NCBI GenBank assembly: GCA_035498015.1 | Contig: DATKAO010000149.1 | Location: 1-59,042 of the forward strand | Length of the DNA: 59,042 nt | Direction of reading: 5' to 3' | From: Myxococcota bacterium | GTDB lineage: Bacteria > Myxococcota_A > UBA9160 > SZUA-336 | Part shown: one piece after another, positions 1 through 59,042 of the stretch | How the letters are laid out: the number at the start of each line of letters is the position of its first letter | Numbering within the stretch: position 1 is the stretch's first letter | The notes under the pieces: generated by a model | Seen by the model: only the letters and a program-made list of their open reading frames with translations | The model's database searches: none | Told to the model about the DNA's origin: nothing | Made by a program: the position numbers and the translations under genes

Positions 1-1194
1 CCGATCGTGCGCCTGGTCGACGGCACGGGCGGCGGCGGCAGCGTGAAGTCACTCGAGACCACGCGCCGCACCTACGTGCCCGCCAATCCCGCCATGGAGA
101 TCATGGCCGAGTCACTCGCCACGGTGCCGGTGGTGGCGGCCGCGCTCGGCCCCGTGGCCGGGCTGGGCGCCGCGCGCGTGGTGCTGTCGCACTTCTCGGT
201 CATGCCGCGCGGCACGGCCCAGCTGTTCGTCGCCGGGCCGCCCGTGGTGCGCCGCGGCATCGGCCAGGACGTCGACAAGGAGACTCTGGGCGGCTCGTCG
301 ATCCACACGCGCGAGAGCGGCGCGGTCGACAACGAGGTCGCGAGCGAGGACGAGGCCTTCGCGCAGATCCGGCGCTTCCTGTCGTATCTCCCGAGCTCGG
401 TCTTCGAGCTGCCGCCGGTCGCGCCCTCTTTGGACCCGCCGACCCGGCGCGCGGAGGAGCTCCTGCAGATCGTGCCGCGCAGCCGGCGCCAGCCGCACGA
501 CGTGCGCCGGATCATCGGCCTGGTGTGCGACGCGGCCAGCTTCTTCGAGATCTCTCCGCGCTTCGGGCGCTCACTCGTGACGGGGCTGGCGCGGCTGGGC
601 GGGCGCCCGGTCGGCGTCTTGGGCAACGACCCGAAGTGGCTCGGCGGCGCGATCGACGGACCGGCGGCCGACAAGTGGACGCGCTTCGTCGACCTGTGCG
701 ACACCTTCCACCTGCCGATCGTGAGCTTCGTCGACAACCCGGGCTTCCTGGTCGGCGTGGCGGGCGAGCGCCAGGGCACGATCCGGCGCGGCGCGCGCGC
801 GATCGCCGCCGTGTACCAGGCCACCGTGCCGACCGCCTCGATCCTGGTGCGGCGCGTGTTCGGCGTGGCCGGGGCCGCGCACGGCAATCACTCCAAGCTC
901 AACCTGCGCTACGCCTGGCCCTCGGGCGACTGGGGCTCGCTGCCGATCGAAGGCGGCGTCGAGGCGGCCTACAAGCGCGAGCTCGCGGCCGCGCCCGACC
1001 CCGAGGCGCTGCGGCACGAGCTCGAGACCAAGCTCCACGCCATGCGCTCCCCGTTCCGCACCGCCGAGATCTTCGGCGTGGAAGAGATCATCGATCCGCG
1101 AGACACTCGGCCGCTGCTGTGCGAGTGGGCCGAGACCGCGTACCGTCTGCTACCCGCCGAGGTCGGCGTGAAGCGGCGTGGCATGAGGCCTTGA
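1..1194 (+). CDS. Acyl-CoA carboxylase carboxyltransferase (beta) subunit, 5'-truncated
   Basis: The reading frame is open through base 1, so only the C-terminal ~397 residues are present. The protein belongs to the biotin-dependent acyl-CoA carboxylase beta family (propionyl-, methylcrotonyl-, geranyl- or acetyl-CoA carboxylases), which moves carboxyl from carboxybiotin to the acyl-CoA. The Gly-rich loop GTGGGGSVKS near the start and the second crotonase-fold half (DKWTRFVDLCDTF, then SFVDNPGFLVG, then GAAHGNHSKLN) are typical. The substrate cannot be decided from this fragment. The next gene, a crotonase 10 bp downstream, suggests acyl-CoA catabolism such as a leucine/isovalerate-type pathway, but that is inference. 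Confidence 0.88.
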   Translation, partial: PIVRLVDGTGGGGSVKSLETTRRTYVPANPAMEIMAESLATVPVVAAALGPVAGLGAARVVLSHFSVMPRGTAQLFVAGPPVVRRGIGQDVDKETLGGSSIHTRESGAVDNEVASEDEAFAQIRRFLSYLPSSVFELPPVAPSLDPPTRRAEELLQIVPRSRRQPHDVRRIIGLVCDAASFFEISPRFGRSLVTGLARLGGRPVGVLGNDPKWLGGAIDGPAADKWTRFVDLCDTFHLPIVSFVDNPGFLVGVAGERQGTIRRGARAIAAVYQATVPTASILVRRVFGVAGAAHGNHSKLNLRYAWPSGDWGSLPIEGGVEAAYKRELAAAPDPEALRHELETKLHAMRSPFRTAEIFGVEEIIDPRDTRPLLCEWAETAYRLLPAEVGVKRRGMRP

Positions 1195-1204
1195 GGGAGG
1201 TTCC

Positions 1205-2026
1205 GTGTACGAGCAGATTCTCTACGACGTCTCCGACCCGGTCGCGACCATCCAGCTGAACCGGCCGGACCGGCTGAACGCCTGGACCGATCGCATGGGT
1301 GAAGAGGTCCGGCACGCGCTGGCCAAGGCCGAAGCCGACCGCAGCGTGGTGGGCATCGTGCTCACCGGCGCGGGCCGCGGCTTCTGCGCGGGCGCGGACC
1401 TGAAGAACCTGCAGGCGATCAGCGCGGGCGAGCGCGGCGGCCGGGCCCACGCGGAGCTCGCGGCCGACCCCGGCGACCCCGAGATGGGTGACTCGTTCCG
1501 CAAGACCTACTCGTACCTGATGTCGCTGCGCAAGCCGATCGTGGCTGCGATCAACGGCCCGTGCGCGGGCATGGCCATGCCGATCGCGCTGTTCTGCGAC
1601 CTGCGCTTCGCCAGTGAGTCGGCGACCTTCACCACGGCGTTCGTGCGCCGCGGGCTGATCGCCGAGTGGGGCCTGTCGTGGACCCTGCCGCGGCTGGTCG
1701 GCACGGCCCACGCGCTCGACCTCCTGCTCTCGGGCCGCAAGATCGACGCGCGCGAGGCCGAGCGCATCGGGCTCGTGAATCGCGTGCTGCCCGACGAGAA
1801 GCTCGTGAGTCACTGCCAGGACTACGTGCGCGAGCTGGCGGCCAACTCCTCGCCCTCGTCCATGATGGTCATGAAGCGCCAGGTCTACCAACAGCTCACG
1901 CGCGAGCTCGGGCCGTCTTGTGACGAGGCGGTGAAGCTGATGGTCGAGAGCTTCAGCCGGCCGGACTTCAAGGAGGGCGTGCAGTCCTTCCTGGAGCGCC
2001 GTCCGCCGAAGTTCCCGAGGATCTGA
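1205..2026 (+). CDS. Enoyl-CoA hydratase/isomerase family protein
   Basis: 273 residues, the usual crotonase length. It would hydrate or isomerise a 2-enoyl-CoA in the cytoplasm. The first oxyanion-hole segment GRGFCAGADLK lies near residues 57-67 and the second, NGPCAGMAMP, near 117-126. The GLIAEWGLSW segment near 150-159 supplies a candidate catalytic Glu (about residue 154). The GTG start at 1205 is chosen because GGGAGG sits 5-10 nt upstream, right after the carboxylase stop, so the two genes are an operon. Substrate is unknown; a methylglutaconyl-CoA or general enoyl-CoA hydratase are both possible. Confidence 0.88.
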   Translation: MYEQILYDVSDPVATIQLNRPDRLNAWTDRMGEEVRHALAKAEADRSVVGIVLTGAGRGFCAGADLKNLQAISAGERGGRAHAELAADPGDPEMGDSFRKTYSYLMSLRKPIVAAINGPCAGMAMPIALFCDLRFASESATFTTAFVRRGLIAEWGLSWTLPRLVGTAHALDLLLSGRKIDAREAERIGLVNRVLPDEKLVSHCQDYVRELAANSSPSSMMVMKRQVYQQLTRELGPSCDEAVKLMVESFSRPDFKEGVQSFLERRPPKFPRI

Positions 2027-2037
2027 ACCCCAGCGCC

Positions 2038-3507
2038 ATGACGCGCCGCTGGCTCTGGCTCGCCATCTTCGCGCTCGCGTTCGCGCCGACGTTCGCCTGG
2101 CTCGTGGGGCGTTGGACGGACTCGATCTACCGCAACGGTCACGGGATCTTCGTGCCGTTCCTGATCGCCTACCTCGCGCTGGACCAGCTGAAGCAGGACA
2201 CCGACCCCGAGCCGCGCGCGTCGGCCTGGGGCTTCGCGTTCGTGGGCGCGGCGGTGGCGCTCCTGGTGTTCGACAGCGCGATCAAGACCCAGATCCTGTC
2301 GGCGCTCGCGCTGGTGCTCGCGCTGCCCGGGCTGTCACTCCTGTTTCTCGGTGGCGCGCGCACGCGCGCGATCGCGCTGCCGCTCGCGATCGGTCTGTTC
2401 ATGCTGCCGATCCCCGCCGGCGCGATCTCGGCGCTGTTCATGGTGCTGCGCACGATCACCGCGATCGCGGTCGCGGCCGTGCTGCCGTTCCTGGGCCTGC
2501 CCGTGGCGCGCGACGGCACGATCCTCGCGATCCCCGGCCAGAGCGTGAACGTGGCCGACAACTGCAGCGGCTTTGCGACGCTGTACGCGGCGATCCTGAC
2601 CGCGGTCATCCTCGCCCACCTGTCGCGCAGCCCGGCGCGGCGCGCGATCGTGCTCGCGGCCGCCGTTCCGCTCGCGCTCGCCTGCAACGTGGTGCGAGTC
2701 ACCGTGCTGACTCTCCTGGTGAGCCGCTACGGCGGCGGGATCCTCGAGACCTGGATCCACCCGGGCTCGGGTCTGTTCCTGTTCGTGTTCGTGATCGGGG
2801 CGCTGGTCTGGCTCGCGGGCCGCGACGCGCTGCATGGCGCGGCCGGCAACGCACGGCCGCCGCTCTCGGGGCGCTTCGCGCTGCCCGCGGCTGCGCTGTT
2901 CGCCGTGGCGCTGGTGCCGGTCTCGATCCACTCGTACCTGCACGTGCGCAGGGACGACTGCGCGAACCCCGACGCGCTCGTGCCCGCCATGGGCCCCGGC
3001 ATGGTGACTGCGGAGCGCGACGCCGAGGTGCGGCGCAACTTCGACGTGCACCAGTGGCGCGAGGGCCGGCTGCCGCCGGGCGAGGGCGCGCCCGAGCTCA
3101 AGTTCGCGATCGTGCGCTCCTACGACCCCAAGCAGCTCTACTACCGCGGCACGCGCCGGCTGTGGTGGGACATCGAGCCCGGCGGCGACCAGCCCGACTG
3201 GCTCGAGGTCGACGGCGCGAAGCTGCCGATCGTGCGCTCGAGGCTCGGAGGCGACGACGACGCACACCGCGACCGGGACGCGGTGATCGAGTCGTTCACC
3301 GTCTACGAGGGCAAGCCCGTCGAGAACGGCTGGCGCACCCAGCTGCGCGCGGCGCCGCGGCAAGCGTTCACGGGCAGCCGCCCGATGACCCTGTTCGCGA
3401 TCCGCAGCGACGTGAACGCGTCGCAACGCGAGGCCGCCGAGAGACGCGCGCGCGAGTGGCTCGCGGCTTCCTGGCGCAACTACCGGGCGGTCTGCGGAGC
3501 CGAGTAG
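2038..3507 (+). CDS. Exosortase with C-terminal EpsI-like extension
   Basis: 489 residues. The first ~270 residues form about eight hydrophobic helices and carry the exosortase triad: Cys176 in ADNCSGF, Arg220 in CNVVRV and His241 in WIHPGSG. Exosortases are membrane cysteine transpeptidases that cut sorting signals such as PEP-CTERM and are linked to exopolysaccharide export. Residues ~290-489 are soluble and probably periplasmic, resembling the EpsI-type domain often fused or adjacent to exosortases; that part is less certain. The gene follows the crotonase by 11 bp without a strong RBS. It converges on the SGNH hydrolase gene, overlapping it by 28 bp. No PEP-CTERM-like substrate is encoded in this window. 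Confidence 0.83.
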   Translation: MTRRWLWLAIFALAFAPTFAWLVGRWTDSIYRNGHGIFVPFLIAYLALDQLKQDTDPEPRASAWGFAFVGAAVALLVFDSAIKTQILSALALVLALPGLSLLFLGGARTRAIALPLAIGLFMLPIPAGAISALFMVLRTITAIAVAAVLPFLGLPVARDGTILAIPGQSVNVADNCSGFATLYAAILTAVILAHLSRSPARRAIVLAAAVPLALACNVVRVTVLTLLVSRYGGGILETWIHPGSGLFLFVFVIGALVWLAGRDALHGAAGNARPPLSGRFALPAAALFAVALVPVSIHSYLHVRRDDCANPDALVPAMGPGMVTAERDAEVRRNFDVHQWREGRLPPGEGAPELKFAIVRSYDPKQLYYRGTRRLWWDIEPGGDQPDWLEVDGAKLPIVRSRLGGDDDAHRDRDAVIESFTVYEGKPVENGWRTQLRAAPRQAFTGSRPMTLFAIRSDVNASQREAAERRAREWLAASWRNYRAVCGAE

Positions 3508-4544
3508 CCGGCGCGCGACCGGACCCGCGGCAGCACCTCGCGCGCGAGCTCCTGGGCCACCAGCCGTGCGTACAGGCGCGAGCCGTCGTCGTTCACGTGC
3601 AGGCCGTCGTAGTAGAGCTCCTCGGGCTTCCGCACGCTGAGCTCGCGCTGCATCAGGGCCGCCAGGTCGATCACGCTCGCGCCCTCTTCCACTCCGATCG
3701 CGCGCACGCGGTCGTTGAACAGCGCGAGCGCGCCCGCGTCGGTCCAGGGCGGCGTGTACTGATTGCGCATGCTCGACAGCGGCTCGGTGATCAGCACCGG
3801 CTCGATGCCGAAGGCGCGCGCCGTGCGCACCCACGCGCGCACGCGCGCCACGTAGGGCAGCGGGTCGGGCTGGCCCGCGAGCTTGCCCGCCTCGCTGCGC
3901 ACGCCGGCCAGGTCGTTCTGCGCCGGGAAGTCGAGCGCGCGGCGCACCAGCCCGGCCAGCGCCGAGTGACTCGAGAGCGACATGCCCGCCCAGCGCAGCC
4001 CGACGCGCCAGCCGTCGTGGTTCGAGCCGTGGCGCGCGTAGCCGTACTCGGCCAGGAGCCCCACGTCGTTGACCGCGTTCATCAGCAGCACCACGTCGGG
4101 CCGGCTCGAGCCGATCAGCTCGACCAGGTTCACCAGTGAGTCGTGCGCGGTGTTGCCCGACTTGCCGGCGTTCAGCGCGTTCACGCGGAAGCCCATGGGC
4201 TCGAGCTGCACCGGCACCAGGTTGGGCCAGCGCAGGTCCTCCTGCACCACCAGACACTCGGTAGTCGAGCCGCCCTGGAAGACCAGCGTGAACTCGGGCC
4301 CGCTGACGCGCGCCACCGGCTCGATGAAGCCGCGCGCGTCGGTGCGGAAGCGGACCTTGGGCGGGTCGAGGTGCAGGACGCTGCGGTCGACCAGCCGGTC
4401 GGTGAGGTTGTGCTGCCAGCGCAGCGTGAGCAAGAGGTCGGGTGACTCGCTGGCGAACGGGTTTCGCCAGAGCACGCGCAGCGCGAGCTCGCCCAGCACG
4501 AGCATGAGCAAGAGGGTGCCGACCAGCAGCGCGAGCTTACGCAC
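3480..4544 (-). CDS. SGNH/GDSL-type hydrolase, membrane-anchored
   Basis: 354 residues with one N-terminal membrane segment (residues 4-24) acting as signal anchor. The SGNH blocks are visible: FQGGSTTE with the nucleophile Ser93, NAGKSGNT (block II Gly), LLMNAVND (block III Asn near 156-159) and YYDGLHVNDDG with the catalytic Asp/His near the end. The family includes esterases and polysaccharide O-acetylesterases or acetyltransferases. Lying opposite an exosortase/EpsI gene, a role in exopolysaccharide acetylation is plausible but inferred. The start is GTG, 3 bp after the stop of the upstream acetyltransferase gene, so the two share a transcript. Confidence 0.8.
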   Translation of the reverse strand: MRKLALLVGTLLLMLVLGELALRVLWRNPFASESPDLLLTLRWQHNLTDRLVDRSVLHLDPPKVRFRTDARGFIEPVARVSGPEFTLVFQGGSTTECLVVQEDLRWPNLVPVQLEPMGFRVNALNAGKSGNTAHDSLVNLVELIGSSRPDVVLLMNAVNDVGLLAEYGYARHGSNHDGWRVGLRWAGMSLSSHSALAGLVRRALDFPAQNDLAGVRSEAGKLAGQPDPLPYVARVRAWVRTARAFGIEPVLITEPLSSMRNQYTPPWTDAGALALFNDRVRAIGVEEGASVIDLAALMQRELSVRKPEELYYDGLHVNDDGSRLYARLVAQELAREVLPRVRSRAGYSAPQTAR

Positions 4545-4547
4545 GGC

Positions 4548-5411
4548 TCACGACGGGACGGGCGAGCCCTCGAGCGGCTCGTCGAGCAGGTAGCTCCGGT
4601 TGGAGTACACGCGCCGGAAGCCGAGCCGTTCGTACACGCGGCGCGCAGCGGTGTTCGCCTCGTCGCAGTACAGGGTCACCATGTCGTGGCGCTCGAGCAT
4701 GCGCGCGGTCACCGCGCGCATGCCGCGCGTGGCGTGGCCGCGCCCGCGCGCCCAGGTCGGCACGAAGACGCCGCCGAGCTGCACGGCGGTCGGGCTCGCC
4801 GCGCCCACGTGCACCTGGAACACGATCTGGCCGCGCACGCGCGAGACCCACCAGCGGCCCTCGCGCACGTCGCGGTGGTGGCGCTCGCGGAAGCCGGCCT
4901 CGTCGGCCGCGTAGCGGTCGTCGCCCAGGTCTTCGCGGTGCTGCTGGGCGCTGTTCTCGGTGATCTCCTCGGCCTCGCCCGGCCGCGCGGGGTCGACGCG
5001 CACCAGCCGCGCGCCGTCGTCGCTGCGCGCGAGGTCCTCGGCGCGCATGGCGAACACCGGCTCGCGCCGCGACCAGCGCAGCGCCGGTGCGTGGCGCGCG
5101 TACTCATTCCAGAACGGCTCGGTCACGTCCTCGCTGCCCACGATGTGGCGCGGGCGCAGCGCGGCGCGCCCTGCGGCGTCGGCGAGCGGCGCGTAGGCCG
5201 CGGGGTCCTGCACCTCGAGCGCGGTCCCGCCCAGAGGCCCGATCAACAGGATTCCCAGCAGGCGGCCACCCGACTCGAAGCCCAGGAAGCCCGGTGCACG
5301 CCCCAACGCACCGGCCGAGACCACGTAGTCCAGGAAGACGTTCCGCAGCGGCCGGGCGCGCAAGAGACTGCGCGCGTCCGCCGTGTCGGCCAGAGTCAGG
5401 GCTCGAACCAT
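4548..5411 (-). CDS. GNAT family N-acetyltransferase with DUF4081-like N-terminal half
   Basis: 287 residues from the ATG at 5411. The N-terminal half contains LRNVFLDYVV and resembles the DUF4081 acetyltransferase-like domain. The C-terminal half is a standard GNAT fold with the acetyl-CoA loop VPTWARGRGHATRGM and the terminal NTAARRVYERLGF segment. The acceptor substrate is unknown. The start is fixed by a TACCCT -10-like hexamer (minus strand, 5424-5419) only 7 nt upstream and no Shine-Dalgarno, implying a leaderless transcript. It is divergent from the ABC exporter pair and heads a two-gene operon with the SGNH hydrolase. Confidence 0.82.
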   Translation of the reverse strand: MVRALTLADTADARSLLRARPLRNVFLDYVVSAGALGRAPGFLGFESGGRLLGILLIGPLGGTALEVQDPAAYAPLADAAGRAALRPRHIVGSEDVTEPFWNEYARHAPALRWSRREPVFAMRAEDLARSDDGARLVRVDPARPGEAEEITENSAQQHREDLGDDRYAADEAGFRERHHRDVREGRWWVSRVRGQIVFQVHVGAASPTAVQLGGVFVPTWARGRGHATRGMRAVTARMLERHDMVTLYCDEANTAARRVYERLGFRRVYSNRSYLLDEPLEGSPVPS

Positions 5412-5437
5412 CGCTGGCAGGGTAACATCGCGCGCGC
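5412..5437. promoter_or_regulatory. Overlapping divergent leaderless promoters
   Basis: The 26-bp gap between two divergent start codons holds two back-to-back -10-like hexamers sharing the bases TA at 5423-5424. TAACAT (5423-5428, plus) lies 9 nt before the exporter ATG. TACCCT (minus, 5424-5419) lies 7 nt before the acetyltransferase ATG. Neither start has an RBS, so both mRNAs would begin at or next to the start codon. The -35 elements would lie inside the opposite coding regions; I do not see convincing ones. Confidence 0.5.
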
Positions 5438-7396
5438 ATGAGCTGGAACGGACCCGAGCTCGCCCCGGCTCGCGACGCCGGGCTGGACTTGCGCGGGCTG
5501 GCCCGGCTGGTCGTGCGCACGTGGCCGCTCCTGCGCGGCCTGCGCCGGCATCTCGTGCTGCTGGCGCTCTCGGCGTCGGCGCTCCTGCTCGCCGGGCTCT
5601 CCTGCTTCCTGGTGCTGGCGCCGGCGCTCTGGAACGGGGTGCTGCAGGGCCACGACTTCTCGCCCCTGGCGGCGCGCGTGCTCGGGCTCGACCCGGCGGC
5701 CGCGAGCGCACTCACTCCCGAGCTGCGGCGGCACGCAGCCGAGCGACTCACCTGGCTGGTGGGCGGCGTGGCGATCGCGACCGCGGCCGGGGCGATGGCC
5801 GTGATGTACTACGGCGTCTGGATCCTGCAGAGACTCAACCAGTCACTGCGCATGCAGATGGTCGATCGGCTGCAGGCGCTCTCGCTGCGCTTCCACGACC
5901 AGAGCCGCGTGGGCGACGCGATCTACCGCACGGTGCAGGACAGCGCCATGGTGACTCAGATCGTGCAGTCCTTCCTGCTGGCGCCCGGCTTTGCGCTCTT
6001 GCGTTTCGTGGCCCTGACCGCAGTGCTGGCCTCGTTCTCGCCCTGGCTGGCGCTCGCGCTGGTCGCCGTGTGGCTGCCGCTGGGCGTGCTCGCGCACACG
6101 CTGGGCGCGCGCCTGCGCGGCCGCTTCCGCGTGGCGCGCGCGTCGAACAGCGCGCTGACCTCGCAGATCCAGGAGAGCCTGTCGGGCATGCGCGTGATCA
6201 AGGCGTTCGGGCTCGAAGCGTTCGAGCAGGCGCGCTTCGAGTCGGCCTCGCGCGCGGCCTTCGCCGGCGCGCGCGCGGCGCGCAGCTGGGTGGCGGCGTT
6301 CGGGGTCGGGGCGTTCTGGGCGGTGGGCGCGGTGGTGCTGGGCGCGACGCTCGTGGCCACGCTCGCGACCGCCGAGGCCCGGCCGCTGTGGCTGGCCGAG
6401 GTCGCCTCGCGCCTGCAGATCGGCCCGCTGCAGGCGTTCTTGCTGCAGGCCGGCTTCGCGGTCTGGACGCTCGGGCTCTACAACACCTGGAAGGGCCTCT
6501 ACGCCAGCGGCTCGGACGGGATCACCGACGTGTTTCGCGTGTGGACGCACGCGCAGGACATCGCGGTGGGGCTCGACCGCGCGTTCGAGCTGCTCGAGCG
6601 CGAGCCCGAGATCGCCGACGCGCCCGACGCGCGGCCGCTCGCGCCGCTCGCGCACGAGATCGCCTTCCGCGACGTGTCCTTCGCCTATCGCCCCGACCGC
6701 CCGGCGCTGGTCGGTGTGGACTTCACGGCGCCGGTCGGCGGAGTCACTGCGCTCGTCGGGCCCACGGGCGCGGGCAAGAGCACGGTCATGGCGCTGCTCC
6801 TGCGGCTGTTCGATCCCGACTCGGGCGCGATCGAGATCGACGGTGTCGACCTGCGCCGGCTGCGCGTCGCCGAGCTGCGGCGCGCGGTCGCGATCGCCCT
6901 GCAGGAGAACGTCTTGTTCGCGGCCAGCATCCGCGAGAACATCCGCTACGCGCGGCCGGGCGCGAGTGACTCCGAGGTGCGCGCCGCGGCGCGCGTGGCC
7001 TGCGCCGACGAGTTCATCGCCGCCCTGCCCGAGGGCTACGACACGCAGCTCGGCGAGCGCGGAGCGAAGCTCTCGACCGGCCAGCGCCAGCGGCTCACGC
7101 TGGCGCGCGCGCTGCTCAAGGACCCGCGCGTCCTCCTGCTCGACGAGCCGACCGCCTCGCTCGACGCCGAGACCGAGCACAGGCTGGTGCGCAACCTGGC
7201 CGAGTGGGGCCGCGGCCGCTGCATCTTCCTGGTGACTCACCGGCCGTCGACGGTGCGGCTGGCGGACCGGGTCGTGTTTCTCGACCACGGCAAGGTGGTC
7301 GAGACCGGAACGCCCGCCGAGCTGCTCGCGCGGCCGGGCGGCGCCTACCGCGCGCTGGCGGAGGCCGACGCGAGCGCGGCAGGGGCCCGGCCGTGA
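5438..7396 (+). CDS. ABC exporter half-transporter (permease-ATPase fusion)
   Basis: 652 residues: an N-terminal six-helix exporter domain (about residues 30-370) followed by an ATPase domain with Walker [10 protein letters not shown], signature LSTGQRQR, Walker B VLLLDEP and the H-loop THRPS. The coupling helix region [13 protein letters not shown] is similar to the one in the next gene (LEDARIGDAVYR). The next gene starts inside this stop codon (GTGA overlap), so the two halves probably assemble as a heterodimer exporting a lipid, peptide or drug. The signature motif has Thr instead of the usual Gly at position 3, though the catalytic Glu after Walker B is intact. Substrate unknown. Confidence 0.9.
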
Positions 7397-9318
7397 GCAC
7401 CTGGGCCACGCTCGCGCGCGCGCTGCGCTACGTGCGGCCGCTGCGCGCGCGCTTCGCGGCCAAGGTCGCGATGAGCCTGCTCTCGATCACGCCGCTGCTC
7501 GTGCTGCCCGTGCCGATCAAGCTCCTGATCGACCACGTGATCGGGAATCTCCCGCTGGCCGAGCGCATCCACACCTTCCCGTTTCTCGCGCGGCCGCTGG
7601 TGCGGCTCCTGATCGGCGCGTCGCCCGTCGAGATTTTGTGGCTCACGGTCGCGGCGCAGGTGGTGCTGCTCTTGGTGATCGGGCAGATCGGCACGAGCGG
7701 GGGCGAGCGTGACCAGACCAATGCGTTCGGCGCCGGCGGGGTCGACGCCGCGACCGAGACCGAGAACGCGGCGAACCTGGGCTTCAGCTACGTGGGCGGG
7801 ATCTTCGGCCTGTTCGAGTTCGGCTGGACCCTGCGACTCACCCAGGACCTGAATCACGGCTTCCGCTCGCGCCTGTTCGAGCGCATCCAGGCGCTGCCGC
7901 TGTCCAAGCTCGAGGACGCGCGCATCGGCGATGCGGTCTACCGGCTGATGTACGACACGCCGTCGATCAGCTGGGCGTGCTACCGGCTGGTGCTGATCAC
8001 GACCGTCGCGCCGTTCGGCGTGGCGGTGTACGCCTACGCGATCTGGGACAGCTTCGGGGTGCCCGAGCTCGCGCTCTGGGCGCTCGCGCTCGCGCCGGTC
8101 ACGCTGCTCGCGACCTGGCCGTTCGCGGAGCTCTTGCGGCGCCGCATGCTGCGCAGCCGCAGCGCGGGCGCGATTGCGACCAGCTCGCTCGAAGAGGGCG
8201 TGGCGAACATCGTGGCCGTGCAGACGCAGAGCGGTGAGTCGCGCGAGCGCGCGCGTTTCGACCGCGAGAGCCTGGAGTCGTTCCAGCGCCACCGCGGCAT
8301 GATCGCGGTCGCCATGCTCGCGGTCCTGTGTGCGCTGGTGCCGGGTGTGGCCGTGGTGCGGGGCGCGTTCCTCGAGGTCGTCGACCTCGCGATCGCCGGC
8401 CGCATCAGCCTGGGCGACGTGTCGGTGCTGGTGACCTGGTTCGTGCAGATCGCCGTGTTCTGCGGGTATCTGGGCGGCATGTGGTTCTCGCTGAACTTCT
8501 CGGCGCCGGGCCTGGAGCGCGTGTTCGCGCTGCTCGACGCCGAGCCGGAGCGCGACGCGCCCGGCGCGCGCGACCTGCCGCGCGCCCGCGAGTCGCTGCG
8601 CTTCGAGCACGTCGACTTCGCTCACACCGAGGGTGGGGCGACGCTGCGCGACGTGGACTTCGAGGCGCGCCGCGGCCAGATGACCGCGATCGTCGGCCCG
8701 GCGGGCGCGGGCAAGACCACCCTGCTCTGGCACGTGCCGCGCTTCCTCGCGCCGCAGCGCGGCTGCGTGCGGGTCGACGGCGTCGACCTGGCGGGAGTCA
8801 CGCGCGAGTCGCTGCGCGCGCAGATCGCGTTCGTGTTCCAGGAGACCGCCCTGTTCGCGGGCACGCTCGAGGAGAACCTGCGCCTGGCCAAGCGCGACGC
8901 GAGCGAGCTCGAGCTGCGCCGCGCCGCGCAGGTCGCCGGCGTGGACGAGCTGGTGCGCAGCCTGCCGGACGGCTGGCAGACGCGGCTGGGCCGCGGCGGC
9001 GCGGGGCTCTCGGTGGGGCAGAAGCAGAGACTCGCGATCGCGCGCGCGCTGCTGCGCGACGCGCCGATCCTGATCCTCGACGAGCCGACCTCGGCGCTCG
9101 ACCCCGACACCGAGCGCCACCTGCTCGCCTCGCTGCGCGAGGCCGCGCGCGACCGGATCGTGCTGCTCGTGTCTCATCGGCTCTCGACGGTGCGCGACGC
9201 CGACCAGATCCTGTTCCTGCGCGAGGGCCGGATCGTGGAGCGCGGAACGCACGAAGAGCTCGTCGCGTTGCCCGACGGCGCGTACCGGCATTTCGTCGAG
9301 CTGCAAGCGGCCGGCTAG
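7393..9318 (+). CDS. ABC exporter half-transporter, partner of the preceding gene
   Basis: 641 residues from the GTG at 7393, which overlaps the previous stop by 4 bp and implies translational coupling. Membrane domain first (to about 390), then the ATPase with Walker A GPAGAGKTT, signature LSVGQKQR, Walker B ILILDEP and H-loop SHRLS. An unusual hydrophilic insertion of about 45 residues (GGERDQTNAFG onward, around residues 110-155) sits between early membrane helices and is absent from the partner. It could be an external or periplasmic loop. The 3' end overlaps the convergent MaoC gene by 4 bp. Confidence 0.9.
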   Translation: MSTWATLARALRYVRPLRARFAAKVAMSLLSITPLLVLPVPIKLLIDHVIGNLPLAERIHTFPFLARPLVRLLIGASPVEILWLTVAAQVVLLLVIGQIGTSGGERDQTNAFGAGGVDAATETENAANLGFSYVGGIFGLFEFGWTLRLTQDLNHGFRSRLFERIQALPLSKLEDARIGDAVYRLMYDTPSISWACYRLVLITTVAPFGVAVYAYAIWDSFGVPELALWALALAPVTLLATWPFAELLRRRMLRSRSAGAIATSSLEEGVANIVAVQTQSGESRERARFDRESLESFQRHRGMIAVAMLAVLCALVPGVAVVRGAFLEVVDLAIAGRISLGDVSVLVTWFVQIAVFCGYLGGMWFSLNFSAPGLERVFALLDAEPERDAPGARDLPRARESLRFEHVDFAHTEGGATLRDVDFEARRGQMTAIVGPAGAGKTTLLWHVPRFLAPQRGCVRVDGVDLAGVTRESLRAQIAFVFQETALFAGTLEENLRLAKRDASELELRRAAQVAGVDELVRSLPDGWQTRLGRGGAGLSVGQKQRLAIARALLRDAPILILDEPTSALDPDTERHLLASLREAARDRIVLLVSHRLSTVRDADQILFLREGRIVERGTHEELVALPDGAYRHFVELQAAG

Positions 9319-10379
9319 CTCTTGGCGTAGTGACTGCGGCGCTTGACCGAGAGCTCGCGCTCGAGCTCGAAGATCTGCACGCGCTTCTCTTCCGTGCCGG
9401 TGCGCTCGAACTTGTGGCCGCGCAGGGTGACCTCGAGCCGGCCGAGGTCGGGCCGGCCGGCGAAGTCGCGCTTGCCGCGGATCTCGGTCGAGGCGAACAC
9501 CGTGTCACCCGAGAAGATCGGCGCGGTGTGGCGGCCGGTCCTGTAGACGACGTCGCCCAGGCTGTTGTCCGAGATGTCGGGGCTGGAGAGGCCGAGGCAC
9601 AGCGCGAACGGGATCCCGCCGTAGACCACGAGCTTCCCGCCGAGATAGCGGCTGGGGTCGCGGTCGATCAGCGTCTGGTTGCAGTGCACCTGACTGGTGT
9701 TGTCGAGCATGCCGGTCAGGAAGATGTGCTCGTCGGTCATGACCCGGCCGCGCGAATGCTCGATCGTGTCTCCCGCGCTGAAGTCCTCGAAGTAGGTATC
9801 GGAGTTGGACAGATGCGCGAGCTCGGCGTAGCCGGCGTTGGGATCGTAGGCCGGCAGCTCGAGTGACACGTCGACCGGCGCGGCCGGCACCTCGCCCTCG
9901 TCGAGCTTCGCAGCGGCCTCGTGCCGGAACACCTGCACCTTGCGCTGGTAGGCGAGCACGATCTGGCCGGTCTGCTTGCGCGCGATGCTCTGCACGTGCA
10001 CGACGCCGAGCTCGGGCCGGCTCGCCGAGCTCTTCACGCCCAGCACGGTGGTCTCGGTCTCGATCGTGTCTCCCACGTACACGGTCGCGCCGAAGCGCAT
10101 GTCGATGTACTCGAGGTTCGCGCGCGCGTTCTCGGAGATGTCTTCGACGGTCTGGCTGAACGCGACGGCCATCACCAGACCGGGCGGGATCGGCATCGAC
10201 TCGTAGCCGTAGCGCTGCGCGTAGCGCAGGTTCCGGTGCAGCGGGTTCGCCGTGTAGGAGAAGTCGGTGAAGTGAGCGGTGAGTCCCTCGCTGACCGTGC
10301 GCCCGCCCTTGTGGCGGAACAGCTGTCCGAGTCGGAAGTCCTCGAGAAAGTTGCCGGTCTTCTTGCGGATCAGGGCCAC
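9315..10379 (-). CDS. MaoC-family double-hotdog dehydratase, mesaconyl-CoA hydratase-like
   Basis: 354 residues, two hotdog domains in tandem. The opening GNFLEDFRLGQ, the ANPLHRN and PPGLVMAVAF segments and a second half beginning YFEDFSAGDTIEHSRGR resemble 2-methylfumaryl-CoA (mesaconyl-CoA) hydratases of the ethylmalonyl-CoA and 3-hydroxypropionate cycles. It would hydrate an enoyl-CoA in the cytoplasm. The match to the mesaconyl enzyme is by recalled sequence pattern, so a general MaoC-type enoyl-CoA hydratase remains possible. The GTG start has a GAGGAG Shine-Dalgarno about 7 nt upstream. FolC lies 25 bp upstream in the same direction. Confidence 0.75.
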   Translation of the reverse strand: MALIRKKTGNFLEDFRLGQLFRHKGGRTVSEGLTAHFTDFSYTANPLHRNLRYAQRYGYESMPIPPGLVMAVAFSQTVEDISENARANLEYIDMRFGATVYVGDTIETETTVLGVKSSASRPELGVVHVQSIARKQTGQIVLAYQRKVQVFRHEAAAKLDEGEVPAAPVDVSLELPAYDPNAGYAELAHLSNSDTYFEDFSAGDTIEHSRGRVMTDEHIFLTGMLDNTSQVHCNQTLIDRDPSRYLGGKLVVYGGIPFALCLGLSSPDISDNSLGDVVYRTGRHTAPIFSGDTVFASTEIRGKRDFAGRPDLGRLEVTLRGHKFERTGTEEKRVQIFELERELSVKRRSHYAKS

Positions 10380-10404
10380 GGGGGATCTCCTCGGGGGCGG
10401 CAGT

Positions 10405-11700
10405 CTACACGGGGCGCGCGGCGGCCACCAAGTGCCGGCGCAGCGCGCCGGCGAGAAACACCGAGCCCGAGACCGCGATGCGGTCGCCCGGGTGCAGCAG
10501 CTCGCGCGCGCGAGCCAGCGCCTTCACCGGCTCGGGCTGGGTCTCGACCGCGCCGATGCCCGCGGCCCAGGCCAGCGACGCGATCTCCTCGGGGTCGAGC
10601 GAGCGCGTGGCTTCGGCCGCCGTGGCGACACAGGCGCGTGTCACCGGCGCGAGCTCGGCCAGGATGCCGGCCGCGTCCTTGTCGCGCGAGATCGAGAGCA
10701 CGAACACCCAGCGCGTGTCGGGCCAGAGCGCCGCGAGTGTCTCGCGCAGGGCCCGGGCCGAGTCCGGCGTGTGTGCGTCGTCGACGATCGCGTCGCCGAT
10801 CGGCTCGACGCGCGCGGGCAGGCGCAGGCTGCCCAGTGTCGCGAGCTCGCTGGCAGCGAGCGTGCGGCCCAGGTGGAGCTCGACCGCGCGCACCGCCAGC
10901 GCCAGGTTGCCCGCCTGGTGCGCGCCCAGCACGGGGCTCGCCAGCGCGCGGCCGTCGGAGAGTCGGAAGCGCAGGCCCGCGCGGTCGGCGCGCACGTCGA
11001 GCGCGCGCACCTCTTCGAGCGGCGCGTCGACGGCGATGGCCTGCGCCGCCACCGCGCCCCAGGCCTCGGGCGCGAGCGCCCCGTGCAGCGCGGGCACGCC
11101 CGCGCGGAAGATGCCGGCCTTCTCGCGCGCGATCGCCTCCAGCGTGTCGCCCAGCTTGTCGGTGTGCTCGAGCTGGATCGCGGTCACCACGGTGACTCGC
11201 GCGTCGACGGCGTTGGTCGAATCGAGCCGGCCGCCCAGGCCGACCTCGATCGCGCCCACCTCGGCCCCCGCGCGGCGGAACAGCACGAGCGCCAGCGCGA
11301 CCGTCACGTCGAAGAAGCTCGGACACCGTTCGGTGTCGCCGCGCAGGCCCTCGATCGCCGGCTGGATGTCGCGCAGCGCGGCGACCAGATCGCCCTCGGC
11401 CACGAGCTCGCCGTCGACGCGGAAGCGCTCGCGCCAGCTCTCGAGGTGGGGCTTGGTGAAGGCCCCCACGCGCCGCCCCGCGCCGCGCAGCAGCTGCTCG
11501 GCCGCGAGCGTGGTGGTGCCCTTCCCCTTCGAGCCCGCGACCAGGAGACAAGGGAAGCCGCGCTCCGGGCTCCCGACGGCCGCGAGCAGCGCGCGGATCG
11601 GCCCCAGACCCAGCCGCTCGTAGTCGTACTGAGTCTTCTGCTCGCGGTTGATGAGTCCGTCGAGATAGCGCTCCGCATCGCGGAGCGTTTCGATCTTCAT
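10405..11700 (-). CDS. folC: Bifunctional folylpolyglutamate/dihydrofolate synthase
   Basis: 431 residues, normal for FolC. It adds glutamate to dihydropteroate and tetrahydrofolates with ATP. The N-terminal Mur-ligase ATPase domain shows the P-loop VAGSKGKGTTTL, the RLGLGPIRALLAA segment common in FolC, AFTKPHLESWRERF and the metal-site region EVGLGGRLDSTNAV. The C-terminal Mur ligase domain contains DDAHTPDS. The ATG at 11700 is only 21 bp from the divergent kinase start. The gene probably leads into the MaoC gene downstream. Confidence 0.92.
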   Translation of the reverse strand: MKIETLRDAERYLDGLINREQKTQYDYERLGLGPIRALLAAVGSPERGFPCLLVAGSKGKGTTTLAAEQLLRGAGRRVGAFTKPHLESWRERFRVDGELVAEGDLVAALRDIQPAIEGLRGDTERCPSFFDVTVALALVLFRRAGAEVGAIEVGLGGRLDSTNAVDARVTVVTAIQLEHTDKLGDTLEAIAREKAGIFRAGVPALHGALAPEAWGAVAAQAIAVDAPLEEVRALDVRADRAGLRFRLSDGRALASPVLGAHQAGNLALAVRAVELHLGRTLAASELATLGSLRLPARVEPIGDAIVDDAHTPDSARALRETLAALWPDTRWVFVLSISRDKDAAGILAELAPVTRACVATAAEATRSLDPEEIASLAWAAGIGAVETQPEPVKALARARELLHPGDRIAVSGSVFLAGALRRHLVAAARPV

Positions 11701-11721
11701 CTCTGCTAGCCTCGTGTCTCG
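11701..11721. promoter_or_regulatory. Short divergent promoter region with TAGCCT -10
   Basis: A 21-bp gap between divergent starts. TAGCCT at 11707-11712 lies 9 nt before the ATG of the plus-strand kinase gene, which has no Shine-Dalgarno, suggesting a leaderless mRNA. The same CTAGC core read on the minus strand gives TAGCAG, very close to the folC ATG. Confidence 0.4.
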
Positions 11722-12858
11722 ATGGCGCGCTCCGAGACGAGCCTCCGCTGGTGGGTCGACGGCGAGCGCACTCCGCGCCTCGAAGCGCTCATGGCCGCGC
11801 CGGAGCGCGCGCTCGAGGGCCCGGGCAGTGTGGCTCGCGAGTCCGCGGGCCGCAAACGCTTCTACCGGCTGGAAGGCGGCGGCGAGCCGGTCCTGTACGT
11901 GAAGGTGTTCAGCCTGCCGCCAGGCCTCGCGCGCTGGCGCTACTTCTGGCGCCCGTCGAAAGCGCGGCGCGAGCGCGCGGTGGCGCGCCGGATCGCCGCA
12001 CGCGGCGTCGAGGTGGTGCGCCCGGTGGCGGTGGGGGAGCGGCGCAGCCGGGGCCTGCTCGAGCGCAGCTTCGCGGTGAGTCGCGACGCGGGAGCGCGCG
12101 ACCTGCGCGCCGTGTTCGAGGGGCTGCGCGAGCAGGGCCTGGAGCGCCGCGAGTTACTCGTGCGCTTCGCCGCGTTCGCCCGCCGGCTGCACGACGCCGG
12201 CGTCGACCAGGACGACTTCTCGCCCAACAACTTCCTGCTGCGCCCCGACGGCGCGTTCGCGCTGATCGACTTCGAGCGCGCGCGCCTGCGCCGCGGCCCG
12301 CTCGGCGCGCGCGCCTGGACCTTGCTCGCGAAGCTGCACCGCAAGGATTTCGGTATCTCGCGCAGCGACCGCCTGCGCTTCCTGGCCAGCTACCTGGGCC
12401 CGGGCACGGGCCGCGCCGAGCGGCGCGCCGCCTGGCAACGCATCTGGCCCGAGTTCCGCCGCATCCGCGCGCGCGACGCGCGGCGCGCCGCGGACTCGGC
12501 GCTCTCCGAGGGCCGCAATCTCGCGCGCGAGGGCAGTGCGCTCGTGGTGCGCGCGCGCGCCGGCGCGAAGACGCTGCGGCTCGAGCTCGGCCCCGACGAG
12601 GCGCGCCGCTGCTGGGTCAGCGCGCACCAGCTCGAGCGCCTGAACCTGCCCGCGCTGCGGCCCGTGCGGCTCGACGGGGCGCGCGTCGAGCTGCTCGACC
12701 CCGGCACGGCCTTGCCGCGCGCGCCCGCCGACCAGGTGATCGGCCGCGCGCTGGCCGCGCTCGCCCCCTACGGCCGCTTCCGGGCCCCGCCGCACTGGCG
12801 CTTCACGAGTCACGGCGCGCTGCTCGCGAATCCGCAGGCGTTCGAGTTCGAGGCCTAG
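11722..12858 (+). CDS. Lipopolysaccharide kinase (Kdo/WaaP)-like protein
   Basis: 378 residues. The middle shows a protein-kinase-like fold of the Kdo/WaaP/InaA type: a Lys-containing strand LYVKVF, then LHDAGVDQDDFSPNNFLL (catalytic Asp and Asn) and the metal-binding LIDFERARL. Such enzymes phosphorylate Kdo or heptose of LPS at the inner membrane, or act on other sugars. The C-terminal ~110 residues have no assignment I recognise. It is monocistronic, divergent from folC and convergent with the radical SAM gene. The kinase fold is clear; the LPS substrate is inferred from family. Confidence 0.72.
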   Translation: MARSETSLRWWVDGERTPRLEALMAAPERALEGPGSVARESAGRKRFYRLEGGGEPVLYVKVFSLPPGLARWRYFWRPSKARRERAVARRIAARGVEVVRPVAVGERRSRGLLERSFAVSRDAGARDLRAVFEGLREQGLERRELLVRFAAFARRLHDAGVDQDDFSPNNFLLRPDGAFALIDFERARLRRGPLGARAWTLLAKLHRKDFGISRSDRLRFLASYLGPGTGRAERRAAWQRIWPEFRRIRARDARRAADSALSEGRNLAREGSALVVRARAGAKTLRLELGPDEARRCWVSAHQLERLNLPALRPVRLDGARVELLDPGTALPRAPADQVIGRALAALAPYGRFRAPPHWRFTSHGALLANPQAFEFEA

Positions 12859-12970
12859 GTCAGAGCGTTCGAGCGAGCGATGGCTGCCGCTCGATCAGAG
12901 GCTTGATCAGCTGACTCGCCTCGGCCTCCTCGATGGAAGAGCCGAAGCGCAAGGTGGAGGCGCCGGCGCC

Positions 12971-14005
12971 CTACAAGAACAAGTAGCCGTTGTGCTTGCA
13001 GGTCTTGCAGATCGTGTCTTGGGTCGGTGACTCGCCGATGATCTCGCGCCGCGCCTCGGTGTACATCGAGCCGTTCCAGATCTCGCCGAAGTCCTGCTCG
13101 TGGATCGAGCCGTAGTGGTGCTTCTCGCTGTAGACGCTGCAGCAGGCCAGCACCTTGCCGTCCCAGTTGATCGCGGTGTCCTTCCAGGGCAGCGTGCACA
13201 TGGCCTCGCGCTGCGCGCTCTTCTTCTCGCGGTCGAACGCGAGATAGTCGGTCGACTCGGGCAGCCAGTGACCGTCGCGCTCGAGCGCCTGCTCGGCGGT
13301 CTCGAAGATCTCCTTGCCCATGTCGGTGCGCGCGGCGTTGAGCTGCAGCTCGACGCCGAGCTCGGCCGCCAGGCGCTTCGCGATCGGCACCTCGTGCTCG
13401 TTGTGGCGGAACACGTGGAACAGCCAGATCACGCGCGTGAAGTCGGCGTTCAGCTCGCGCTTCTTGGCGACCAGCATGCGGATGTTGTCCATGACCCGCT
13501 TCCAGTCACCGCCGCGGCGGTAGATCGCGTAGCTCTCCGGCGTGGCGCCGTCGGCCGAGATGTAGATCTTCTTCACCTTGGCGCGCAGCAGCCCCTCGGC
13601 GAGCTCCGGCGTCAGGTCGTTCAAGTGACTCGAGAGCTTCACCGACACGCGCCGGTCGTAGGCGAGCTGGCACATCTTCACGATGTGCTTGTTGAGCAGC
13701 GGCTCGCCCCAGTTGTAGAGCCGCACCGTGATCAGGTCCGGACCCAGCTGGTCAAGGACCTTCACGAACGTGTCGTAGGGCATCATGCCCTTCTGCGCCG
13801 AGCGGTCGCCCTGCCCCGTCGGGCACAGCGGGCAGCGCAGGTTGCACACGTTCCCCGACTCGACGGTGATCTTCGTCGGGCGATAGGGCAGCCGCACCCA
13901 GCGCAGGCGCGGGGCGATCGCCTCCAGCGCGAGGTTGTACAGCTTGCGCGGCGACAGGAACCGCAGCTCCTCGCGAGCAATGCGCGCCCTCGTGGAGAGC
14001 TTCAC
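12971..14005 (-). CDS. Radical SAM/SPASM domain protein
   Basis: 344 residues from the GTG at 14005, which has a GAGGGGG Shine-Dalgarno about 9 nt upstream. The 4Fe-4S/AdoMet motif CNLRCPLC is at Cys54, Cys58 and Cys61 (CxxxCxxC). NWGEPLLN near 120 is the GGE-like AdoMet segment. The C-terminal part carries extra cysteines (CTLPWKD, LACCSVY, ICKTCKH) as in SPASM auxiliary-cluster domains. SPASM enzymes modify peptides, proteins or carbohydrates. It is the last gene of a three-gene operon, and its C-terminal ICKTCKH is echoed in the small Cys protein encoded 23 bp upstream. The substrate is not known. Confidence 0.85.
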   Translation of the reverse strand: MKLSTRARIAREELRFLSPRKLYNLALEAIAPRLRWVRLPYRPTKITVESGNVCNLRCPLCPTGQGDRSAQKGMMPYDTFVKVLDQLGPDLITVRLYNWGEPLLNKHIVKMCQLAYDRRVSVKLSSHLNDLTPELAEGLLRAKVKKIYISADGATPESYAIYRRGGDWKRVMDNIRMLVAKKRELNADFTRVIWLFHVFRHNEHEVPIAKRLAAELGVELQLNAARTDMGKEIFETAEQALERDGHWLPESTDYLAFDREKKSAQREAMCTLPWKDTAINWDGKVLACCSVYSEKHHYGSIHEQDFGEIWNGSMYTEARREIIGESPTQDTICKTCKHNGYLFL

Positions 14006-14028
14006 TGACTCACCCCCCTCGGTGTCAG

Positions 14029-14349
14029 TTACTGCGCCATGTACCGCTTCCAGGCGCGGTACTTGCTCACGGCCTCGTCGTTGCTCTCGACCGCGGGATA
14101 GAAGTAGCGGACCGCGTGCCCGCAGGTCTTGCAGATCTTGTAGCAGAACTTGAAGCCGTCGATCTCGCGCGTGTTGCCCACGAGCTCGCGGTTCTCGTCG
14201 GTGCAGCACTCCTTGGGCGTCGGCGGCGAGAGGATGCGGCGCGGGTAGTCGTTGTACGGCTTCTCGCTCGTCGAGTAGCGGATGATGCTGCGCAGGTTGC
14301 GGTGCGGCTTCTGGTCCGCGGGTCTCAGGTTGCTTCCGATTCTCTTCAA
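14029..14349 (-). CDS. Small Cys-motif protein of unknown function
   Basis: 106 residues. I do not recognise a family. It contains an adjacent Cys pair (KECCTDE) and then CYKICKTC, spaced exactly CxxxCxxC like a radical SAM cluster motif but in a protein far too small to be such an enzyme. A zinc or Fe-S site is a reasonable guess. The KICKTCGH segment matches ICKTCKH at the C-terminus of the neighbouring SPASM enzyme. The only possible start is TTG at 14349, because an in-frame stop lies 13 bp upstream (the NRDE stop). Codon use is less G+C-biased at its N-terminus than in neighbours. Its operon position between NRDE and radical SAM genes suggests a partner or substrate role. Confidence 0.65.
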   Translation of the reverse strand: MKRIGSNLRPADQKPHRNLRSIIRYSTSEKPYNDYPRRILSPPTPKECCTDENRELVGNTREIDGFKFCYKICKTCGHAVRYFYPAVESNDEAVSKYRAWKRYMAQ

Positions 14350-14361
14350 CTGGTCATGCCC

Positions 14362-15120
14362 TCACACCTGCCCGACGACGCGAAGGTCGTGGAGCAGGCC
14401 GGTGAAATCGCGGTACTCGGACTGGCAGGGTGCCCCGTCGGCGTACCAGTACGCGCTGTGCGCTGCGCCCAGGAGGATCACGGACGACGAGCGGGTGCCG
14501 TACTCGGCGGTATGGACGCAGGAATTCTCGAAGGGATTCGAGGCCGAAGCGTGCCGGCGCAGCACGGAGAACAGCTCCCCGCGCAGCGCCTCCGGCTCGA
14601 GCAGAAGATCGATGCCGGCGACCTCCTTCTCGATACGTCGGACCTTCTCGGAGCTCGGGTCCTCGGGATCTCGATTGCAGATCACATGTAAGCCCGGATC
14701 GAGCGCGCGCACCTGCTGGCGTTCTGGGGTGCGCCGGATGAGCCACGTCTCGCGGCCGTCGGCGGCCAGCAGGTTGAACGGGGCGTAGTGCGTACGCGCC
14801 TGGCGCTCCAGCTCGGCTGCCACGGCCTCCGCGGAGCCCTGGCCCAGGGCATCGAGCACGAGGAGGCCCCGCGAGCGGGCACCCTGGGGCTTCTCGGAGA
14901 CGGGCCGGTTGGTCAGACCCACGAATACTCCGGAGGCGTTCACCCCCATCCACGTGCCGCCCGCTTCGAGATCGCGGGGCGCCACGTGCGCCGGGCGACC
15001 CCCTGAGGCCGGAAAGAGGGCGGGCCGGGCCGCCGGCCGAGCGAAGAACTCGTCCCGGTTCGTGGCCGCGATCAGCGGGAAGTGCGGCACGACGCGGTCC
15101 AGGAGGATCAGCGTGCACAT
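14362..15120 (-). CDS. NRDE family protein (TANGO2-like)
   Basis: 252 residues from the ATG at 15120. The start gives Met-Cys2-Thr, and Cys2 is the conserved N-terminal residue expected of this Ntn-hydrolase-like family; a longer frame upstream would bury it. The signature ATNRDEFF near residue 20 and GGTWMGVN confirm the family. Eukaryotic TANGO2 is linked to heme and acyl-CoA/lipid handling; bacterial roles are poorly known. It leads the operon with the small Cys protein (12 bp) and the radical SAM enzyme. A CAGGGA element lies just upstream of the start. Confidence 0.85.
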   Translation of the reverse strand: MCTLILLDRVVPHFPLIAATNRDEFFARPAARPALFPASGGRPAHVAPRDLEAGGTWMGVNASGVFVGLTNRPVSEKPQGARSRGLLVLDALGQGSAEAVAAELERQARTHYAPFNLLAADGRETWLIRRTPERQQVRALDPGLHVICNRDPEDPSSEKVRRIEKEVAGIDLLLEPEALRGELFSVLRRHASASNPFENSCVHTAEYGTRSSSVILLGAAHSAYWYADGAPCQSEYRDFTGLLHDLRVVGQV

Positions 15121-15185
15121 GTTCCCTGGTGGGCTCCCTCGGTGTGGTCCGGGCGCGTACGGGCGCGACCTCACGAACCCCGATT

Positions 15186-15242
15186 CCACGGAAACTCCGT
15201 GGTAAATCGCGGGCCAAGCTATCACGAGCCCTGTGCGGGCTC
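15186..15242. promoter_or_regulatory. Two perfect hairpins between patatin and NRDE operon
   Basis: The 134-bp gap holds two perfect inverted repeats. CCACGGA-AAC-TCCGTGG is at 15186-15202 and GAGCCC-TGTGC-GGGCTC at 15226-15242. The second lies 12 bp beyond the patatin stop and may end that transcript, though no T-run follows on the minus strand. The first lies 66 bp before the NRDE start and could be an operator or 5'-UTR hairpin. Confidence 0.4.
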
Positions 15243-15254
15243 AAGGACGGAGCG

Positions 15255-16565
15255 CTAGCCCGAGACCACGCGCAAGTTGGGCCCGGCGGAGCGGGGCTCC
15301 GCCTGGGGGGCCTCTTCACCGCCCAGGTGGCGCAGGTCGGGGGCCCGGAAATCGACGCCGTAGCGCGCAAAGATCGGCTGCAGCACGTCGGCCGAATCGA
15401 GCAGCGTCTTGCGCACCGACTCCAGACCGTGGCGCACCGCGTCGGACCGGCGCCAGAACACGAGCGGGTTCAGATCGAAGAACTTCTCGTCGGTCTCGCG
15501 CGCCTCGATCACCACGATGTCGCCGCGGAAGTGCTCGTCGTACATGTACGCGCGCAGGCCCATCGCGAGCCGACTGTGGAGCAGCGTGCGCAGCACCTGA
15601 TTCATCACGGTCTGCAGCCCGCGGTCCGACAGATAGCGGCTGCCGACGCGGCCGGGCGCGTGCGGCTCGTTCAGGTACGGCCGGAACGGGTTGTAACAGA
15701 TGATCAGGTCGGCGCCCTGCTCCACCGCCACGTCGATGTTCGCGGTGCGGCGGATGCCGCCGTCGACGTAGTCGACGCCGTTGATGCGCGCGGGCCGGAA
15801 GAAGCCCGGCAGCGCGCTCGAGGCCCGCACCGCTTCCGAGATCGTGAGCCCGTGATCGTTCTCGGGCCCGAACAACACGCGCTCCGCCGTGTCGAGGTTG
15901 GTCGCCGTGATGTACAGCTTGCGGCCCGTCTCGCGGTAGAAGTCGGCGAAGTAGTTCGGCACGCCGATCTTCGCCATGTTGGTGGCGAGCCAGCGCTCGA
16001 GCGGCGCGTTGTCGAAGATGCCCGACGGCAAGAGCGCCCCCACCGACGGGAACTCGCGCTTGGGCGAGACCTCGGCGTAGAGCTCCATGAGAAACGACTC
16101 CAAATGCGTGTAGCTCGGCGCGTCCATCAGCCGGCGCAGCGACGGTCCGAGCTTGCCCGGCAGGTCGGGCAGCACCGACAAGAGATCGATCAAGAGCCCG
16201 GGCAGGTACGCCGCGAGGCGCGCGCTGAACACCGCGCCGCGCCCGATCACCTCGCCGATGTTCGGGTTGTAGAAGTCGATCGGGCGCAGCTGGTCGAGGC
16301 GCTCCGACGTGCCCTCGAGCGCCTCGATCATCTCGTCGGGCGTGATGCCCGCCGCGAGCGACGTGGCGAGGAACGCGCCCGCCGACAGACCGATGTACGA
16401 GTCGAAGTCAGTGACCTTGCGGCCGACGAGGAACTCGTCGAGCGCCTTCAGGCCTCCGACCTTGAACGCGCCGCCCGTGACCGCGCCCCCCGCGAGCACC
16501 AGCGCGATCTTCGGATTCTTCGGCGGCCTCGTGCCCGAGCTGCGTTGGATCAGCGTGAGGCCCAC
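15255..16565 (-). CDS. Patatin-like phospholipase
   Basis: 436 residues. Patatin domain from about residue 19 to 260: the oxyanion loop LAGGAVTGGAFKVG, the nucleophile elbow GLSAG and the catalytic Asp in YVDGGI, together the Ser-Asp dyad of lipid acyl hydrolases. It has no signal peptide, so it is probably cytoplasmic or injected. The GTG start at 16565 is supported by GAGGGA 5-6 nt upstream. A second basic C-terminal half (residues 280-400) is of the length found in bacterial patatins. Monocistronic, divergent from the DxDxDG-repeat lipoprotein gene. Confidence 0.88.
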   Translation of the reverse strand: MGLTLIQRSSGTRPPKNPKIALVLAGGAVTGGAFKVGGLKALDEFLVGRKVTDFDSYIGLSAGAFLATSLAAGITPDEMIEALEGTSERLDQLRPIDFYNPNIGEVIGRGAVFSARLAAYLPGLLIDLLSVLPDLPGKLGPSLRRLMDAPSYTHLESFLMELYAEVSPKREFPSVGALLPSGIFDNAPLERWLATNMAKIGVPNYFADFYRETGRKLYITATNLDTAERVLFGPENDHGLTISEAVRASSALPGFFRPARINGVDYVDGGIRRTANIDVAVEQGADLIICYNPFRPYLNEPHAPGRVGSRYLSDRGLQTVMNQVLRTLLHSRLAMGLRAYMYDEHFRGDIVVIEARETDEKFFDLNPLVFWRRSDAVRHGLESVRKTLLDSADVLQPIFARYGVDFRAPDLRHLGGEEAPQAEPRSAGPNLRVVSG

Positions 16566-16824
16566 GCGTCCCTCATGAAACCGAGATCGGTCTCATTTTT
16601 CGCAGACCTGAGCATCTGCCCACCCATAGAACGTGTTCGAGCTTACGCAGCGCGTCAGCGAAGTCAACCAATCGCCTCGAGATCTTCCCGGGCCCGCCGT
16701 GGCGTAGAACACAAACGAGCGCAGCTGGTTGCGCGAAGCCCCGTCTCAAGCGCACGTTTCCGCCGACCGATCAGTCGTGGGGCAAAATCCGACGGGGCGG
16801 GTTAGAGTTGCCCGAGAGGCCGCG
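16566..16824. promoter_or_regulatory. Divergent intergenic region (259 bp), lower G+C
   Basis: No gene is seen here. The stretch 16580-16680 is noticeably richer in A+T than its surroundings (for example TCTCATTTTTCG), as expected for divergent promoters of the patatin and lipoprotein genes. TTAGAGT at 16802-16808 is a possible -10 for the plus-strand lipoprotein, 17 nt before its start, and GAGAGG at 16814-16819 is its Shine-Dalgarno. I could not assign -35 boxes. Confidence 0.4.
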
Positions 16825-18273
16825 ATGAAGCGCAAGCCGATGAGCGACGTCCCTCAGGTGATCCTGATCGGTTTGCTTTGCGCGAGCCTGGCGTGCGCGA
16901 CGGCCAAGCCGACCCCGCCGAGCGCCCCCGCACCGGGCCCGACGCCCGTGTCGGACACTTCGTCGGCCCCGTCCGCTCCCGCGACCGACCCCGCGCCCGC
17001 GAAGACCGATCCGGCGGCGACTTCCCCGACGCCCGCGAGTGACTCGTCGGCGAAGCCCGCGGCGACCCCGGCGGCGTCGAAGGACGACGACGACAGCGCC
17101 CCCGATCCCGCGCCGACCAAGGGCGGCAAGAAGAAGCCCGCCACGCAGGCGCAGCGCGTGCGCCAGAGTGACATGGCGCGCCGCGCCGAGGCCGGGCTGG
17201 AGAGCATGATCATCGGCACCGTGATCGGCGCCCAGTTCGGCGGCATCGGCGCGCTCGCCGGCGCCGCGCTGTTCGGCATGTACGGCATCATCACGGGCGA
17301 CGTTCCGTTCGAGTCCGGCCGGCGCCAACAGCCCGCCTCGAGTCACCCGCGCGGCAACGACGAGGACATGGAGAGCGAGGTCGACCAGGAGCTCAAGAAG
17401 CAGGAAGACCTCGAGGCCGAGATCGAGGCCGAGCTGAAGCACCAGGAAGAGCTGCTCGCCGCGATCAACAAGCAGGAAGAGATCAACAAGGCGCTGCAGA
17501 AGGAGTCGAAGGACTGCGCGGGCTCCACGCCGGCCGACGCCACCGCGGCGCCGCGGCGCCCGTGTCAGCGCGAGATCCCGGACTCGATCTTCGAGACCAA
17601 GACCGTGAAGGACGGCAAGCGCGAGCTCTTGGTGAAGACGCTCGACGCCGACCGCGACGGCAAGCCCGAGATCAAGATCACGATCGACCCGAAGACCGGT
17701 CAGGTGCTCACGCGCGAAGAAGACACCGACTACGACGGCACGCTCGACGCCGTGAACACCTATCTGCCCGACGGCCGCCTGAAGGACCGCGCGGAAGACA
17801 CCAACCAGGACGGCAAGCCCGATCGCTGGATCATCTACAACGGCGCTGAGTCGGCGGAGCGCGTCGAGGTCGACCGCAACTTCGACGGCAAGCGCGACGG
17901 CTTCCTGCAGTACCAGAACGGCGTGCTCGCGTACGAGGAATACGACAACAACAACGACGGCAAGATCGACCGCCGCATCGAGTACGTGAACGGCAAGCGC
18001 CACGTCGAGATCGAAGACACGAACCTGAACGGCGTGATGGACTCACGCACGTTCTTCGACGACAAGGGCGTGCTGGTGCGCGTGGAGCGCGACAAGAACG
18101 AGGACGGCAAGCCCGACGTGTTCGAGTACTTCGAGGGCACCGACCCCGGCAAGGTCGTGCTGGTCAAGCGCGAGGAGGACACGAACGGCGACGGCGTCGT
18201 CGACGTGACCTCGTACTACGAGAAGGGCAAGCTCGTCCGCAAGGAAGTCTCGGACCCGAACCTCGTCAACTGA
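16825..18273 (+). CDS. Lipoprotein with glycine zipper, coiled coil and eight DxDxDG repeats
   Basis: 482 residues from the ATG at 16825 (GAGAGG 5 nt upstream). Order: signal peptide ending in a lipobox SLAC; a Pro/Ala/Thr-rich linker to ~100; a glycine zipper near 130-160 (GTVIGAQFGGIGALAGAALF) that could insert in a membrane; a charged coiled coil near 175-230; then eight repeats beginning at residues 274, 300, 325, 350, 374, 398, 423 and 452. Each repeat starts with a Ca-loop-like DxDxDGxxD (DADRDGKPE, DTNQDGKPD, DNNNDGKID) followed by a short strand. The repeat type resembles thrombospondin type-3/toxin-repeat beta modules. Likely outer-membrane or surface-attached; function unknown. Confidence 0.8.
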   Translation: MKRKPMSDVPQVILIGLLCASLACATAKPTPPSAPAPGPTPVSDTSSAPSAPATDPAPAKTDPAATSPTPASDSSAKPAATPAASKDDDDSAPDPAPTKGGKKKPATQAQRVRQSDMARRAEAGLESMIIGTVIGAQFGGIGALAGAALFGMYGIITGDVPFESGRRQQPASSHPRGNDEDMESEVDQELKKQEDLEAEIEAELKHQEELLAAINKQEEINKALQKESKDCAGSTPADATAAPRRPCQREIPDSIFETKTVKDGKRELLVKTLDADRDGKPEIKITIDPKTGQVLTREEDTDYDGTLDAVNTYLPDGRLKDRAEDTNQDGKPDRWIIYNGAESAERVEVDRNFDGKRDGFLQYQNGVLAYEEYDNNNDGKIDRRIEYVNGKRHVEIEDTNLNGVMDSRTFFDDKGVLVRVERDKNEDGKPDVFEYFEGTDPGKVVLVKREEDTNGDGVVDVTSYYEKGKLVRKEVSDPNLVN

Positions 18274-18283
18274 CTCGCGCGAG

Positions 18284-19654
18284 TCAGCGGGGCTGGATGG
18301 TCGGGGCCGGCGGCGTCGGTGTGGACGGCGCGCTCGGCGCGGGCGCGGGCGCCGGAGCCGTCGACCCGCCGCGCTCCACGCCGATCGTGAGCGTGCGTTC
18401 GCGCTCCTGCTTGCGGAAGGCCTCTTGCTTGTCGCGCTCGAGCCGGAGCTGGATCTCCTTGGTCCGCTGACGGATGCGCTCCTGCTCGGCGGCGAGCTCG
18501 AGCGAGGTCATGCCCTGCGTGGCGAACTGCAGGTCGAACTCGGTCGAGCCGCGCGTGCCGTCCGAGGCCAGCGCAGACACACGGATGCGGTTCATGCCCG
18601 GTCGCACCGGCACGAAGCCTTTGAACGAGCCGTCGGGCAGGAGCAGGATGTCGTTCGGGCCGGCCCACTCCATGAGCGTCAGGTTCACGGCGACCACGTC
18701 TTCCACGTTGGCGAACGACACCCCGGACAGCAGCGAGACGATGTCGCCGGGTACACGGACCGGTGTATAGGTGCCGTTGGTGACCTTGGCCATCTCGCTG
18801 GCGGCGATCGGGTAGTTGATCGCCTCGGGCCCCAGGCCGTAGACGTTCAGCATCACGCCCGCGACCTTGGCCAGCGACGCGGCGTCGATCGCCGCGAGCT
18901 GGTCCTCCTTGTCCTCCACGTTGGCGAGCCCGAAGGGCAGCGACGGGCGGCCGTCGGTGAGGAACAGGATCACCTTCTTCGCGTTGGCGCGCGGCTGCGA
19001 GAGCGCGCCCGGCAGCGCCGCGAGCTCGCGCAGCGCGAGCTTCACGCCCGCCTGCATGTTGGTGCCGCCGCTCGCGCCGCGCAGGCGGATCGCCTCGAGC
19101 GCGCCGCGCACGGCGTTGAAGTCGGCGGTGAGCGGCAGCTCGAGCATGGCGTCGTTGGCGGCGTTCACGCCGCGTCCGGTGTTCGGGTCGATTTCGCCCG
19201 AGAACGACGCCACGCCCACGTGCACGCGGCTGGCATCGAGCCCGCCGAGCAGTGACTTCGCGGCCATGACCTCGGCCGACAGGATCGAGTCGTCGGGGTC
19301 GGTGTTCGGCGTGTCCTCCACGCCGGGCGTGGTCGAGCGCTCGGTCTGTCCCAGGATCCCGTCGTTGTCGACGTCGATGCCGCTGGGGTACTCGGTCGAG
19401 CCCGAGACGTCGATCACGACCATCACGTCGAAGTTGGTCGCGCGCTCACCCGCGATCGCGAGCCCGGCGAGCGGCGCCATGTCGGTCTTGTTGCGCAGCG
19501 TCTCGCCCGGCTTGGGCGTGCGGATCTCGATCTTCACGGGCAGCGCATCGTGCGGCGGCAGCGCGTCCTGCTGCGCGCGCGCCGTGAAGGGCGCGAGCGC
19601 GGCGGCGGCGCACACGAGTCGGATCAGGTGCAGGCGCATGAGGGTCCCGACCAT
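18284..19654 (-). CDS. Secreted von Willebrand factor A domain protein
   Basis: About 456 residues. A signal peptide ends near ARAQQ. The vWA domain spans ~75-330 and has the complete MIDAS: DVSGSTE, the Thr in GGTNMQAG and the Asp in LFLTDGRPS. Directly after the DxSxS loop there is an insertion GIDVDNDGILGQ that looks like a second Ca-binding loop. The C-terminus is a charged helix and a Pro/Ala-rich tail. The second ATG at 19639 gives the neater signal peptide and is an equally good start. It lies 13 bp after the OmpA-like gene, so both are one operon. A periplasmic adhesion or complex-forming role is inferred. Confidence 0.85.
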   Translation of the reverse strand: MVGTLMRLHLIRLVCAAAALAPFTARAQQDALPPHDALPVKIEIRTPKPGETLRNKTDMAPLAGLAIAGERATNFDVMVVIDVSGSTEYPSGIDVDNDGILGQTERSTTPGVEDTPNTDPDDSILSAEVMAAKSLLGGLDASRVHVGVASFSGEIDPNTGRGVNAANDAMLELPLTADFNAVRGALEAIRLRGASGGTNMQAGVKLALRELAALPGALSQPRANAKKVILFLTDGRPSLPFGLANVEDKEDQLAAIDAASLAKVAGVMLNVYGLGPEAINYPIAASEMAKVTNGTYTPVRVPGDIVSLLSGVSFANVEDVVAVNLTLMEWAGPNDILLLPDGSFKGFVPVRPGMNRIRVSALASDGTRGSTEFDLQFATQGMTSLELAAEQERIRQRTKEIQLRLERDKQEAFRKQERERTLTIGVERGGSTAPAPAPAPSAPSTPTPPAPTIQPR

Positions 19655-19667
19655 ACCACGGCGCGAG

Positions 19668-20279
19668 TCACTGCGAGCTCGCCCCCTGCAGCACGTCGTC
19701 GTCGGGCCGCAGCTCGAGCTCGATGCGCTGGTTCTGCTCCCGGCCTTCCGCGGTGGAGTTGCTCGCGACCGGCAGGCTCGCGCCCATGCCGATCGCCGTG
19801 ATTCGCGAGGGCGCCACGCCCTCGGCGATCAGCAAGTTGCGCACGCTGTCCGCGCGGTCTTCCGACAGCCGCTGGCTGGCGCGTTCGCTGCCCTCGGAGT
19901 CGGTGTGGCCCTTCACGATCACGCGCTGCTTGGGATAGCGCTGGATCACGCCGGCGATCGCCCGCACGCGCTGCGCGCCGGCGTCGGAGAGCGCGGCGGC
20001 GTTCTGGTCGAACAGGCTCGCGCTCGCGAGGCTCACGACCAGCGCGTCGGGCCGCCGGTCCACGCCGCTCACGTGGGCGAGCGTCTCGAGGTCGCCCGTC
20101 TGCCGGTCGAGGTAGTCGCCGATCGGGCCGGGCCGGACCGACAGCGAGGAGACCACGGGCACGGTGGGGACGGCGGGTCCGGGCGGAGCCGAGACCGGGG
20201 CGCTCCCCGCAGTGACGCAGCCGAGTGCGGAGAGAGCGAGCAGGCCTGTGGCCGCAGCGAGGTTCGCAAGAGTGGGCAT
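19668..20279 (-). CDS. OmpA-family peptidoglycan-binding lipoprotein
   Basis: 203 residues. A signal peptide with lipobox LSALGC is followed by a Pro-rich linker and an OmpA C-like domain (residues ~85-190) with VIVKGHTDSEGSERASQRLSEDRA and GMGASLPVASN. This domain binds diaminopimelate of peptidoglycan non-covalently, so the protein would tether the outer membrane to the wall (Pal-like). First gene of a two-gene operon with the vWA protein, and possibly co-transcribed with the M28-family gene 68 bp upstream. Confidence 0.9.
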   Translation of the reverse strand: MPTLANLAAATGLLALSALGCVTAGSAPVSAPPGPAVPTVPVVSSLSVRPGPIGDYLDRQTGDLETLAHVSGVDRRPDALVVSLASASLFDQNAAALSDAGAQRVRAIAGVIQRYPKQRVIVKGHTDSEGSERASQRLSEDRADSVRNLLIAEGVAPSRITAIGMGASLPVASNSTAEGREQNQRIELELRPDDDVLQGASSQ

Positions 20280-20347
20280 CGCGGACTCCTTGAAGTGGCG
20301 CCTGCCCCCTCGGACGTGGCGGCCCCTTTCCCAGCAGCCCCGCGAGC

Positions 20348-21280
20348 TTACGGCGCGCTCCCGGCGCCTGCACCCCGCTCGCGCAGCAGCTCGACCAGGG
20401 GCTTCCCGACCGCGGCCAGGCTCTCGGCGGACACGGCTTCGAGCGTGTCGCCGGCCGTGTGCCAGCGGGGGCCCGGCGATTTCCTAGAGCCGTATTGGAA
20501 GTCGATCAGGGCCAGCGACTGCGCCACGCCGTGCTCCTGGAAGGGCGTGTGGTCGTCGATCACGCCCATGGCCTGACCCGGGTCGAACGGTGGCGCCTGG
20601 CCGAGCTTCGCGGCCGCGCTCTCGTAGGCCTGGCGCAGCTCGGGCGAGGAGCGGAAGTCGAGCGCGAGATTCAGGTCGCGGTCGCCGACCATGTCGACCA
20701 GCACCACCGCCTGCACCTGCGCGAGTGAGCCGTCGTCGGCCATGCGCTGCGCGAGCGCCTTGCTGCCGTACAGGCCGTCGTCTTGGTCGATGTTGGCGCC
20801 GAAGGCCTCCTCGCCGTCGAAGAACACGAGCTCCACGCCCGCCGTGCGCGGGTCGCCCGAAGTGACTCGTGCGAGCTCGAGCAGCACGGCCGCGCCCGAG
20901 GCGCCGTCGTTCGCGCCCACGAACTCGATGCCCGCGATGTGCTTGGTGTCGTAGTGCGTGATCACCAGGGTGCGCGCGGGGCCGGCGCCGTGGCGCGCGA
21001 TCAGGTTCTCCATGGCCACGGGCGCGGAGCCGCGACGCGGCACCTGGAAGTCGTGTGTCTCGACGCGCCAGCCCGCCTGGCGCAGCCGGTCGCGCAGGAG
21101 CTCGCGCGCCTGGCCGGCGGCGGCAGAGCCGGCGGGCCGGGGTCCCAGCTTCACCAGCGCCTCGAGGTCGCGGAAGGCCCGCGCGCCGTCGAACTCCGCG
21201 GCTGCGGGCGCCGCGGGCGCCTGCGTGGTCGCGCGGTCACTGCATGCGAGCAGACACCCCGCGGTCACGAGCACGGCCAT
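20348..21280 (-). CDS. M28-family zinc hydrolase / glutaminyl-peptide cyclotransferase-like lipoprotein
   Basis: 310 residues from the ATG at 21280, giving a short signal sequence with lipobox LLAC. Zinc-site residues are visible: Asp in FVGANDGASG, Glu in FFDGEEAFG and His in RWHTAGDT, with THYDTKH near the start of the domain. The HYDTK...FVGANDGASGAA stretch is closer to glutaminyl cyclases and their M28 relatives than to aminopeptidases. It would act in the periplasm on peptide N-termini. The start is uncertain: GTG 21286 or ATG 21367 are alternatives, since none has a clear RBS. The nearest divergent start is comM at 21392. Confidence 0.8.
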   Translation of the reverse strand: MAVLVTAGCLLACSDRATTQAPAAPAAAEFDGARAFRDLEALVKLGPRPAGSAAAGQARELLRDRLRQAGWRVETHDFQVPRRGSAPVAMENLIARHGAGPARTLVITHYDTKHIAGIEFVGANDGASGAAVLLELARVTSGDPRTAGVELVFFDGEEAFGANIDQDDGLYGSKALAQRMADDGSLAQVQAVVLVDMVGDRDLNLALDFRSSPELRQAYESAAAKLGQAPPFDPGQAMGVIDDHTPFQEHGVAQSLALIDFQYGSRKSPGPRWHTAGDTLEAVSAESLAAVGKPLVELLRERGAGAGSAP

Positions 21281-21391
21281 GCGCACGAGCGGCGACAAGG
21301 CCGGGCAGGGTACTGCGCGCGGCCCGCCGCGCCACGCGTTCGGGCTGCGCCGCGACTCCTCTCTCATCCCGCGGTCCCGGTGGAGCGAGCC

Positions 21392-22903
21392 GTGCTGGTG
21401 CGGACGTTCGGTGCGACCGTGTCGGTGATCGACGGTGTGCGTGTCTCGGTCGAAGTCGAGGCGGGCGCGGGGCTGCCCGCGTTCCACATCGTGGGGCAGG
21501 CCGACCGGGTCGTGAACGAGAGCCGCGACCGGATCCGCGCGGCGTTCCGCCAGTCAGGTCTCGAGTTCCCGCCCGGGCGAGTCACGGTGAACCTCGCGCC
21601 CACCGGCCTGCCCAAGGTGGGTCCGGCGCTCGACCTGCCGATCGCCGTGGCCGTGGCCGGCACGCGCGTCGAGCTCGAGTCCGAGCGCCTGGCGCGCGTG
21701 CTGTTCCTGGGCGAGCTCGGCCTCGACGGCGCCCTGCGGCCGGTGCGCGGCGTGCTCGCCATGCTGGGCGCGGCCGAGGACAGCGCGATTCGCGAGGTGG
21801 TGGTCGCGCCGGGGAACCTGGGCGAGGCGGCGCTGGGCCCGGACCTGCGCGCGTTCGGCGCGCCCGACCTGGCCAGCGTGCTCGACTGGCTGCGCGGCGA
21901 GCGCGCGCTCGATACGCCGGCCGAGCCCCACGAGTCACCGGCGCCGGCGGCCGGCGGGCCCGATCTCGCCGAGGTACACGGTCAGGAGGCCGCCAAGCGC
22001 GCGCTCGAGGTCGCGGCCGCGGGCGGTCATGCGCTCTTGCTCGTCGGCCCGCCGGGCAGCGGCAAGACACTGCTCGCGCAGCGCCTGCCGGGAATCCTGC
22101 CGCCGCTCGGCTTCGAGGCCGCGCTCGAGGCCACGCGCATCCACAGCGCCGCGGGCGCGCTGGCGGCCGACGGCCTGCTCGCGCAGCCGCCCTTCCGCGC
22201 GCCGCACCACAGCACGTCCGACGCCGGCATGGCGGGCGGCGGCCGGCCGCTGCGACCCGGGGAGATCTCGCTCGCGCACCGCGGCGTGTTGTTTCTCGAC
22301 GAGCTGCCCGAGTTCCGGCGGCCGGTGCTCGAGGCGCTGCGCCAGCCGCTCGAGGAGGGCGAGATCCGGCTCGCGCGCGCCCACGGCAGCGTGCGCCTGC
22401 CGGCGCGCTTCCAGCTGATCGCCGCCATGAACCCCTGCCCGTGCGGCTGGCGCGGCACGGCCGCGCGCGAGTGCCGCTGTCTCGAGCCCGAGGTCGCGCG
22501 CTACCGCGCGAAGCTCTCGGGCCCGCTGCTCGACCGCATCGACCTACACATTCCGGTGTCGCCCGTGCCGTGGCGCGACATGCTGCGCGCCGGGCCCGCC
22601 GGCGAGCCGAGCGCGCGCGTGCGCGAGCGGGTGTGCGCCGCGCGCGAGCGCCAGACGCGCCGCTTCGCTCGGGCCGGGTGGAGCTGCAACGCCGAGATCC
22701 CCCATCCGGCGCTCGCCGAGCACTGCCCGCTCGACCCGCCGGCGCGCGCGCTGCTCGAGCGCTCGGTGGCCCGGCTGGGACTCACCATGCGCGCCTTCGT
22801 GCGCACGCTGCGCGTGGCGCGCACGCTGGCGGACCTCGACGCCCGCGAGTCGCTCGGCCAGTCGCACGTGGCCGAGGCGCTGGCCTACCGCGCGTTCGCC
22901 TGA
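21392..22903 (+). CDS. comM: YifB/ComM family Mg-chelatase-like AAA+ ATPase
   Basis: 503 residues, the usual ComM length. N-terminal ChlI-like domain (VNLAPTGLPKVGPALDLPIA), then AAA+ with Walker A GPPGSGKT (residues 219-226), the PFRAPHHSTSDAGMAGG segment, Walker B GVLFLDELPEF, NPCPCGWRG and LDRIDLHI. ComM is a hexameric helicase that extends branch migration during natural transformation. The GTG at 21392 is preferred because GGAG lies 6 nt upstream and family members begin a few residues before this point; GTG 21380 and 21398 are in frame. Monocistronic. Confidence 0.9.
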   Translation: MLVRTFGATVSVIDGVRVSVEVEAGAGLPAFHIVGQADRVVNESRDRIRAAFRQSGLEFPPGRVTVNLAPTGLPKVGPALDLPIAVAVAGTRVELESERLARVLFLGELGLDGALRPVRGVLAMLGAAEDSAIREVVVAPGNLGEAALGPDLRAFGAPDLASVLDWLRGERALDTPAEPHESPAPAAGGPDLAEVHGQEAAKRALEVAAAGGHALLLVGPPGSGKTLLAQRLPGILPPLGFEAALEATRIHSAAGALAADGLLAQPPFRAPHHSTSDAGMAGGGRPLRPGEISLAHRGVLFLDELPEFRRPVLEALRQPLEEGEIRLARAHGSVRLPARFQLIAAMNPCPCGWRGTAARECRCLEPEVARYRAKLSGPLLDRIDLHIPVSPVPWRDMLRAGPAGEPSARVRERVCAARERQTRRFARAGWSCNAEIPHPALAEHCPLDPPARALLERSVARLGLTMRAFVRTLRVARTLADLDARESLGQSHVAEALAYRAFA

Positions 22904-22907
22904 CCGC

Positions 22908-23492
22908 TCAGGCCTCGATCGGCGTGTAGCGGATCACCGTGCGCGAGCCGTCGGCGTGACTCGACTGGAAGCGCGGCTTCCACTTGCCCCACTCCTCGGG
23001 GTACTTGTTGCCGTAGGCCTCGAGCAGGCGCTCGAACGTGCCCGGATCGCGGTCGATCTCGGCGCGGGTCAGGAACGTGGGGGCGCTGGCGAGCTTCTCC
23101 TTCGCGCCCGAGTAGGAGCCGAAGTCGCCCACCCAGATGCGGGCCTTCGCCGAGCCCTTCATGACCGAGCGCACCTTCCAGCCCTTGGTCGCGGTCGCAA
23201 TCACGACTGCGCCCGCGTCGAAGAAGTACCAGACCTCGCCGTGACAGCGGCTCTCGCTGCCGTCCTGCTTGAGCGGCGAGACGTACACGAGCTTGCCCTT
23301 GGCGAGTCCGATCTTCGCCGCCTCGGACAGGTCGAAGTGGTCGTGACCCTCGTGCGCTTGCAGCGCGCCCGGCAGCAGTGCCGCCGCGGCCAGCGCGGCC
23401 GCGCCCGAGACGAGCAGCTCGCGGCGAGTCAGCGAGCCGAGCGAGTCAGTGCAGGTTTCGGCGGAAGAACTGCGTCGTGCGGTTCCAGGCAT
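22908..23492 (-). CDS. Tat-exported split-barrel (FMN-binding-like) protein
   Basis: 194 residues. A twin-arginine signal LTRRELLVSG followed by a hydrophobic stretch ends near ALQA, leaving a His-rich mature N-terminus HEGHDHFD. The body (LAKGKLVYVSPL, then CHGEVWYFFDAGAVVIATATKGWKVRSV) looks like a pyridoxamine-phosphate-oxidase/F420 split-barrel fold. Ligand and reaction are not certain. The ATG at 23492 lies 47 bp inside the dienelactone hydrolase gene and no other ATG, GTG or TTG fits, so the overlap is probably real and implies co-translation. Confidence 0.68.
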   Translation of the reverse strand: MPGTARRSSSAETCTDSLGSLTRRELLVSGAAALAAAALLPGALQAHEGHDHFDLSEAAKIGLAKGKLVYVSPLKQDGSESRCHGEVWYFFDAGAVVIATATKGWKVRSVMKGSAKARIWVGDFGSYSGAKEKLASAPTFLTRAEIDRDPGTFERLLEAYGNKYPEEWGKWKPRFQSSHADGSRTVIRYTPIEA

Positions 23493-24126
23493 CGGTGGCG
23501 GCCTCGCGGTTGTAGACGTCGGGGCGCGTATCGTTGAAGAACGCGTGGTCGACGCCGGGGTAGATGTGCAGCTCGAACGACTTGCCCGCGGCCTTCACGT
23601 CGCGCTCGAGCTTGCGCGCGATCTCGGGAGTCACGAAGCCATCGCGCTCCGCGAACAGCCCCAGCACCGGCGCGGAGAGCTTGGCGAAGTCGAGGCGCAC
23701 GTTGGGGTGCACGCCGTAGAAGTCGACGCACGCGCCCACGTCTCCGCTCTTGCAGGCCGTCGCCAGCGCGAGCTGCCCGCCCATGCAGAAGCCCACGGTG
23801 CCGACCTTGCGCGCACTGACTCCCTTGCGTGCGAGCAGGAACGCGACCGCGCCCGCGAGGTCGCGCGCCGAGCGGTCGATGTCGAGCGCCATCATGAGCC
23901 GGCCCGCGTCGTCGGGCTTTTTGGCCGACTCGCCGCGGTACAGGTCGGGCGCGAGCGCGAAGAAGCCTTCGGCCGCGAAGCGATCGGCCACGGCCTTGAT
24001 GTGCGGCACCAGCCCCCACCACTCCTGGATCACCACCAGCGCGGGTCCGCTGCCCGAGGCCGGCGTCGCGAGGTAGCCCTGCGCCTGCCCGCCGTTGCTC
24101 GCGAACTCGACCATCTGTCCCGCCAT
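23446..24126 (-). CDS. Dienelactone hydrolase family protein
   Basis: 226 residues, standard length. The alpha/beta hydrolase triad of this family is visible: Cys114 in GFCMGG, Asp162 in AERDGF and His194 in GVDHAFFN. Glu35 in IQEWWGL activates the Cys. Classical members open dienelactones in chlorocatechol breakdown; many homologues act on other lactones or esters. Start ATG has a strong AAGGAGG Shine-Dalgarno 6 nt upstream. Overlaps the following Tat-exported protein gene by 47 bp. Confidence 0.92.
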   Translation of the reverse strand: MAGQMVEFASNGGQAQGYLATPASGSGPALVVIQEWWGLVPHIKAVADRFAAEGFFALAPDLYRGESAKKPDDAGRLMMALDIDRSARDLAGAVAFLLARKGVSARKVGTVGFCMGGQLALATACKSGDVGACVDFYGVHPNVRLDFAKLSAPVLGLFAERDGFVTPEIARKLERDVKAAGKSFELHIYPGVDHAFFNDTRPDVYNREAATDAWNRTTQFFRRNLH

Positions 24127-24174
24127 CGCCGCCTCCTTGCGCCCTCGCGCGAGTGTATCCCGGCGGCGGGAGCT

Positions 24175-24846
24175 TCAGTGACTGGTCCCGCGGTTGCGCG
24201 GGCGCAGGCGCGTGCGCTCGGCGGCGATCACCAGGTGGTGCGGGCGCTCGCCGGGCGGCGCGCCGGGTGGCGCGGGCTCGGCGGCGTCGATGAGTCGCAG
24301 GCCGGCGTTGCGCAGCGCGCCGAGCAGCGCGGGCAGGCTGGCGAGCGGTCCCTTCTGCCCCTCCGCGCGCCACGGGTGCTCGAGCGCGAGCACGAGCCGG
24401 CCGCGCGGGTGGAGTAACTTCGCGGCCGAGCGCAGCGCGCGCTCCGGGTCGGCGCTCTCGTGCAGCGCGAGCACGCAGGTCACGAGCTCGAACGGTCCGC
24501 GCGGCAGCGAGTCGGGCGCGAGCAGATCGGCGACCGCGAACTCGGGCAGCGGGAGCTCGCCGGACTCCTTGGCCTCGTGGGCCGCCGCGTGCACGGCCGC
24601 GGGCGAGGCGTCGATCGCCACGACCTGCGCGCCGCCGGCGGCGAGCTGGCGCGCCAGCGCGCCGCTGCCGCAGCCCACGTCGAGCGCGCGCGCGCCGTGA
24701 AGGCGGCCCGCGAGCCGAAGCACGTCCTGCAGCAGGGCCACCCGTTCGGGCGGCAGGCTCTCGCGCATGCGCGCGGTCTCGCGCAGGTGCTGCGCCACCG
24801 CGCCCCAGGAACCCGGGCCTCTTCCTGTTTCACGGGGTCGAGACAT
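24175..24846 (-). CDS. Class I SAM-dependent methyltransferase
   Basis: 223 residues. Rossmann methyltransferase with motif I ALDVGCGSG near residue 55, acidic motif II VVAIDAS, and FELVTCVLALHES as motif IV. An N-terminal segment with a run of charged residues (RETARMRESLPPERV) precedes it. The substrate is not predictable; small-molecule or quinone methylation are typical. The ATG at 24846 has no RBS but a TATTCT -10-like hexamer (minus, 24861-24856) only 9 nt upstream, suggesting a leaderless transcript separate from the operon before it. Confidence 0.85.
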   Translation of the reverse strand: MSRPRETGRGPGSWGAVAQHLRETARMRESLPPERVALLQDVLRLAGRLHGARALDVGCGSGALARQLAAGGAQVVAIDASPAAVHAAAHEAKESGELPLPEFAVADLLAPDSLPRGPFELVTCVLALHESADPERALRSAAKLLHPRGRLVLALEHPWRAEGQKGPLASLPALLGALRNAGLRLIDAAEPAPPGAPPGERPHHLVIAAERTRLRPRNRGTSH

Positions 24847-24889
24847 GGCAGCGGGAGAATAGCCCAGCTCCGCTCGGGGCGGCCCCCGC

Positions 24890-25305
24890 TCAGCCCTCGT
24901 CCGCGAGCTCCATCTCGAGCATGCGGGCCTCGACGTCCGCCATGCGGTGGGTCGGCCCCCGGCCGATGCCCTCGCACAGCGCCCGCGCCTCGGGCGTGAA
25001 GCGCCCCCCGGACACCAGGTCGCGCCAGAACGGGAAGGTGCGGCACTGGGTGGGGCGCGCCCCGTAGACCGTGCAGCGGTTGGTCTTGCGCTCGAGGAAC
25101 ACGCAGGTGGAATCGTCGAAGCGCAGCTGGGTGTAGCCGTACTCGTCCACGAACGTGAAGCGGCGCCGGAACTCCTTGAGCGGGAGCTCGAGCTCTTTCG
25201 CCAGGTCCGCCGCCTCGTCCGGGTTCAGGTACACGTGCGCGTACTCGCCGCGCGCGGTGCAGCAGCCGCCGCAGCCCGTGCACTCGAAGCGCAGGCCCCG
25301 AGCGC

Positions 25306-25309
<4 letters not shown>
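24890..25309 (-). CDS. YkgJ family cysteine cluster protein
   Basis: 139 residues. The CxxCxxCC cluster [11 protein letters not shown] lies at the N-terminus, followed by [26 protein letters not shown], the conserved YkgJ pattern thought to bind zinc or an Fe-S cluster. The GTG start overlaps the threonine aldolase stop by 4 bp (GTGA), so it is the last gene of that operon. The biochemical role of the family is not established. Confidence 0.9.
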
Positions 25310-26312
<1,003 letters not shown>

Positions 26313-26316
<4 letters not shown>

Positions 26317-27206
26317 GGAGGCGAGTATAGCGGCGGCTCGAACGGCGGATTGCGCACTTCGAGCAGGCGCGCGCCGCCGTCGAGCTGGAGCTCGACCCGG
26401 CCCGACGGGAAGCGCACCTCGCGCGCCTCGGCGGCGCGCGGCTCGTAGAACGCCCAGCGCACCGCGCACGCGCCCTCGCGCAGCAGCCGCCACACGGCAT
26501 GCGCTTCCAGCGGCGCGTCGGGGCAGACCATGCGCGCGCCGCGGAACTGCTGCGCGTAGGGGTCGAGCTGCCAGCCCAGCAGCGACACGTTCTGGTGCGC
26601 GTCGGTGCCCGCGAAGGCGGGAACGCGCCGGCCGGCCGCGAGCAGCGCATCCCAGCGGGCCAGCTCGGCCTCGGGGCGGAGCCAGAGCTCGCGCAGCACG
26701 GCCTCGCGGTCGAAGGCGAACCGGACCAGGCGCACGGGCAGGAGCGGCCCGTAGAGCCGCCGGAAATCCGAGGCCGTGTTCTGGATCTCGAGCCCGTCGA
26801 AAGGCGCGTCCCAGTCGTGCCAGCCCCCGTGGCTCTCGGGGTGCGGCACGACCGCGAAGCCGCCCTGCGCATGGACGTCCGCGATCACGTCGCGCCCGGG
26901 CCGGCCCAGCGCCGGCACGGCGCGCACCACGTCGAGCGCCAGCAAGTGGCCGTCGGCGGTGGCCAGCTCCGCGCCGACCAGCACCAGCACCTTCCGGCCG
27001 CTGGGCGCGATGCGCACGCCCGCGTGCTCGACCCCGGGCAGCGGCGCCGGCGCGCTCACGTCGGCGTGGTCGGTCATCACCACGAAGTCGAGGCCGTCCT
27101 GGTCGGCCGCGGCGAGCACGTCCGCGAACGGCGCGTCGCTGTCGTGCGAGGGCGCGTGGTGCACGTGCAGCACGCCCACGAGCGCCGCCAGCGCGAGTGA
27201 CTTCAA
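26313..27206 (-). CDS. PHP-domain metallohydrolase (CehA/McbA-like)
   Basis: 297 residues from the TTG at 27206. PHP motifs are in order: HVHH near the N-terminus, [30 protein letters not shown] and AGTDAHQN, which together bind a trinuclear metal centre. Related CehA/McbA proteins are exported carbamate or phosphoester hydrolases. The N-terminus is short and hydrophobic ([11 protein letters not shown]), so it may be membrane-associated. No ATG or GTG fits before the HxH motif except GTG 27179, which would begin almost at the motif; TTG follows the TPR stop by 5 bp. Substrate unknown. Confidence 0.75.
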
Positions 27207-27211
27207 CGGCG

Positions 27212-27529
27212 CTAGTGGTGCGCGTTCTTGCGCGCTGCCACCGCCGCGGCCTCCTCGGCCTCGGGGATCTTCCCCTGGCGCTGCAGGAAACGCGAGAGAC
27301 TGGTGTGGAACAAGGCCTCCTCGGGATCGCATTCGATCGCCTTGCGGATGGTGGCGATCGCATCGTCCAGGCGGTTCATGCGGCTGTAGACCTCGGCCAG
27401 GCCCTGGTAGGCGAGGCTGAAGCGCCGGTCGGCGGCGAGCACCTTCTGGTACGCGCTCACCGCCTCGTCATACTTCCCGGCGACGAACAGATCGAAGGCC
27501 TTTTGGTAGAGACTCCGCAGCTCGGACAT
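27212..27529 (-). CDS. Small tetratricopeptide repeat protein
   Basis: 105 residues made of about two and a half TPR units ([20 protein letters not shown], then [22 protein letters not shown], then [17 protein letters not shown]). It would act as a protein-binding scaffold in the cytoplasm. It heads the operon with the PHP hydrolase, threonine aldolase and YkgJ genes. TAGACT (minus, 27545-27540) lies 10 nt before the ATG and no Shine-Dalgarno is present, again indicating a leaderless mRNA. Confidence 0.85.
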
Positions 27530-27564
27530 TGCGGAACCGAGTCTAGCAGGACGATAGTCGAGCC
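27530..27564. promoter_or_regulatory. Divergent promoter gap
   Basis: A 35-bp gap between divergent starts. TAGACT on the minus strand (27545-27540) lies 10 nt from the TPR ATG. On the plus strand GATAGTC at 27553-27559 lies a few bases before the dehydrogenase ATG and is a weaker -10 candidate. No -35 could be assigned. Confidence 0.35.
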
Positions 27565-28581
27565 ATGGAACGCCTGCGCATCACCGAGCTTTTGGGCGAC
27601 GGCATCGGCCCGGAGCTCGCCGAGTCCGTGCATTCCGTCGCGAGCGCGTTGCCGCTCGCGGTCGAGTTCGTCCCGGTCGATCTCTCGCTCGAGGGCCGCA
27701 AGCGCGACCCCGACACCTACCCGCGCGCCGAGGCCTCGCTGCGAGACACCAAGCTCGGGCTGAAGTACCCGACGGTGACTGCAGAGGAGAGCCCGAACGC
27801 GGTGCTGCGCCGGCGCCTGCACTTCTCGGTGATCCACCGGCCGGTGCTGTCGATCCTGGGCATCTCGTCGAACTTCAAGCAGAACGTCGCGCTCGACATC
27901 GTGCGCGTGGCGGTGGGCGGCACCTACGACGACCCCGGCCAGCGCATCGGCGAGGACGTGGCGGTGTCACTGCGCATCGTGGAGCGCCGGCCGTGCACCG
28001 AGGCCGCGCGGTTCGCGTTCGAGTTCGCGCGCCGCTACGGGCTGTCGGTCACTTCGTCGTCGAAGCACACCATCCAGCGCGCGACCGACGGCTTCTTCGA
28101 GGCGATCGTGCGCGAGGTGGCGGCGGGCTACCCCGACGTGAAGCACCGCGTGGAGCTGTTCGACGCGCTGCTCGCCAAGATCATCCTGCGGCCCAACGAC
28201 TACCAGGTGGTGCTCGTGCTGAACGAGTACGGTGACTTCCTGTCGGACATGGCGTGCGGCCTGGTGGGGAGCCTCGGCACCGGCGCGAGCGGGAACTACT
28301 CGTTCACGCGGGCGGGCGAGATCGACGTGGCCATGTTCGACCCGGCGGGTGGCACCGCACCCGACATCGCGGGCCAGGGCATCGCCAATCCGACCGCCGC
28401 ACTCCTGGCGTTCGGCCTCTTGCTCGACCACGTGGGACGGATCGAGCACGGCAACGCGCTGCGCTCGGCGGTGCTGGGCGCGATCGCCGACGGCCGCTCG
28501 ACGCGCGACGTGGGCGGCCGGCTCGACACCCGCGCCTTCACGGCGGTGGTCGCCGACTCACTCGCCAAGGCGCAGAAGTAG
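27565..28581 (+). CDS. Isocitrate/isopropylmalate dehydrogenase family protein
   Basis: 338 residues. Beta-decarboxylating dehydrogenase fold: LGDGIGPEL at the N-terminus, SSSKHTIQRATDGFF (catalytic Lys), LNEYGDFLSDMACGLVGSLG (metal-binding Asp residues) and GTAPDIAGQGIANPTA (NAD-binding). It would oxidise and decarboxylate a 2-hydroxy dicarboxylate. Odd point: the substrate-binding RENTEG-type motif and its Arg cluster are replaced by VERRPCTEAARF and NVALDIVRVAV, so neither canonical LeuB nor Icd specificity can be assumed. The leuA gene lies 1.2 kb downstream on the same strand. An acetyltransferase gene follows after 3 bp. Confidence 0.8.
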   Translation: MERLRITELLGDGIGPELAESVHSVASALPLAVEFVPVDLSLEGRKRDPDTYPRAEASLRDTKLGLKYPTVTAEESPNAVLRRRLHFSVIHRPVLSILGISSNFKQNVALDIVRVAVGGTYDDPGQRIGEDVAVSLRIVERRPCTEAARFAFEFARRYGLSVTSSSKHTIQRATDGFFEAIVREVAAGYPDVKHRVELFDALLAKIILRPNDYQVVLVLNEYGDFLSDMACGLVGSLGTGASGNYSFTRAGEIDVAMFDPAGGTAPDIAGQGIANPTAALLAFGLLLDHVGRIEHGNALRSAVLGAIADGRSTRDVGGRLDTRAFTAVVADSLAKAQK

Positions 28582-28584
28582 CGC

Positions 28585-29538
28585 GTGCGCTTCCGCGACA
28601 TGGAGCGCGCGGACCGCGGCGCGGTGCTCGACCTGCTCGAGCACGCGTTCGGCATCCGCGACCTGTTCGAGCGCTACATGGACTTCGACCCCGAGTTCGC
28701 CTACGGCGACGTGCTGCTCGCGCTCGAGGGCGACGCGCCGGTCGCCTGCGTGCAGGTGTTCCAGAAGACGATCCGCCTGGCCGGGCAGCCGGTGCGGCTG
28801 GGCGGGATCGGCAGCGTGGCGACCCGCGCGAGTCAGCGCGGCAGCGGCCTGGCGACCGAGCTCTTGGAGCGCGCGCTCGAGCGCATGCGCGCGCGCGAGC
28901 TTTCGCTGTCACTCTTGTTCGCCGCGCCGGTTGCGCCGCTCTACGAGCGCCTGGGCTGGCGGCGCATTCCCGCGCCGCTCCTGCGACTCACGCGCGCGCG
29001 CGTCGGCGAGCCGCCCGACCCCGGCCGCGACTTCCAGCCCGCGGACCTCGCGCGCGTGAGCGCGCTCTACGACGTCTTCACCGCCGCGCTCTCCGGGCCC
29101 ACGCTGCGCGACGCGCGCTACTGGCGCGGCCAGCTCCGCACCGCCGGCACGCCCACCGAGACCTTCCGCCTGGCCCACAGCGTCGGTGAGCTCGCCGCCT
29201 ACGCCCGCAGCGCCAACTTCAACGGCCGCCAGCGAGTCATCGAGTACGCGAGAAGCCCCGAGGGCGCCGAGTCACTGGCCGACCTCCTCGCCTCCTCCAT
29301 CCCCCCCGACAAACCCACCTACGCCCCGTTCACGAACGACCCCGGCCTCGCCCGAGCCCTCGAAGCCCGAGGAGTCAGTCTGGCCCTGGCCGCCGACCCG
29401 AGCCCCATGTGGAAGGTCCTCGACACGGCCCGGCTCGCCCGCATCGCCGGCCTGCCCGGCAGCGCCAGCGACCAGGACCTGCTTCATTCACTCATCGAAC
29501 GGCCGAGAGCGACCTACTTCCCCTCCGACCGCTTCTGA
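28585..29538 (+). CDS. GNAT family acetyltransferase (Eis-like architecture)
   Basis: 317 residues starting with GTG 3 bp after the dehydrogenase stop, so co-transcribed. The N-terminal GNAT domain has RLGGIGSVATRASQRGSGLATELL (acetyl-CoA loop) and PLYERLGWRRI. A second domain follows (from ~150), as in Eis-like tandem GNAT proteins. Acceptor unknown. The stretch 29270-29480 is visibly richer in C-runs and codons such as CCC/CGA than the rest of the gene, a local codon-use change. Confidence 0.8.
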   Translation: MRFRDMERADRGAVLDLLEHAFGIRDLFERYMDFDPEFAYGDVLLALEGDAPVACVQVFQKTIRLAGQPVRLGGIGSVATRASQRGSGLATELLERALERMRARELSLSLLFAAPVAPLYERLGWRRIPAPLLRLTRARVGEPPDPGRDFQPADLARVSALYDVFTAALSGPTLRDARYWRGQLRTAGTPTETFRLAHSVGELAAYARSANFNGRQRVIEYARSPEGAESLADLLASSIPPDKPTYAPFTNDPGLARALEARGVSLALAADPSPMWKVLDTARLARIAGLPGSASDQDLLHSLIERPRATYFPSDRF

Positions 29539-29558
29539 CCCGGGCTCGCAGGTCCGAC

Positions 29559-29587
29559 TTGACCCAGCCCGAGGCGGCCCGTAGGCT
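29559..29587 (+). promoter_or_regulatory. Sigma-70-type promoter for leu leader and leuA
   Basis: TTGACC at 29559-29564 and TAGGCT at 29582-29587 are separated by 17 bp, a good housekeeping promoter. Transcription would start near 29594, only a few bases before the GTG of the leader peptide. This is the only place in the window where I could match both a -35 and a -10 at ideal spacing. Confidence 0.65.
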
Positions 29588-29596
29588 CAGGCGATC

Positions 29597-29677
29597 GTGA
29601 AACACTGGACCACCACCGCGAACGCCCTTTCCGGGCTCCTCCTTAGCGAGGCGGGTGGGGTCCGCCCAGCGCTCTAG
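29597..29677 (+). CDS. Leucine leader peptide (leuL-type) upstream of leuA
   Basis: A 26-codon frame: GTG start, Lys-His-Trp-Thr-Thr-Thr..., then Leu-Ser-Gly-Leu-Leu-Leu, ending at TAG 29675-29677. The control codons are CTT (29627), CTC, CTC, CTT (29636-29644), followed by a last CTC. CTT is rare in neighbouring genes, which prefer CTG/CTC, and slow decoding of it would sharpen the response to leucyl-tRNA shortage. The peptide precedes a hairpin-plus-T-run attenuator and leuA. The frame is too short to prove by codon statistics; the evidence is its Leu run, position and matching RNA structures. Confidence 0.72.
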   Translation: MKHWTTTANALSGLLLSEAGGVRPAL

Positions 29678-29733
29678 CCAGCGCCGGGTCACCAGCGGAC
29701 CTCTCCCGCCGTCGAGGCCGGAGAGGTTTTTTT
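29650..29733 (+). terminator. leuA transcription attenuator (terminator/antiterminator)
   Basis: Three mutually exclusive stems can be drawn. Segment 1:2 is GGCGG (29650-29654) with CCGCC (29662-29666). Segment 2:3, the antiterminator, is 29657-29665 (GGGGTCCGC) with 29695-29703 (GCGGACCTC), nine pairs including one G-U. Segment 3:4, the terminator, is CCTCTCC (29700-29706) with GGAGAGG (29720-29726), closed inside by GCC/GGC and followed by seven T at 29727-29733. A ribosome stalled on the Leu codons would mask segment 1 and free 2 to pair with 3. A ribosome reaching the stop would cover 2 and allow termination. Confidence 0.75.
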
Positions 29734-29793
29734 CTGCCCGGACGCCTCTTTCGGTCTCTCGCGGCGCGAGGTCCGGAAACCAAGGAGGCAGTC

Positions 29794-30951
29794 ATGTCGG
29801 AGAAAGTCGTCGTGTTCGACACGACGTTGCGCGATGGCGAGCAGGCGGCGGGCGTGTTCTTCTCGCGCGCGGCCAAGGTCGAGATCGCGGACCTGCTCGA
29901 CGCCATGCGCGTCGACGTGATCGAGGCGGGCTTCCCCGCGTCTTCGCCCGGGGAACACGCGTCGGTGTCGGCGGTCGCGGCGCACGTGAAGGGCGCCACG
30001 GTGTGCGCGCTCGCGCGCGCCATTCCCGCCGAGGTCGACGTCACCTGGCAGGCGATCCGCGCCGCGCGCGATCCGCGCGTGCACGTGTTCCTGTCGAGCT
30101 CGGAGATCCACCTGGCGCACCAGCTGCGGCGCGGCGCCGACGAGGTGGTCGAGATGGCGCGCGCGGCCGTGGCGCGCGCGCGCACGCACACCCGGAACGT
30201 GGAGTTCTCGTGCATGGACGCCACGCGCTCGAATCCCGAGTTCGTGGCGCGCGTCGTACGCACGGCGATCGCCGAGGGCGCGACCGCGATCAACCTGCCC
30301 GACACGGTCGGATTCGCGCGCCCGGACCAGGTGGCGGAGATGTTCCGCGGGCTGTTCGCGCGCGTGCCCGAGCTGGCGGGAGTCACCGCGAGCTTCCACG
30401 GCCAGGACGACCTGGGCATGGCCACCGCGAACTCGCTGGCCGCGATCGCGGCGGGCGCGCGCCAAGTCGAGCTGGCCGTGAACGGGCTGGGCGAGCGCGC
30501 CGGCAACACGGCGTTCGAGGAGGTGGTGATGGCGATCCGGGTTCACGGCGAGTCACTCGGCGTGGCGACCGGCGTCGACACGAAGGGCATCTGGCGCGTG
30601 TCGCAAGCGGTCGCGAGACACTCCGGCTTCGCGGTGCCGCCGAACAAGGCGATCGTGGGCAAGAACGCGTTCCGCCACGCCTCGGGCATCCATCAGGACG
30701 GCGTGCTGAAGCACCGGCAGACCTACGAGACGGTCGACCCCGCGGAGATCGGCCACCCGACCGGCAGCGAGATCGTGCTGGGCAAGCTGTCGGGGCGGGC
30801 CGGCTTCGCGGCCCGCGCGCGCGAGCTGGGCTTCGCGCTCGACGGGCCAGCGCTGGAGCGCGCGTTCGAGCGCTTCCAGCGCGTGGCCGACCAGCGCGGC
30901 GAGATCGGCGACCGCGACGTGATCGCGATCTGCGTGGGAGCGGCCGCTTGA
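29794..30951 (+). CDS. leuA: 2-isopropylmalate synthase without C-terminal regulatory domain
   Basis: 385 residues. The HMGL-like TIM barrel opens with VFDTTLRDGEQ, then EAGFPASSPGEH, CALARAI, VEFSCMDATRS, NLPDTVGFA, SFHGQDDLGMATANS and VNGLGERAGNT. The linker segment KAIVGKNAFRHASGIHQDGVLKHR matches LeuA. It condenses acetyl-CoA and 2-ketoisovalerate, the first leucine step. Full-length LeuA is ~500-520 residues; here the leucine-binding allosteric domain is absent, so feedback inhibition is not expected and control may rest on the upstream attenuator. A homocitrate-type synthase is the alternative, but sequence and leader favour LeuA. Strong AAGGAGG 5 nt before ATG. Confidence 0.85.
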   Translation: MSEKVVVFDTTLRDGEQAAGVFFSRAAKVEIADLLDAMRVDVIEAGFPASSPGEHASVSAVAAHVKGATVCALARAIPAEVDVTWQAIRAARDPRVHVFLSSSEIHLAHQLRRGADEVVEMARAAVARARTHTRNVEFSCMDATRSNPEFVARVVRTAIAEGATAINLPDTVGFARPDQVAEMFRGLFARVPELAGVTASFHGQDDLGMATANSLAAIAAGARQVELAVNGLGERAGNTAFEEVVMAIRVHGESLGVATGVDTKGIWRVSQAVARHSGFAVPPNKAIVGKNAFRHASGIHQDGVLKHRQTYETVDPAEIGHPTGSEIVLGKLSGRAGFAARARELGFALDGPALERAFERFQRVADQRGEIGDRDVIAICVGAAA

Positions 30952-32213
30952 GCGAGACCGAGGGAATCGCCACTCTCCCACCCGTGGCGGTGGTGCAGCG
31001 GACGGTGAAGCGGAGCGGGCGCGCGGCGCTGCGCAACGCGCGCTGGAGCGCACTCCTGATCGCCGCGTCGTCGGAGACGCTGATCGTCGAGTGGGCGCTG
31101 CGCGCGACCGGCTGGGGCAGCCTCGGGCTCGCGGGCTTCGCGCTCTCGACCGTGGCGCTCGCGCTGTTCAACGCGGCGGCGCTCATGACTCTGCCGCGCA
31201 TCGCGCGCTTCGGGCCGGCCGGGTATCTGGCCGGACGCGTGTGGCTCGTCGCCAGCGTGGCGGCGCTGGTGACCGGTCCATTGATCGCCGCGGTGTTCGT
31301 GCTGTTCGGGCCGCTCGCGTGGCTCGGGCCGCTGGCGAGCGAACGCCTGGGCGGGGTGGCGCGCGCGGTGCTCGTGCCGGGCGGCGGCGCGGCCGTGGCG
31401 GTCGGCTTCGGCTCCATGTTCTGGGGCTATCTCGTGGGGCAGCGCCGCGTGGAAGTCGACCGCGTCGACCTGCCGCTGCCGGGTCTGCCCGACGCGCTCG
31501 CGGGTCTGCGCGTCGCGCAGATCTCCGACCTGCACATCGGGCTGCAGCTGCGGGCGCCGCTCTTGCGCGAGCTCGTGGCGCGCGTGAACGCGCTCGAGCC
31601 CGACCTGATCGTGATCACGGGCGACGTGTTCGACTTCGACCCGTCGTTCATCGCCGAAGGCTGCGCCGAGCTGGCGGCGCTCGACGCGCCGCTGGGCGTG
31701 TATTGCGTGCTCGGCAACCACGACGTCTACACCGGCGCCGATGCCGTTGCGCGCGGGCTCGAGTCACTGACCAAGATCCGCGTGCTGCGCGACGCGTGGA
31801 CCAAGATCGAGCTCCAGGGCGCGGCGTTCGCGCTGGTGGGCATCGAGGACCCCGGTCACGGCTGGTCGGAGCGCGATGCCACGCACGAGGCGCTCGCTAA
31901 GCTGGCGGCCGAGCTGCCCCCCGGCCTGGCGCGCCTGCTCCTGATCCACCGCCCGAGCTACTTCGCCGAGGCCGCGCGGCTGGGCTATCCGGTGTCACTC
32001 GCCGGCCACACGCACGGCGGTCAAATCGCCCTGCCGCTCGCGCACCAGCACAACGTGTCGCGCCTGATCTCGCGCTGGACGCGCGGCCTGTTCCGCGACG
32101 ACGCGACCGGCGCGCTGCTCTACGTGAACCGCGGGCTGGGCGTGGCAGGCCCGCCGATCCGGCTCAACTGCGCGCGCGAGATCTCGCTGCACCGGCTCGT
32201 CAGGCCCAATTGA
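30948..32213 (+). CDS. Membrane-anchored metallophosphoesterase (YkuE-like)
   Basis: 421 residues from TTG 30948, overlapping the leuA stop (TTGA), with GGGAG 8 nt upstream. Four or five N-terminal membrane helices (residues ~25-160) precede a calcineurin-like domain with SDLHIG, GDVFDFD, GNHDVY, LIHRP and AGHTHGGQ, the full two-metal set. Related proteins cleave phosphoesters such as UDP-diacylglucosamine or membrane phospholipids outside or at the membrane. It has no evident link to leucine synthesis and appears to share leuA's transcript simply by overlap. Confidence 0.88.
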   Translation: MSETEGIATLPPVAVVQRTVKRSGRAALRNARWSALLIAASSETLIVEWALRATGWGSLGLAGFALSTVALALFNAAALMTLPRIARFGPAGYLAGRVWLVASVAALVTGPLIAAVFVLFGPLAWLGPLASERLGGVARAVLVPGGGAAVAVGFGSMFWGYLVGQRRVEVDRVDLPLPGLPDALAGLRVAQISDLHIGLQLRAPLLRELVARVNALEPDLIVITGDVFDFDPSFIAEGCAELAALDAPLGVYCVLGNHDVYTGADAVARGLESLTKIRVLRDAWTKIELQGAAFALVGIEDPGHGWSERDATHEALAKLAAELPPGLARLLLIHRPSYFAEAARLGYPVSLAGHTHGGQIALPLAHQHNVSRLISRWTRGLFRDDATGALLYVNRGLGVAGPPIRLNCAREISLHRLVRPN

Positions 32214-32584
32214 CTGCGTTCAAGCGGCTCGTGCCGGTGCTGCCCGTGCGCGACGTGCTGGCGGAGCGGGAGTTCTACGAGTCACTCGGCTTCGCGCGCC
32301 ACGTGGACCCGCGCGAGAGCTATCCCGAGTCCGTGTTCGCGGCTTTCACGGCCGGACCGAACGTGCAGTTCGGCGTGGCCATCGATCCCGGCTTCGACGC
32401 CGACACCGCGGACTCCCGGCTGTGGTGGCAGATCGAGGTCGACGACGTCCAGGACCTGCACGAGCTCGCCCGCCGCGAGAAGCTCGAGATCGAGCAGGCG
32501 CCGCGCATCGAATCCTGGGGACGCCGCACCCTGAAGCTGCGCTCGCCCAATGGCTACGTCGTCACGTTCGAAGAAGTGAAGTGA
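32210..32584 (+). CDS. VOC superfamily (glyoxalase/bleomycin-resistance-like) protein
   Basis: 124 residues, one VOC module of two beta-alpha-beta-beta-beta units: LVPVLPVRDVLAEREFYESLGF then WWQIEVDDVQDLHELARREK and LKLRSPNGYVVTFEE. It may bind a metal and a small ligand; the terminal Glu is present but the N-terminal metal His is not obvious, closer to bleomycin-binding proteins. TTG start overlaps the metallophosphoesterase stop by 4 bp (TTGA). Confidence 0.82.
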   Translation: MTAFKRLVPVLPVRDVLAEREFYESLGFARHVDPRESYPESVFAAFTAGPNVQFGVAIDPGFDADTADSRLWWQIEVDDVQDLHELARREKLEIEQAPRIESWGRRTLKLRSPNGYVVTFEEVK

Positions 32585-32585
32585 G

Positions 32586-32659
32586 GGCCGAGCGAAGGCC
32601 GCCCTGAGCGAGGCCGCAAGCGGCGGAAGCCGCGCGCAGTGAGCCGCAGGCGAACGTAG
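32586..32659 (+). repeat. 74-bp inverted repeat, left copy
   Basis: Begins GGCCGAGCGAAGGCC and ends GGCGAACGTAG. It is the reverse complement of 35932-36005 with 73 identical positions and one single-base indel in each copy. It fills the whole gap between the convergent VOC and thiolase-like genes. Internal complementarity (GGCCGAGC...GCGAGGCC and GCGGC...GCCGC) would fold on either strand, so it may act as a two-way terminator or REP-like element. Confidence 0.85.
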
Positions 32660-32660
32660 C

Positions 32661-34169
32661 TCAATAAGACTCAAGCGTGTGATCGCCGTCCTCGGTCACG
32701 AGGAAGCGAACGCGCCGGCCCGGTAACTCCTCCGACGACGCGCCCGGGGGGCACCTGGCGAACACGCGCCGGCCGTCGACCGAGAGCAGCGCCACCGCGA
32801 TCGGCCCCTCGCCCGACGCCGTGACGTGGATCGTGGTCGCGGCCTCCACCACGGCGTCGCGGCCGTGCAGCGCCTGGGGCGGGAGCTGCGCGGCGCGCTG
32901 GGGCGCGCGGCGCTGCGGCCGCTCGAGACCCTGCGCGCGGCGCCGGCGCGAGTCGGCGCGCTCGAGCAGAGTCACATACACATTGTTGCCCGGACCGCCG
33001 ATCGAGTGAGACAGGCCGATGCGCGCGTTGGCCGCCTGCGCCTGCGGGTTGGGGAAGCGGCCCGCGAGCTGCAGATACACCTCGGCCAGCTGGAACAGGC
33101 CGGTGCCGCCGACGGGATGGCCCCGCGACTTCAGCCCGCCGGACAGGTTCGTGGGCCGCGCGCCGCGCGGCCCGCTCCACGGGTGCGCGTAGGGGTCGAG
33201 GCCGGGCGCCGCACCGCGCGCGCTGCCGATCAGCGCCTCGAGCGACTGGCCCGGCTCGCACAGCCCCAGGTCGACCAGGTTCACCGGCAAGAGGCTGTTG
33301 AACGCGTCGTGTGACTCGAGCACGAGCCCATCGAGCGCGCGCGGGTCGGCGATGCCCGCGTCGAAGTACGCGAACTGCGCGGCGCGGCGCGTGGCGGGCA
33401 GCGAGTCGAGCGCGGCGCGGTCGAGCAGCGACGAGGTGTCGGTGGCGGCGCCCAGACCCGCCACGCGCACGGGCTGCGGCCGGTCGGTGAGCACGATCGC
33501 GGCCGCGCCGTCGCAGATCGGCGAGCAGTCCTTGCGCCGGAGCGGCGTCGCGACCGGGAGATTCTTCGACTCGTCGAAGTAGGCGGCGAGCGCCTCGGGC
33601 TTGCCGGAGAAGGCGGCGAGCGGGTTGTCGGCGCCGAGCGCGTGCGCGCGGAACATGAGCCGCGAGAGCACGTCCGAGACACTCTCGCCGCGCACGCCCT
33701 GGCGCTGGAAGAACGCCTGAGTCACGAGCGCGATCAGCGCGGGCATGGTGAAGCCGAAGCGGTGCTCCGCGGGATCGACGGTCTTCGACATGATCTCGGT
33801 CGCCACCTGCGTCGTGACCGTCTTCATGCGCTCACCTGCGACGACCAGCACGTTCGACGCCGAGCCCGAGCGGATCTTGTAACAGGCCTCATGGAAGGCG
33901 GCGGCGCCGGTCGACGACGCGGTCTCGGAGCGCACCGCGGGCACCCCGACCAGCCCGAGCCGGTCCGCGACCTTGGCCGCGATGTTGGCGCGGTTCTCGA
34001 ACTCCTCCGCGTCCATGATCCCGACCTGCACGGCGTCGAACTCGCGCACGGGAGAATCGGCCAGCGCGCGCCGATACGCGGTCTGGAACAGCTCGAAGAC
34101 GTTGCCGAAGACACTTCCGGTCAGGTCGACCTTGGTGAGTCCGACGGCAGCGATGTAGACTTCGCGCAT
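32661..34169 (-). CDS. Thiolase-like protein lacking the nucleophilic Cys, with C-terminal OB-like extension
   Basis: 502 residues from the ATG at 34169. The thiolase fold is clear: SETASSTGAAAFHEA, GERMKTV, LESHDAFNSLLPVNL (catalytic His) and GGLKSRGHPVGGTG (second His). The position that holds the nucleophilic Cys in thiolases is Ser85 here (Glu-Thr-Ala-Ser), so ordinary thiolysis is unlikely. Residues ~415-502 form an added domain ending RVRFLVTEDGDHTLESY. Known Cys-less relatives are thiolase-like protein type 1 and the Ltp steroid aldolases. Monocistronic, flanked on its 3' side by the 74-bp repeat, and divergent from sppA. Confidence 0.8.
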   Translation of the reverse strand: MREVYIAAVGLTKVDLTGSVFGNVFELFQTAYRRALADSPVREFDAVQVGIMDAEEFENRANIAAKVADRLGLVGVPAVRSETASSTGAAAFHEACYKIRSGSASNVLVVAGERMKTVTTQVATEIMSKTVDPAEHRFGFTMPALIALVTQAFFQRQGVRGESVSDVLSRLMFRAHALGADNPLAAFSGKPEALAAYFDESKNLPVATPLRRKDCSPICDGAAAIVLTDRPQPVRVAGLGAATDTSSLLDRAALDSLPATRRAAQFAYFDAGIADPRALDGLVLESHDAFNSLLPVNLVDLGLCEPGQSLEALIGSARGAAPGLDPYAHPWSGPRGARPTNLSGGLKSRGHPVGGTGLFQLAEVYLQLAGRFPNPQAQAANARIGLSHSIGGPGNNVYVTLLERADSRRRRAQGLERPQRRAPQRAAQLPPQALHGRDAVVEAATTIHVTASGEGPIAVALLSVDGRRVFARCPPGASSEELPGRRVRFLVTEDGDHTLESY

Positions 34170-34223
34170 CTCGCACACGGATCGGGAAGCACCGTGTTGC
34201 GATTGACACGCGCAAGGAGGCGC

Positions 34224-35927
34224 ATGCGCCGCTCGGCAATCGCAGTGCTCGTGGTCGCGGTCCTGGTCATGATCGGCTTCGCGCTCTGGGCGGTCCGGCA
34301 TCACGTGCCCGAACACTCGGTGCTCGTCCTCGAGCTCGAGGGCGACCTCGACGAGGCGCCGCCGCGCGACCTTTTGAGCCAGCTCACGGCGCGCGGGCCG
34401 GCGCTGCCGACGGTACTGCTCCTGCTCGACATGGCCGCCGCCGACGCGCGCCTCGACGGCGTGCTCGTGCACATCCAGGCGCTGAAGATCGGCTACGCGC
34501 GGCTGCAGGAGCTGCGCGACGCGCTGGCTGCGGTGCGCAGCAGCGGCAAGCGCGTGGTCGCGCTGGTCGACGAGACCAGCCTGAACGGCTCGCGCGAGCT
34601 GTTTCTCGCCTCGGTCGCGGACCGCGTGCTGGTCGACCCGGGCACGCTCGCGCCGATGGGCGGGATCGCCGGCCAGTACCTCCACCTCGCCGGCCTGTTC
34701 GAGAAGCTGGGCGTGAAGTGGGAGTACTCGCGCGTCGGCGAGTACAAGTCCGCCGTCGAGCAGTACGCCGCGCGCGAGATGAGCCCCAAGGCGCGCGAGA
34801 ACGCCGACGCGCTGATCGACGGCGTGTTCGCGCAGCTCGTCGACGGCATCGCGAGCGGCCGCAAGCTCAGCGGCGAGAAGGTGCGCGCGCTGTTCCAGTC
34901 GGTGCCCGGCACGCCGCAGGAGCTGGTCGACGCGGGCCTGGCCGATGCGATCGCGGGCCGCAAGGAAGCGCTCGACAAGGGTGAGTTCCGCGACGCCCAG
35001 GAGCTCACCAGCGACGCCTACCTGCGCGTAGACGCGCGCTCGCTGGGCTTGCGCAAGGGCCCGCGCATCGCGCTGGTGTTCGGCGACGGAGTCATCGTGG
35101 ACGAGCGCGGGCGCTCGCTCTCGAAGCTGTTCACGGCCGAGGAGACCGTGCAGGCGCTCGACGCCGCGGCCGACGACGACTCGATCAAGGCCGTGGTGCT
35201 TCGCGTGAACTCGCCCGGCGGAGAGACTCAGGCTTCGGACCGCATCTGGCGCGCGGTGACTCGTGTGCGCGCCAAGAAGCCGGTCGTGGTCTCGATGGCC
35301 GACGCCGCGGCCTCGGGCGGCTACTACGTGGCGAGCGCCGCCAACGCCGTGATCGCCGAGCCGGCCACGTTCACGGGCTCGATCGGCGTGTTCATGATGC
35401 GGCCTTCGTTCGCCGGTACGCTCGAGAAGCTCGACGTGGGTCACGAGACGATCGGCCGCGGCGCCTACTCCGGCATGCTCGCGGGCGATGCGCCCATGAC
35501 TCCCGCGCAGCGCGCGCGCACCGATGCGTTCACGCGCTCTGCCTACGAGGACTTCCTGAAGCGCGTGTCCGACGGACGCGGCACGCCGACCGCCGACGTC
35601 GACAAGCTGGGCGGCGGCCACGTGTGGCTGGGCAGCGAGGCGCTCGCGAACCACCTGGTCGACGAGCTCGGCGGTCTCTCCGCCGCCGTCGCCCGGGCGC
35701 GCAAGGAGGCGAAGCTCGAGAAGGAGCCCGACCCCACGCGCGTGATCCTGCCCGCGTCACCCAGCCTGAGCGAGCAGGTGAAGGGCCTGATGCACGGCGA
35801 GCAGAATCACCGGCTGCTGCAGGCGCTGCTGCCCGTAGAGCTGCCCGAGCTCGGGTCACTCGCCTGGCTCGGCCCCAACGCCAGCGGACCCGCATATCTC
35901 CCGGGCTGGTGGGTCGAGGTGTACTGA
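34224..35927 (+). CDS. sppA: Signal peptide peptidase SppA, long form
   Basis: 567 residues with one N-terminal membrane segment (residues 4-23). Tandem ClpP-like domains: the general base Lys175 in RVGEYKSAVEQ lies in the first and the nucleophile Ser364 in DAAASGGYYVA in the second, as in E. coli SppA. GSIGVFMM is also conserved. The enzyme degrades cleaved signal peptides in the inner membrane facing the periplasm. ATG 34224 is preceded by AAGGAGG 3 nt away. It ends just before the right copy of the 74-bp repeat. Confidence 0.92.
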   Translation: MRRSAIAVLVVAVLVMIGFALWAVRHHVPEHSVLVLELEGDLDEAPPRDLLSQLTARGPALPTVLLLLDMAAADARLDGVLVHIQALKIGYARLQELRDALAAVRSSGKRVVALVDETSLNGSRELFLASVADRVLVDPGTLAPMGGIAGQYLHLAGLFEKLGVKWEYSRVGEYKSAVEQYAAREMSPKARENADALIDGVFAQLVDGIASGRKLSGEKVRALFQSVPGTPQELVDAGLADAIAGRKEALDKGEFRDAQELTSDAYLRVDARSLGLRKGPRIALVFGDGVIVDERGRSLSKLFTAEETVQALDAAADDDSIKAVVLRVNSPGGETQASDRIWRAVTRVRAKKPVVVSMADAAASGGYYVASAANAVIAEPATFTGSIGVFMMRPSFAGTLEKLDVGHETIGRGAYSGMLAGDAPMTPAQRARTDAFTRSAYEDFLKRVSDGRGTPTADVDKLGGGHVWLGSEALANHLVDELGGLSAAVARARKEAKLEKEPDPTRVILPASPSLSEQVKGLMHGEQNHRLLQALLPVELPELGSLAWLGPNASGPAYLPGWWVEVY

Positions 35928-35931
35928 CTGA

Positions 35932-36005
35932 CTACGTTCGCCTGCGGCTCACTGCGCGCGGCTTCGCCGCTTGCGGGCCTCGCTCAGGGCGGCCTTCGCT
36001 CGGCC
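35932..36005 (-). repeat. 74-bp inverted repeat, right copy
   Basis: Reverse complement of 32586-32659 (73 matching positions). It lies between the convergent sppA and FG-GAP genes, 4 bp after the sppA stop codon. Contains GCGGCTTCGCCGC, a TTC-loop hairpin. The rest of the gap to 36045 shows no gene; GAGAAGACCGCTCGCGG is not clearly structured. Confidence 0.85.
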
Positions 36006-36045
36006 TCGCAGTGACGATCCGCTAGCTCGAGAAGACCGCTCGCGG

Positions 36046-37602
36046 CTAGGGGGTGGGTACTGGTGTGCCTTTGTGGGGCGGCTTTGTGGCTGCGCCGATG
36101 CTTGGCAGGGTGCCGGGGAGGAGCCCGCGGTTGCGCGCGATCGCGACCGGGGCGTTGGGCGCGCGCGGGTCGTAGAGCAGGAGGTCCGCGAGCCCGTCGC
36201 CGTTCCAGTCACCGCCGCGCAGCCGGCCGCTCGACTCGAGCGTCTGGCGTCCGGCCAGGTTGTTCGACATGCCCTTGGGGCTGCCCAGCCAAACGTCGAG
36301 CCGGTCGCCTTTGCCCGGAGTCAGCAAGTCTGCGAAGCCGTCGCCGTTCAGGTCGAAGCTGCCGGTCGGCACGAAGCCCAGCGGGCGCGCGGTCTCGAAG
36401 CTGAACGCGATGTTCAGCTTGCGCTGGAACCAGGGCTGCTTCGCGAAGCCGGTGCCGTCGGAGGCGAGCCGGTAGACGCTCACGTCGGCGTCGATCGCGC
36501 GAGTCACCAGCACCTGGATGATGTCGAGCACGCCGAACGCCACGGCCACGTGCATCAGCTCGGGCTTGCCGTCGTGGTCGATGTCGATCAGCTGGTCGGC
36601 GCCCCAGCCGCTGCCGCCGTCGGGCGAGAAGTCGGGCTTGTCGAGGTTCCAGGTGCCGCCACGGTTGAGATACAGCCGGGTGACGTTCTTGGCGTCGGTG
36701 ATTCCGCCCGAGAGGTGCGAGATCAAGAGGTCGACCTTGCCGTCGCCGTCGACGTCGCGCGCATCGACGCGCACCGAGCCCGAGCCGCGGATCTGGTCCT
36801 GGTCCGAGACCAGGTGGAGCTTCAGCTCGCGGCTGGGCTTCTTCGCGAACGTGCCGTCCTCGCGCTGCAGGAACACGCGCAGGAAGTGTCTGCCCGAAGC
36901 GATCACGTCGGGCCGGCCGTCGCCGTCGACGTCGCCCACGGCGATGCGCGGCACGTCGAGCAGGAGCTGGATGTCGCTGTCGACCAGGAGCGCCCCCGGC
37001 CGCTGCTGCACGAAGTAGTTGGCGCGGCCGGGCGCGTCGAGCCGCGCTTTCTCGCCGCCGGAAGGCGACAGGAACACCGCCTGCGAGAGCAGCGGCACGT
37101 AGAGCCACGGCTCCTTGCCGAACTCCGTGTACACGAGCTTCAGCCGGTCGAGGCCGCGCTCGTCTTCGGCCGGAATCATCGTGCCGCCATCCACGCGCAG
37201 GTCGCGCTGCGGCAGCGCGGGATTCGCGAACGACAGGATGGTGAGTCCCGCCGGGCGCAGCAGCAAGAGCTCGAGCCCCGGTGAGTCGGGCAGCACGTCG
37301 CCCACGTCGTAGGCCGCGCTGTCCTCCGGCAGCGGCAGCTCGTATCTCGGCCTGGCTTCGAGGTTTCCCTCGTCGTCCTGGGTCCACAGCCGGATCACGC
37401 GCTTGTCGTCGGGCGGCAGGCCGATGAAGGCGATCTGCAAGAGGTCGGTGCGGCCGTCGCCGTCGAAGTCGCCCATCTCGGCCGCCACCGTGCGGCCGGT
37501 GCCGGACAGCTCGACCAGGTCGAAGGGCTCCTCGACCGTCTCGGCGCGCGCGACCGACGGCAGGAGCAAGAGCGAGAGCGCGAGGAGGGTTCGCGCGAGC
37601 AC
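36046..37602 (-). CDS. Secreted FG-GAP/VCBS repeat protein
   Basis: 518 residues. A signal peptide ends near SVARA. At least six FG-GAP Ca-binding loops follow across the protein: DFDGDGRTD, DVDGDGRPD, DVDGDGKVD, DIDHDGKPE, DLNGDGFAD and DWNGDGLAD, each within a repeat of 50-70 residues, as in beta-propellers of integrin-alpha type. Likely an extracellular or periplasmic binding propeller with no catalytic motif. GTG start; no Shine-Dalgarno visible. Monocistronic or led by the UbiB gene 44 bp upstream. Confidence 0.85.
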   Translation of the reverse strand: MLARTLLALSLLLLPSVARAETVEEPFDLVELSGTGRTVAAEMGDFDGDGRTDLLQIAFIGLPPDDKRVIRLWTQDDEGNLEARPRYELPLPEDSAAYDVGDVLPDSPGLELLLLRPAGLTILSFANPALPQRDLRVDGGTMIPAEDERGLDRLKLVYTEFGKEPWLYVPLLSQAVFLSPSGGEKARLDAPGRANYFVQQRPGALLVDSDIQLLLDVPRIAVGDVDGDGRPDVIASGRHFLRVFLQREDGTFAKKPSRELKLHLVSDQDQIRGSGSVRVDARDVDGDGKVDLLISHLSGGITDAKNVTRLYLNRGGTWNLDKPDFSPDGGSGWGADQLIDIDHDGKPELMHVAVAFGVLDIIQVLVTRAIDADVSVYRLASDGTGFAKQPWFQRKLNIAFSFETARPLGFVPTGSFDLNGDGFADLLTPGKGDRLDVWLGSPKGMSNNLAGRQTLESSGRLRGGDWNGDGLADLLLYDPRAPNAPVAIARNRGLLPGTLPSIGAATKPPHKGTPVPTP

Positions 37603-37646
37603 GCCGGAATGCTAGCGCAAATCCGCCACCCGCAGCGTGACTCCGG

Positions 37647-39233
37647 TTACGGCTCCGGGAGCCGAGGTCCGCCCACGTCTTCCAGGCGCTTGCGCACCAC
37701 CTCGCGGCGCTGGATCAGCTCGCGATGGGTGAGTGTCTCGACTTCGGAGCCCAGCCCCAGCCCGGCCTTGAAGCCGGTGAGGTCCATCTTGGCGAACTGG
37801 ATGTCGCCGCCCACTTCGCGCGCGATGCGCTCGCCGTGAGTCTCGGTGAAGTAGGTGAAGATCCGGCCGATCTCGCCGAACAGATCGACGTCGGGCGCGA
37901 GGTCGCCGATCGCCCCGTCGAGGAAGATCAGGTTCTTCACGTACAGCATCAGGTTCTTCGGCAGGCGCGCGCCGTGCGCCAGCAGATGCTTCAGCACGTC
38001 CTGGATCTCGGCCACGAGCTCCTGGCCCGTGAGCTGGGTCGGGTCGACGGGCGGGCGGTCGAGCTTCAGGTCGCGAGACAGTGCGGCGAAGTCGACCCCC
38101 TCGGGCAACGCGCCCAGGTCGCGGAACGCCACCAGGTGACCCGGGATGTCGTTCACGATCGCGGTCACCAAGAGGCGCATGAAGGCCAGCCGCTCGCGCT
38201 CGTCCATGCGGCCGGTCATGCCGAAGTCGAGCAGCGCGACGCGTCCGTCGGGCATGACGAACAGGTTCCCGGCGTGCAGGTCGCCGTGGAAGACGCCGTA
38301 GATCATCGCGCCCTCGAGGAACGAGATCAGAAGCGCGCGCAGCACTTCTGCGGTGTCGATGCCCGCGGCGCGCATCTGCTCGGCCTGCGCGATCGTGTAG
38401 CCCTGGAGTCTCTCCATCACGAGCACGCGGCGAGTCACGAGCTCGGGGTGCGGCCGCGGCACGACCAGCTTGGTCTGGCCGGCGTCCTGCAGCAGCCGCG
38501 CGATGTCGAGCATGTTCTCGGCCTCGAGCCGGAAGTCGAGCTCCTCGGCGATGGTCTCGGCAAACAGCTCCACGAGCGCCGGCGGGTTGGCGAGGGCCGC
38601 GACCGGAATGCGGCCCACGAGAAAGGGCGCGATCCAGGCCATCGCGCGCAAGTCACTGCGCACGAGCCGCGCGACCTGCGGCCGCTGCACCTTGACCACG
38701 ACCTCTTCGCCGCTGCGCAGGCGAGCCGCGTGGACCTGCGCGATCGAGGCCGCGGCGAGACTCTGCTCGTCGAAACGCAGGAAGACCTCGCCGAGCGGCC
38801 GGCCCAGGTCCTCCTCGACCACCGCGCGCACCGCGGCGAAGGGCTCGGGCGGCACGCGGTCGCGCAGCGCGGCGAACTCTTCGACCACTTCGTCCGGGAA
38901 CAGCCCCCGGCCCGAAGACACGATCTGGCCGAGCTTGATGTAGGCCGGCCCGAGCTGCTCGAAGGCCCTGCGCAGCCGGCGCGAGAGCGCGGCGCGCGCC
39001 TCGGTCTGCTCGCGGCGGCGCTCCAGCGCCGCCCAGCACGCGACCGCCGCGCCCAGTCGCAAGCCCGCGCCCGCGAAGCGGTCGAGGGGCGGAATGCCGC
39101 GCGCGCGCACCATGCGGGGCAGCTGCGCCTGGGTCTCGGCCCGCAGGTCGGCGATTCCCGCCCGCCAGGGCATCCGCTCGGGATCCACGGTCCAGGGTCG
39201 CGCTTCGGAGAAAGATCCCGGCTCGTATGTCAT
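37647..39233 (-). CDS. ubiB: ABC1/UbiB family atypical kinase
   Basis: 528 residues, near the 546 of E. coli UbiB. It carries the family's LGPAYIKLGQIVSSG (KxGQ), AAASIAQVHAARL (Ala-rich nucleotide loop), VVVKVQRPQV, EELDFRLEAENM, GVFHGDLHAGNLF (catalytic Asp region) and LLDFGMTGRM. UbiB is an ATPase needed for ubiquinone synthesis or lipid handling at the inner membrane. The C-terminal hydrophobic part is short. Whether this paralogue serves quinone synthesis is inferred, since no other ubi genes are in view. Confidence 0.88.
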   Translation of the reverse strand: MTYEPGSFSEARPWTVDPERMPWRAGIADLRAETQAQLPRMVRARGIPPLDRFAGAGLRLGAAVACWAALERRREQTEARAALSRRLRRAFEQLGPAYIKLGQIVSSGRGLFPDEVVEEFAALRDRVPPEPFAAVRAVVEEDLGRPLGEVFLRFDEQSLAAASIAQVHAARLRSGEEVVVKVQRPQVARLVRSDLRAMAWIAPFLVGRIPVAALANPPALVELFAETIAEELDFRLEAENMLDIARLLQDAGQTKLVVPRPHPELVTRRVLVMERLQGYTIAQAEQMRAAGIDTAEVLRALLISFLEGAMIYGVFHGDLHAGNLFVMPDGRVALLDFGMTGRMDERERLAFMRLLVTAIVNDIPGHLVAFRDLGALPEGVDFAALSRDLKLDRPPVDPTQLTGQELVAEIQDVLKHLLAHGARLPKNLMLYVKNLIFLDGAIGDLAPDVDLFGEIGRIFTYFTETHGERIAREVGGDIQFAKMDLTGFKAGLGLGSEVETLTHRELIQRREVVRKRLEDVGGPRLPEP

Positions 39234-39298
39234 TGGCCCGCGAGGCTATCCGACCGGCCGACTCGCCCGCAAGCAAGGGCCCTCGTTATGCTCGCCGC

Positions 39299-39718
39299 GT
39301 GAAGTTCGAGAACGAGTTCGTGGTGCGGCGCGCCAAGGCGGAGCTCGCGCAGGTGCTGGCCGCGGACGCGACCGTGACCCAGCTGTTCCCCGACACCGAG
39401 ATCGTGTCGAGCCGGGGCGGCACGCGCGAGACCCGCACCCGCGTATCGGCGCTGGGCACGGAGTCGATCGTGCGCTTCGTGTTCAAGACCGCCGCGGACG
39501 GGGGGCTCACGTTCTCGAAGATCTGCGACGGCCGCGTCTGGCGCTCGCTCGAGGGCGCCATTCGACTCACTCCGCTGAACGACGCGACCACGCGCGTGCA
39601 GATCGCGATGGAAGGCACCACGCGCGCGCTGGTGCCCGAGTTCACGATCCGCACGCCGATGAAGGACCAGCTGCAGCAGATGACGCGCGCGCTGCGCGAG
39701 AGACTCGAGCATGGGTAG
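39299..39718 (+). CDS. SRPBCC/START-like domain protein
   Basis: 139 residues from GTG 39299. Starts KFENEFVVRRAKAELAQVLAD-like, with a long beta segment RTRVSALGTESIVRFVFKT and a closing amphipathic helix KDQLQQMTRALRERL, the layout of a helix-grip SRPBCC fold that holds a hydrophobic ligand. Function unknown. TATGCT at 39287-39292 lies 6 nt before the start codon with no RBS, indicating a leaderless transcript. The alpha/beta hydrolase gene follows after 10 bp. Confidence 0.75.
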   Translation: MKFENEFVVRRAKAELAQVLAADATVTQLFPDTEIVSSRGGTRETRTRVSALGTESIVRFVFKTAADGGLTFSKICDGRVWRSLEGAIRLTPLNDATTRVQIAMEGTTRALVPEFTIRTPMKDQLQQMTRALRERLEHG

Positions 39719-39728
39719 GGTGTGATTC

Positions 39729-40544
39729 TTGCCTTACCTCGAGGCGAGCGATGGCGCGCAGATCTTCTGGCGCGCGGCCGGCAACGGAGCTCCGCTGCTC
39801 TTGTCGTGCGCCTCGTTCTCGACTCACGCGCACTGGGCGGGGCAAGAGGCCGAGCTGGCGCGCTTCGCGCGCGTGATTTCATGGGACTACCGCGGCCACG
39901 GTCTCTCCGACGCGCCGGAGGAGCCTTCCCGCTACACCCTGGCGCAGGTGGTCGACGACCTGGAGCGGGTCCACCGCGCCGCGGCGGGTGACTCGCCGGC
40001 GATCGCCGCGGGGCTGTCCGTCGGCGGCATAGTGTCACTCTCCTACGCGCGCGCCCGGCCCGAGCGGGTGCGCGCCCTGGTCCTGTGCAACACCGGTCCG
40101 GGCTTCAAGAACCCCGAGGCGCTGGCGCAGTGGAACGACATGCTGGAGCGCGCGGCCGCCAAGATGGGCGAGGTCGGGCTCGAGAAGTATCTCGAAGGGA
40201 AGCGCGCGAGCGCCGAGCTGCTCGGACTGCATCCCGACTCGGCCTGGGCGCAGCGCGCCCGCGCCGGCCTCTTGTGCTCCTCCGTGCCCGGCCTGCAGCG
40301 CTTCGCGCGGGGCGTGGCGGGCCCGGTGCCGAACCTGGTCGACGCGCTGCCCGAGATCGCCCAGCCCGCGCTCGTCTTGGTGGGCGAGCACGACCAGAAT
40401 TTCCAGCGCGCCTCGCACGTCCTGGCCGCGAAGCTCCCGAACGTGGAGCGGGTCGAGATCGCGGGCGCGGGCCACGTGCTCAACCTCGACCAGCCGCAGG
40501 CCTTCGTGCGCGAGCTGGAGCGCTTCGTCCGGAGCCAGCTTTGA
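39729..40544 (+). CDS. Alpha/beta hydrolase, 3-oxoadipate enol-lactonase-like
   Basis: 271 residues. Oxyanion region LLLSCASFST and SWDYRGHGLSD, nucleophile elbow AAGLSVGG (Ser), acid Asp in LVGEHDQNF and His in GAGHVLNLDQP. Overall pattern is close to PcaD-like enol-lactonases, but many general esterases share it and no other beta-ketoadipate gene is present. Start is TTG with AGGG about 9 nt upstream; no ATG fits before the first strand. Confidence 0.82.
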   Translation: MPYLEASDGAQIFWRAAGNGAPLLLSCASFSTHAHWAGQEAELARFARVISWDYRGHGLSDAPEEPSRYTLAQVVDDLERVHRAAAGDSPAIAAGLSVGGIVSLSYARARPERVRALVLCNTGPGFKNPEALAQWNDMLERAAAKMGEVGLEKYLEGKRASAELLGLHPDSAWAQRARAGLLCSSVPGLQRFARGVAGPVPNLVDALPEIAQPALVLVGEHDQNFQRASHVLAAKLPNVERVEIAGAGHVLNLDQPQAFVRELERFVRSQL

Positions 40545-40577
40545 CCGGGTTCGAAGCGCCGTGGTCTACTCGGCCCC

Positions 40578-40784
40578 GTGAAATTCGTCTTCTACGCCAT
40601 GCTGGTCATGATCGCGGCCTCGATCGCGACCGAGCTGGTGCTGCCCCGGGCCATCAAGGACCGTCTCGGAACGGCAATTTGCTGGGGCATGATGGCGATC
40701 ACGATGGCATTTTTGGGCCTCTCCACCGTGGGGCTCATCTACGCCACCTTCACGCTCTTCATTCGCCCCCATCTCGGGACCTGA
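40578..40784 (+). CDS. Small two-helix membrane protein, unknown
   Basis: 68 residues. Two hydrophobic helices (FVFYAMLVMIAASIATELVL and CWGMMAITMAFLGLSTVG) with a short cytoplasmic or periplasmic loop RAIKDRLG between. The family is not recognised. GTG start 33 bp after the hydrolase gene, with TCTACT 13 nt upstream as a possible -10. A perfect GC-rich palindrome follows its stop codon and may end transcription. Confidence 0.65.
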   Translation: MKFVFYAMLVMIAASIATELVLPRAIKDRLGTAICWGMMAITMAFLGLSTVGLIYATFTLFIRPHLGT

Positions 40785-40786
40785 AA

Positions 40787-40804
40787 CGCGCTCCTCGGAG
40801 CGCG
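40787..40804. terminator. Perfect GC-rich palindrome before the sigma factor gene
   Basis: CGCGCTCC-TC-GGAGCGCG, eight pairs with a two-base centre, directly after the small membrane protein stop. It may be a terminator stem (no T-run follows) or a DNA operator for the ECF sigma operon beginning 60 bp later. GAAAC right after it resembles the GAAC-type -35 of ECF promoters. Confidence 0.4.
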
Positions 40805-40863
40805 AAACCCAAGTCCCAGCGGCCGGTTTGACGACCGGTAGACCGCAGGGACAAAGCGCGCGG

Positions 40864-41415
40864 ATGCCGGACGAAGATGCGCGCCTGATGCTGGCCTTCC
40901 AGAAAGGAGACCGGCGCGCGTTCGAAGCCCTCTTTGCGCGCTACACGCCCCGCGTTCTCACCTTTCTCACACGGATGGTGCGAGACCGCGCTCGCGCCGA
41001 GGAGCTGACGCAGGACGTGTTCATCCGCATCTACAACGCCGCAGATCGCTACGAGCCCAGAGCCCGGTTCTCGACCTACCTGTTCGGGATCGCGCACAAC
41101 ATCGCGCTGAACGAGCTGGCGCGGGCGCACCGGAAGCACGAGCAGGCCCGCAGCGATCTGACCGAGCTGGGCGCGATCGACCCCGCGCCGAGCCCGGTCG
41201 AGAAGCTCAGCGCGGAGCGCACGCGCGAGCGGCTGGAGCGCGCGCTCGCCGATCTGCCGGAGCGGCAGCGCGCGGCGCTGCTGTTGCGCAGCGAGCAGGG
41301 TCTGGACTACGAGGAGATCGCAGGCTCACTCGACACGACGGTCGCGAGCGTGAAGAGCCTGCTGCACCGGGCGCGCGAGAGCTTGCTCGCCGCGCTCGGG
41401 GAGGACGAGATCTGA
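40864..41415 (+). CDS. ECF-type RNA polymerase sigma factor
   Basis: 183 residues from ATG 40864 (TTG 40828 is a longer alternative). Region 2: FEALFARYTPRVLTFLTRMV, ELTQDVFIRIYNAADRYEPRARFSTYLFGIAHN. Region 4: LADLPERQRAALLLRSEQGLDYEEIAGSLDTTVASVKSLLHRARE. This is a RpoE/SigW-type sigma, which in this arrangement is held by the anti-sigma factor encoded next. Start and stop overlap with that gene (TGATG). The operon probably controls an envelope stress response, and ECF operons usually activate themselves. Confidence 0.92.
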   Translation: MPDEDARLMLAFQKGDRRAFEALFARYTPRVLTFLTRMVRDRARAEELTQDVFIRIYNAADRYEPRARFSTYLFGIAHNIALNELARAHRKHEQARSDLTELGAIDPAPSPVEKLSAERTRERLERALADLPERQRAALLLRSEQGLDYEEIAGSLDTTVASVKSLLHRARESLLAALGEDEI

Positions 41416-41918
41416 TGGACTGCAAGCGAGACCGCGAAGAGATCGCAGCCTACGTAGACGGAGAGCTCGCGGGCGAGGCCCGCGCCGAGCTCGAGTCACA
41501 CCTCTCGGCCTGCGCGGCCTGCCGCGCCGAGGTCGCCGCACAGGAGCGCCTGGCCCACGCCTTCGCCACGCTTCCGGAGGTGACTCCCGCCGGGGACTTC
41601 GAGGCGCGCTTCTGGGCGCGCGTCGCGCGCGAAGGCGAGGCGCGAGAGAGTCGCTGGAAGCGCTGGTTCGGCTGGCGGAACATCCTGGGCGCGGCCCTGG
41701 TCACGGCCGTGGCGCTCTTGCTCTTCCTGCCGCTGCCGGAGCGGCCGGCCGGCGACCAGGGGCCGCTCCGGCTGCCGCTCGCAGCCCACGCGAAGGTCGA
41801 CCCCGACGTGAAGATCGTGAGCAACCCGAAGGACTTCGAGCTCCTTCAGGACCCCGACATCGACGCGATCTCCGAGGTGGACGTGCTCGAGGATTGGGAT
41901 GACAACCCGCCGAGCTGA
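41415..41918 (+). CDS. Zinc-finger (zf-HC2) transmembrane anti-sigma factor
   Basis: 167 residues. N-terminal ZAS/zf-HC2 motif with His29, Cys33 and Cys36 (HLSACAAC), one membrane helix near 92-106 (ILGAALVTAVALLLFLPL) and an acidic periplasmic tail with LQDPDIDAISEVDVLEDWDD. It would sequester the preceding sigma factor at the inner membrane. One-base overlap with the sigma gene and 20-bp overlap with DUF3106, so the three are co-translated. Confidence 0.9.
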   Translation: MDCKRDREEIAAYVDGELAGEARAELESHLSACAACRAEVAAQERLAHAFATLPEVTPAGDFEARFWARVAREGEARESRWKRWFGWRNILGAALVTAVALLLFLPLPERPAGDQGPLRLPLAAHAKVDPDVKIVSNPKDFELLQDPDIDAISEVDVLEDWDDNPPS

Positions 41919-42333
41919 GCCAGCTCGGCGGGCCGTCCTGTGCGCGGCCGTGGTCGCGCTGGGCTGGTTTGCGCTGCCCGCGACCGCCCGCGCGGACGAC
42001 CCGCGCCCTCCGCCGGAGCAGTGGCAGAAGCTCTCGCCCGAAGAGCGCGAGCGCCTGCACCAGCGCTGGCAGGACTTCCAGAAGCTGCCGCCGGAGAAGA
42101 AAGAGGAGATCCGCCAGCGCTCCAAGCAGTTCCGGCAGCTCCCGCCCGAGGACCGCGTGCGGGTGCGGCAGAACTACGAGCGCTGGCAGCAGCTCAGCCC
42201 GGAGCAGAAGCAGCTCATGCGCGAGCGCTACCAGCGCTTCCAGCAGCTCCCGCCCGACCAGAAAGAGAAGCTGCGCCAGAAGGCCAAGACGCCCAAGCCG
42301 CCCGCCCCCCCCAAGGCGCCGCCCAAGAAGTGA
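41899..42333 (+). CDS. DUF3106 secreted protein
   Basis: 144 residues. Signal peptide ends near ATARA. The mature part is four or five near-repeats of a ~22-residue helix of the form QW-QKLSPEER-ERL-QRW, QFRQLPPEDRVRVRQNY and RFQQLPPDQKEKLRQKA, then a Lys/Pro tail. This is the DUF3106 pattern, commonly the third gene behind an ECF sigma and zf-HC2 anti-sigma pair. A periplasmic sensor or chaperone-like role has been suggested for such helical repeats, but none is established. Confidence 0.88.
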   Translation: MTTRRAEPARRAVLCAAVVALGWFALPATARADDPRPPPEQWQKLSPEERERLHQRWQDFQKLPPEKKEEIRQRSKQFRQLPPEDRVRVRQNYERWQQLSPEQKQLMRERYQRFQQLPPDQKEKLRQKAKTPKPPAPPKAPPKK

Positions 42334-42379
42334 CCCGACCGAGCGCGTAGAATGGGCTCCCCAAAATCTGGAGGAACCC

Positions 42380-43291
42380 ATGACGGCGCTCGCGGGCAAG
42401 ATCGCGATCGTGACTGGCGCCGGCCGCGGCATCGGCCGGGAGATCGCACTCGACTTCGCGCGGAACGGCGCGGCGGTGGTGGTGAACGACCTGGGCGGCA
42501 ACGCCGACGGCACCGGCGCGGGCCGGGTCGCGGACGAGGTGGTGAAGGAGATCGAGAAGCTCGGCGGCAAGGGCGCGGCGAGCTACGACTCCGTCGCGAC
42601 CATGGAAGGCGGCAGGAACATCTTCCAGACCGCACAGAAGGCGTTCGGCGGCTGCGACATCCTGGTGAACAACGCCGGCATCCTGCGCGACAAGACCATC
42701 TTCTCCATGGAAGAGAGTGACTGGGACGCGGTCATCTCCGTGCACCTGAAGGGTCACTTCTGCTGCTCGCAGCCGTTCGCGCGCTACATCCGCGAGACCA
42801 ACCGGCAGGGCTGCCGGATCATCAACTTCTCGTCGGTCTCCGGGCTGTTCGGGAACTTCGGTCAGTCGAACTACGGCGCGGCCAAGGCGGGCATCGCGGG
42901 CTTCTCGCGCGTGCTCGCGCTCGAGCTGGCGAAGTACGGCTGCACGGTGAACACCATCTCGCCGGGCGCGGCCACGCGCATGACCATTCCGCTCATGGAA
43001 GGCCGCGGCGTGAAGCCGAACCTGGAAGACCCGCTGGTCGGCCCGCAGCAGATCGCGCCGGTCGTGACCTGGCTGGCCTCGCCGCAGGCGCAGGAGCTCA
43101 CGGCGCAGATCCTCCACGTGAGTCGCGGGCAGGTGGCGATCATGCAGCAGCCCGCGCTGATCCGCGCCTTCAAGAGCGACCACCTGTGGACGCAGGACGA
43201 CCTCGACCGCGTGATTCCGGCGCTGTTCGACGCCAAGAAGGCGCACGACGCGCGCGCCAAGAAGGAAGCCGAGCCCGAGGCGCTGTCGTGA
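42380..43291 (+). CDS. Short-chain dehydrogenase/reductase (3-hydroxyacyl-CoA dehydrogenase-like)
   Basis: 303 residues. Rossmann motif GAGRGIG (13-19), NNAG (97-100), catalytic Ser152, Tyr165 and Lys169 in NFSSVSG...SNYGAAKAG. The VVVNDLGGNADG segment and the ~50-residue C-terminal tail after the core resemble the dehydrogenase part of multifunctional beta-oxidation enzymes. It would oxidise a 3-hydroxyacyl-CoA or similar alcohol with NAD(P). ATG has GGAGGA 6 nt upstream and TAGAAT at 42348-42353 as -10, an ordinary leadered transcript. The GST gene overlaps its stop by 4 bp. Confidence 0.88.
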   Translation: MTALAGKIAIVTGAGRGIGREIALDFARNGAAVVVNDLGGNADGTGAGRVADEVVKEIEKLGGKGAASYDSVATMEGGRNIFQTAQKAFGGCDILVNNAGILRDKTIFSMEESDWDAVISVHLKGHFCCSQPFARYIRETNRQGCRIINFSSVSGLFGNFGQSNYGAAKAGIAGFSRVLALELAKYGCTVNTISPGAATRMTIPLMEGRGVKPNLEDPLVGPQQIAPVVTWLASPQAQELTAQILHVSRGQVAIMQQPALIRAFKSDHLWTQDDLDRVIPALFDAKKAHDARAKKEAEPEALS

Positions 43292-43914
43292 TCGAAGTCC
43301 ATCACCTGAACAACTCGCGCTCGCAGCGCGTGCTGTGGCTGCTCGAGGAGCTCGAGCTGCCCTACACGATCGTCCCCTACCAGCGCGACGCCACGACCAA
43401 CCTCGCGCCCGACTCACTGCGCGCCATCCACCCGCTGGGCAAGTCACCGGTGATCAAGGACGGGTCGAACGTGGTGATCGAGTCCGGGGCGATCCTCGAG
43501 TACATCGTGCGCAGGCACGGCAAGGGCCGGCTCGCGCCCGCGGAGAGCGCGCCCGACTGGCCGCGCTACCTGCAGTTCATGCACTACGCCGAGGGCTCGG
43601 CCATGCTGCCGGTCATGCTCAAGCTCTACCTGTCGCGCATCGGCGACGCCGGCGCGCCGCTCGCGCCGCGAGTCACGAGCGAGATCGAGAACCACTTCGG
43701 ATATCTCGACCGGGAGCTGGCCGGGAAAGACTGGTTCGTGGGCAAGGAGCTCAGCGCCGCCGACATCAACCTGTCGTTCCCGATCCAGGTCTGCCGCCTG
43801 CTGCACGGCCTGGACAAGTTCCCGAACCTGGCGCGCTTCCTCGAGCGCGTGCACGCCCGCCCCGCCTACAAACGGGGGCTCGAGAAGGGCGGCCCGTACG
43901 CATTCGGGAGTTAG
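43288..43914 (+). CDS. Glutathione S-transferase family protein
   Basis: 208 residues. Thioredoxin-like N-terminal domain with LNNSRSQRVLWLLEEL (candidate Ser in NSRS), HPLGKSPVI and VIESGAILEYI (glutathione-binding Glu-Ser), then the all-helical C-domain with LSAADINLSFPI. It conjugates or carries glutathione on a small electrophile. GTG start overlaps the SDR stop (GTGA), so these two are translationally coupled. Confidence 0.9.
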   Translation: MIEVHHLNNSRSQRVLWLLEELELPYTIVPYQRDATTNLAPDSLRAIHPLGKSPVIKDGSNVVIESGAILEYIVRRHGKGRLAPAESAPDWPRYLQFMHYAEGSAMLPVMLKLYLSRIGDAGAPLAPRVTSEIENHFGYLDRELAGKDWFVGKELSAADINLSFPIQVCRLLHGLDKFPNLARFLERVHARPAYKRGLEKGGPYAFGS

Positions 43915-43931
43915 CGGGCTAGCCTTCTCCC

Positions 43932-45476
43932 ATGGCGCGCGGATCCCTGGTCCAGGTGATGGACACCACGTTGCGCGACGGCGAGCAGACGCCGAACGTG
44001 GCCTACGCTCCGTCCGAGAAGCTGCAGATCGCGCGGCTCCTGCTCGAGCAGGTGCGCGTCGACCGGCTCGAGATCGGGCAGGTGTTCGTGTCCGAAGGCG
44101 AAGCCGAGGCGGTGAAGCGCATCACCTCGTGGGCGCGCCGCGCGGGTCACTCGGAGCGGATCGAGATCTTCGGCCTCACCGACGGCAAGCGCTCGGTCGA
44201 CTGGATCGTCGAGCACGGCGGCGTGGCCATGAACCTGCTCACCAAGGGATCGCGCAAGCACTGCGAGCTGCAGCTGCGCAAGACGCCGGAGCTGCACTTC
44301 AAGGACATCGCCGAGACCGTGCGCTACGCGCGCCGGCGCAAGCTGATCGTGAACGTGTATCTCGAGGACTGGTCGCAGGGCGTGCGCGACAGCTTCGACT
44401 ACGTGTTCGGGCACATCGAGAACCTGGCCGGACTGGGCGTGCGCCGCGTGTATCTGCCCGACACGCTCGGCACCTTCACGCCCGACGACACGGCGCGCTA
44501 CGTCGAGCTCATGACGCGCACCTGGCCCGAGGTGCACTTCGAATTCCACGCGCACGGTGACTACGGGCTCGCGACCGCGAACTGCCTGGCCGCGGTGCGC
44601 GCGGGGGCGCGCGGCATCCACACCAGCGTGAACGGCATGGGCGAGCGCGCGGGCAACACGAAGCTCGCCGAAGTCGTGGCCTCGCTGCACGATCTCACTC
44701 CGTTCCGCACCGGGGTCGACGAGAGTCACCTGATCGCGATCTCGGAGCTGGTGGCGCGGCTCTCGGGCAAGACCGTGTCCGACAACGCGCCGGTCGTGGG
44801 CCGCGACGTGTTCACCCAGACCGCGGGCATCCACGCCGACGGCGACGCCAAGGCCGACCTGTACGCGAACCGGCTGCTGCCCGCGCGCTTCGGCCGGCGG
44901 CGGCGCTACGCGCTGGGCAAGATGTCGGGCAAGGCGTCGATCGAGCAGAACCTGCGCACGCTCGGCATCAAGCTGCCCGCCGAGCAGCGCGACCTGGTGC
45001 TGCGGCGCGTGGTCGAGCTCGCGGACAAGAAGCACTCGGTCACCGCCGAGGACCTGCCGCTGCTGATCGCCGACGTGTTGAAGACTCCGGGAGAGCAGCT
45101 CGTCCGAATCGAACGCTATGAGTCGCACTCGCAGAGCGACGGCCTGCCCTCCGCGGCGGTGTCGGTGCGCTACCGCGGCAAGACCGCGTCGGCCCGCGCG
45201 ACCGGCGACGGCGGTTACGACGCTTTCATGAAGGCGCTCGCCAAGGCGCTGCGCGGCTTCGGTCTGCGGCTCCCGCAGCTCGTCGACTACAAGGTGCGCA
45301 TCCCCCCCGGCGGAAAGACGGGGGCGCTGGTCGAGACCGTGATCTCGTGGCAGCTCAGTCCGCGCGCGCAGCCCTTCCACACGCTGGGCGTCGATTCGGA
45401 CCAGCTCGCCGCGGCGGTGATCGCGACCGAGAAGATGCTCAACCTGCTGGCGGCGCGGCGCACGGCACGACTTTGA
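43932..45476 (+). CDS. cimA: (R)-citramalate synthase, Leptospira-type
   Basis: 514 residues. HMGL barrel: VMDTTLRDGEQTPNVAYAPSEK, EIFGLTDGKRSVDWI, NLLTKGSRKHCE, YLEDWSQGVRDSFDYV, YLPDTLGTFTPDD, FEFHAHGDYGLATANC and SVNGMGERAGNT. Then FTQTAGIHADGD and YALGKMSGKASIEQNL, and a complete C-terminal regulatory domain with GGYDAFMKALAKAL and RIPPGGKTGALVET. The order and wording of these segments follow Leptospira CimA rather than LeuA. It makes citramalate from pyruvate and acetyl-CoA for threonine-independent isoleucine synthesis, normally inhibited by isoleucine. TAGCCT at 43920 lies 6 nt before the ATG (leaderless). Confidence 0.88.
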   Translation: MARGSLVQVMDTTLRDGEQTPNVAYAPSEKLQIARLLLEQVRVDRLEIGQVFVSEGEAEAVKRITSWARRAGHSERIEIFGLTDGKRSVDWIVEHGGVAMNLLTKGSRKHCELQLRKTPELHFKDIAETVRYARRRKLIVNVYLEDWSQGVRDSFDYVFGHIENLAGLGVRRVYLPDTLGTFTPDDTARYVELMTRTWPEVHFEFHAHGDYGLATANCLAAVRAGARGIHTSVNGMGERAGNTKLAEVVASLHDLTPFRTGVDESHLIAISELVARLSGKTVSDNAPVVGRDVFTQTAGIHADGDAKADLYANRLLPARFGRRRRYALGKMSGKASIEQNLRTLGIKLPAEQRDLVLRRVVELADKKHSVTAEDLPLLIADVLKTPGEQLVRIERYESHSQSDGLPSAAVSVRYRGKTASARATGDGGYDAFMKALAKALRGFGLRLPQLVDYKVRIPPGGKTGALVETVISWQLSPRAQPFHTLGVDSDQLAAAVIATEKMLNLLAARRTARL

Positions 45477-46396
45477 GCGCGCGCGTCCCGCGCGTGCTGG
45501 CCGCCGCGCTGCTCGCCAGCGCCTGCGCGAGCGCGCCGCCGTCAGACCCGGCCGACCAGCCGACTCAGGACCTGCTCGAGGTGGTGGCCGTGCTGCGGCT
45601 GCACGTGGACGACGACACCTACCGCTTCGCGCCCGCGCGCGACATCTCGGGCCGGAACGTGTTCCGCGCCTCGTTCGAGAGACTCGAGACGCTCGAGACC
45701 GCGCACGCCGAGAAGATGTCCACGGGCTACATGACCGACGTGCTGTGGTTCGCGAAGGCGCGCGCGCTGGAGCGGATCGGCGAGTACCAGCTCGCGCAGG
45801 CGCACTACGCGCGCGTGGCCGACCTCGACTCCGAGCTGAAGGAACCCGCGCGCGCGGGCCGCGACGTGTGCGAGCGGCTGCTCGCAGCCAGCACGCCCGA
45901 CGCCAAGCCACCGCCCGACGCGCAGGCCGCGGCGGACCGCTGGACCGAGCGCCGCGCGCAGCTCGAGGCGCTGGGCAAGGACGTCGCGGAGACTCACTGG
46001 CGCTACGTGGTGTCGGAGGAGATCGAGCGCGGCGACGTGGCCGAGGCGGCGTACTTCGCGGCGCAGTCCGAGAGTGACCCGAGCCTCGAGCCCACGGCGC
46101 TGCAGCGCGCGCAGCAGGTCGTGGAGCTGCACCGCGACAGCAAGAACAAGAACCGCCACCTGCTCGCGCTCGCCGACCTGTACGCGGAGCTGTCGCGCCG
46201 CTACGCGCGCCGCAACCCGCCGCCCTCGCTCGGCTTCGACCCGGCCACGTTCGACGAGTACGCGCACGGCGCCACGCGCGTGTACGAGGTGGTGTCGGAG
46301 CAGGATGGCACGGTCGAGAAACTCGAGGCCGCGCACAAGCTCGAGGCGTATCTGAGCTACACGCTGCAGGTCCATGAAGACAAGCTGCCTCACTAG
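45473..46396 (+). CDS. Predicted lipoprotein with helical repeats, unknown
   Basis: 307 residues from TTG 45473, overlapping the cimA stop (TTGA). A signal peptide with lipobox LASAC is followed by helical, TPR-like segments (LWFAKARALERIGEYQLAQAHYARVADLDSE and QQVVELHRDSKNKNRHLLALADLYAELSRRY). No catalytic motif. Probably a periplasmic scaffold lipoprotein working with the larger lipoprotein gene that overlaps its end by 23 bp. Confidence 0.75.
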   Translation: MSARVPRVLAAALLASACASAPPSDPADQPTQDLLEVVAVLRLHVDDDTYRFAPARDISGRNVFRASFERLETLETAHAEKMSTGYMTDVLWFAKARALERIGEYQLAQAHYARVADLDSELKEPARAGRDVCERLLAASTPDAKPPPDAQAAADRWTERRAQLEALGKDVAETHWRYVVSEEIERGDVAEAAYFAAQSESDPSLEPTALQRAQQVVELHRDSKNKNRHLLALADLYAELSRRYARRNPPPSLGFDPATFDEYAHGATRVYEVVSEQDGTVEKLEAAHKLEAYLSYTLQVHEDKLPH

Positions 46397-48647
46397 CCGC
46401 GTCACCATTCTGTGTAGCGCGTTCCTGCTCGCGGCGTGCTCGTTCGAGCACGGGCCGCAGCCCGCCGAGTGGCGGCCGCTCCAGGCCGCGCACGCGGCGC
46501 GCGAGCCGCTGCCCGACACCTCGGAGCGGATCGCCTCGCACCTGGCCGCGGCTGTGCTGGTCGGCCGGCGCCACGAGGCCGAGGCGGCGCGCACGGCGCT
46601 CGAGCACGAGGAGCAGGCGCGCGCCGCGCGCGGAGAGCTGCCCTCGGGGCTGTGCGACAACGCGGCCGAGCTGTTCGCGGCCGCGGGCGGGAGCGACGCG
46701 TTCCCGGACCGCGCGCGCGAGCTGCTGCGGCGCGACGACCTCGATCCCGCGCTGCGCCGCCGGCTCGAGCTGGCGCGTGACTCCGCGCCGCTCGTGGTCG
46801 CCGACGCGCGCCTGTCCGAGGAGACGCGCTGGAAGCTCGGCGCGCTGTTCAACCGCATCGTCGAGCCGCTCTCGACCATGGCGATCAGCGGCGCGATGAA
46901 CCCGATCGCGGCCTCGCGCAGCGCGCTCTCCACGCTGCTGACCGCGCACCAGTTCCCGATCGCCAGCTCGCGCGAGCGCCAGGCGCTGCACACCTGGGAC
47001 GAGTGGCTCGAGCGGCATCCCGACGATCCGCGCGCGCCCGAGATCGCGCGCCGCGCCGACGGCTTGCGCGACCAGCTCGCGCGCGAGCGCGTGAAGAACA
47101 ACCTGCGCGCCGCCGAAGCGGCCGCCGAGCACGGCGAGTGGCGGGCCGTCGCGGTGCTGGCGCACCGCGCGCAGAGCCAGCTCCCGGACGACGCGCGCGC
47201 GGCCGAGCTCGCCGCCCGCGCCGACGCGATCCTGCGCGAACGCGAGGCGCGTGCCCGGCGCAGCCTCGAGGTGCGCGCCTTCGAGAGCGAGTCACTGAGC
47301 GAGTCACAGCGCGTGGCCTGGCAGCGCCTGGCGCGTGCCGCCGCGGCCGCGCCCTACGCCGAGGTCGCGGCGCGCGCGGACGAGCTCGAGGCAACGGCTC
47401 CGCCGCCCGAGCTCGCGCCCGTGGTGCGGCTGGCCTCGAGCTTCGAGCCGCTCGCGCGCGGCGACGAGGACGGCTTCGCCGAGTCATTGGCGCGCGTGCC
47501 CCGGCCCGCGGGCGCGCCCGACACCGCCTCGCGCCAGGCGGGTGCGCTGCTCGCCGACCCGATCCGCAACGCCTGGCCCGCGTACCGCGCGGCCGAGGCG
47601 GCCGACGACCGCGGGCGCCTGGCCTGGATCGCCCTGGGCCAGTTCACCAACGGAGCCAGCAAGCGCGACCTGTGGCGCCCGCTCGAGTATCTGGTCGATC
47701 TGCCCTCGATGGCCATGACGATCGCGCTCTTCCCGCTGCGCGTGCTGCAGTACCCGATGGCGCGCGGTCACTTCGGAGCCGGCGTGCTGCAGGCCGGTGA
47801 GCGCTACGTGGCGAGTCACCCCGACGGCGCGCACGCCGACGAGGTCCACGCCACGCTCGAAGCCCTGTATGCCGACAAGGGCCAGCCGAACGCGGCCCTG
47901 CGCCACGCCGAGGCGCGCCGCGAGCCCGACCCCAAGGAGATCGCGAAGTACCGCAAGGACGCCGCGGCGCAGATCGTGGCCGCCGCCGACAAGCAGCCGC
48001 GCCTGGACCTGAAGGTCGCCTATCTCAGCACGGTGCTGCGCGAGTTCCCGGACACGCCGGCGGCCGCGGACGCCAGGAAGAAGTTCCTCGAGGCGCGGCG
48101 GAGCGCCTCGCCGCAGCGCATCCGGCTCACCAAGGAGTTCCTGCTCGAGCACCCGCCGCTCTGGGCGCCGGGCGCGCTCGGCATCCGCTCCGAGCTGCTC
48201 GACGGCCGGCGCGGGAACGGCGAGATCGCGGATACGGGAGTCACTCTCTTGGGCAGGAACGTGCTCGAGATCGCGCTCGAGGGCCGCGATCCGGTCACCA
48301 GCGAGGTCCCGCCCGACGACTTCGCGCGCTTCGTGGCGCGCCTCGAGGAAGTGAGCCGCTCCTCGCTCGCCACCGACGACCGCGAGCGGGCCGTGGCCGA
48401 CTCGGCGCGCGACGCGTACTTCTCGAGCTCGCGCCTGGGCCTGGTCGAGAGCACGGACCCCCGGCCCGAGGCGCGCTCCGACGCCGTGTTCGAGAGCACG
48501 CACGAGAAACACGGCTGGGTGCGCTCGCGCGAGAGCATCCTGCCCGTCGACCTGGTGCTGCGCGGAGACATCAGCACGCTGGGGCTGGCGGCGTTCCCGC
48601 GCATCCGGCTGCCGGAGTCGACCCCGGACGCCATGCTGTACGAGTGA
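46374..48647 (+). CDS. Large predicted lipoprotein with TPR-like repeats, unknown
   Basis: 757 residues. Signal peptide and lipobox LLAAC. Long alpha-helical middle with degenerate TPRs (WDEWLERHPDDPRAPEIARRADG, GERYVASHPDGAHADEVHATLEALYADKG) and one hydrophobic stretch near 440-460 (LPSMAMTIALFPLRVLQY). The last ~170 residues (from HPPLWAPGALGIRSELLDG) look like a separate beta-rich domain I cannot name. ATG lies 23 bp inside the preceding lipoprotein gene, so the two are co-translated. No enzyme motif. It stops 1 bp before the convergent glcF gene. Confidence 0.72.
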   Translation: MKTSCLTSRVTILCSAFLLAACSFEHGPQPAEWRPLQAAHAAREPLPDTSERIASHLAAAVLVGRRHEAEAARTALEHEEQARAARGELPSGLCDNAAELFAAAGGSDAFPDRARELLRRDDLDPALRRRLELARDSAPLVVADARLSEETRWKLGALFNRIVEPLSTMAISGAMNPIAASRSALSTLLTAHQFPIASSRERQALHTWDEWLERHPDDPRAPEIARRADGLRDQLARERVKNNLRAAEAAAEHGEWRAVAVLAHRAQSQLPDDARAAELAARADAILREREARARRSLEVRAFESESLSESQRVAWQRLARAAAAAPYAEVAARADELEATAPPPELAPVVRLASSFEPLARGDEDGFAESLARVPRPAGAPDTASRQAGALLADPIRNAWPAYRAAEAADDRGRLAWIALGQFTNGASKRDLWRPLEYLVDLPSMAMTIALFPLRVLQYPMARGHFGAGVLQAGERYVASHPDGAHADEVHATLEALYADKGQPNAALRHAEARREPDPKEIAKYRKDAAAQIVAAADKQPRLDLKVAYLSTVLREFPDTPAAADARKKFLEARRSASPQRIRLTKEFLLEHPPLWAPGALGIRSELLDGRRGNGEIADTGVTLLGRNVLEIALEGRDPVTSEVPPDDFARFVARLEEVSRSSLATDDRERAVADSARDAYFSSSRLGLVESTDPRPEARSDAVFESTHEKHGWVRSRESILPVDLVLRGDISTLGLAAFPRIRLPESTPDAMLYE

Positions 48648-49877
48648 CTAGGGGCCGTAGGCGCGAGCGAGCAGCTCGAGCGGGTGGATCACTTCGACCT
48701 CGAGCCCGGCGGCGCGCACGCCTCCGCCGATCTGCAACAGACACCCGGGATTCCCGGTCGTCACGACCTCGGGCGCCGTGTCGACGATCGCCTGGACCTT
48801 GCGCGCGAGCAGCTTCGCCGCCATCTCGGGCTGAGTCAGGTTGTAGATGCCGGCCGCGCCGCAGCAGTCACGGCAGCCCGGCAGATCGAACAGCTCGAGC
48901 TCGGGAATGGCGCCCAAGAGCGCGCGCGGGGCGGCGGCGACGCGCTGGCCGTGCAGCAGGTGACACGGGTCGTCGTAGGCCACGCGCAGCCGCAGCGGGC
49001 GCGGCTTCGCGCGCAGGCCGACCTCGGCCAGAAACTCGGTCGCGTCGCGCACCTTGCGCGCGAAGTCGTCGCCCCGGTCCTTGAGCGCGGCGCCGCAGCC
49101 GGCCGAGTTCACGATCACGGCGGAGACCGAGTCGAGCCGGAAGGCCGCGCGGTTCTTGGCGTGCAGCTCCGTGGCCGTGGCGGGGTCTCCGGCGTGCGCG
49201 TGCAGCGCGCCGCAGCAGACCTGGCCGCCGGGGATCTCGACCTCGAAGCCGTTGCGCGCCAGCACCGAGACCGTGGCGGCGTTCGCGGCGCCGAAGATCT
49301 CGGGCATGACGCAGCCCGCGAAGAACGCCACGCGCCCGCGGCGCTGGCCGTCGGCGGGCACGACCAGCGGGGGCCGGTAAGGGTCGGCCAGCTCGGGCAG
49401 CATGCGCTCCATGCGCGCGAGCGGCGGCACCAGGGCGAGCGCGCGCGTGGCGCGCAGCGCGCGCTGCAAGCCGCTGCGCTGGTAGGCGCGCAGCAGCGCG
49501 AACAGGCGCGCCAGCCGGTCCGGGCGCGCGATCACTCCGCGCAGCGCGAGCCGCTCGAACGCGCGAGTGACTCGGCTGCGCGCGCCGCGCGCGTCGATCT
49601 CGGCGCGCATGCTCTCCACCAGGTGCCCGTAGCGCACGCCGGCCGGGCAGGCCGACTCACACGCCCGGCACGCGAGACAGAAGCTCATCTCGCCCACCAC
49701 CAGCTCGTCGAGCGGGATGCGGTCCTCCGCGACGCCGCGCATCAGGTAGATGCGCCCGCGCGGCGAGCTGCTCTCGCGTCCGGTCTCCTGGTAGGTCGGG
49801 CAGTGCGGGAGACACAGGCCGCAGTGCACGCAGTCGAGCGTGGCGGCGTAGTCGAGGTGGCGGGGCGCGTCGGCCAT
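48648..49877 (-). CDS. glcF: Glycolate oxidase iron-sulfur subunit
   Basis: 409 residues. Two 4Fe-4S ferredoxin motifs: Cys16/19/22/26 (CVHCGLCLPHCP) and Cys67/70/73/77 (CLACRACESACP). Then two CCG domains (QVCCGALHAH and GCRDCCGAAG). It passes electrons from the GlcD/GlcE flavins to the quinone pool at the inner membrane. Last of the glcD-glcE-glcF order on the minus strand, 1 bp after glcE. Confidence 0.93.
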   Translation of the reverse strand: MADAPRHLDYAATLDCVHCGLCLPHCPTYQETGRESSSPRGRIYLMRGVAEDRIPLDELVVGEMSFCLACRACESACPAGVRYGHLVESMRAEIDARGARSRVTRAFERLALRGVIARPDRLARLFALLRAYQRSGLQRALRATRALALVPPLARMERMLPELADPYRPPLVVPADGQRRGRVAFFAGCVMPEIFGAANAATVSVLARNGFEVEIPGGQVCCGALHAHAGDPATATELHAKNRAAFRLDSVSAVIVNSAGCGAALKDRGDDFARKVRDATEFLAEVGLRAKPRPLRLRVAYDDPCHLLHGQRVAAAPRALLGAIPELELFDLPGCRDCCGAAGIYNLTQPEMAAKLLARKVQAIVDTAPEVVTTGNPGCLLQIGGGVRAAGLEVEVIHPLELLARAYGP

Positions 49878-49878
49878 C

Positions 49879-51069
49879 TCAGATGCCCGCCACGAAGCGC
49901 CCGGGCGAGAGCACGCGCGCCGGGTCGAAGCGCGCCTTCAGCGCGCGCATGAGCGCGAGCGCCGGGGGCGGCGGCCCGAAGGCGTCGCAGGCGAGCGCGG
50001 CGCCCGGCGTGCGCTCGATCAGGAGCGCCGCGCCCGCGCGGGCCGCGAGCTCCACGAGCGCGGGCACGCGCGCGAGCGGCACCCGGCCGAGCGCGATCCC
50101 GGCGCGCGGCAGCGCCAGCCGCAACGACGAGTCACCGGCCGCCGCGCACAGGCCGCGCACCAGCACCGGGAGATCGCTCGGCCGCGCGCCGAGCTGCACG
50201 CGCGCGCCGGCCGGCGCGGGCGGCTGCGCGAGCTCGTCGCGCACGGCCGACCAGGCCGCGGGCTCGACGGAGTCACCGGGCGCGTGCGCAAGCTCCGCCT
50301 CGACCTCGGCCGCGCTGCCGGCCGCCCGCAGCCACAGCTCCGCGCCGCCGGCCACCGGGCGCACCGCGGCTGCGAGCGGGCTCTCCGGCGCCACCGCCTC
50401 GGCCGCGGCTGCCAGCGCCGCCTCCAGGCTCGGGAAGCGCGCGCGAGTCACTGCCGTGCGCTCGGGCGCCGCGCGCAGCCGCAGCACGGCGCGAGTCACC
50501 ACGCCCAGGCTCCCGAACGAGCCGCAGTAGAGCCGCACCAGGTCGAAGCCGGTCACGTTCTTCACCACGCGCCCGCCGCAGCGCGTGAGCTCGCCGTTGG
50601 GCAACGCCAGCTCGAGACCCAGGAGGTCGCCGCGCAGCCGGCGCTCCGGCGCGTCCGGAGTCAGCGGGTCCACCGCGATCGTCCCGCCCACGGTCGCGCC
50701 GGCGCGAAGCGGGTCGAAGGGCACGCTCTTGCCCGACGCCGCCGCGGCGCGAGCCAGCGCCTCGAGAGTCACTCCGGCCTCGACCTCGCCCACGCCCTCG
50801 TCCGGGTCGAGCTGCGCCGGCGCGCACAGCCGCCCCAGCTCGAGCCGCACGCAGCTCGCCGCGTCGAGCGGGTTTCCGAGCCCGAGCCCCGTGCCGCCGC
50901 CCACGGGCAAGAGCGCGATGGCCGACTCACTCGCCGCGCGCAGACACGCGGCCACCTCGTCCGCGCTCCCCGGGCGCACGACCGCCGCGACGCGCGCGCC
51001 GCAGACGGTCTCCTGCTCGGCGCGCGAGACGTGACCCGCGCCGACGATCGCCTCGAAGGGGTCGCCCAT
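49879..51069 (-). CDS. glcE: Glycolate oxidase FAD-binding subunit
   Basis: 396 residues. FAD-binding PCMH domain with LLPVGGGTGLGLGNPLD and the RAGATVGGTIAVDP, GGRVVKNVTGFDLVRLYCGSFGSLGVVT segments typical of GlcE. Shorter than GlcD and without its C-terminal catalytic half, as usual. ATG at 51069 is 3 bp after the glcD stop. It joins GlcD and GlcF in the membrane-bound 2-hydroxyacid oxidase. Confidence 0.92.
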   Translation of the reverse strand: MGDPFEAIVGAGHVSRAEQETVCGARVAAVVRPGSADEVAACLRAASESAIALLPVGGGTGLGLGNPLDAASCVRLELGRLCAPAQLDPDEGVGEVEAGVTLEALARAAAASGKSVPFDPLRAGATVGGTIAVDPLTPDAPERRLRGDLLGLELALPNGELTRCGGRVVKNVTGFDLVRLYCGSFGSLGVVTRAVLRLRAAPERTAVTRARFPSLEAALAAAAEAVAPESPLAAAVRPVAGGAELWLRAAGSAAEVEAELAHAPGDSVEPAAWSAVRDELAQPPAPAGARVQLGARPSDLPVLVRGLCAAAGDSSLRLALPRAGIALGRVPLARVPALVELAARAGAALLIERTPGAALACDAFGPPPPALALMRALKARFDPARVLSPGRFVAGI

Positions 51070-51072
51070 GCG

Positions 51073-52518
51073 CTAGAAGCTTACCTGCCCATAACCCCGG
51101 TGTCGGGGATTGCTCTCGGTGCAGGCGCGCGGCGCGGGGATCTGCTTGCCCGGGTTGCAGCGGTCCTCGGGGTCGAACACGTCGTGGACCCAGCGCATGG
51201 GCTCGAGGTCGGCCTCGGAGAACACCAGACACATGTGCTGGAGTTTCTCGAGCCCGATGCCGTGCTCGCCCGAGAGCATGCCGCCCGCCGCCACGCAGAT
51301 GCGCAGGATCTCGGCGCCGACCTCCTTGATCGTGCGCAGCTGCTCCGGGTCGCGCCGGTCGAAGGTGATGTTCGGGTGCAGGTTGCCGTCGCCCGCGTGC
51401 AGGATGTTCGCGATCTGGATGCCACGCGCCTCGGCGGCGCGGTTGATGGCCTCGACCACCTCCGGGAGCTTGGTGCGCGGCACCACCGCGTCGTGCACGT
51501 ACAGGTCGGGCGCGAGCCGCCCCATGGCGCCGAACGCGCCCTTGCGGCCGCGCCACAGCGCCAGCCGCTCGGCCTCGTCGCGCGCCACCCGCACCTCGAG
51601 CGCGCCCCGGCCCCGGCACAGCGACTCGATCTCCGCGCGCTCGGCCTCGACCGGCGCCCGCGCGCCGTCGAGCTCGACCAGGAGCACCGCGCGCGCGTCC
51701 CGGGGGTAGCCCGCCGCGAACACCGAGGCCTCGACCGCGGCGATCGTGCGGTCGTCGATCAGCTCGAGCGCCGCGGGCACGATGCCGCGCGCGATCACCG
51801 CCGAGACCGACTCACACGCGGCCGAGAGACTCTCGAAGCTCGCCAGGAGCGTGCGCACGCACTCGGGCTGCGGCATCAGCCGCACGGTGACTGCGCTCGC
51901 GATGCCGAGCGTCCCCTCCGAGCCCACGAACACGCCGCGCAGGTCGAAGCCGTGCGCGTGGCCGTCGCGCCGGCCGAGCTGTGCGATCTCGCCGTCGGGC
52001 AGCACCACCTCGAGCGCCAGCACGTGCGGGCTCGTGGTGCCGTACTTCAAGGTGTGCGGCCCGCCGCTGTTCTCGGCCACGTTGCCGCCGATCGTGCAGG
52101 CGGACTGACTCGACGGGTCCGGCGCGTAGAACAGGCCCAGCGGCCGCACCGCCGCCGACAGGTGCTCGTTCACGATCCCGGGCTGCACGGTGGCGGTGCG
52201 GTTGGTGGCGTCGATCTCGAGGATGCGGTTCATGCGCGAGCACTCGATCACCACGCCCCCGGTCACCGGCGTGGCCCCGCCCGAGAGACCGGTGCCCGCC
52301 CCGCGCGGCACGTAGGCCACGCCCGCCTGGTTGCACGCTCGCACCACCGCCGCGAGTGACTCGCTGGTGGTCGGAAAGACCACGCACAGCGGCGCGCCGC
52401 GCTCCAGGGTGAGTCCGTCGGACTCGTAGGAGAACAGCTCAGCGCGCCGGTCGAGGACCTCGGCGACGTCGCGGATGGCGCGCAGGCGGTGGGCGAGCGA
52501 CGCGCTGCGCTCAGCCAA
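51073..52518 (-). CDS. glcD: Glycolate oxidase catalytic subunit (FAD-linked)
   Basis: 481 residues. PCMH FAD-binding domain with PRGAGTGLSGGATPVTGG, SQSACTIGGNVAENSGG, LKYGTTSPHVLALEVVLPDGE, and the FAD-oxidase C-domain with HAGDGNLHPNITFD (active-site His) and SGEHGIGLEK. It oxidises glycolate or D-lactate-like acids. TTG start overlaps the metallopeptidase stop by 8 bp. D-lactate dehydrogenase is an alternative substrate, but the three-subunit set favours glycolate oxidase. Confidence 0.93.
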   Translation of the reverse strand: MAERSASLAHRLRAIRDVAEVLDRRAELFSYESDGLTLERGAPLCVVFPTTSESLAAVVRACNQAGVAYVPRGAGTGLSGGATPVTGGVVIECSRMNRILEIDATNRTATVQPGIVNEHLSAAVRPLGLFYAPDPSSQSACTIGGNVAENSGGPHTLKYGTTSPHVLALEVVLPDGEIAQLGRRDGHAHGFDLRGVFVGSEGTLGIASAVTVRLMPQPECVRTLLASFESLSAACESVSAVIARGIVPAALELIDDRTIAAVEASVFAAGYPRDARAVLLVELDGARAPVEAERAEIESLCRGRGALEVRVARDEAERLALWRGRKGAFGAMGRLAPDLYVHDAVVPRTKLPEVVEAINRAAEARGIQIANILHAGDGNLHPNITFDRRDPEQLRTIKEVGAEILRICVAAGGMLSGEHGIGLEKLQHMCLVFSEADLEPMRWVHDVFDPEDRCNPGKQIPAPRACTESNPRHRGYGQVSF

Positions 52519-53548
52519 GGCCGAGGCGTTCGACCTCTTCCTCGTCCATGCCGAGGTAGTGGCCGATCTCGTGCTTCACCGTGATCTGGATCTGCTCCAC
52601 GAGCTCCGCGCGGTTCATCGCGATCTTCTCGAGGTTGCGCTTGAACAAGAGGATCTTGTCGGTGTCGGTGCGCTGCAGCGTGCCCAGCGTCGGGCTCGCG
52701 CCCGGCTCGGTCGCCGCCACGCCCGAGAACAGCCCGAGCACCTGCGGCGAGACGAACTCCTGGCGCACGAGCTCCTCGCTCGGCAGGTCCTCGACGATCA
52801 CCGGGCAGTTCTCGGTGTACTTGCGGATGGGCTCAGGCAGGCTGCGCAGCGCCTGGTCGGCGGCGGCCTCGAACTCCGCATCGTCGATGCGGGTCGGCAG
52901 CGGGTACAGCTCGGGCGCCAGCCGCGCCGCCTTGGCGAAGGAGCGCTCGGCGTTCTCGAGCTGACCCGTGTGCTCCATGACCAGCGCCATGTGATAGGTG
53001 CTGTGTGCGCACTCGGGCTCGAGCGCGAGCCCGCGCTCGAGCGAGCGCCGGGCCTCGTCGTAGTTGCCCAGCTCGAACAGCACCTGGCCCTCGAAGCCGC
53101 GGTAGATGCCGACCTCGCCCTGGATCTTGATCGCGCGGCGCAGCAGGAACAGCGCCCCCTCGAGGTCGTCGAGATAGAACAGCGCCTTGGCCTTGAGATA
53201 GTAGACCTCGGCCTCGATCGGCTTCTCGAGCGAGCCCTGCAAAAGCTCGTCGGACAGGTCGAGCGCTTCCTCGTGCTCCTGGAACTCCTCGATCAGGATC
53301 TCGACGCGGTTCAGGTGCGCGGGCTGATACTCGCCGTCGGCCTCGATCGCGCGCTCGAACTCCTCGAGCGCCTCCTCGGCGCGCGCGTTGTCCCAGAGTA
53401 TCTCGCCGCGGCTGTTGTGGGCCTCGGCGCCGGTCGGGTTCGCGCGCAGAGCTTCCTCCAGCCAAGCGAGCGCTTCGTCCGTCTGGCCGTTGGAGGACGC
53501 TTCCATCGCCTGGTCCAGGCAATCCCAGTAGCGATCTCGATCGAGCAT
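52511..53548 (-). CDS. TPR protein fused to a minimal zincin metallopeptidase domain
   Basis: 345 residues. Residues 1-235 are five or six TPRs (DEALAWLEEALRANPTGAEA, ALEEFERAIEADGEYQPAHL, ARRSLERGLALEPECAHSTY). The last ~100 residues form a small metallopeptidase-like domain ending in His326-Glu327-xx-His330 (HEIGHYLGMDEEEVERLGL), the PF06262-type signature near the C-terminus. Standalone members have ~120 residues, so the TPR fusion is unusual. It overlaps glcD by 8 bp. TAGAAT (minus, 53578-53573) is a plausible -10, 24 nt upstream. Confidence 0.85.
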   Translation of the reverse strand: MLDRDRYWDCLDQAMEASSNGQTDEALAWLEEALRANPTGAEAHNSRGEILWDNARAEEALEEFERAIEADGEYQPAHLNRVEILIEEFQEHEEALDLSDELLQGSLEKPIEAEVYYLKAKALFYLDDLEGALFLLRRAIKIQGEVGIYRGFEGQVLFELGNYDEARRSLERGLALEPECAHSTYHMALVMEHTGQLENAERSFAKAARLAPELYPLPTRIDDAEFEAAADQALRSLPEPIRKYTENCPVIVEDLPSEELVRQEFVSPQVLGLFSGVAATEPGASPTLGTLQRTDTDKILLFKRNLEKIAMNRAELVEQIQITVKHEIGHYLGMDEEEVERLGLG

Positions 53549-53696
53549 GTGTGCCCCCAGGACCGGGGCGCGATTCTAGCAAACCGCACCCGGCGAATGC
53601 TGCGCGGGTCCCCGTCGAGAGAACCCGCTAACTCATCGGAAAATAAGCGAAAATTCTACGATTGCGGCGCGCGCGGCAGAGTCCGGCAAGTGCGGT
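53549..53696. promoter_or_regulatory. AT-rich intergenic segment
   Basis: 148 bp without a gene. It holds the TAGAAT -10 for the minus-strand metallopeptidase operon. A markedly A+T-rich patch follows at 53630-53662 (GGAAAATAAGCGAAAATTC), the most A+T-rich spot I see in the window. The patch may be the 3' end signal of the zinc-ribbon gene, whose stop is at 53697, or an upstream promoter element. Confidence 0.4.
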
Positions 53697-54404
53697 TCAG
53701 GAGCGCGCGGCGCCCGGCACGAAGATGCGCTGGCAGCTCACGCAGATGTGCACTTCACCTGCCGTCACGCGGTTCTGCATCTCGGGCGGGACCGACCGAT
53801 GGCAGCCCGAGCAGGTCGCCTGCTCGATGCGCGCGATGCCGTAGCCGCGCGCCTTCACCGCCCGAGTATACAGCGCCTGCACCTGGCCGCCGAACGCGAC
53901 CAGGAGCTTGCTGCGCTCCTCGACCGTGGCCGCGTGGCGCTCTTCGACCTCGGCCAGGCGCGCGCGCAGCTCGTCGGTCTCCTTGGCGACCTCCTGCGAC
54001 ACCTGGCGCGCGCTCGCGTCGGCGCGGCGCGCGTCGTCGCCGAGTGTCTCGGCGCGCTCCATCGCGACCAGTATCTCGTCCTCGATCTCGGCGATGCGCT
54101 TCTGGTGCGCGTCGATCTCGTGCAGCAGCGCCGTGTACTCCTTGTTGGTCTTCACGACGGCCGACTGGGCATGGAGCTTGTCGCGCTTGGCGGACACGTC
54201 CTGGGCCTCGGCCTCGCGCGTGCGGCGCAGCTTCTCGACCCCGTCGAGCTCGCCGCGCAGGCGGGCGGCTTCGTCCTTGGCGGCGCTGCTGCGCGCCTCG
54301 GCCCTCTCGATCGCCTGCGGCAGGGCGGCGCGCGCCCGCTCGAGCTCGAGAATCACTCCCTCGAGCTCGGCGAGCGCCTGCAAGCTCGGCTTCGCGGGAT
54401 CCAT
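53697..54404 (-). CDS. Coiled-coil protein with C4-type zinc ribbon
   Basis: 235 residues from ATG 54404 (GGGAG about 10 nt upstream). A long coiled coil (residues ~10-185, e.g. ELDGVEKLRRTREAEAQDVSAKRDK) is followed by a C-terminal zinc ribbon with Cys198/201 (CSGCH) and Cys221/224 (CVSC). This is the COG1579 family, of unclear role but often linked to nucleic-acid binding. The conserved KTNKEYTALLHEI segment sits at the coiled-coil turn, as in the family. Confidence 0.9.
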   Translation of the reverse strand: MDPAKPSLQALAELEGVILELERARAALPQAIERAEARSSAAKDEAARLRGELDGVEKLRRTREAEAQDVSAKRDKLHAQSAVVKTNKEYTALLHEIDAHQKRIAEIEDEILVAMERAETLGDDARRADASARQVSQEVAKETDELRARLAEVEERHAATVEERSKLLVAFGGQVQALYTRAVKARGYGIARIEQATCSGCHRSVPPEMQNRVTAGEVHICVSCQRIFVPGAARS

Positions 54405-54487
54405 GGCGAGAAAGCTCCCACGCGCGCTGGCTGGGGTCAACCGTCCGTGGGCCTCGAGCCCCGCCGCGCGGGGGTCGATAAGTGGGC

Positions 54488-55186
54488 ATGTCCGACCAAC
54501 GCTATGCGCCCCCGATGGCCGCGCTGGCCGAGCCCGCGCTGCGCTCGGGCGGAGGGGGCCTGATCGATATCGGGGAGGCCTTCCGGCAGGCCTGGGGCGC
54601 CGTCTGGCCGAACCTGGGGCTGTTGCTGGGCGCGAGCATCGTGAGCGGCCTGGTGGCGCTGCTCTCGGCCTGCACGCTGATCGGCGTCGTGGTCGTCTGG
54701 CCGGTGCTGTGGTGGGGCTGGTGGCGGCTCCTCTTGAACGTGCTCGACGGCGAGGGCGAGGTCCGGGACCTGTTCTCGGGCTTCGAGAGCTACCGCGAAA
54801 ATCTGTCGGGCATGCTGAATCTGTCGGGGCTGATGCTGGTGATCATGCTCGCGGGCCAGTCGGTCTCGCACCTGGGGCAGGTCGTGCACTCCATGCCGCT
54901 CATGGTGCTGGGCACGGTCGCCAGCATGGGCTGGTCGATCGGCGTGATGCCGCGGCTGTCGTTCGTCTGGTACTTCCTGGTGGACCAGCGACTCACTCCG
55001 TCGGAGGCGGTGCGGGCGAGCTGGGACGCCACGGCCAACCAGCTCGGACTGTGTTTCCTGCTCGGGCTGGTGTCGGGACTGACCACGATGCTGGGCTTCC
55101 TGTTCCTGATCGTCGGAGTGATTCCGGCGGCGTTCGTGGCTTCGCTGATGCAGGCTGCGGCGTACCGCCAGCTTGCGGGCCGGTGA
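54488..55186 (+). CDS. Polytopic membrane protein, unknown
   Basis: 232 residues from ATG 54488 (GTG 54482 is also possible). About five hydrophobic helices (LGLLLGASIVSGLVALLSAC, VVVVWPVLWWGWW, LSGLMLVIMLAGQ and two near the C-terminus), after a short cytoplasmic head with GEAFRQAWGAVW. It resembles DUF4013/DUF975-type membrane proteins. The last 194 bp overlap, on the opposite strand, the 3' end of the 1100-residue lipoprotein gene. Confidence 0.75.
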   Translation: MSDQRYAPPMAALAEPALRSGGGGLIDIGEAFRQAWGAVWPNLGLLLGASIVSGLVALLSACTLIGVVVVWPVLWWGWWRLLLNVLDGEGEVRDLFSGFESYRENLSGMLNLSGLMLVIMLAGQSVSHLGQVVHSMPLMVLGTVASMGWSIGVMPRLSFVWYFLVDQRLTPSEAVRASWDATANQLGLCFLLGLVSGLTTMLGFLFLIVGVIPAAFVASLMQAAAYRQLAGR

Positions 55187-58100
55187 AGCGCCGCTGCATG
55201 AACTGGTACTCCTCGACGAACGCGCGGTCGTCGCGGTTCTCGCGCGCCGCGGTGCGCGCCACCAGGAGCGCGTGGTCGGTCGCGCCGGCGAGCGCCGCGT
55301 TCCAGGCGATCCAGAACCACATCGGCTTGTAGTCCACCTCCTCGCGCCAGATCTCCACGATGCGCGCGAAGCGCGGCACGGTCTGGAAGCGCGCCACGGT
55401 GGCGATCCAGCTGGCGGCGTTCATGCGGATGCGCCGGTCGTTCTCCTGCTTGATGTCGCGCAGCTCGGCGCGCAGCTTCGGCTCGTCGCCCTCGACCAGC
55501 GCGGTCACGAGCCGGATCTCGCGCAGCTCGTGCTCGAAGCTGCGGTGGTCCAGGCCCAGTGAGTCGGCTTCGTCGCGCGCCTTTACGGCGCGCTGGGCGA
55601 GATAGGCCACGCGCGCCGGGTCGAGCGACTTCTTCTCCTTGGCGAACAGGGCCGCGATCTCGCTCGACCAGAACGCCGGCGAGATGCGGATGAACGAGAA
55701 GTCGCGCGCCAGCTGCTCCGGGCCGCTGCCGCGCTGGGTGTGGTCGATCACGGGCGGGTCGGGCAGCGGCGCAGCCTCGATCCTGGCCAGCACCTCGTTC
55801 GGGTCCGAGGTGGCCTCGAGCAGCCGCCCCAGCACGGCGTAGCGCGAGAGCGGGCTCTCCGCCGGATCGAGCTCGCGGAAGCCGAGCTCGTTCAGCCAGC
55901 GCAGCGAGGTGCCGGTCAGCACCGCGCGCGCCGCGGAGTCGGCCAGCTCGCCTTCGCGGGTCGCGAACAACAGCGCGATGCTCGAAGACACGTACCAGCG
56001 CACGCGGTCGCGGACCGGCTCGGTCTGCAGGCGCCAGCTCTCCATGTCGATGTCTTTCTTCTTGAGTGACTCGACCAGCGTGTCGATGGCGGAGACGGTC
56101 TCGGGAGTCACGTCGTTGGCGAGGATCTCGAGCGCGAGCGCGGGGTCGCAGTTCTCGACCATCACCGAGTCGGCCAGCGAGAGCTTCGCCTCGGCCAGCC
56201 GCAGGCCCATCTTGTCCTCGAGCTCTGGAATCTCGTGCTCGCGCAGCTCGCGCGCCAGCGCGCGCGCCTCGTCCTTCTTGCCCGCGCTGGCCAGCGCCAC
56301 CACGCGGTCGATCTCCATCGAGACGCGCGTCTGGCCCGGGTCGCTGCGCGCGACCGCTTCGACCAGCGCGTCGGCGGCGAGCTGGTACTGACCGGTGTAG
56401 TGGTACAGCCCGGCGAGCTCGGTGTAGTTCGCGGGGTCCTGGTCACCCGACGCGATGCGGTCGGTCATCTTCACGATCGCGCGCTGGTAGGTCTGGAAGT
56501 GCCAGTCGCGCTGCACGTCGATCATGGTGCGCGCGTACTCCGGGTCGGCGAAGACGCGCCACGAGAGATACCAGCTCGAGCGCGTGTTCTCGCCCGAGAA
56601 GCGCAGCAGGATCTCGAGCTTGGTGCGGTCGAAGAGCTCGCTCGAGCCGAAGCTCTTGTAGGTGAGCTCGAGGCTGTCGGGCAGGGTCGCGCCCGGGAAC
56701 GCCAGCGGCTGGCCCGTCTGCAGGATGTAGGTGAGCCAGCTCCCGTCGGGCTGCTTGTCGGCCCAGGCGAGCGCCGCGTGCGCCGGCAGCCCGATCATCT
56801 GCGCGTTGCGGCCCTGGCGCCCGGCGATCTCCTGGTCGAGCTCGGACAGGTCGTCGCAGTCGCCGCGCATCAGGCCGCCGGTGGTGGTCGCGAGCGTCTC
56901 CGACGCGGTCTGGTGGATGTCGCCGCTCACCATGCGCGTGCCGAGCAGCGCGGGGTTGCGCGGGTCGGGGCTGTCGAAGGCGTAGACCAGGAGATACTCG
57001 CCGATCAGGTCGAGGTGCGCGGCGTCCGGGAGCGCCTGCGCCGCCTCGGCGTAGAACTTCTCGTCGTCGGCGGTGCCGCCGCTGCGCGCCGGGTGCACGA
57101 CACCGAAGCGTGTCGCCAGCGCGAGCACGTCGCCGTCCGGCTCGGTCACCAGCACGTGCGGCGGCAGCGCGTCCGGCAGCGCCGCCCACTCCACGCCCTC
57201 GCCCTTGGTCGGGAAGGCGGAGCGCCAGATGTCGTCGTCGGCGGCGAGGCCGTGCTCGGGATCCCAGGCCGCGAGCCGGTCCGCGCCGGCGTAGAGCTCG
57301 GCGGATTGGTAGCGCGCGGCGTCGCGCACGGGGTCCGCGCCGACCGGCAGGTGGACCACGAGCCGCGTGCTCTTGCCGTTGGTGTAGTAGGCGGGCGGCG
57401 CCGCGACTCGCGAGTAACCGACGCGGCGCGGGGTCGCAAGCGTCCAGACGCGCGCGCCGTAGGCATCCTCGACCAGCTCGAAGGTCGAGTCACGACCGGT
57501 GTAGCGCGCGACGGGCCGCAGCTTCTCGGCCTCGAGCACCGCTCGGCGCAGCTCGTCGCAGAGTGTCTGCGGCGCGCCCAGCGCGGCCAGCCAGCCGAAG
57601 CGCACCAGGCGCCGCGCGAAGCTCGGCGGCACGTAGTCGAAGCTGGTCTGCGAGTCCTCGAGCGGGATCTGCGCCAGGATGGCCGCAATCGCGGGGCGGC
57701 TCTCGGGCTGCAGCTTCGCGCGCGGCAGTGACTCGACCAGCGCCGCGACCGCGTGCTCGACCCGCTCGCGCGCCCGGGCGTGCTCCCTGCGGCTCTTGGC
57801 GGCGAGCTCGGCGCGGCCGATCTCGCGCAGCACGCCCTCGCGAATCACGTACAGGTGCGGGCCCACGAGGTAGCCGCCCGAGAGCTCCTCCTCGTAGAAC
57901 ACCAGGTCCTCGCCGTGCAGGCCCGCCGCCTTGGCGTTCGCGAGCATCTGCGGCAGGTCGCGAAGCGGGTCCGAGTTCGAGGGCGCGAGCAGCCCCCAGC
58001 TCGAGCGCAGCGGCCCGAGCTCGGTCTGGAGCTCGAGCCAATCGCGCTCGCGCGCGCGCAGGATCGGGTACTGGGGCCCGCTGCTCGCGCGCCAGCACAG

Positions 58101-58295
58101 GCGCTCGCCGCAGGGCGCGAGATCCGCGCGCGCGGGCAGCGCGCCGGCGAGCTCGGCCTCCTGGAGCATGCGCGGCGGCGGCGGCTCGGCCGGGCCCGCG
58201 GGCGCCGCCTCGGGCGGGGCCTGTGGCGGCGGAGCCGGCGCGAACGGGGCGCAGGCCAGCAGGAACGCGGCGAGCAGGAGCGCGAGGCGTCGCAT
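54993..58295 (-). CDS. Large lipoprotein with transglutaminase-like and TPR segments, unknown
   Basis: 1100 residues. Signal peptide with lipobox LLAC (Cys15) and a Pro-rich linker. The middle contains RGDCDDLSEL (Cys480) and LPAHAALAWADKQPDGSW (His506), spaced like the Cys-His of transglutaminase-like cysteine proteases; this is tentative. A DUF3857-like beta region may precede it. TPR-type helices follow (NYTELAGLYHYTGQYQLAADAL), then more helical repeats to ~1035. The last ~65 residues run antisense through the membrane protein gene and look like low-complexity read-through. Secreted and probably periplasmic or surface. ATG 58295 chosen for the signal peptide. Confidence 0.75.
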   Translation of the reverse strand: MRRLALLLAAFLLACAPFAPAPPPQAPPEAAPAGPAEPPPPRMLQEAELAGALPARADLAPCGERLCWRASSGPQYPILRARERDWLELQTELGPLRSSWGLLAPSNSDPLRDLPQMLANAKAAGLHGEDLVFYEEELSGGYLVGPHLYVIREGVLREIGRAELAAKSRREHARARERVEHAVAALVESLPRAKLQPESRPAIAAILAQIPLEDSQTSFDYVPPSFARRLVRFGWLAALGAPQTLCDELRRAVLEAEKLRPVARYTGRDSTFELVEDAYGARVWTLATPRRVGYSRVAAPPAYYTNGKSTRLVVHLPVGADPVRDAARYQSAELYAGADRLAAWDPEHGLAADDDIWRSAFPTKGEGVEWAALPDALPPHVLVTEPDGDVLALATRFGVVHPARSGGTADDEKFYAEAAQALPDAAHLDLIGEYLLVYAFDSPDPRNPALLGTRMVSGDIHQTASETLATTTGGLMRGDCDDLSELDQEIAGRQGRNAQMIGLPAHAALAWADKQPDGSWLTYILQTGQPLAFPGATLPDSLELTYKSFGSSELFDRTKLEILLRFSGENTRSSWYLSWRVFADPEYARTMIDVQRDWHFQTYQRAIVKMTDRIASGDQDPANYTELAGLYHYTGQYQLAADALVEAVARSDPGQTRVSMEIDRVVALASAGKKDEARALARELREHEIPELEDKMGLRLAEAKLSLADSVMVENCDPALALEILANDVTPETVSAIDTLVESLKKKDIDMESWRLQTEPVRDRVRWYVSSSIALLFATREGELADSAARAVLTGTSLRWLNELGFRELDPAESPLSRYAVLGRLLEATSDPNEVLARIEAAPLPDPPVIDHTQRGSGPEQLARDFSFIRISPAFWSSEIAALFAKEKKSLDPARVAYLAQRAVKARDEADSLGLDHRSFEHELREIRLVTALVEGDEPKLRAELRDIKQENDRRIRMNAASWIATVARFQTVPRFARIVEIWREEVDYKPMWFWIAWNAALAGATDHALLVARTAARENRDDRAFVEEYQFMQRRFTGPQAGGTPQPASAKPRTPPESLRRSGTGSPASWSVPTPARAGNTVRAGWPWRPSSPAPPPTE

Positions 58296-58361
58296 CGCGA
58301 CGGGTACCTTACTCGCTCGGCGTGAAGTAAGCTCCGACGCGCCCTCCCGCGCGAGGAGAAG

Positions 58362-58625
58362 ATGAAGGTTCCCGGTCTGTCGCTGTATCACTTCGACGGC
58401 TGCCCCTACTGCGATCGGGTGCGCTCGGCCATGGCGCGGCTGTCGCTCGAGATCGAGCTGCGCGACATCCACAAAGAGGCCAAGTACCGCGAGGAGCTCG
58501 TCGCCGCCACCGGCCGCCAGACCGTGCCCTGCCTGCGCATCGAGGGCTCGGCCAAGCCGCGCTGGATGCACGAGTCCGCCGACATCGTGCGCTACCTCGA
58601 GACGGAGGTGGCGGGGAAGGGCTGA
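58362..58625 (+). CDS. Glutaredoxin-like protein
   Basis: 87 residues. Thioredoxin fold with the dithiol site Cys14-Pro-Tyr-Cys17, the cis-Pro loop TVPCLRIEG and ESADIVRYL at the end, as in small glutaredoxins and GST N-domains. It would reduce disulfides or glutathionylated proteins in the cytoplasm. GAGGAG 5-6 nt upstream of the ATG and TAAGCT at 58326-58331 as a possible -10. The SirB1-like gene starts 22 bp downstream. Confidence 0.88.
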   Translation: MKVPGLSLYHFDGCPYCDRVRSAMARLSLEIELRDIHKEAKYREELVAATGRQTVPCLRIEGSAKPRWMHESADIVRYLETEVAGKG

Positions 58626-58647
58626 GGCCCGCGCCCCCGCCCACCGC

Positions 58648-59042
58648 GTGCTCGAGTCACCCGCGCGCGTCCAGTTCGAGCGGATCGCGGCGCTCGACGA
58701 TCCGCGCATCGACCTGGCCGAGGCCGCGCTCTGGATCGCCGCCGAGGAGTACCCGGAGCTCGACGTCGCGGCACAGCTCGCGAAGCTCGACGCGCTCGCG
58801 GCCGCGGCCATGTCGCGAGTGACTCGCGGCGCGGACGCGCTGGAGCGGGTGGAGCGTCTGAACGACTTCCTGTACCGCGAGTCGGGCTTCTCCGGCAACC
58901 GCGCCGACTACTACGACGCGCGCAACAGCTTCCTGAACGACGTGCTCGAACGGCGCACCGGCATTCCGATCACCTTGGCGATCGTCTGGATCTCGGTCGC
59001 CGAGAGACTCGGCTTGGCGGCGCACGGGATCGGCTTCCCGGG
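58648..59042 (+). CDS. SirB1-type transglutaminase-like protein, 3'-truncated
   Basis: The window ends inside this gene after ~131 residues. The visible part, ERLNDFLYRESGFSGNRADY then SFLNDVLERRTGIPITLAIVW and GLAAHGIGFPG, matches the conserved N-terminal region of the SirB1/transglutaminase-like-and-TPR family. The GTG at 58648 is the first fitting start, just after the glutaredoxin gene. In several bacteria members sit near redox or release-factor methylase genes; the role is unclear. Confidence 0.83.
   Translation, partial: MLESPARVQFERIAALDDPRIDLAEAALWIAAEEYPELDVAAQLAKLDALAAAAMSRVTRGADALERVERLNDFLYRESGFSGNRADYYDARNSFLNDVLERRTGIPITLAIVWISVAERLGLAAHGIGFP

Follow-up and report, generated by a model that had tools for sequence, protein, structure and literature searches.

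A putative leucine attenuator upstream of a short 2-isopropylmalate synthase gene in an uncultured class of Myxococcota

INTRODUCTION

The DNA upstream of a leuA gene in a genome assembled from an uncultured myxococcotal bacterium raises the question of whether leucine biosynthesis in this lineage may be controlled by ribosome-mediated attenuation. The window, by which we mean the whole stretch of 59,042 nucleotides analyzed here, carries this region at positions 29559 to 29793. A preliminary description, made from the letters alone, had proposed a complete leucine attenuator there, with a promoter, a short open reading frame (ORF) containing leucine codons, alternative RNA stems, and a T tract, and direct reading of the sequence recovered every one of those elements at its reported place. 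We examined whether they recur in relatives, whether their helices covary, and which readings other than attenuation might account for them.

RESULTS

Promoter and leader ORF

All elements of the leader and its downstream gene lie on the forward strand. The -35 hexamer, TTGACC (29559 to 29564), is followed after a 17-nucleotide (nt) spacer by a weak -10 hexamer, TAGGCT (29582 to 29587). In an alignment, A2, of 60 leaders that precede 2-isopropylmalate synthase (IPMS) genes, TTGAC occupied the matching site in 58, and a spacer of 17 nt was dominant among the relatives. The leader ORF (29597 to 29677), encoding MKHWTTTANALSGLLLSEAGGVRPAL, starts with GTG at 29597 and runs for 26 codons to a TAG at 29675 to 29677. 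Transcription usually starts about 7 nt downstream of a -10 box, and since the GTG follows the box by only 9 nt, the leader mRNA of the window is probably leaderless. The start codons of the 58 A2 leaders with TTGAC and a -10-like hexamer (54 ATG, 4 GTG) lay 6 to 12 nt from the -10 box with a mode of 9, a spread kept tight in part by the start-calling script, which accepted starts 28 to 50 nt after the -35 box and favored ATG and a distance near 39; leaders inspected by eye agreed with the called starts. From these distances the relatives' mRNAs would be leaderless or nearly so, and the initial portrayal of an almost leaderless leader peptide thus fits them too. A simple promoter and terminator scan of the window flagged neither element, because the -10 box is weak and the terminator stem contains an internal mismatch.

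Leucine codons in the window leader are CTT at 29627, CTC at 29636 and 29639, CTT at 29642, and CTC at 29672, and the run CTC-CTC-CTT (29636 to 29644) supplies the control codons. The 58 leader peptides with a promoter and start codon contain a median of 7 leucines, a minimum of 4, and a mean of 26% leucine, the enrichment in codons for the regulated amino acid that an attenuator calls for. The last leucine codon before the antiterminator arm (29642 to 29644) is CTT in 59 of the 60 aligned leaders, compared with 3.9% of leucine codons in the downstream IPMS genes. Inspected copies that carry tryptophan codons instead, described below, do not retain the CTT, which hints that it is kept as a codon that is read and not for structure. 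A CCTGC/GCAGG hairpin across the leucine codons was inspected and discounted, as the conserved codons alone yield much of it.

Antiterminator and terminator

The antiterminator pairs a 5' arm, GGCGGGTGGGGTCCGC (29650 to 29665), with a 3' arm at 29695 to 29710, forming 15 standard pairs and one U.U. The preliminary description had found this helix but had credited it with only 9 of those pairs. It had likewise been right that one strand serves both the antiterminator and the terminator, although the shared segment extends over 29700 to 29710 and not merely to 29703. The terminator hairpin (29697 to 29729) has the core previously assigned, 29700 to 29706 with 29720 to 29726, together with an overlooked extension in which GCC (29708 to 29710) pairs with GGC (29716 to 29718); a T7 tract follows at 29727 to 29733. 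The two structures are mutually exclusive, as in an attenuator, with 29700 to 29710 paired in either. Computed folds also showed a small hairpin between the antiterminator arms (29669 to 29684) whose loop holds the stop codon, and in the full-length minimum-free-energy fold a possible protector stem forms between 29607 to 29620 and 29652 to 29663.

The T7 of the window is a canonical U tract, and its nearest relatives retain T6 to T8. At the 3' end of A2, most relatives have a degenerate tract, TTTCGTGTTT, and a stem lengthened by AAA/TTT and GCG/CGC pairs. Termination in relatives with such weak tracts may depend on helper factors or on another way of working.

Folding and covariation

Thermodynamic folding and a search for covariation had been suggested as checks on the proposal, and both gave supportive results. 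The RNA from 29594 to 29735 folded at -68.3 kcal/mol (z = -2.96, 200 shuffles), and both helices covaried in the 60 leaders. In comparisons with shuffles, which sequence relatedness inflates throughout, the antiterminator had 45 double-change cells against 30.1 +/- 5.3 and a score of 0.133 against 0.105 +/- 0.007, the latter exceeding all slid controls. Eight of its pairs had changed on both sides, while much of the helix was invariant and so gave no evidence either way. The terminator showed standard pairs in 98.6% of cells, with compensatory changes, and its double-change cells numbered 24, compared with 6.8 +/- 3.7 in shuffles, a count that leans toward this helix because the model to which A2 was fitted includes the terminator and leaves the antiterminator outside. 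In an unfitted alignment, A1, both helices surpassed shuffles in paired cells and in score.

Folding was also computed with a ribosome positioned on the leader. A ribosome whose A site holds the conserved CTT, its edge taken to lie 12 nt further on, would reach 4 nt into the antiterminator arm in all 60 leaders. Defining the antiterminator as a helix of at least 8 pairs, we found it in 55 of the 60 nascent folds in which the 3' arm of the terminator had not yet been made, and the stalling geometry proposed earlier for the leucine codons held up. The leader stop codon lies 7 to 31 nt from the start of the arm, and with the ribosome at that codon the terminator formed in 57 of 60 leaders, the other 3 having a stop too close for the test. 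The stall site is thus placed to free the antiterminator and the stop codon to block it, as attenuation demands.

The stalled nascent fold of the window, exposed from 29651, reached -38.1 kcal/mol at the antiterminator stage. At full length, even with a stalled ribosome, the terminator was the more stable (-44.4 versus -38.1 kcal/mol), and therefore the switch must be kinetic. A kinetic decision is likewise made in known attenuators. Ribosome-free nascent RNA of the window, extended to 29715, also favored the antiterminator, which leaves the untranslated state and the role of the protector stem at 29607 to 29620 uncertain.

Conservation of the leader

Among 60 genomes searched, of which 59 were relatives and one was the window's own, we identified 15 intact short leuA orthologues at 59% identity or more, including that of the window. 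Upstream of every one, the window's and the 14 others, were a leader ORF with a leucine run, a GGCGG arm, and a CTCCCGCC...GGCCGGAG-type hairpin. The preliminary description had staked its case on finding a leucine-rich frame and a terminator before orthologous leuA genes, and both were present at every intact short orthologue examined.

A covariance model, R1, built from 17 leaders matched 74 of the 91 genomes of the window's class and 39 of the 43 of good quality. Of 288 genomes from the phylum but outside the class, 18 gave matches, mostly weak, with strong ones in 2 genomes of one other family. That 14 orthologues and 74 of 91 class genomes repeat this leader with its codons, antiterminator, and terminator shows that it did not arise by chance; the element is real and lineage specific. 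In the window's genome R1 found a single copy, the next independent match having an E value of 0.04, and no leader was seen at full-length leuA loci, which served as controls. Weak matches before other genes (many of loci L112 to L129), which involved mainly the terminator, and matches on the strand opposite real ones, which are palindrome effects, were set aside.

Two loci outside the class, from another family of the phylum (L097 in genome G307 and L104 in G296) have a short IPMS gene with a diverged leucine leader, and a glycosyltransferase-like gene is next; this arrangement may be ancestral or transferred.

The downstream enzyme

The gene that follows, with a Shine-Dalgarno sequence AAGGAGG at 29782 to 29788, spans 29794 to 30951 and encodes a protein of 385 amino acids that is a short IPMS isozyme by its profiles and structure match, with a predicted activity to correspond. 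NCBIfam IPMS models matched residues 2 to 380 (E = 1e-153), below curated cutoffs derived from proteins of about 516 residues. Pfam identified HMGL-like and HCS_D2 domains, and the Pfam search found no LeuA_dimer (PF08502), the allosteric feedback domain of leucine-inhibited IPMS. The best solved relative is the IPMS 3rmj, to which the query aligns HGQ at the expected HxH metal motif. All 31 short sequences found by motif, 28 of them distinct, have HGQ in place of HxH, glutamine replacing the second metal-binding histidine; the short family carries SFHGQ(D/N)DLG.

The genome also encodes a full-length LeuA on contig 178, which is 48% identical to the short IPMS, keeps HCH, and contains LeuA_dimer. 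The preliminary assignment of the gene as leuA therefore stands as to IPMS, but this is not the sole leuA of the genome; it is a short isozyme that lacks the allosteric domain. Elsewhere in the window, positions 43950 to 45056 encode a homologue of CimA-like (R)-citramalate synthase, a further relative of the short IPMS, and two genes upstream of leuA (27565 to 28581) is a gene for an isocitrate/isopropylmalate dehydrogenase-like protein that scores far below every curated cutoff.

Among 90 model matches examined, 28 stood before short IPMS genes and 40 before IPMS genes of the LeuA_yeast/PRK03739 subfamily. Of the latter type, a tested form of 481 amino acids lacked LeuA_dimer and one of 596 amino acids retained it; genes under the leader do not, therefore, invariably lack the feedback domain. 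We considered an in-place exchange of enzymes under a fixed leader and rejected it, since the two IPMS types share no upstream neighbors (28 loci with enough flanking sequence); either the leader or the gene must have moved.

Copies with exchanged codons

In about six genomes, arms and a terminator of the same kind, with tryptophan codons near the arm, precede a gene for an MFS transporter. The encoded motifs are FEWTW, WTVWKWK, WTVWKCK, LW..IWK, SWWKR, DWCW, and possibly GWWKR. Tryptophan-coded copies lie upstream of the MFS gene at loci L151 to L155, L157, and L165, and others are L096, L098, L099, L105, L109, and L122; being few and related, they yield a descriptive count. In genome G016, a relative of the MFS gene adjoins a short leuA directly downstream. 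A further copy of the element, L110 (G006:C132:29483-29568, minus strand), has a Val/Ile-rich peptide, MSRQPGQRVLYMGLKPVITVVMTDGGEVRPA, and precedes a gene without identification.

The attenuator might be a portable cassette within the class, one that serves two IPMS subfamilies and was respecified from leucine to tryptophan, upstream of an MFS transporter gene, by codon exchange beside a fixed antiterminator arm, with the near-invariant CTT as the leucine-sensing codon. We consider the chances of this proposal to be evenly balanced.

DISCUSSION

A model for the leader and competing readings

The reading we favor, with a probability of roughly 0.9, is ribosome-mediated transcription attenuation with charged tRNA-Leu as the signal. 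RNA synthesis would begin about 2 to 3 nt upstream of the GTG, and the leader of the leaderless RNA would be translated by a ribosome coupled to the polymerase. If charged tRNA-Leu ran short, the ribosome would stall at CTC-CTC-CTT and leave 29650 to 29665 free to pair with 29695 to 29710 before the 3' arm of the terminator is made, allowing read-through into leuA. With ample leucine, the ribosome would instead reach the UAG at 29675 and cover the 5' arm of the antiterminator, the hairpin at 29697 to 29729 would form, and transcription would end at the T tract.

The most serious competitor, which we nonetheless regard as improbable, is an RNA element that works without codon-specific translation of the leader, whether bound by a protein, binding a ligand, or folding into a LEU-like pseudoknot, with the leucine codons incidental. 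Precedent comes from Streptomyces, where leuA leader mutations departed from the behavior expected of classical attenuation and the LEU element forms a pseudoknot (PMC1262725), and several relatives of the window lack a canonical U tract. Against such an element, the leader frame, placement of the start, leucine run, and position of the stop are all conserved even though peptide N termini and lengths vary, and upstream of MFS genes the copies combine retained RNA arms with tryptophan codons, which fits codon sensing.

Very little probability attaches to control of leuA translation instead of transcription termination; the relatives with TTTCGTGTTT tails lack a clean U tract, as that would allow, but in the window, where the computed folds covered RNA ending upstream of the leuA start region, the hairpin is followed by T7, with about 50 nt between its end and the Shine-Dalgarno sequence at 29782. 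Equally hard to credit is a plain intergenic terminator beside a chance small ORF, for while the upstream gene (28585 to 29538) is codirectional and 20 nt separate its end from the -35 box, the terminator sits downstream of a conserved promoter, and promoter, leucine ORF, and terminator recur before IPMS genes in 60 leaders whose upstream neighbors differ.

Relation to known leucine leaders

Attenuation as we propose it resembles that of the enterobacterial leuL leader before leuABCD (Leu_leader, Rfam RF00512) in its leucine-run peptide, alternative antiterminator and terminator stems, and control of IPMS, and the leu leader peptide of Escherichia coli has a similar GLLL core. The window leader differs in its leaderless start, its conserved CTT, the single IPMS isozyme gene that it precedes, and its lack of an Rfam match. 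At gathering scores, neither the window nor any of eight related loci matched an Rfam family, Leu_leader included, and at E values up to 10 the region from 29500 to 29900 returned unrelated weak matches and no leader family.

In Streptomyces lividans, leaderless peptides with leucine runs precede leuA and leuS (PMC8079986). Those peptides, leuL1 and leuL2, resemble the window leader in being leaderless and having 3 to 5 leucine codons, whereas leuL1, upstream of leuA, lacks a typical Rho-independent terminator (PMC8079986) and the leader described here has a hairpin followed by T7. The leuA region of Actinobacteria contains the LEU pseudoknot element, in which codon mutations gave ambiguous results; it shares with our leader a leucine-run ORF upstream of leuA but base pairs the leucine codons with the leuA Shine-Dalgarno box (PMC1262725), whereas the window has a classical antiterminator and terminator pair.

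The named relatives in the class are labeled Deltaproteobacteria or Myxococcales, and in the open-licence literature we found no description of a leucine leader for this lineage. The earlier suggestion that the leader may be undescribed is borne out to that extent, but not for leaderlessness, which is known in Streptomyces (PMC8079986). The kind of regulation is thus a known one, and the leader RNA family is new to Rfam.

Implications

Leucine attenuation, described mainly in gammaproteobacteria and actinobacteria, would extend to an uncultured class, for whose annotation the covariance model R1 can be used. The shared leader supports the short HxQ enzyme as one of the leucine pathway, and the tryptophan-coded copies are a natural setting in which to test how an attenuator changes its amino acid specificity. 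Regulation appears tied to the type of enzyme: in the window's genome, the isozyme under the putative attenuator is the one without the allosteric domain.
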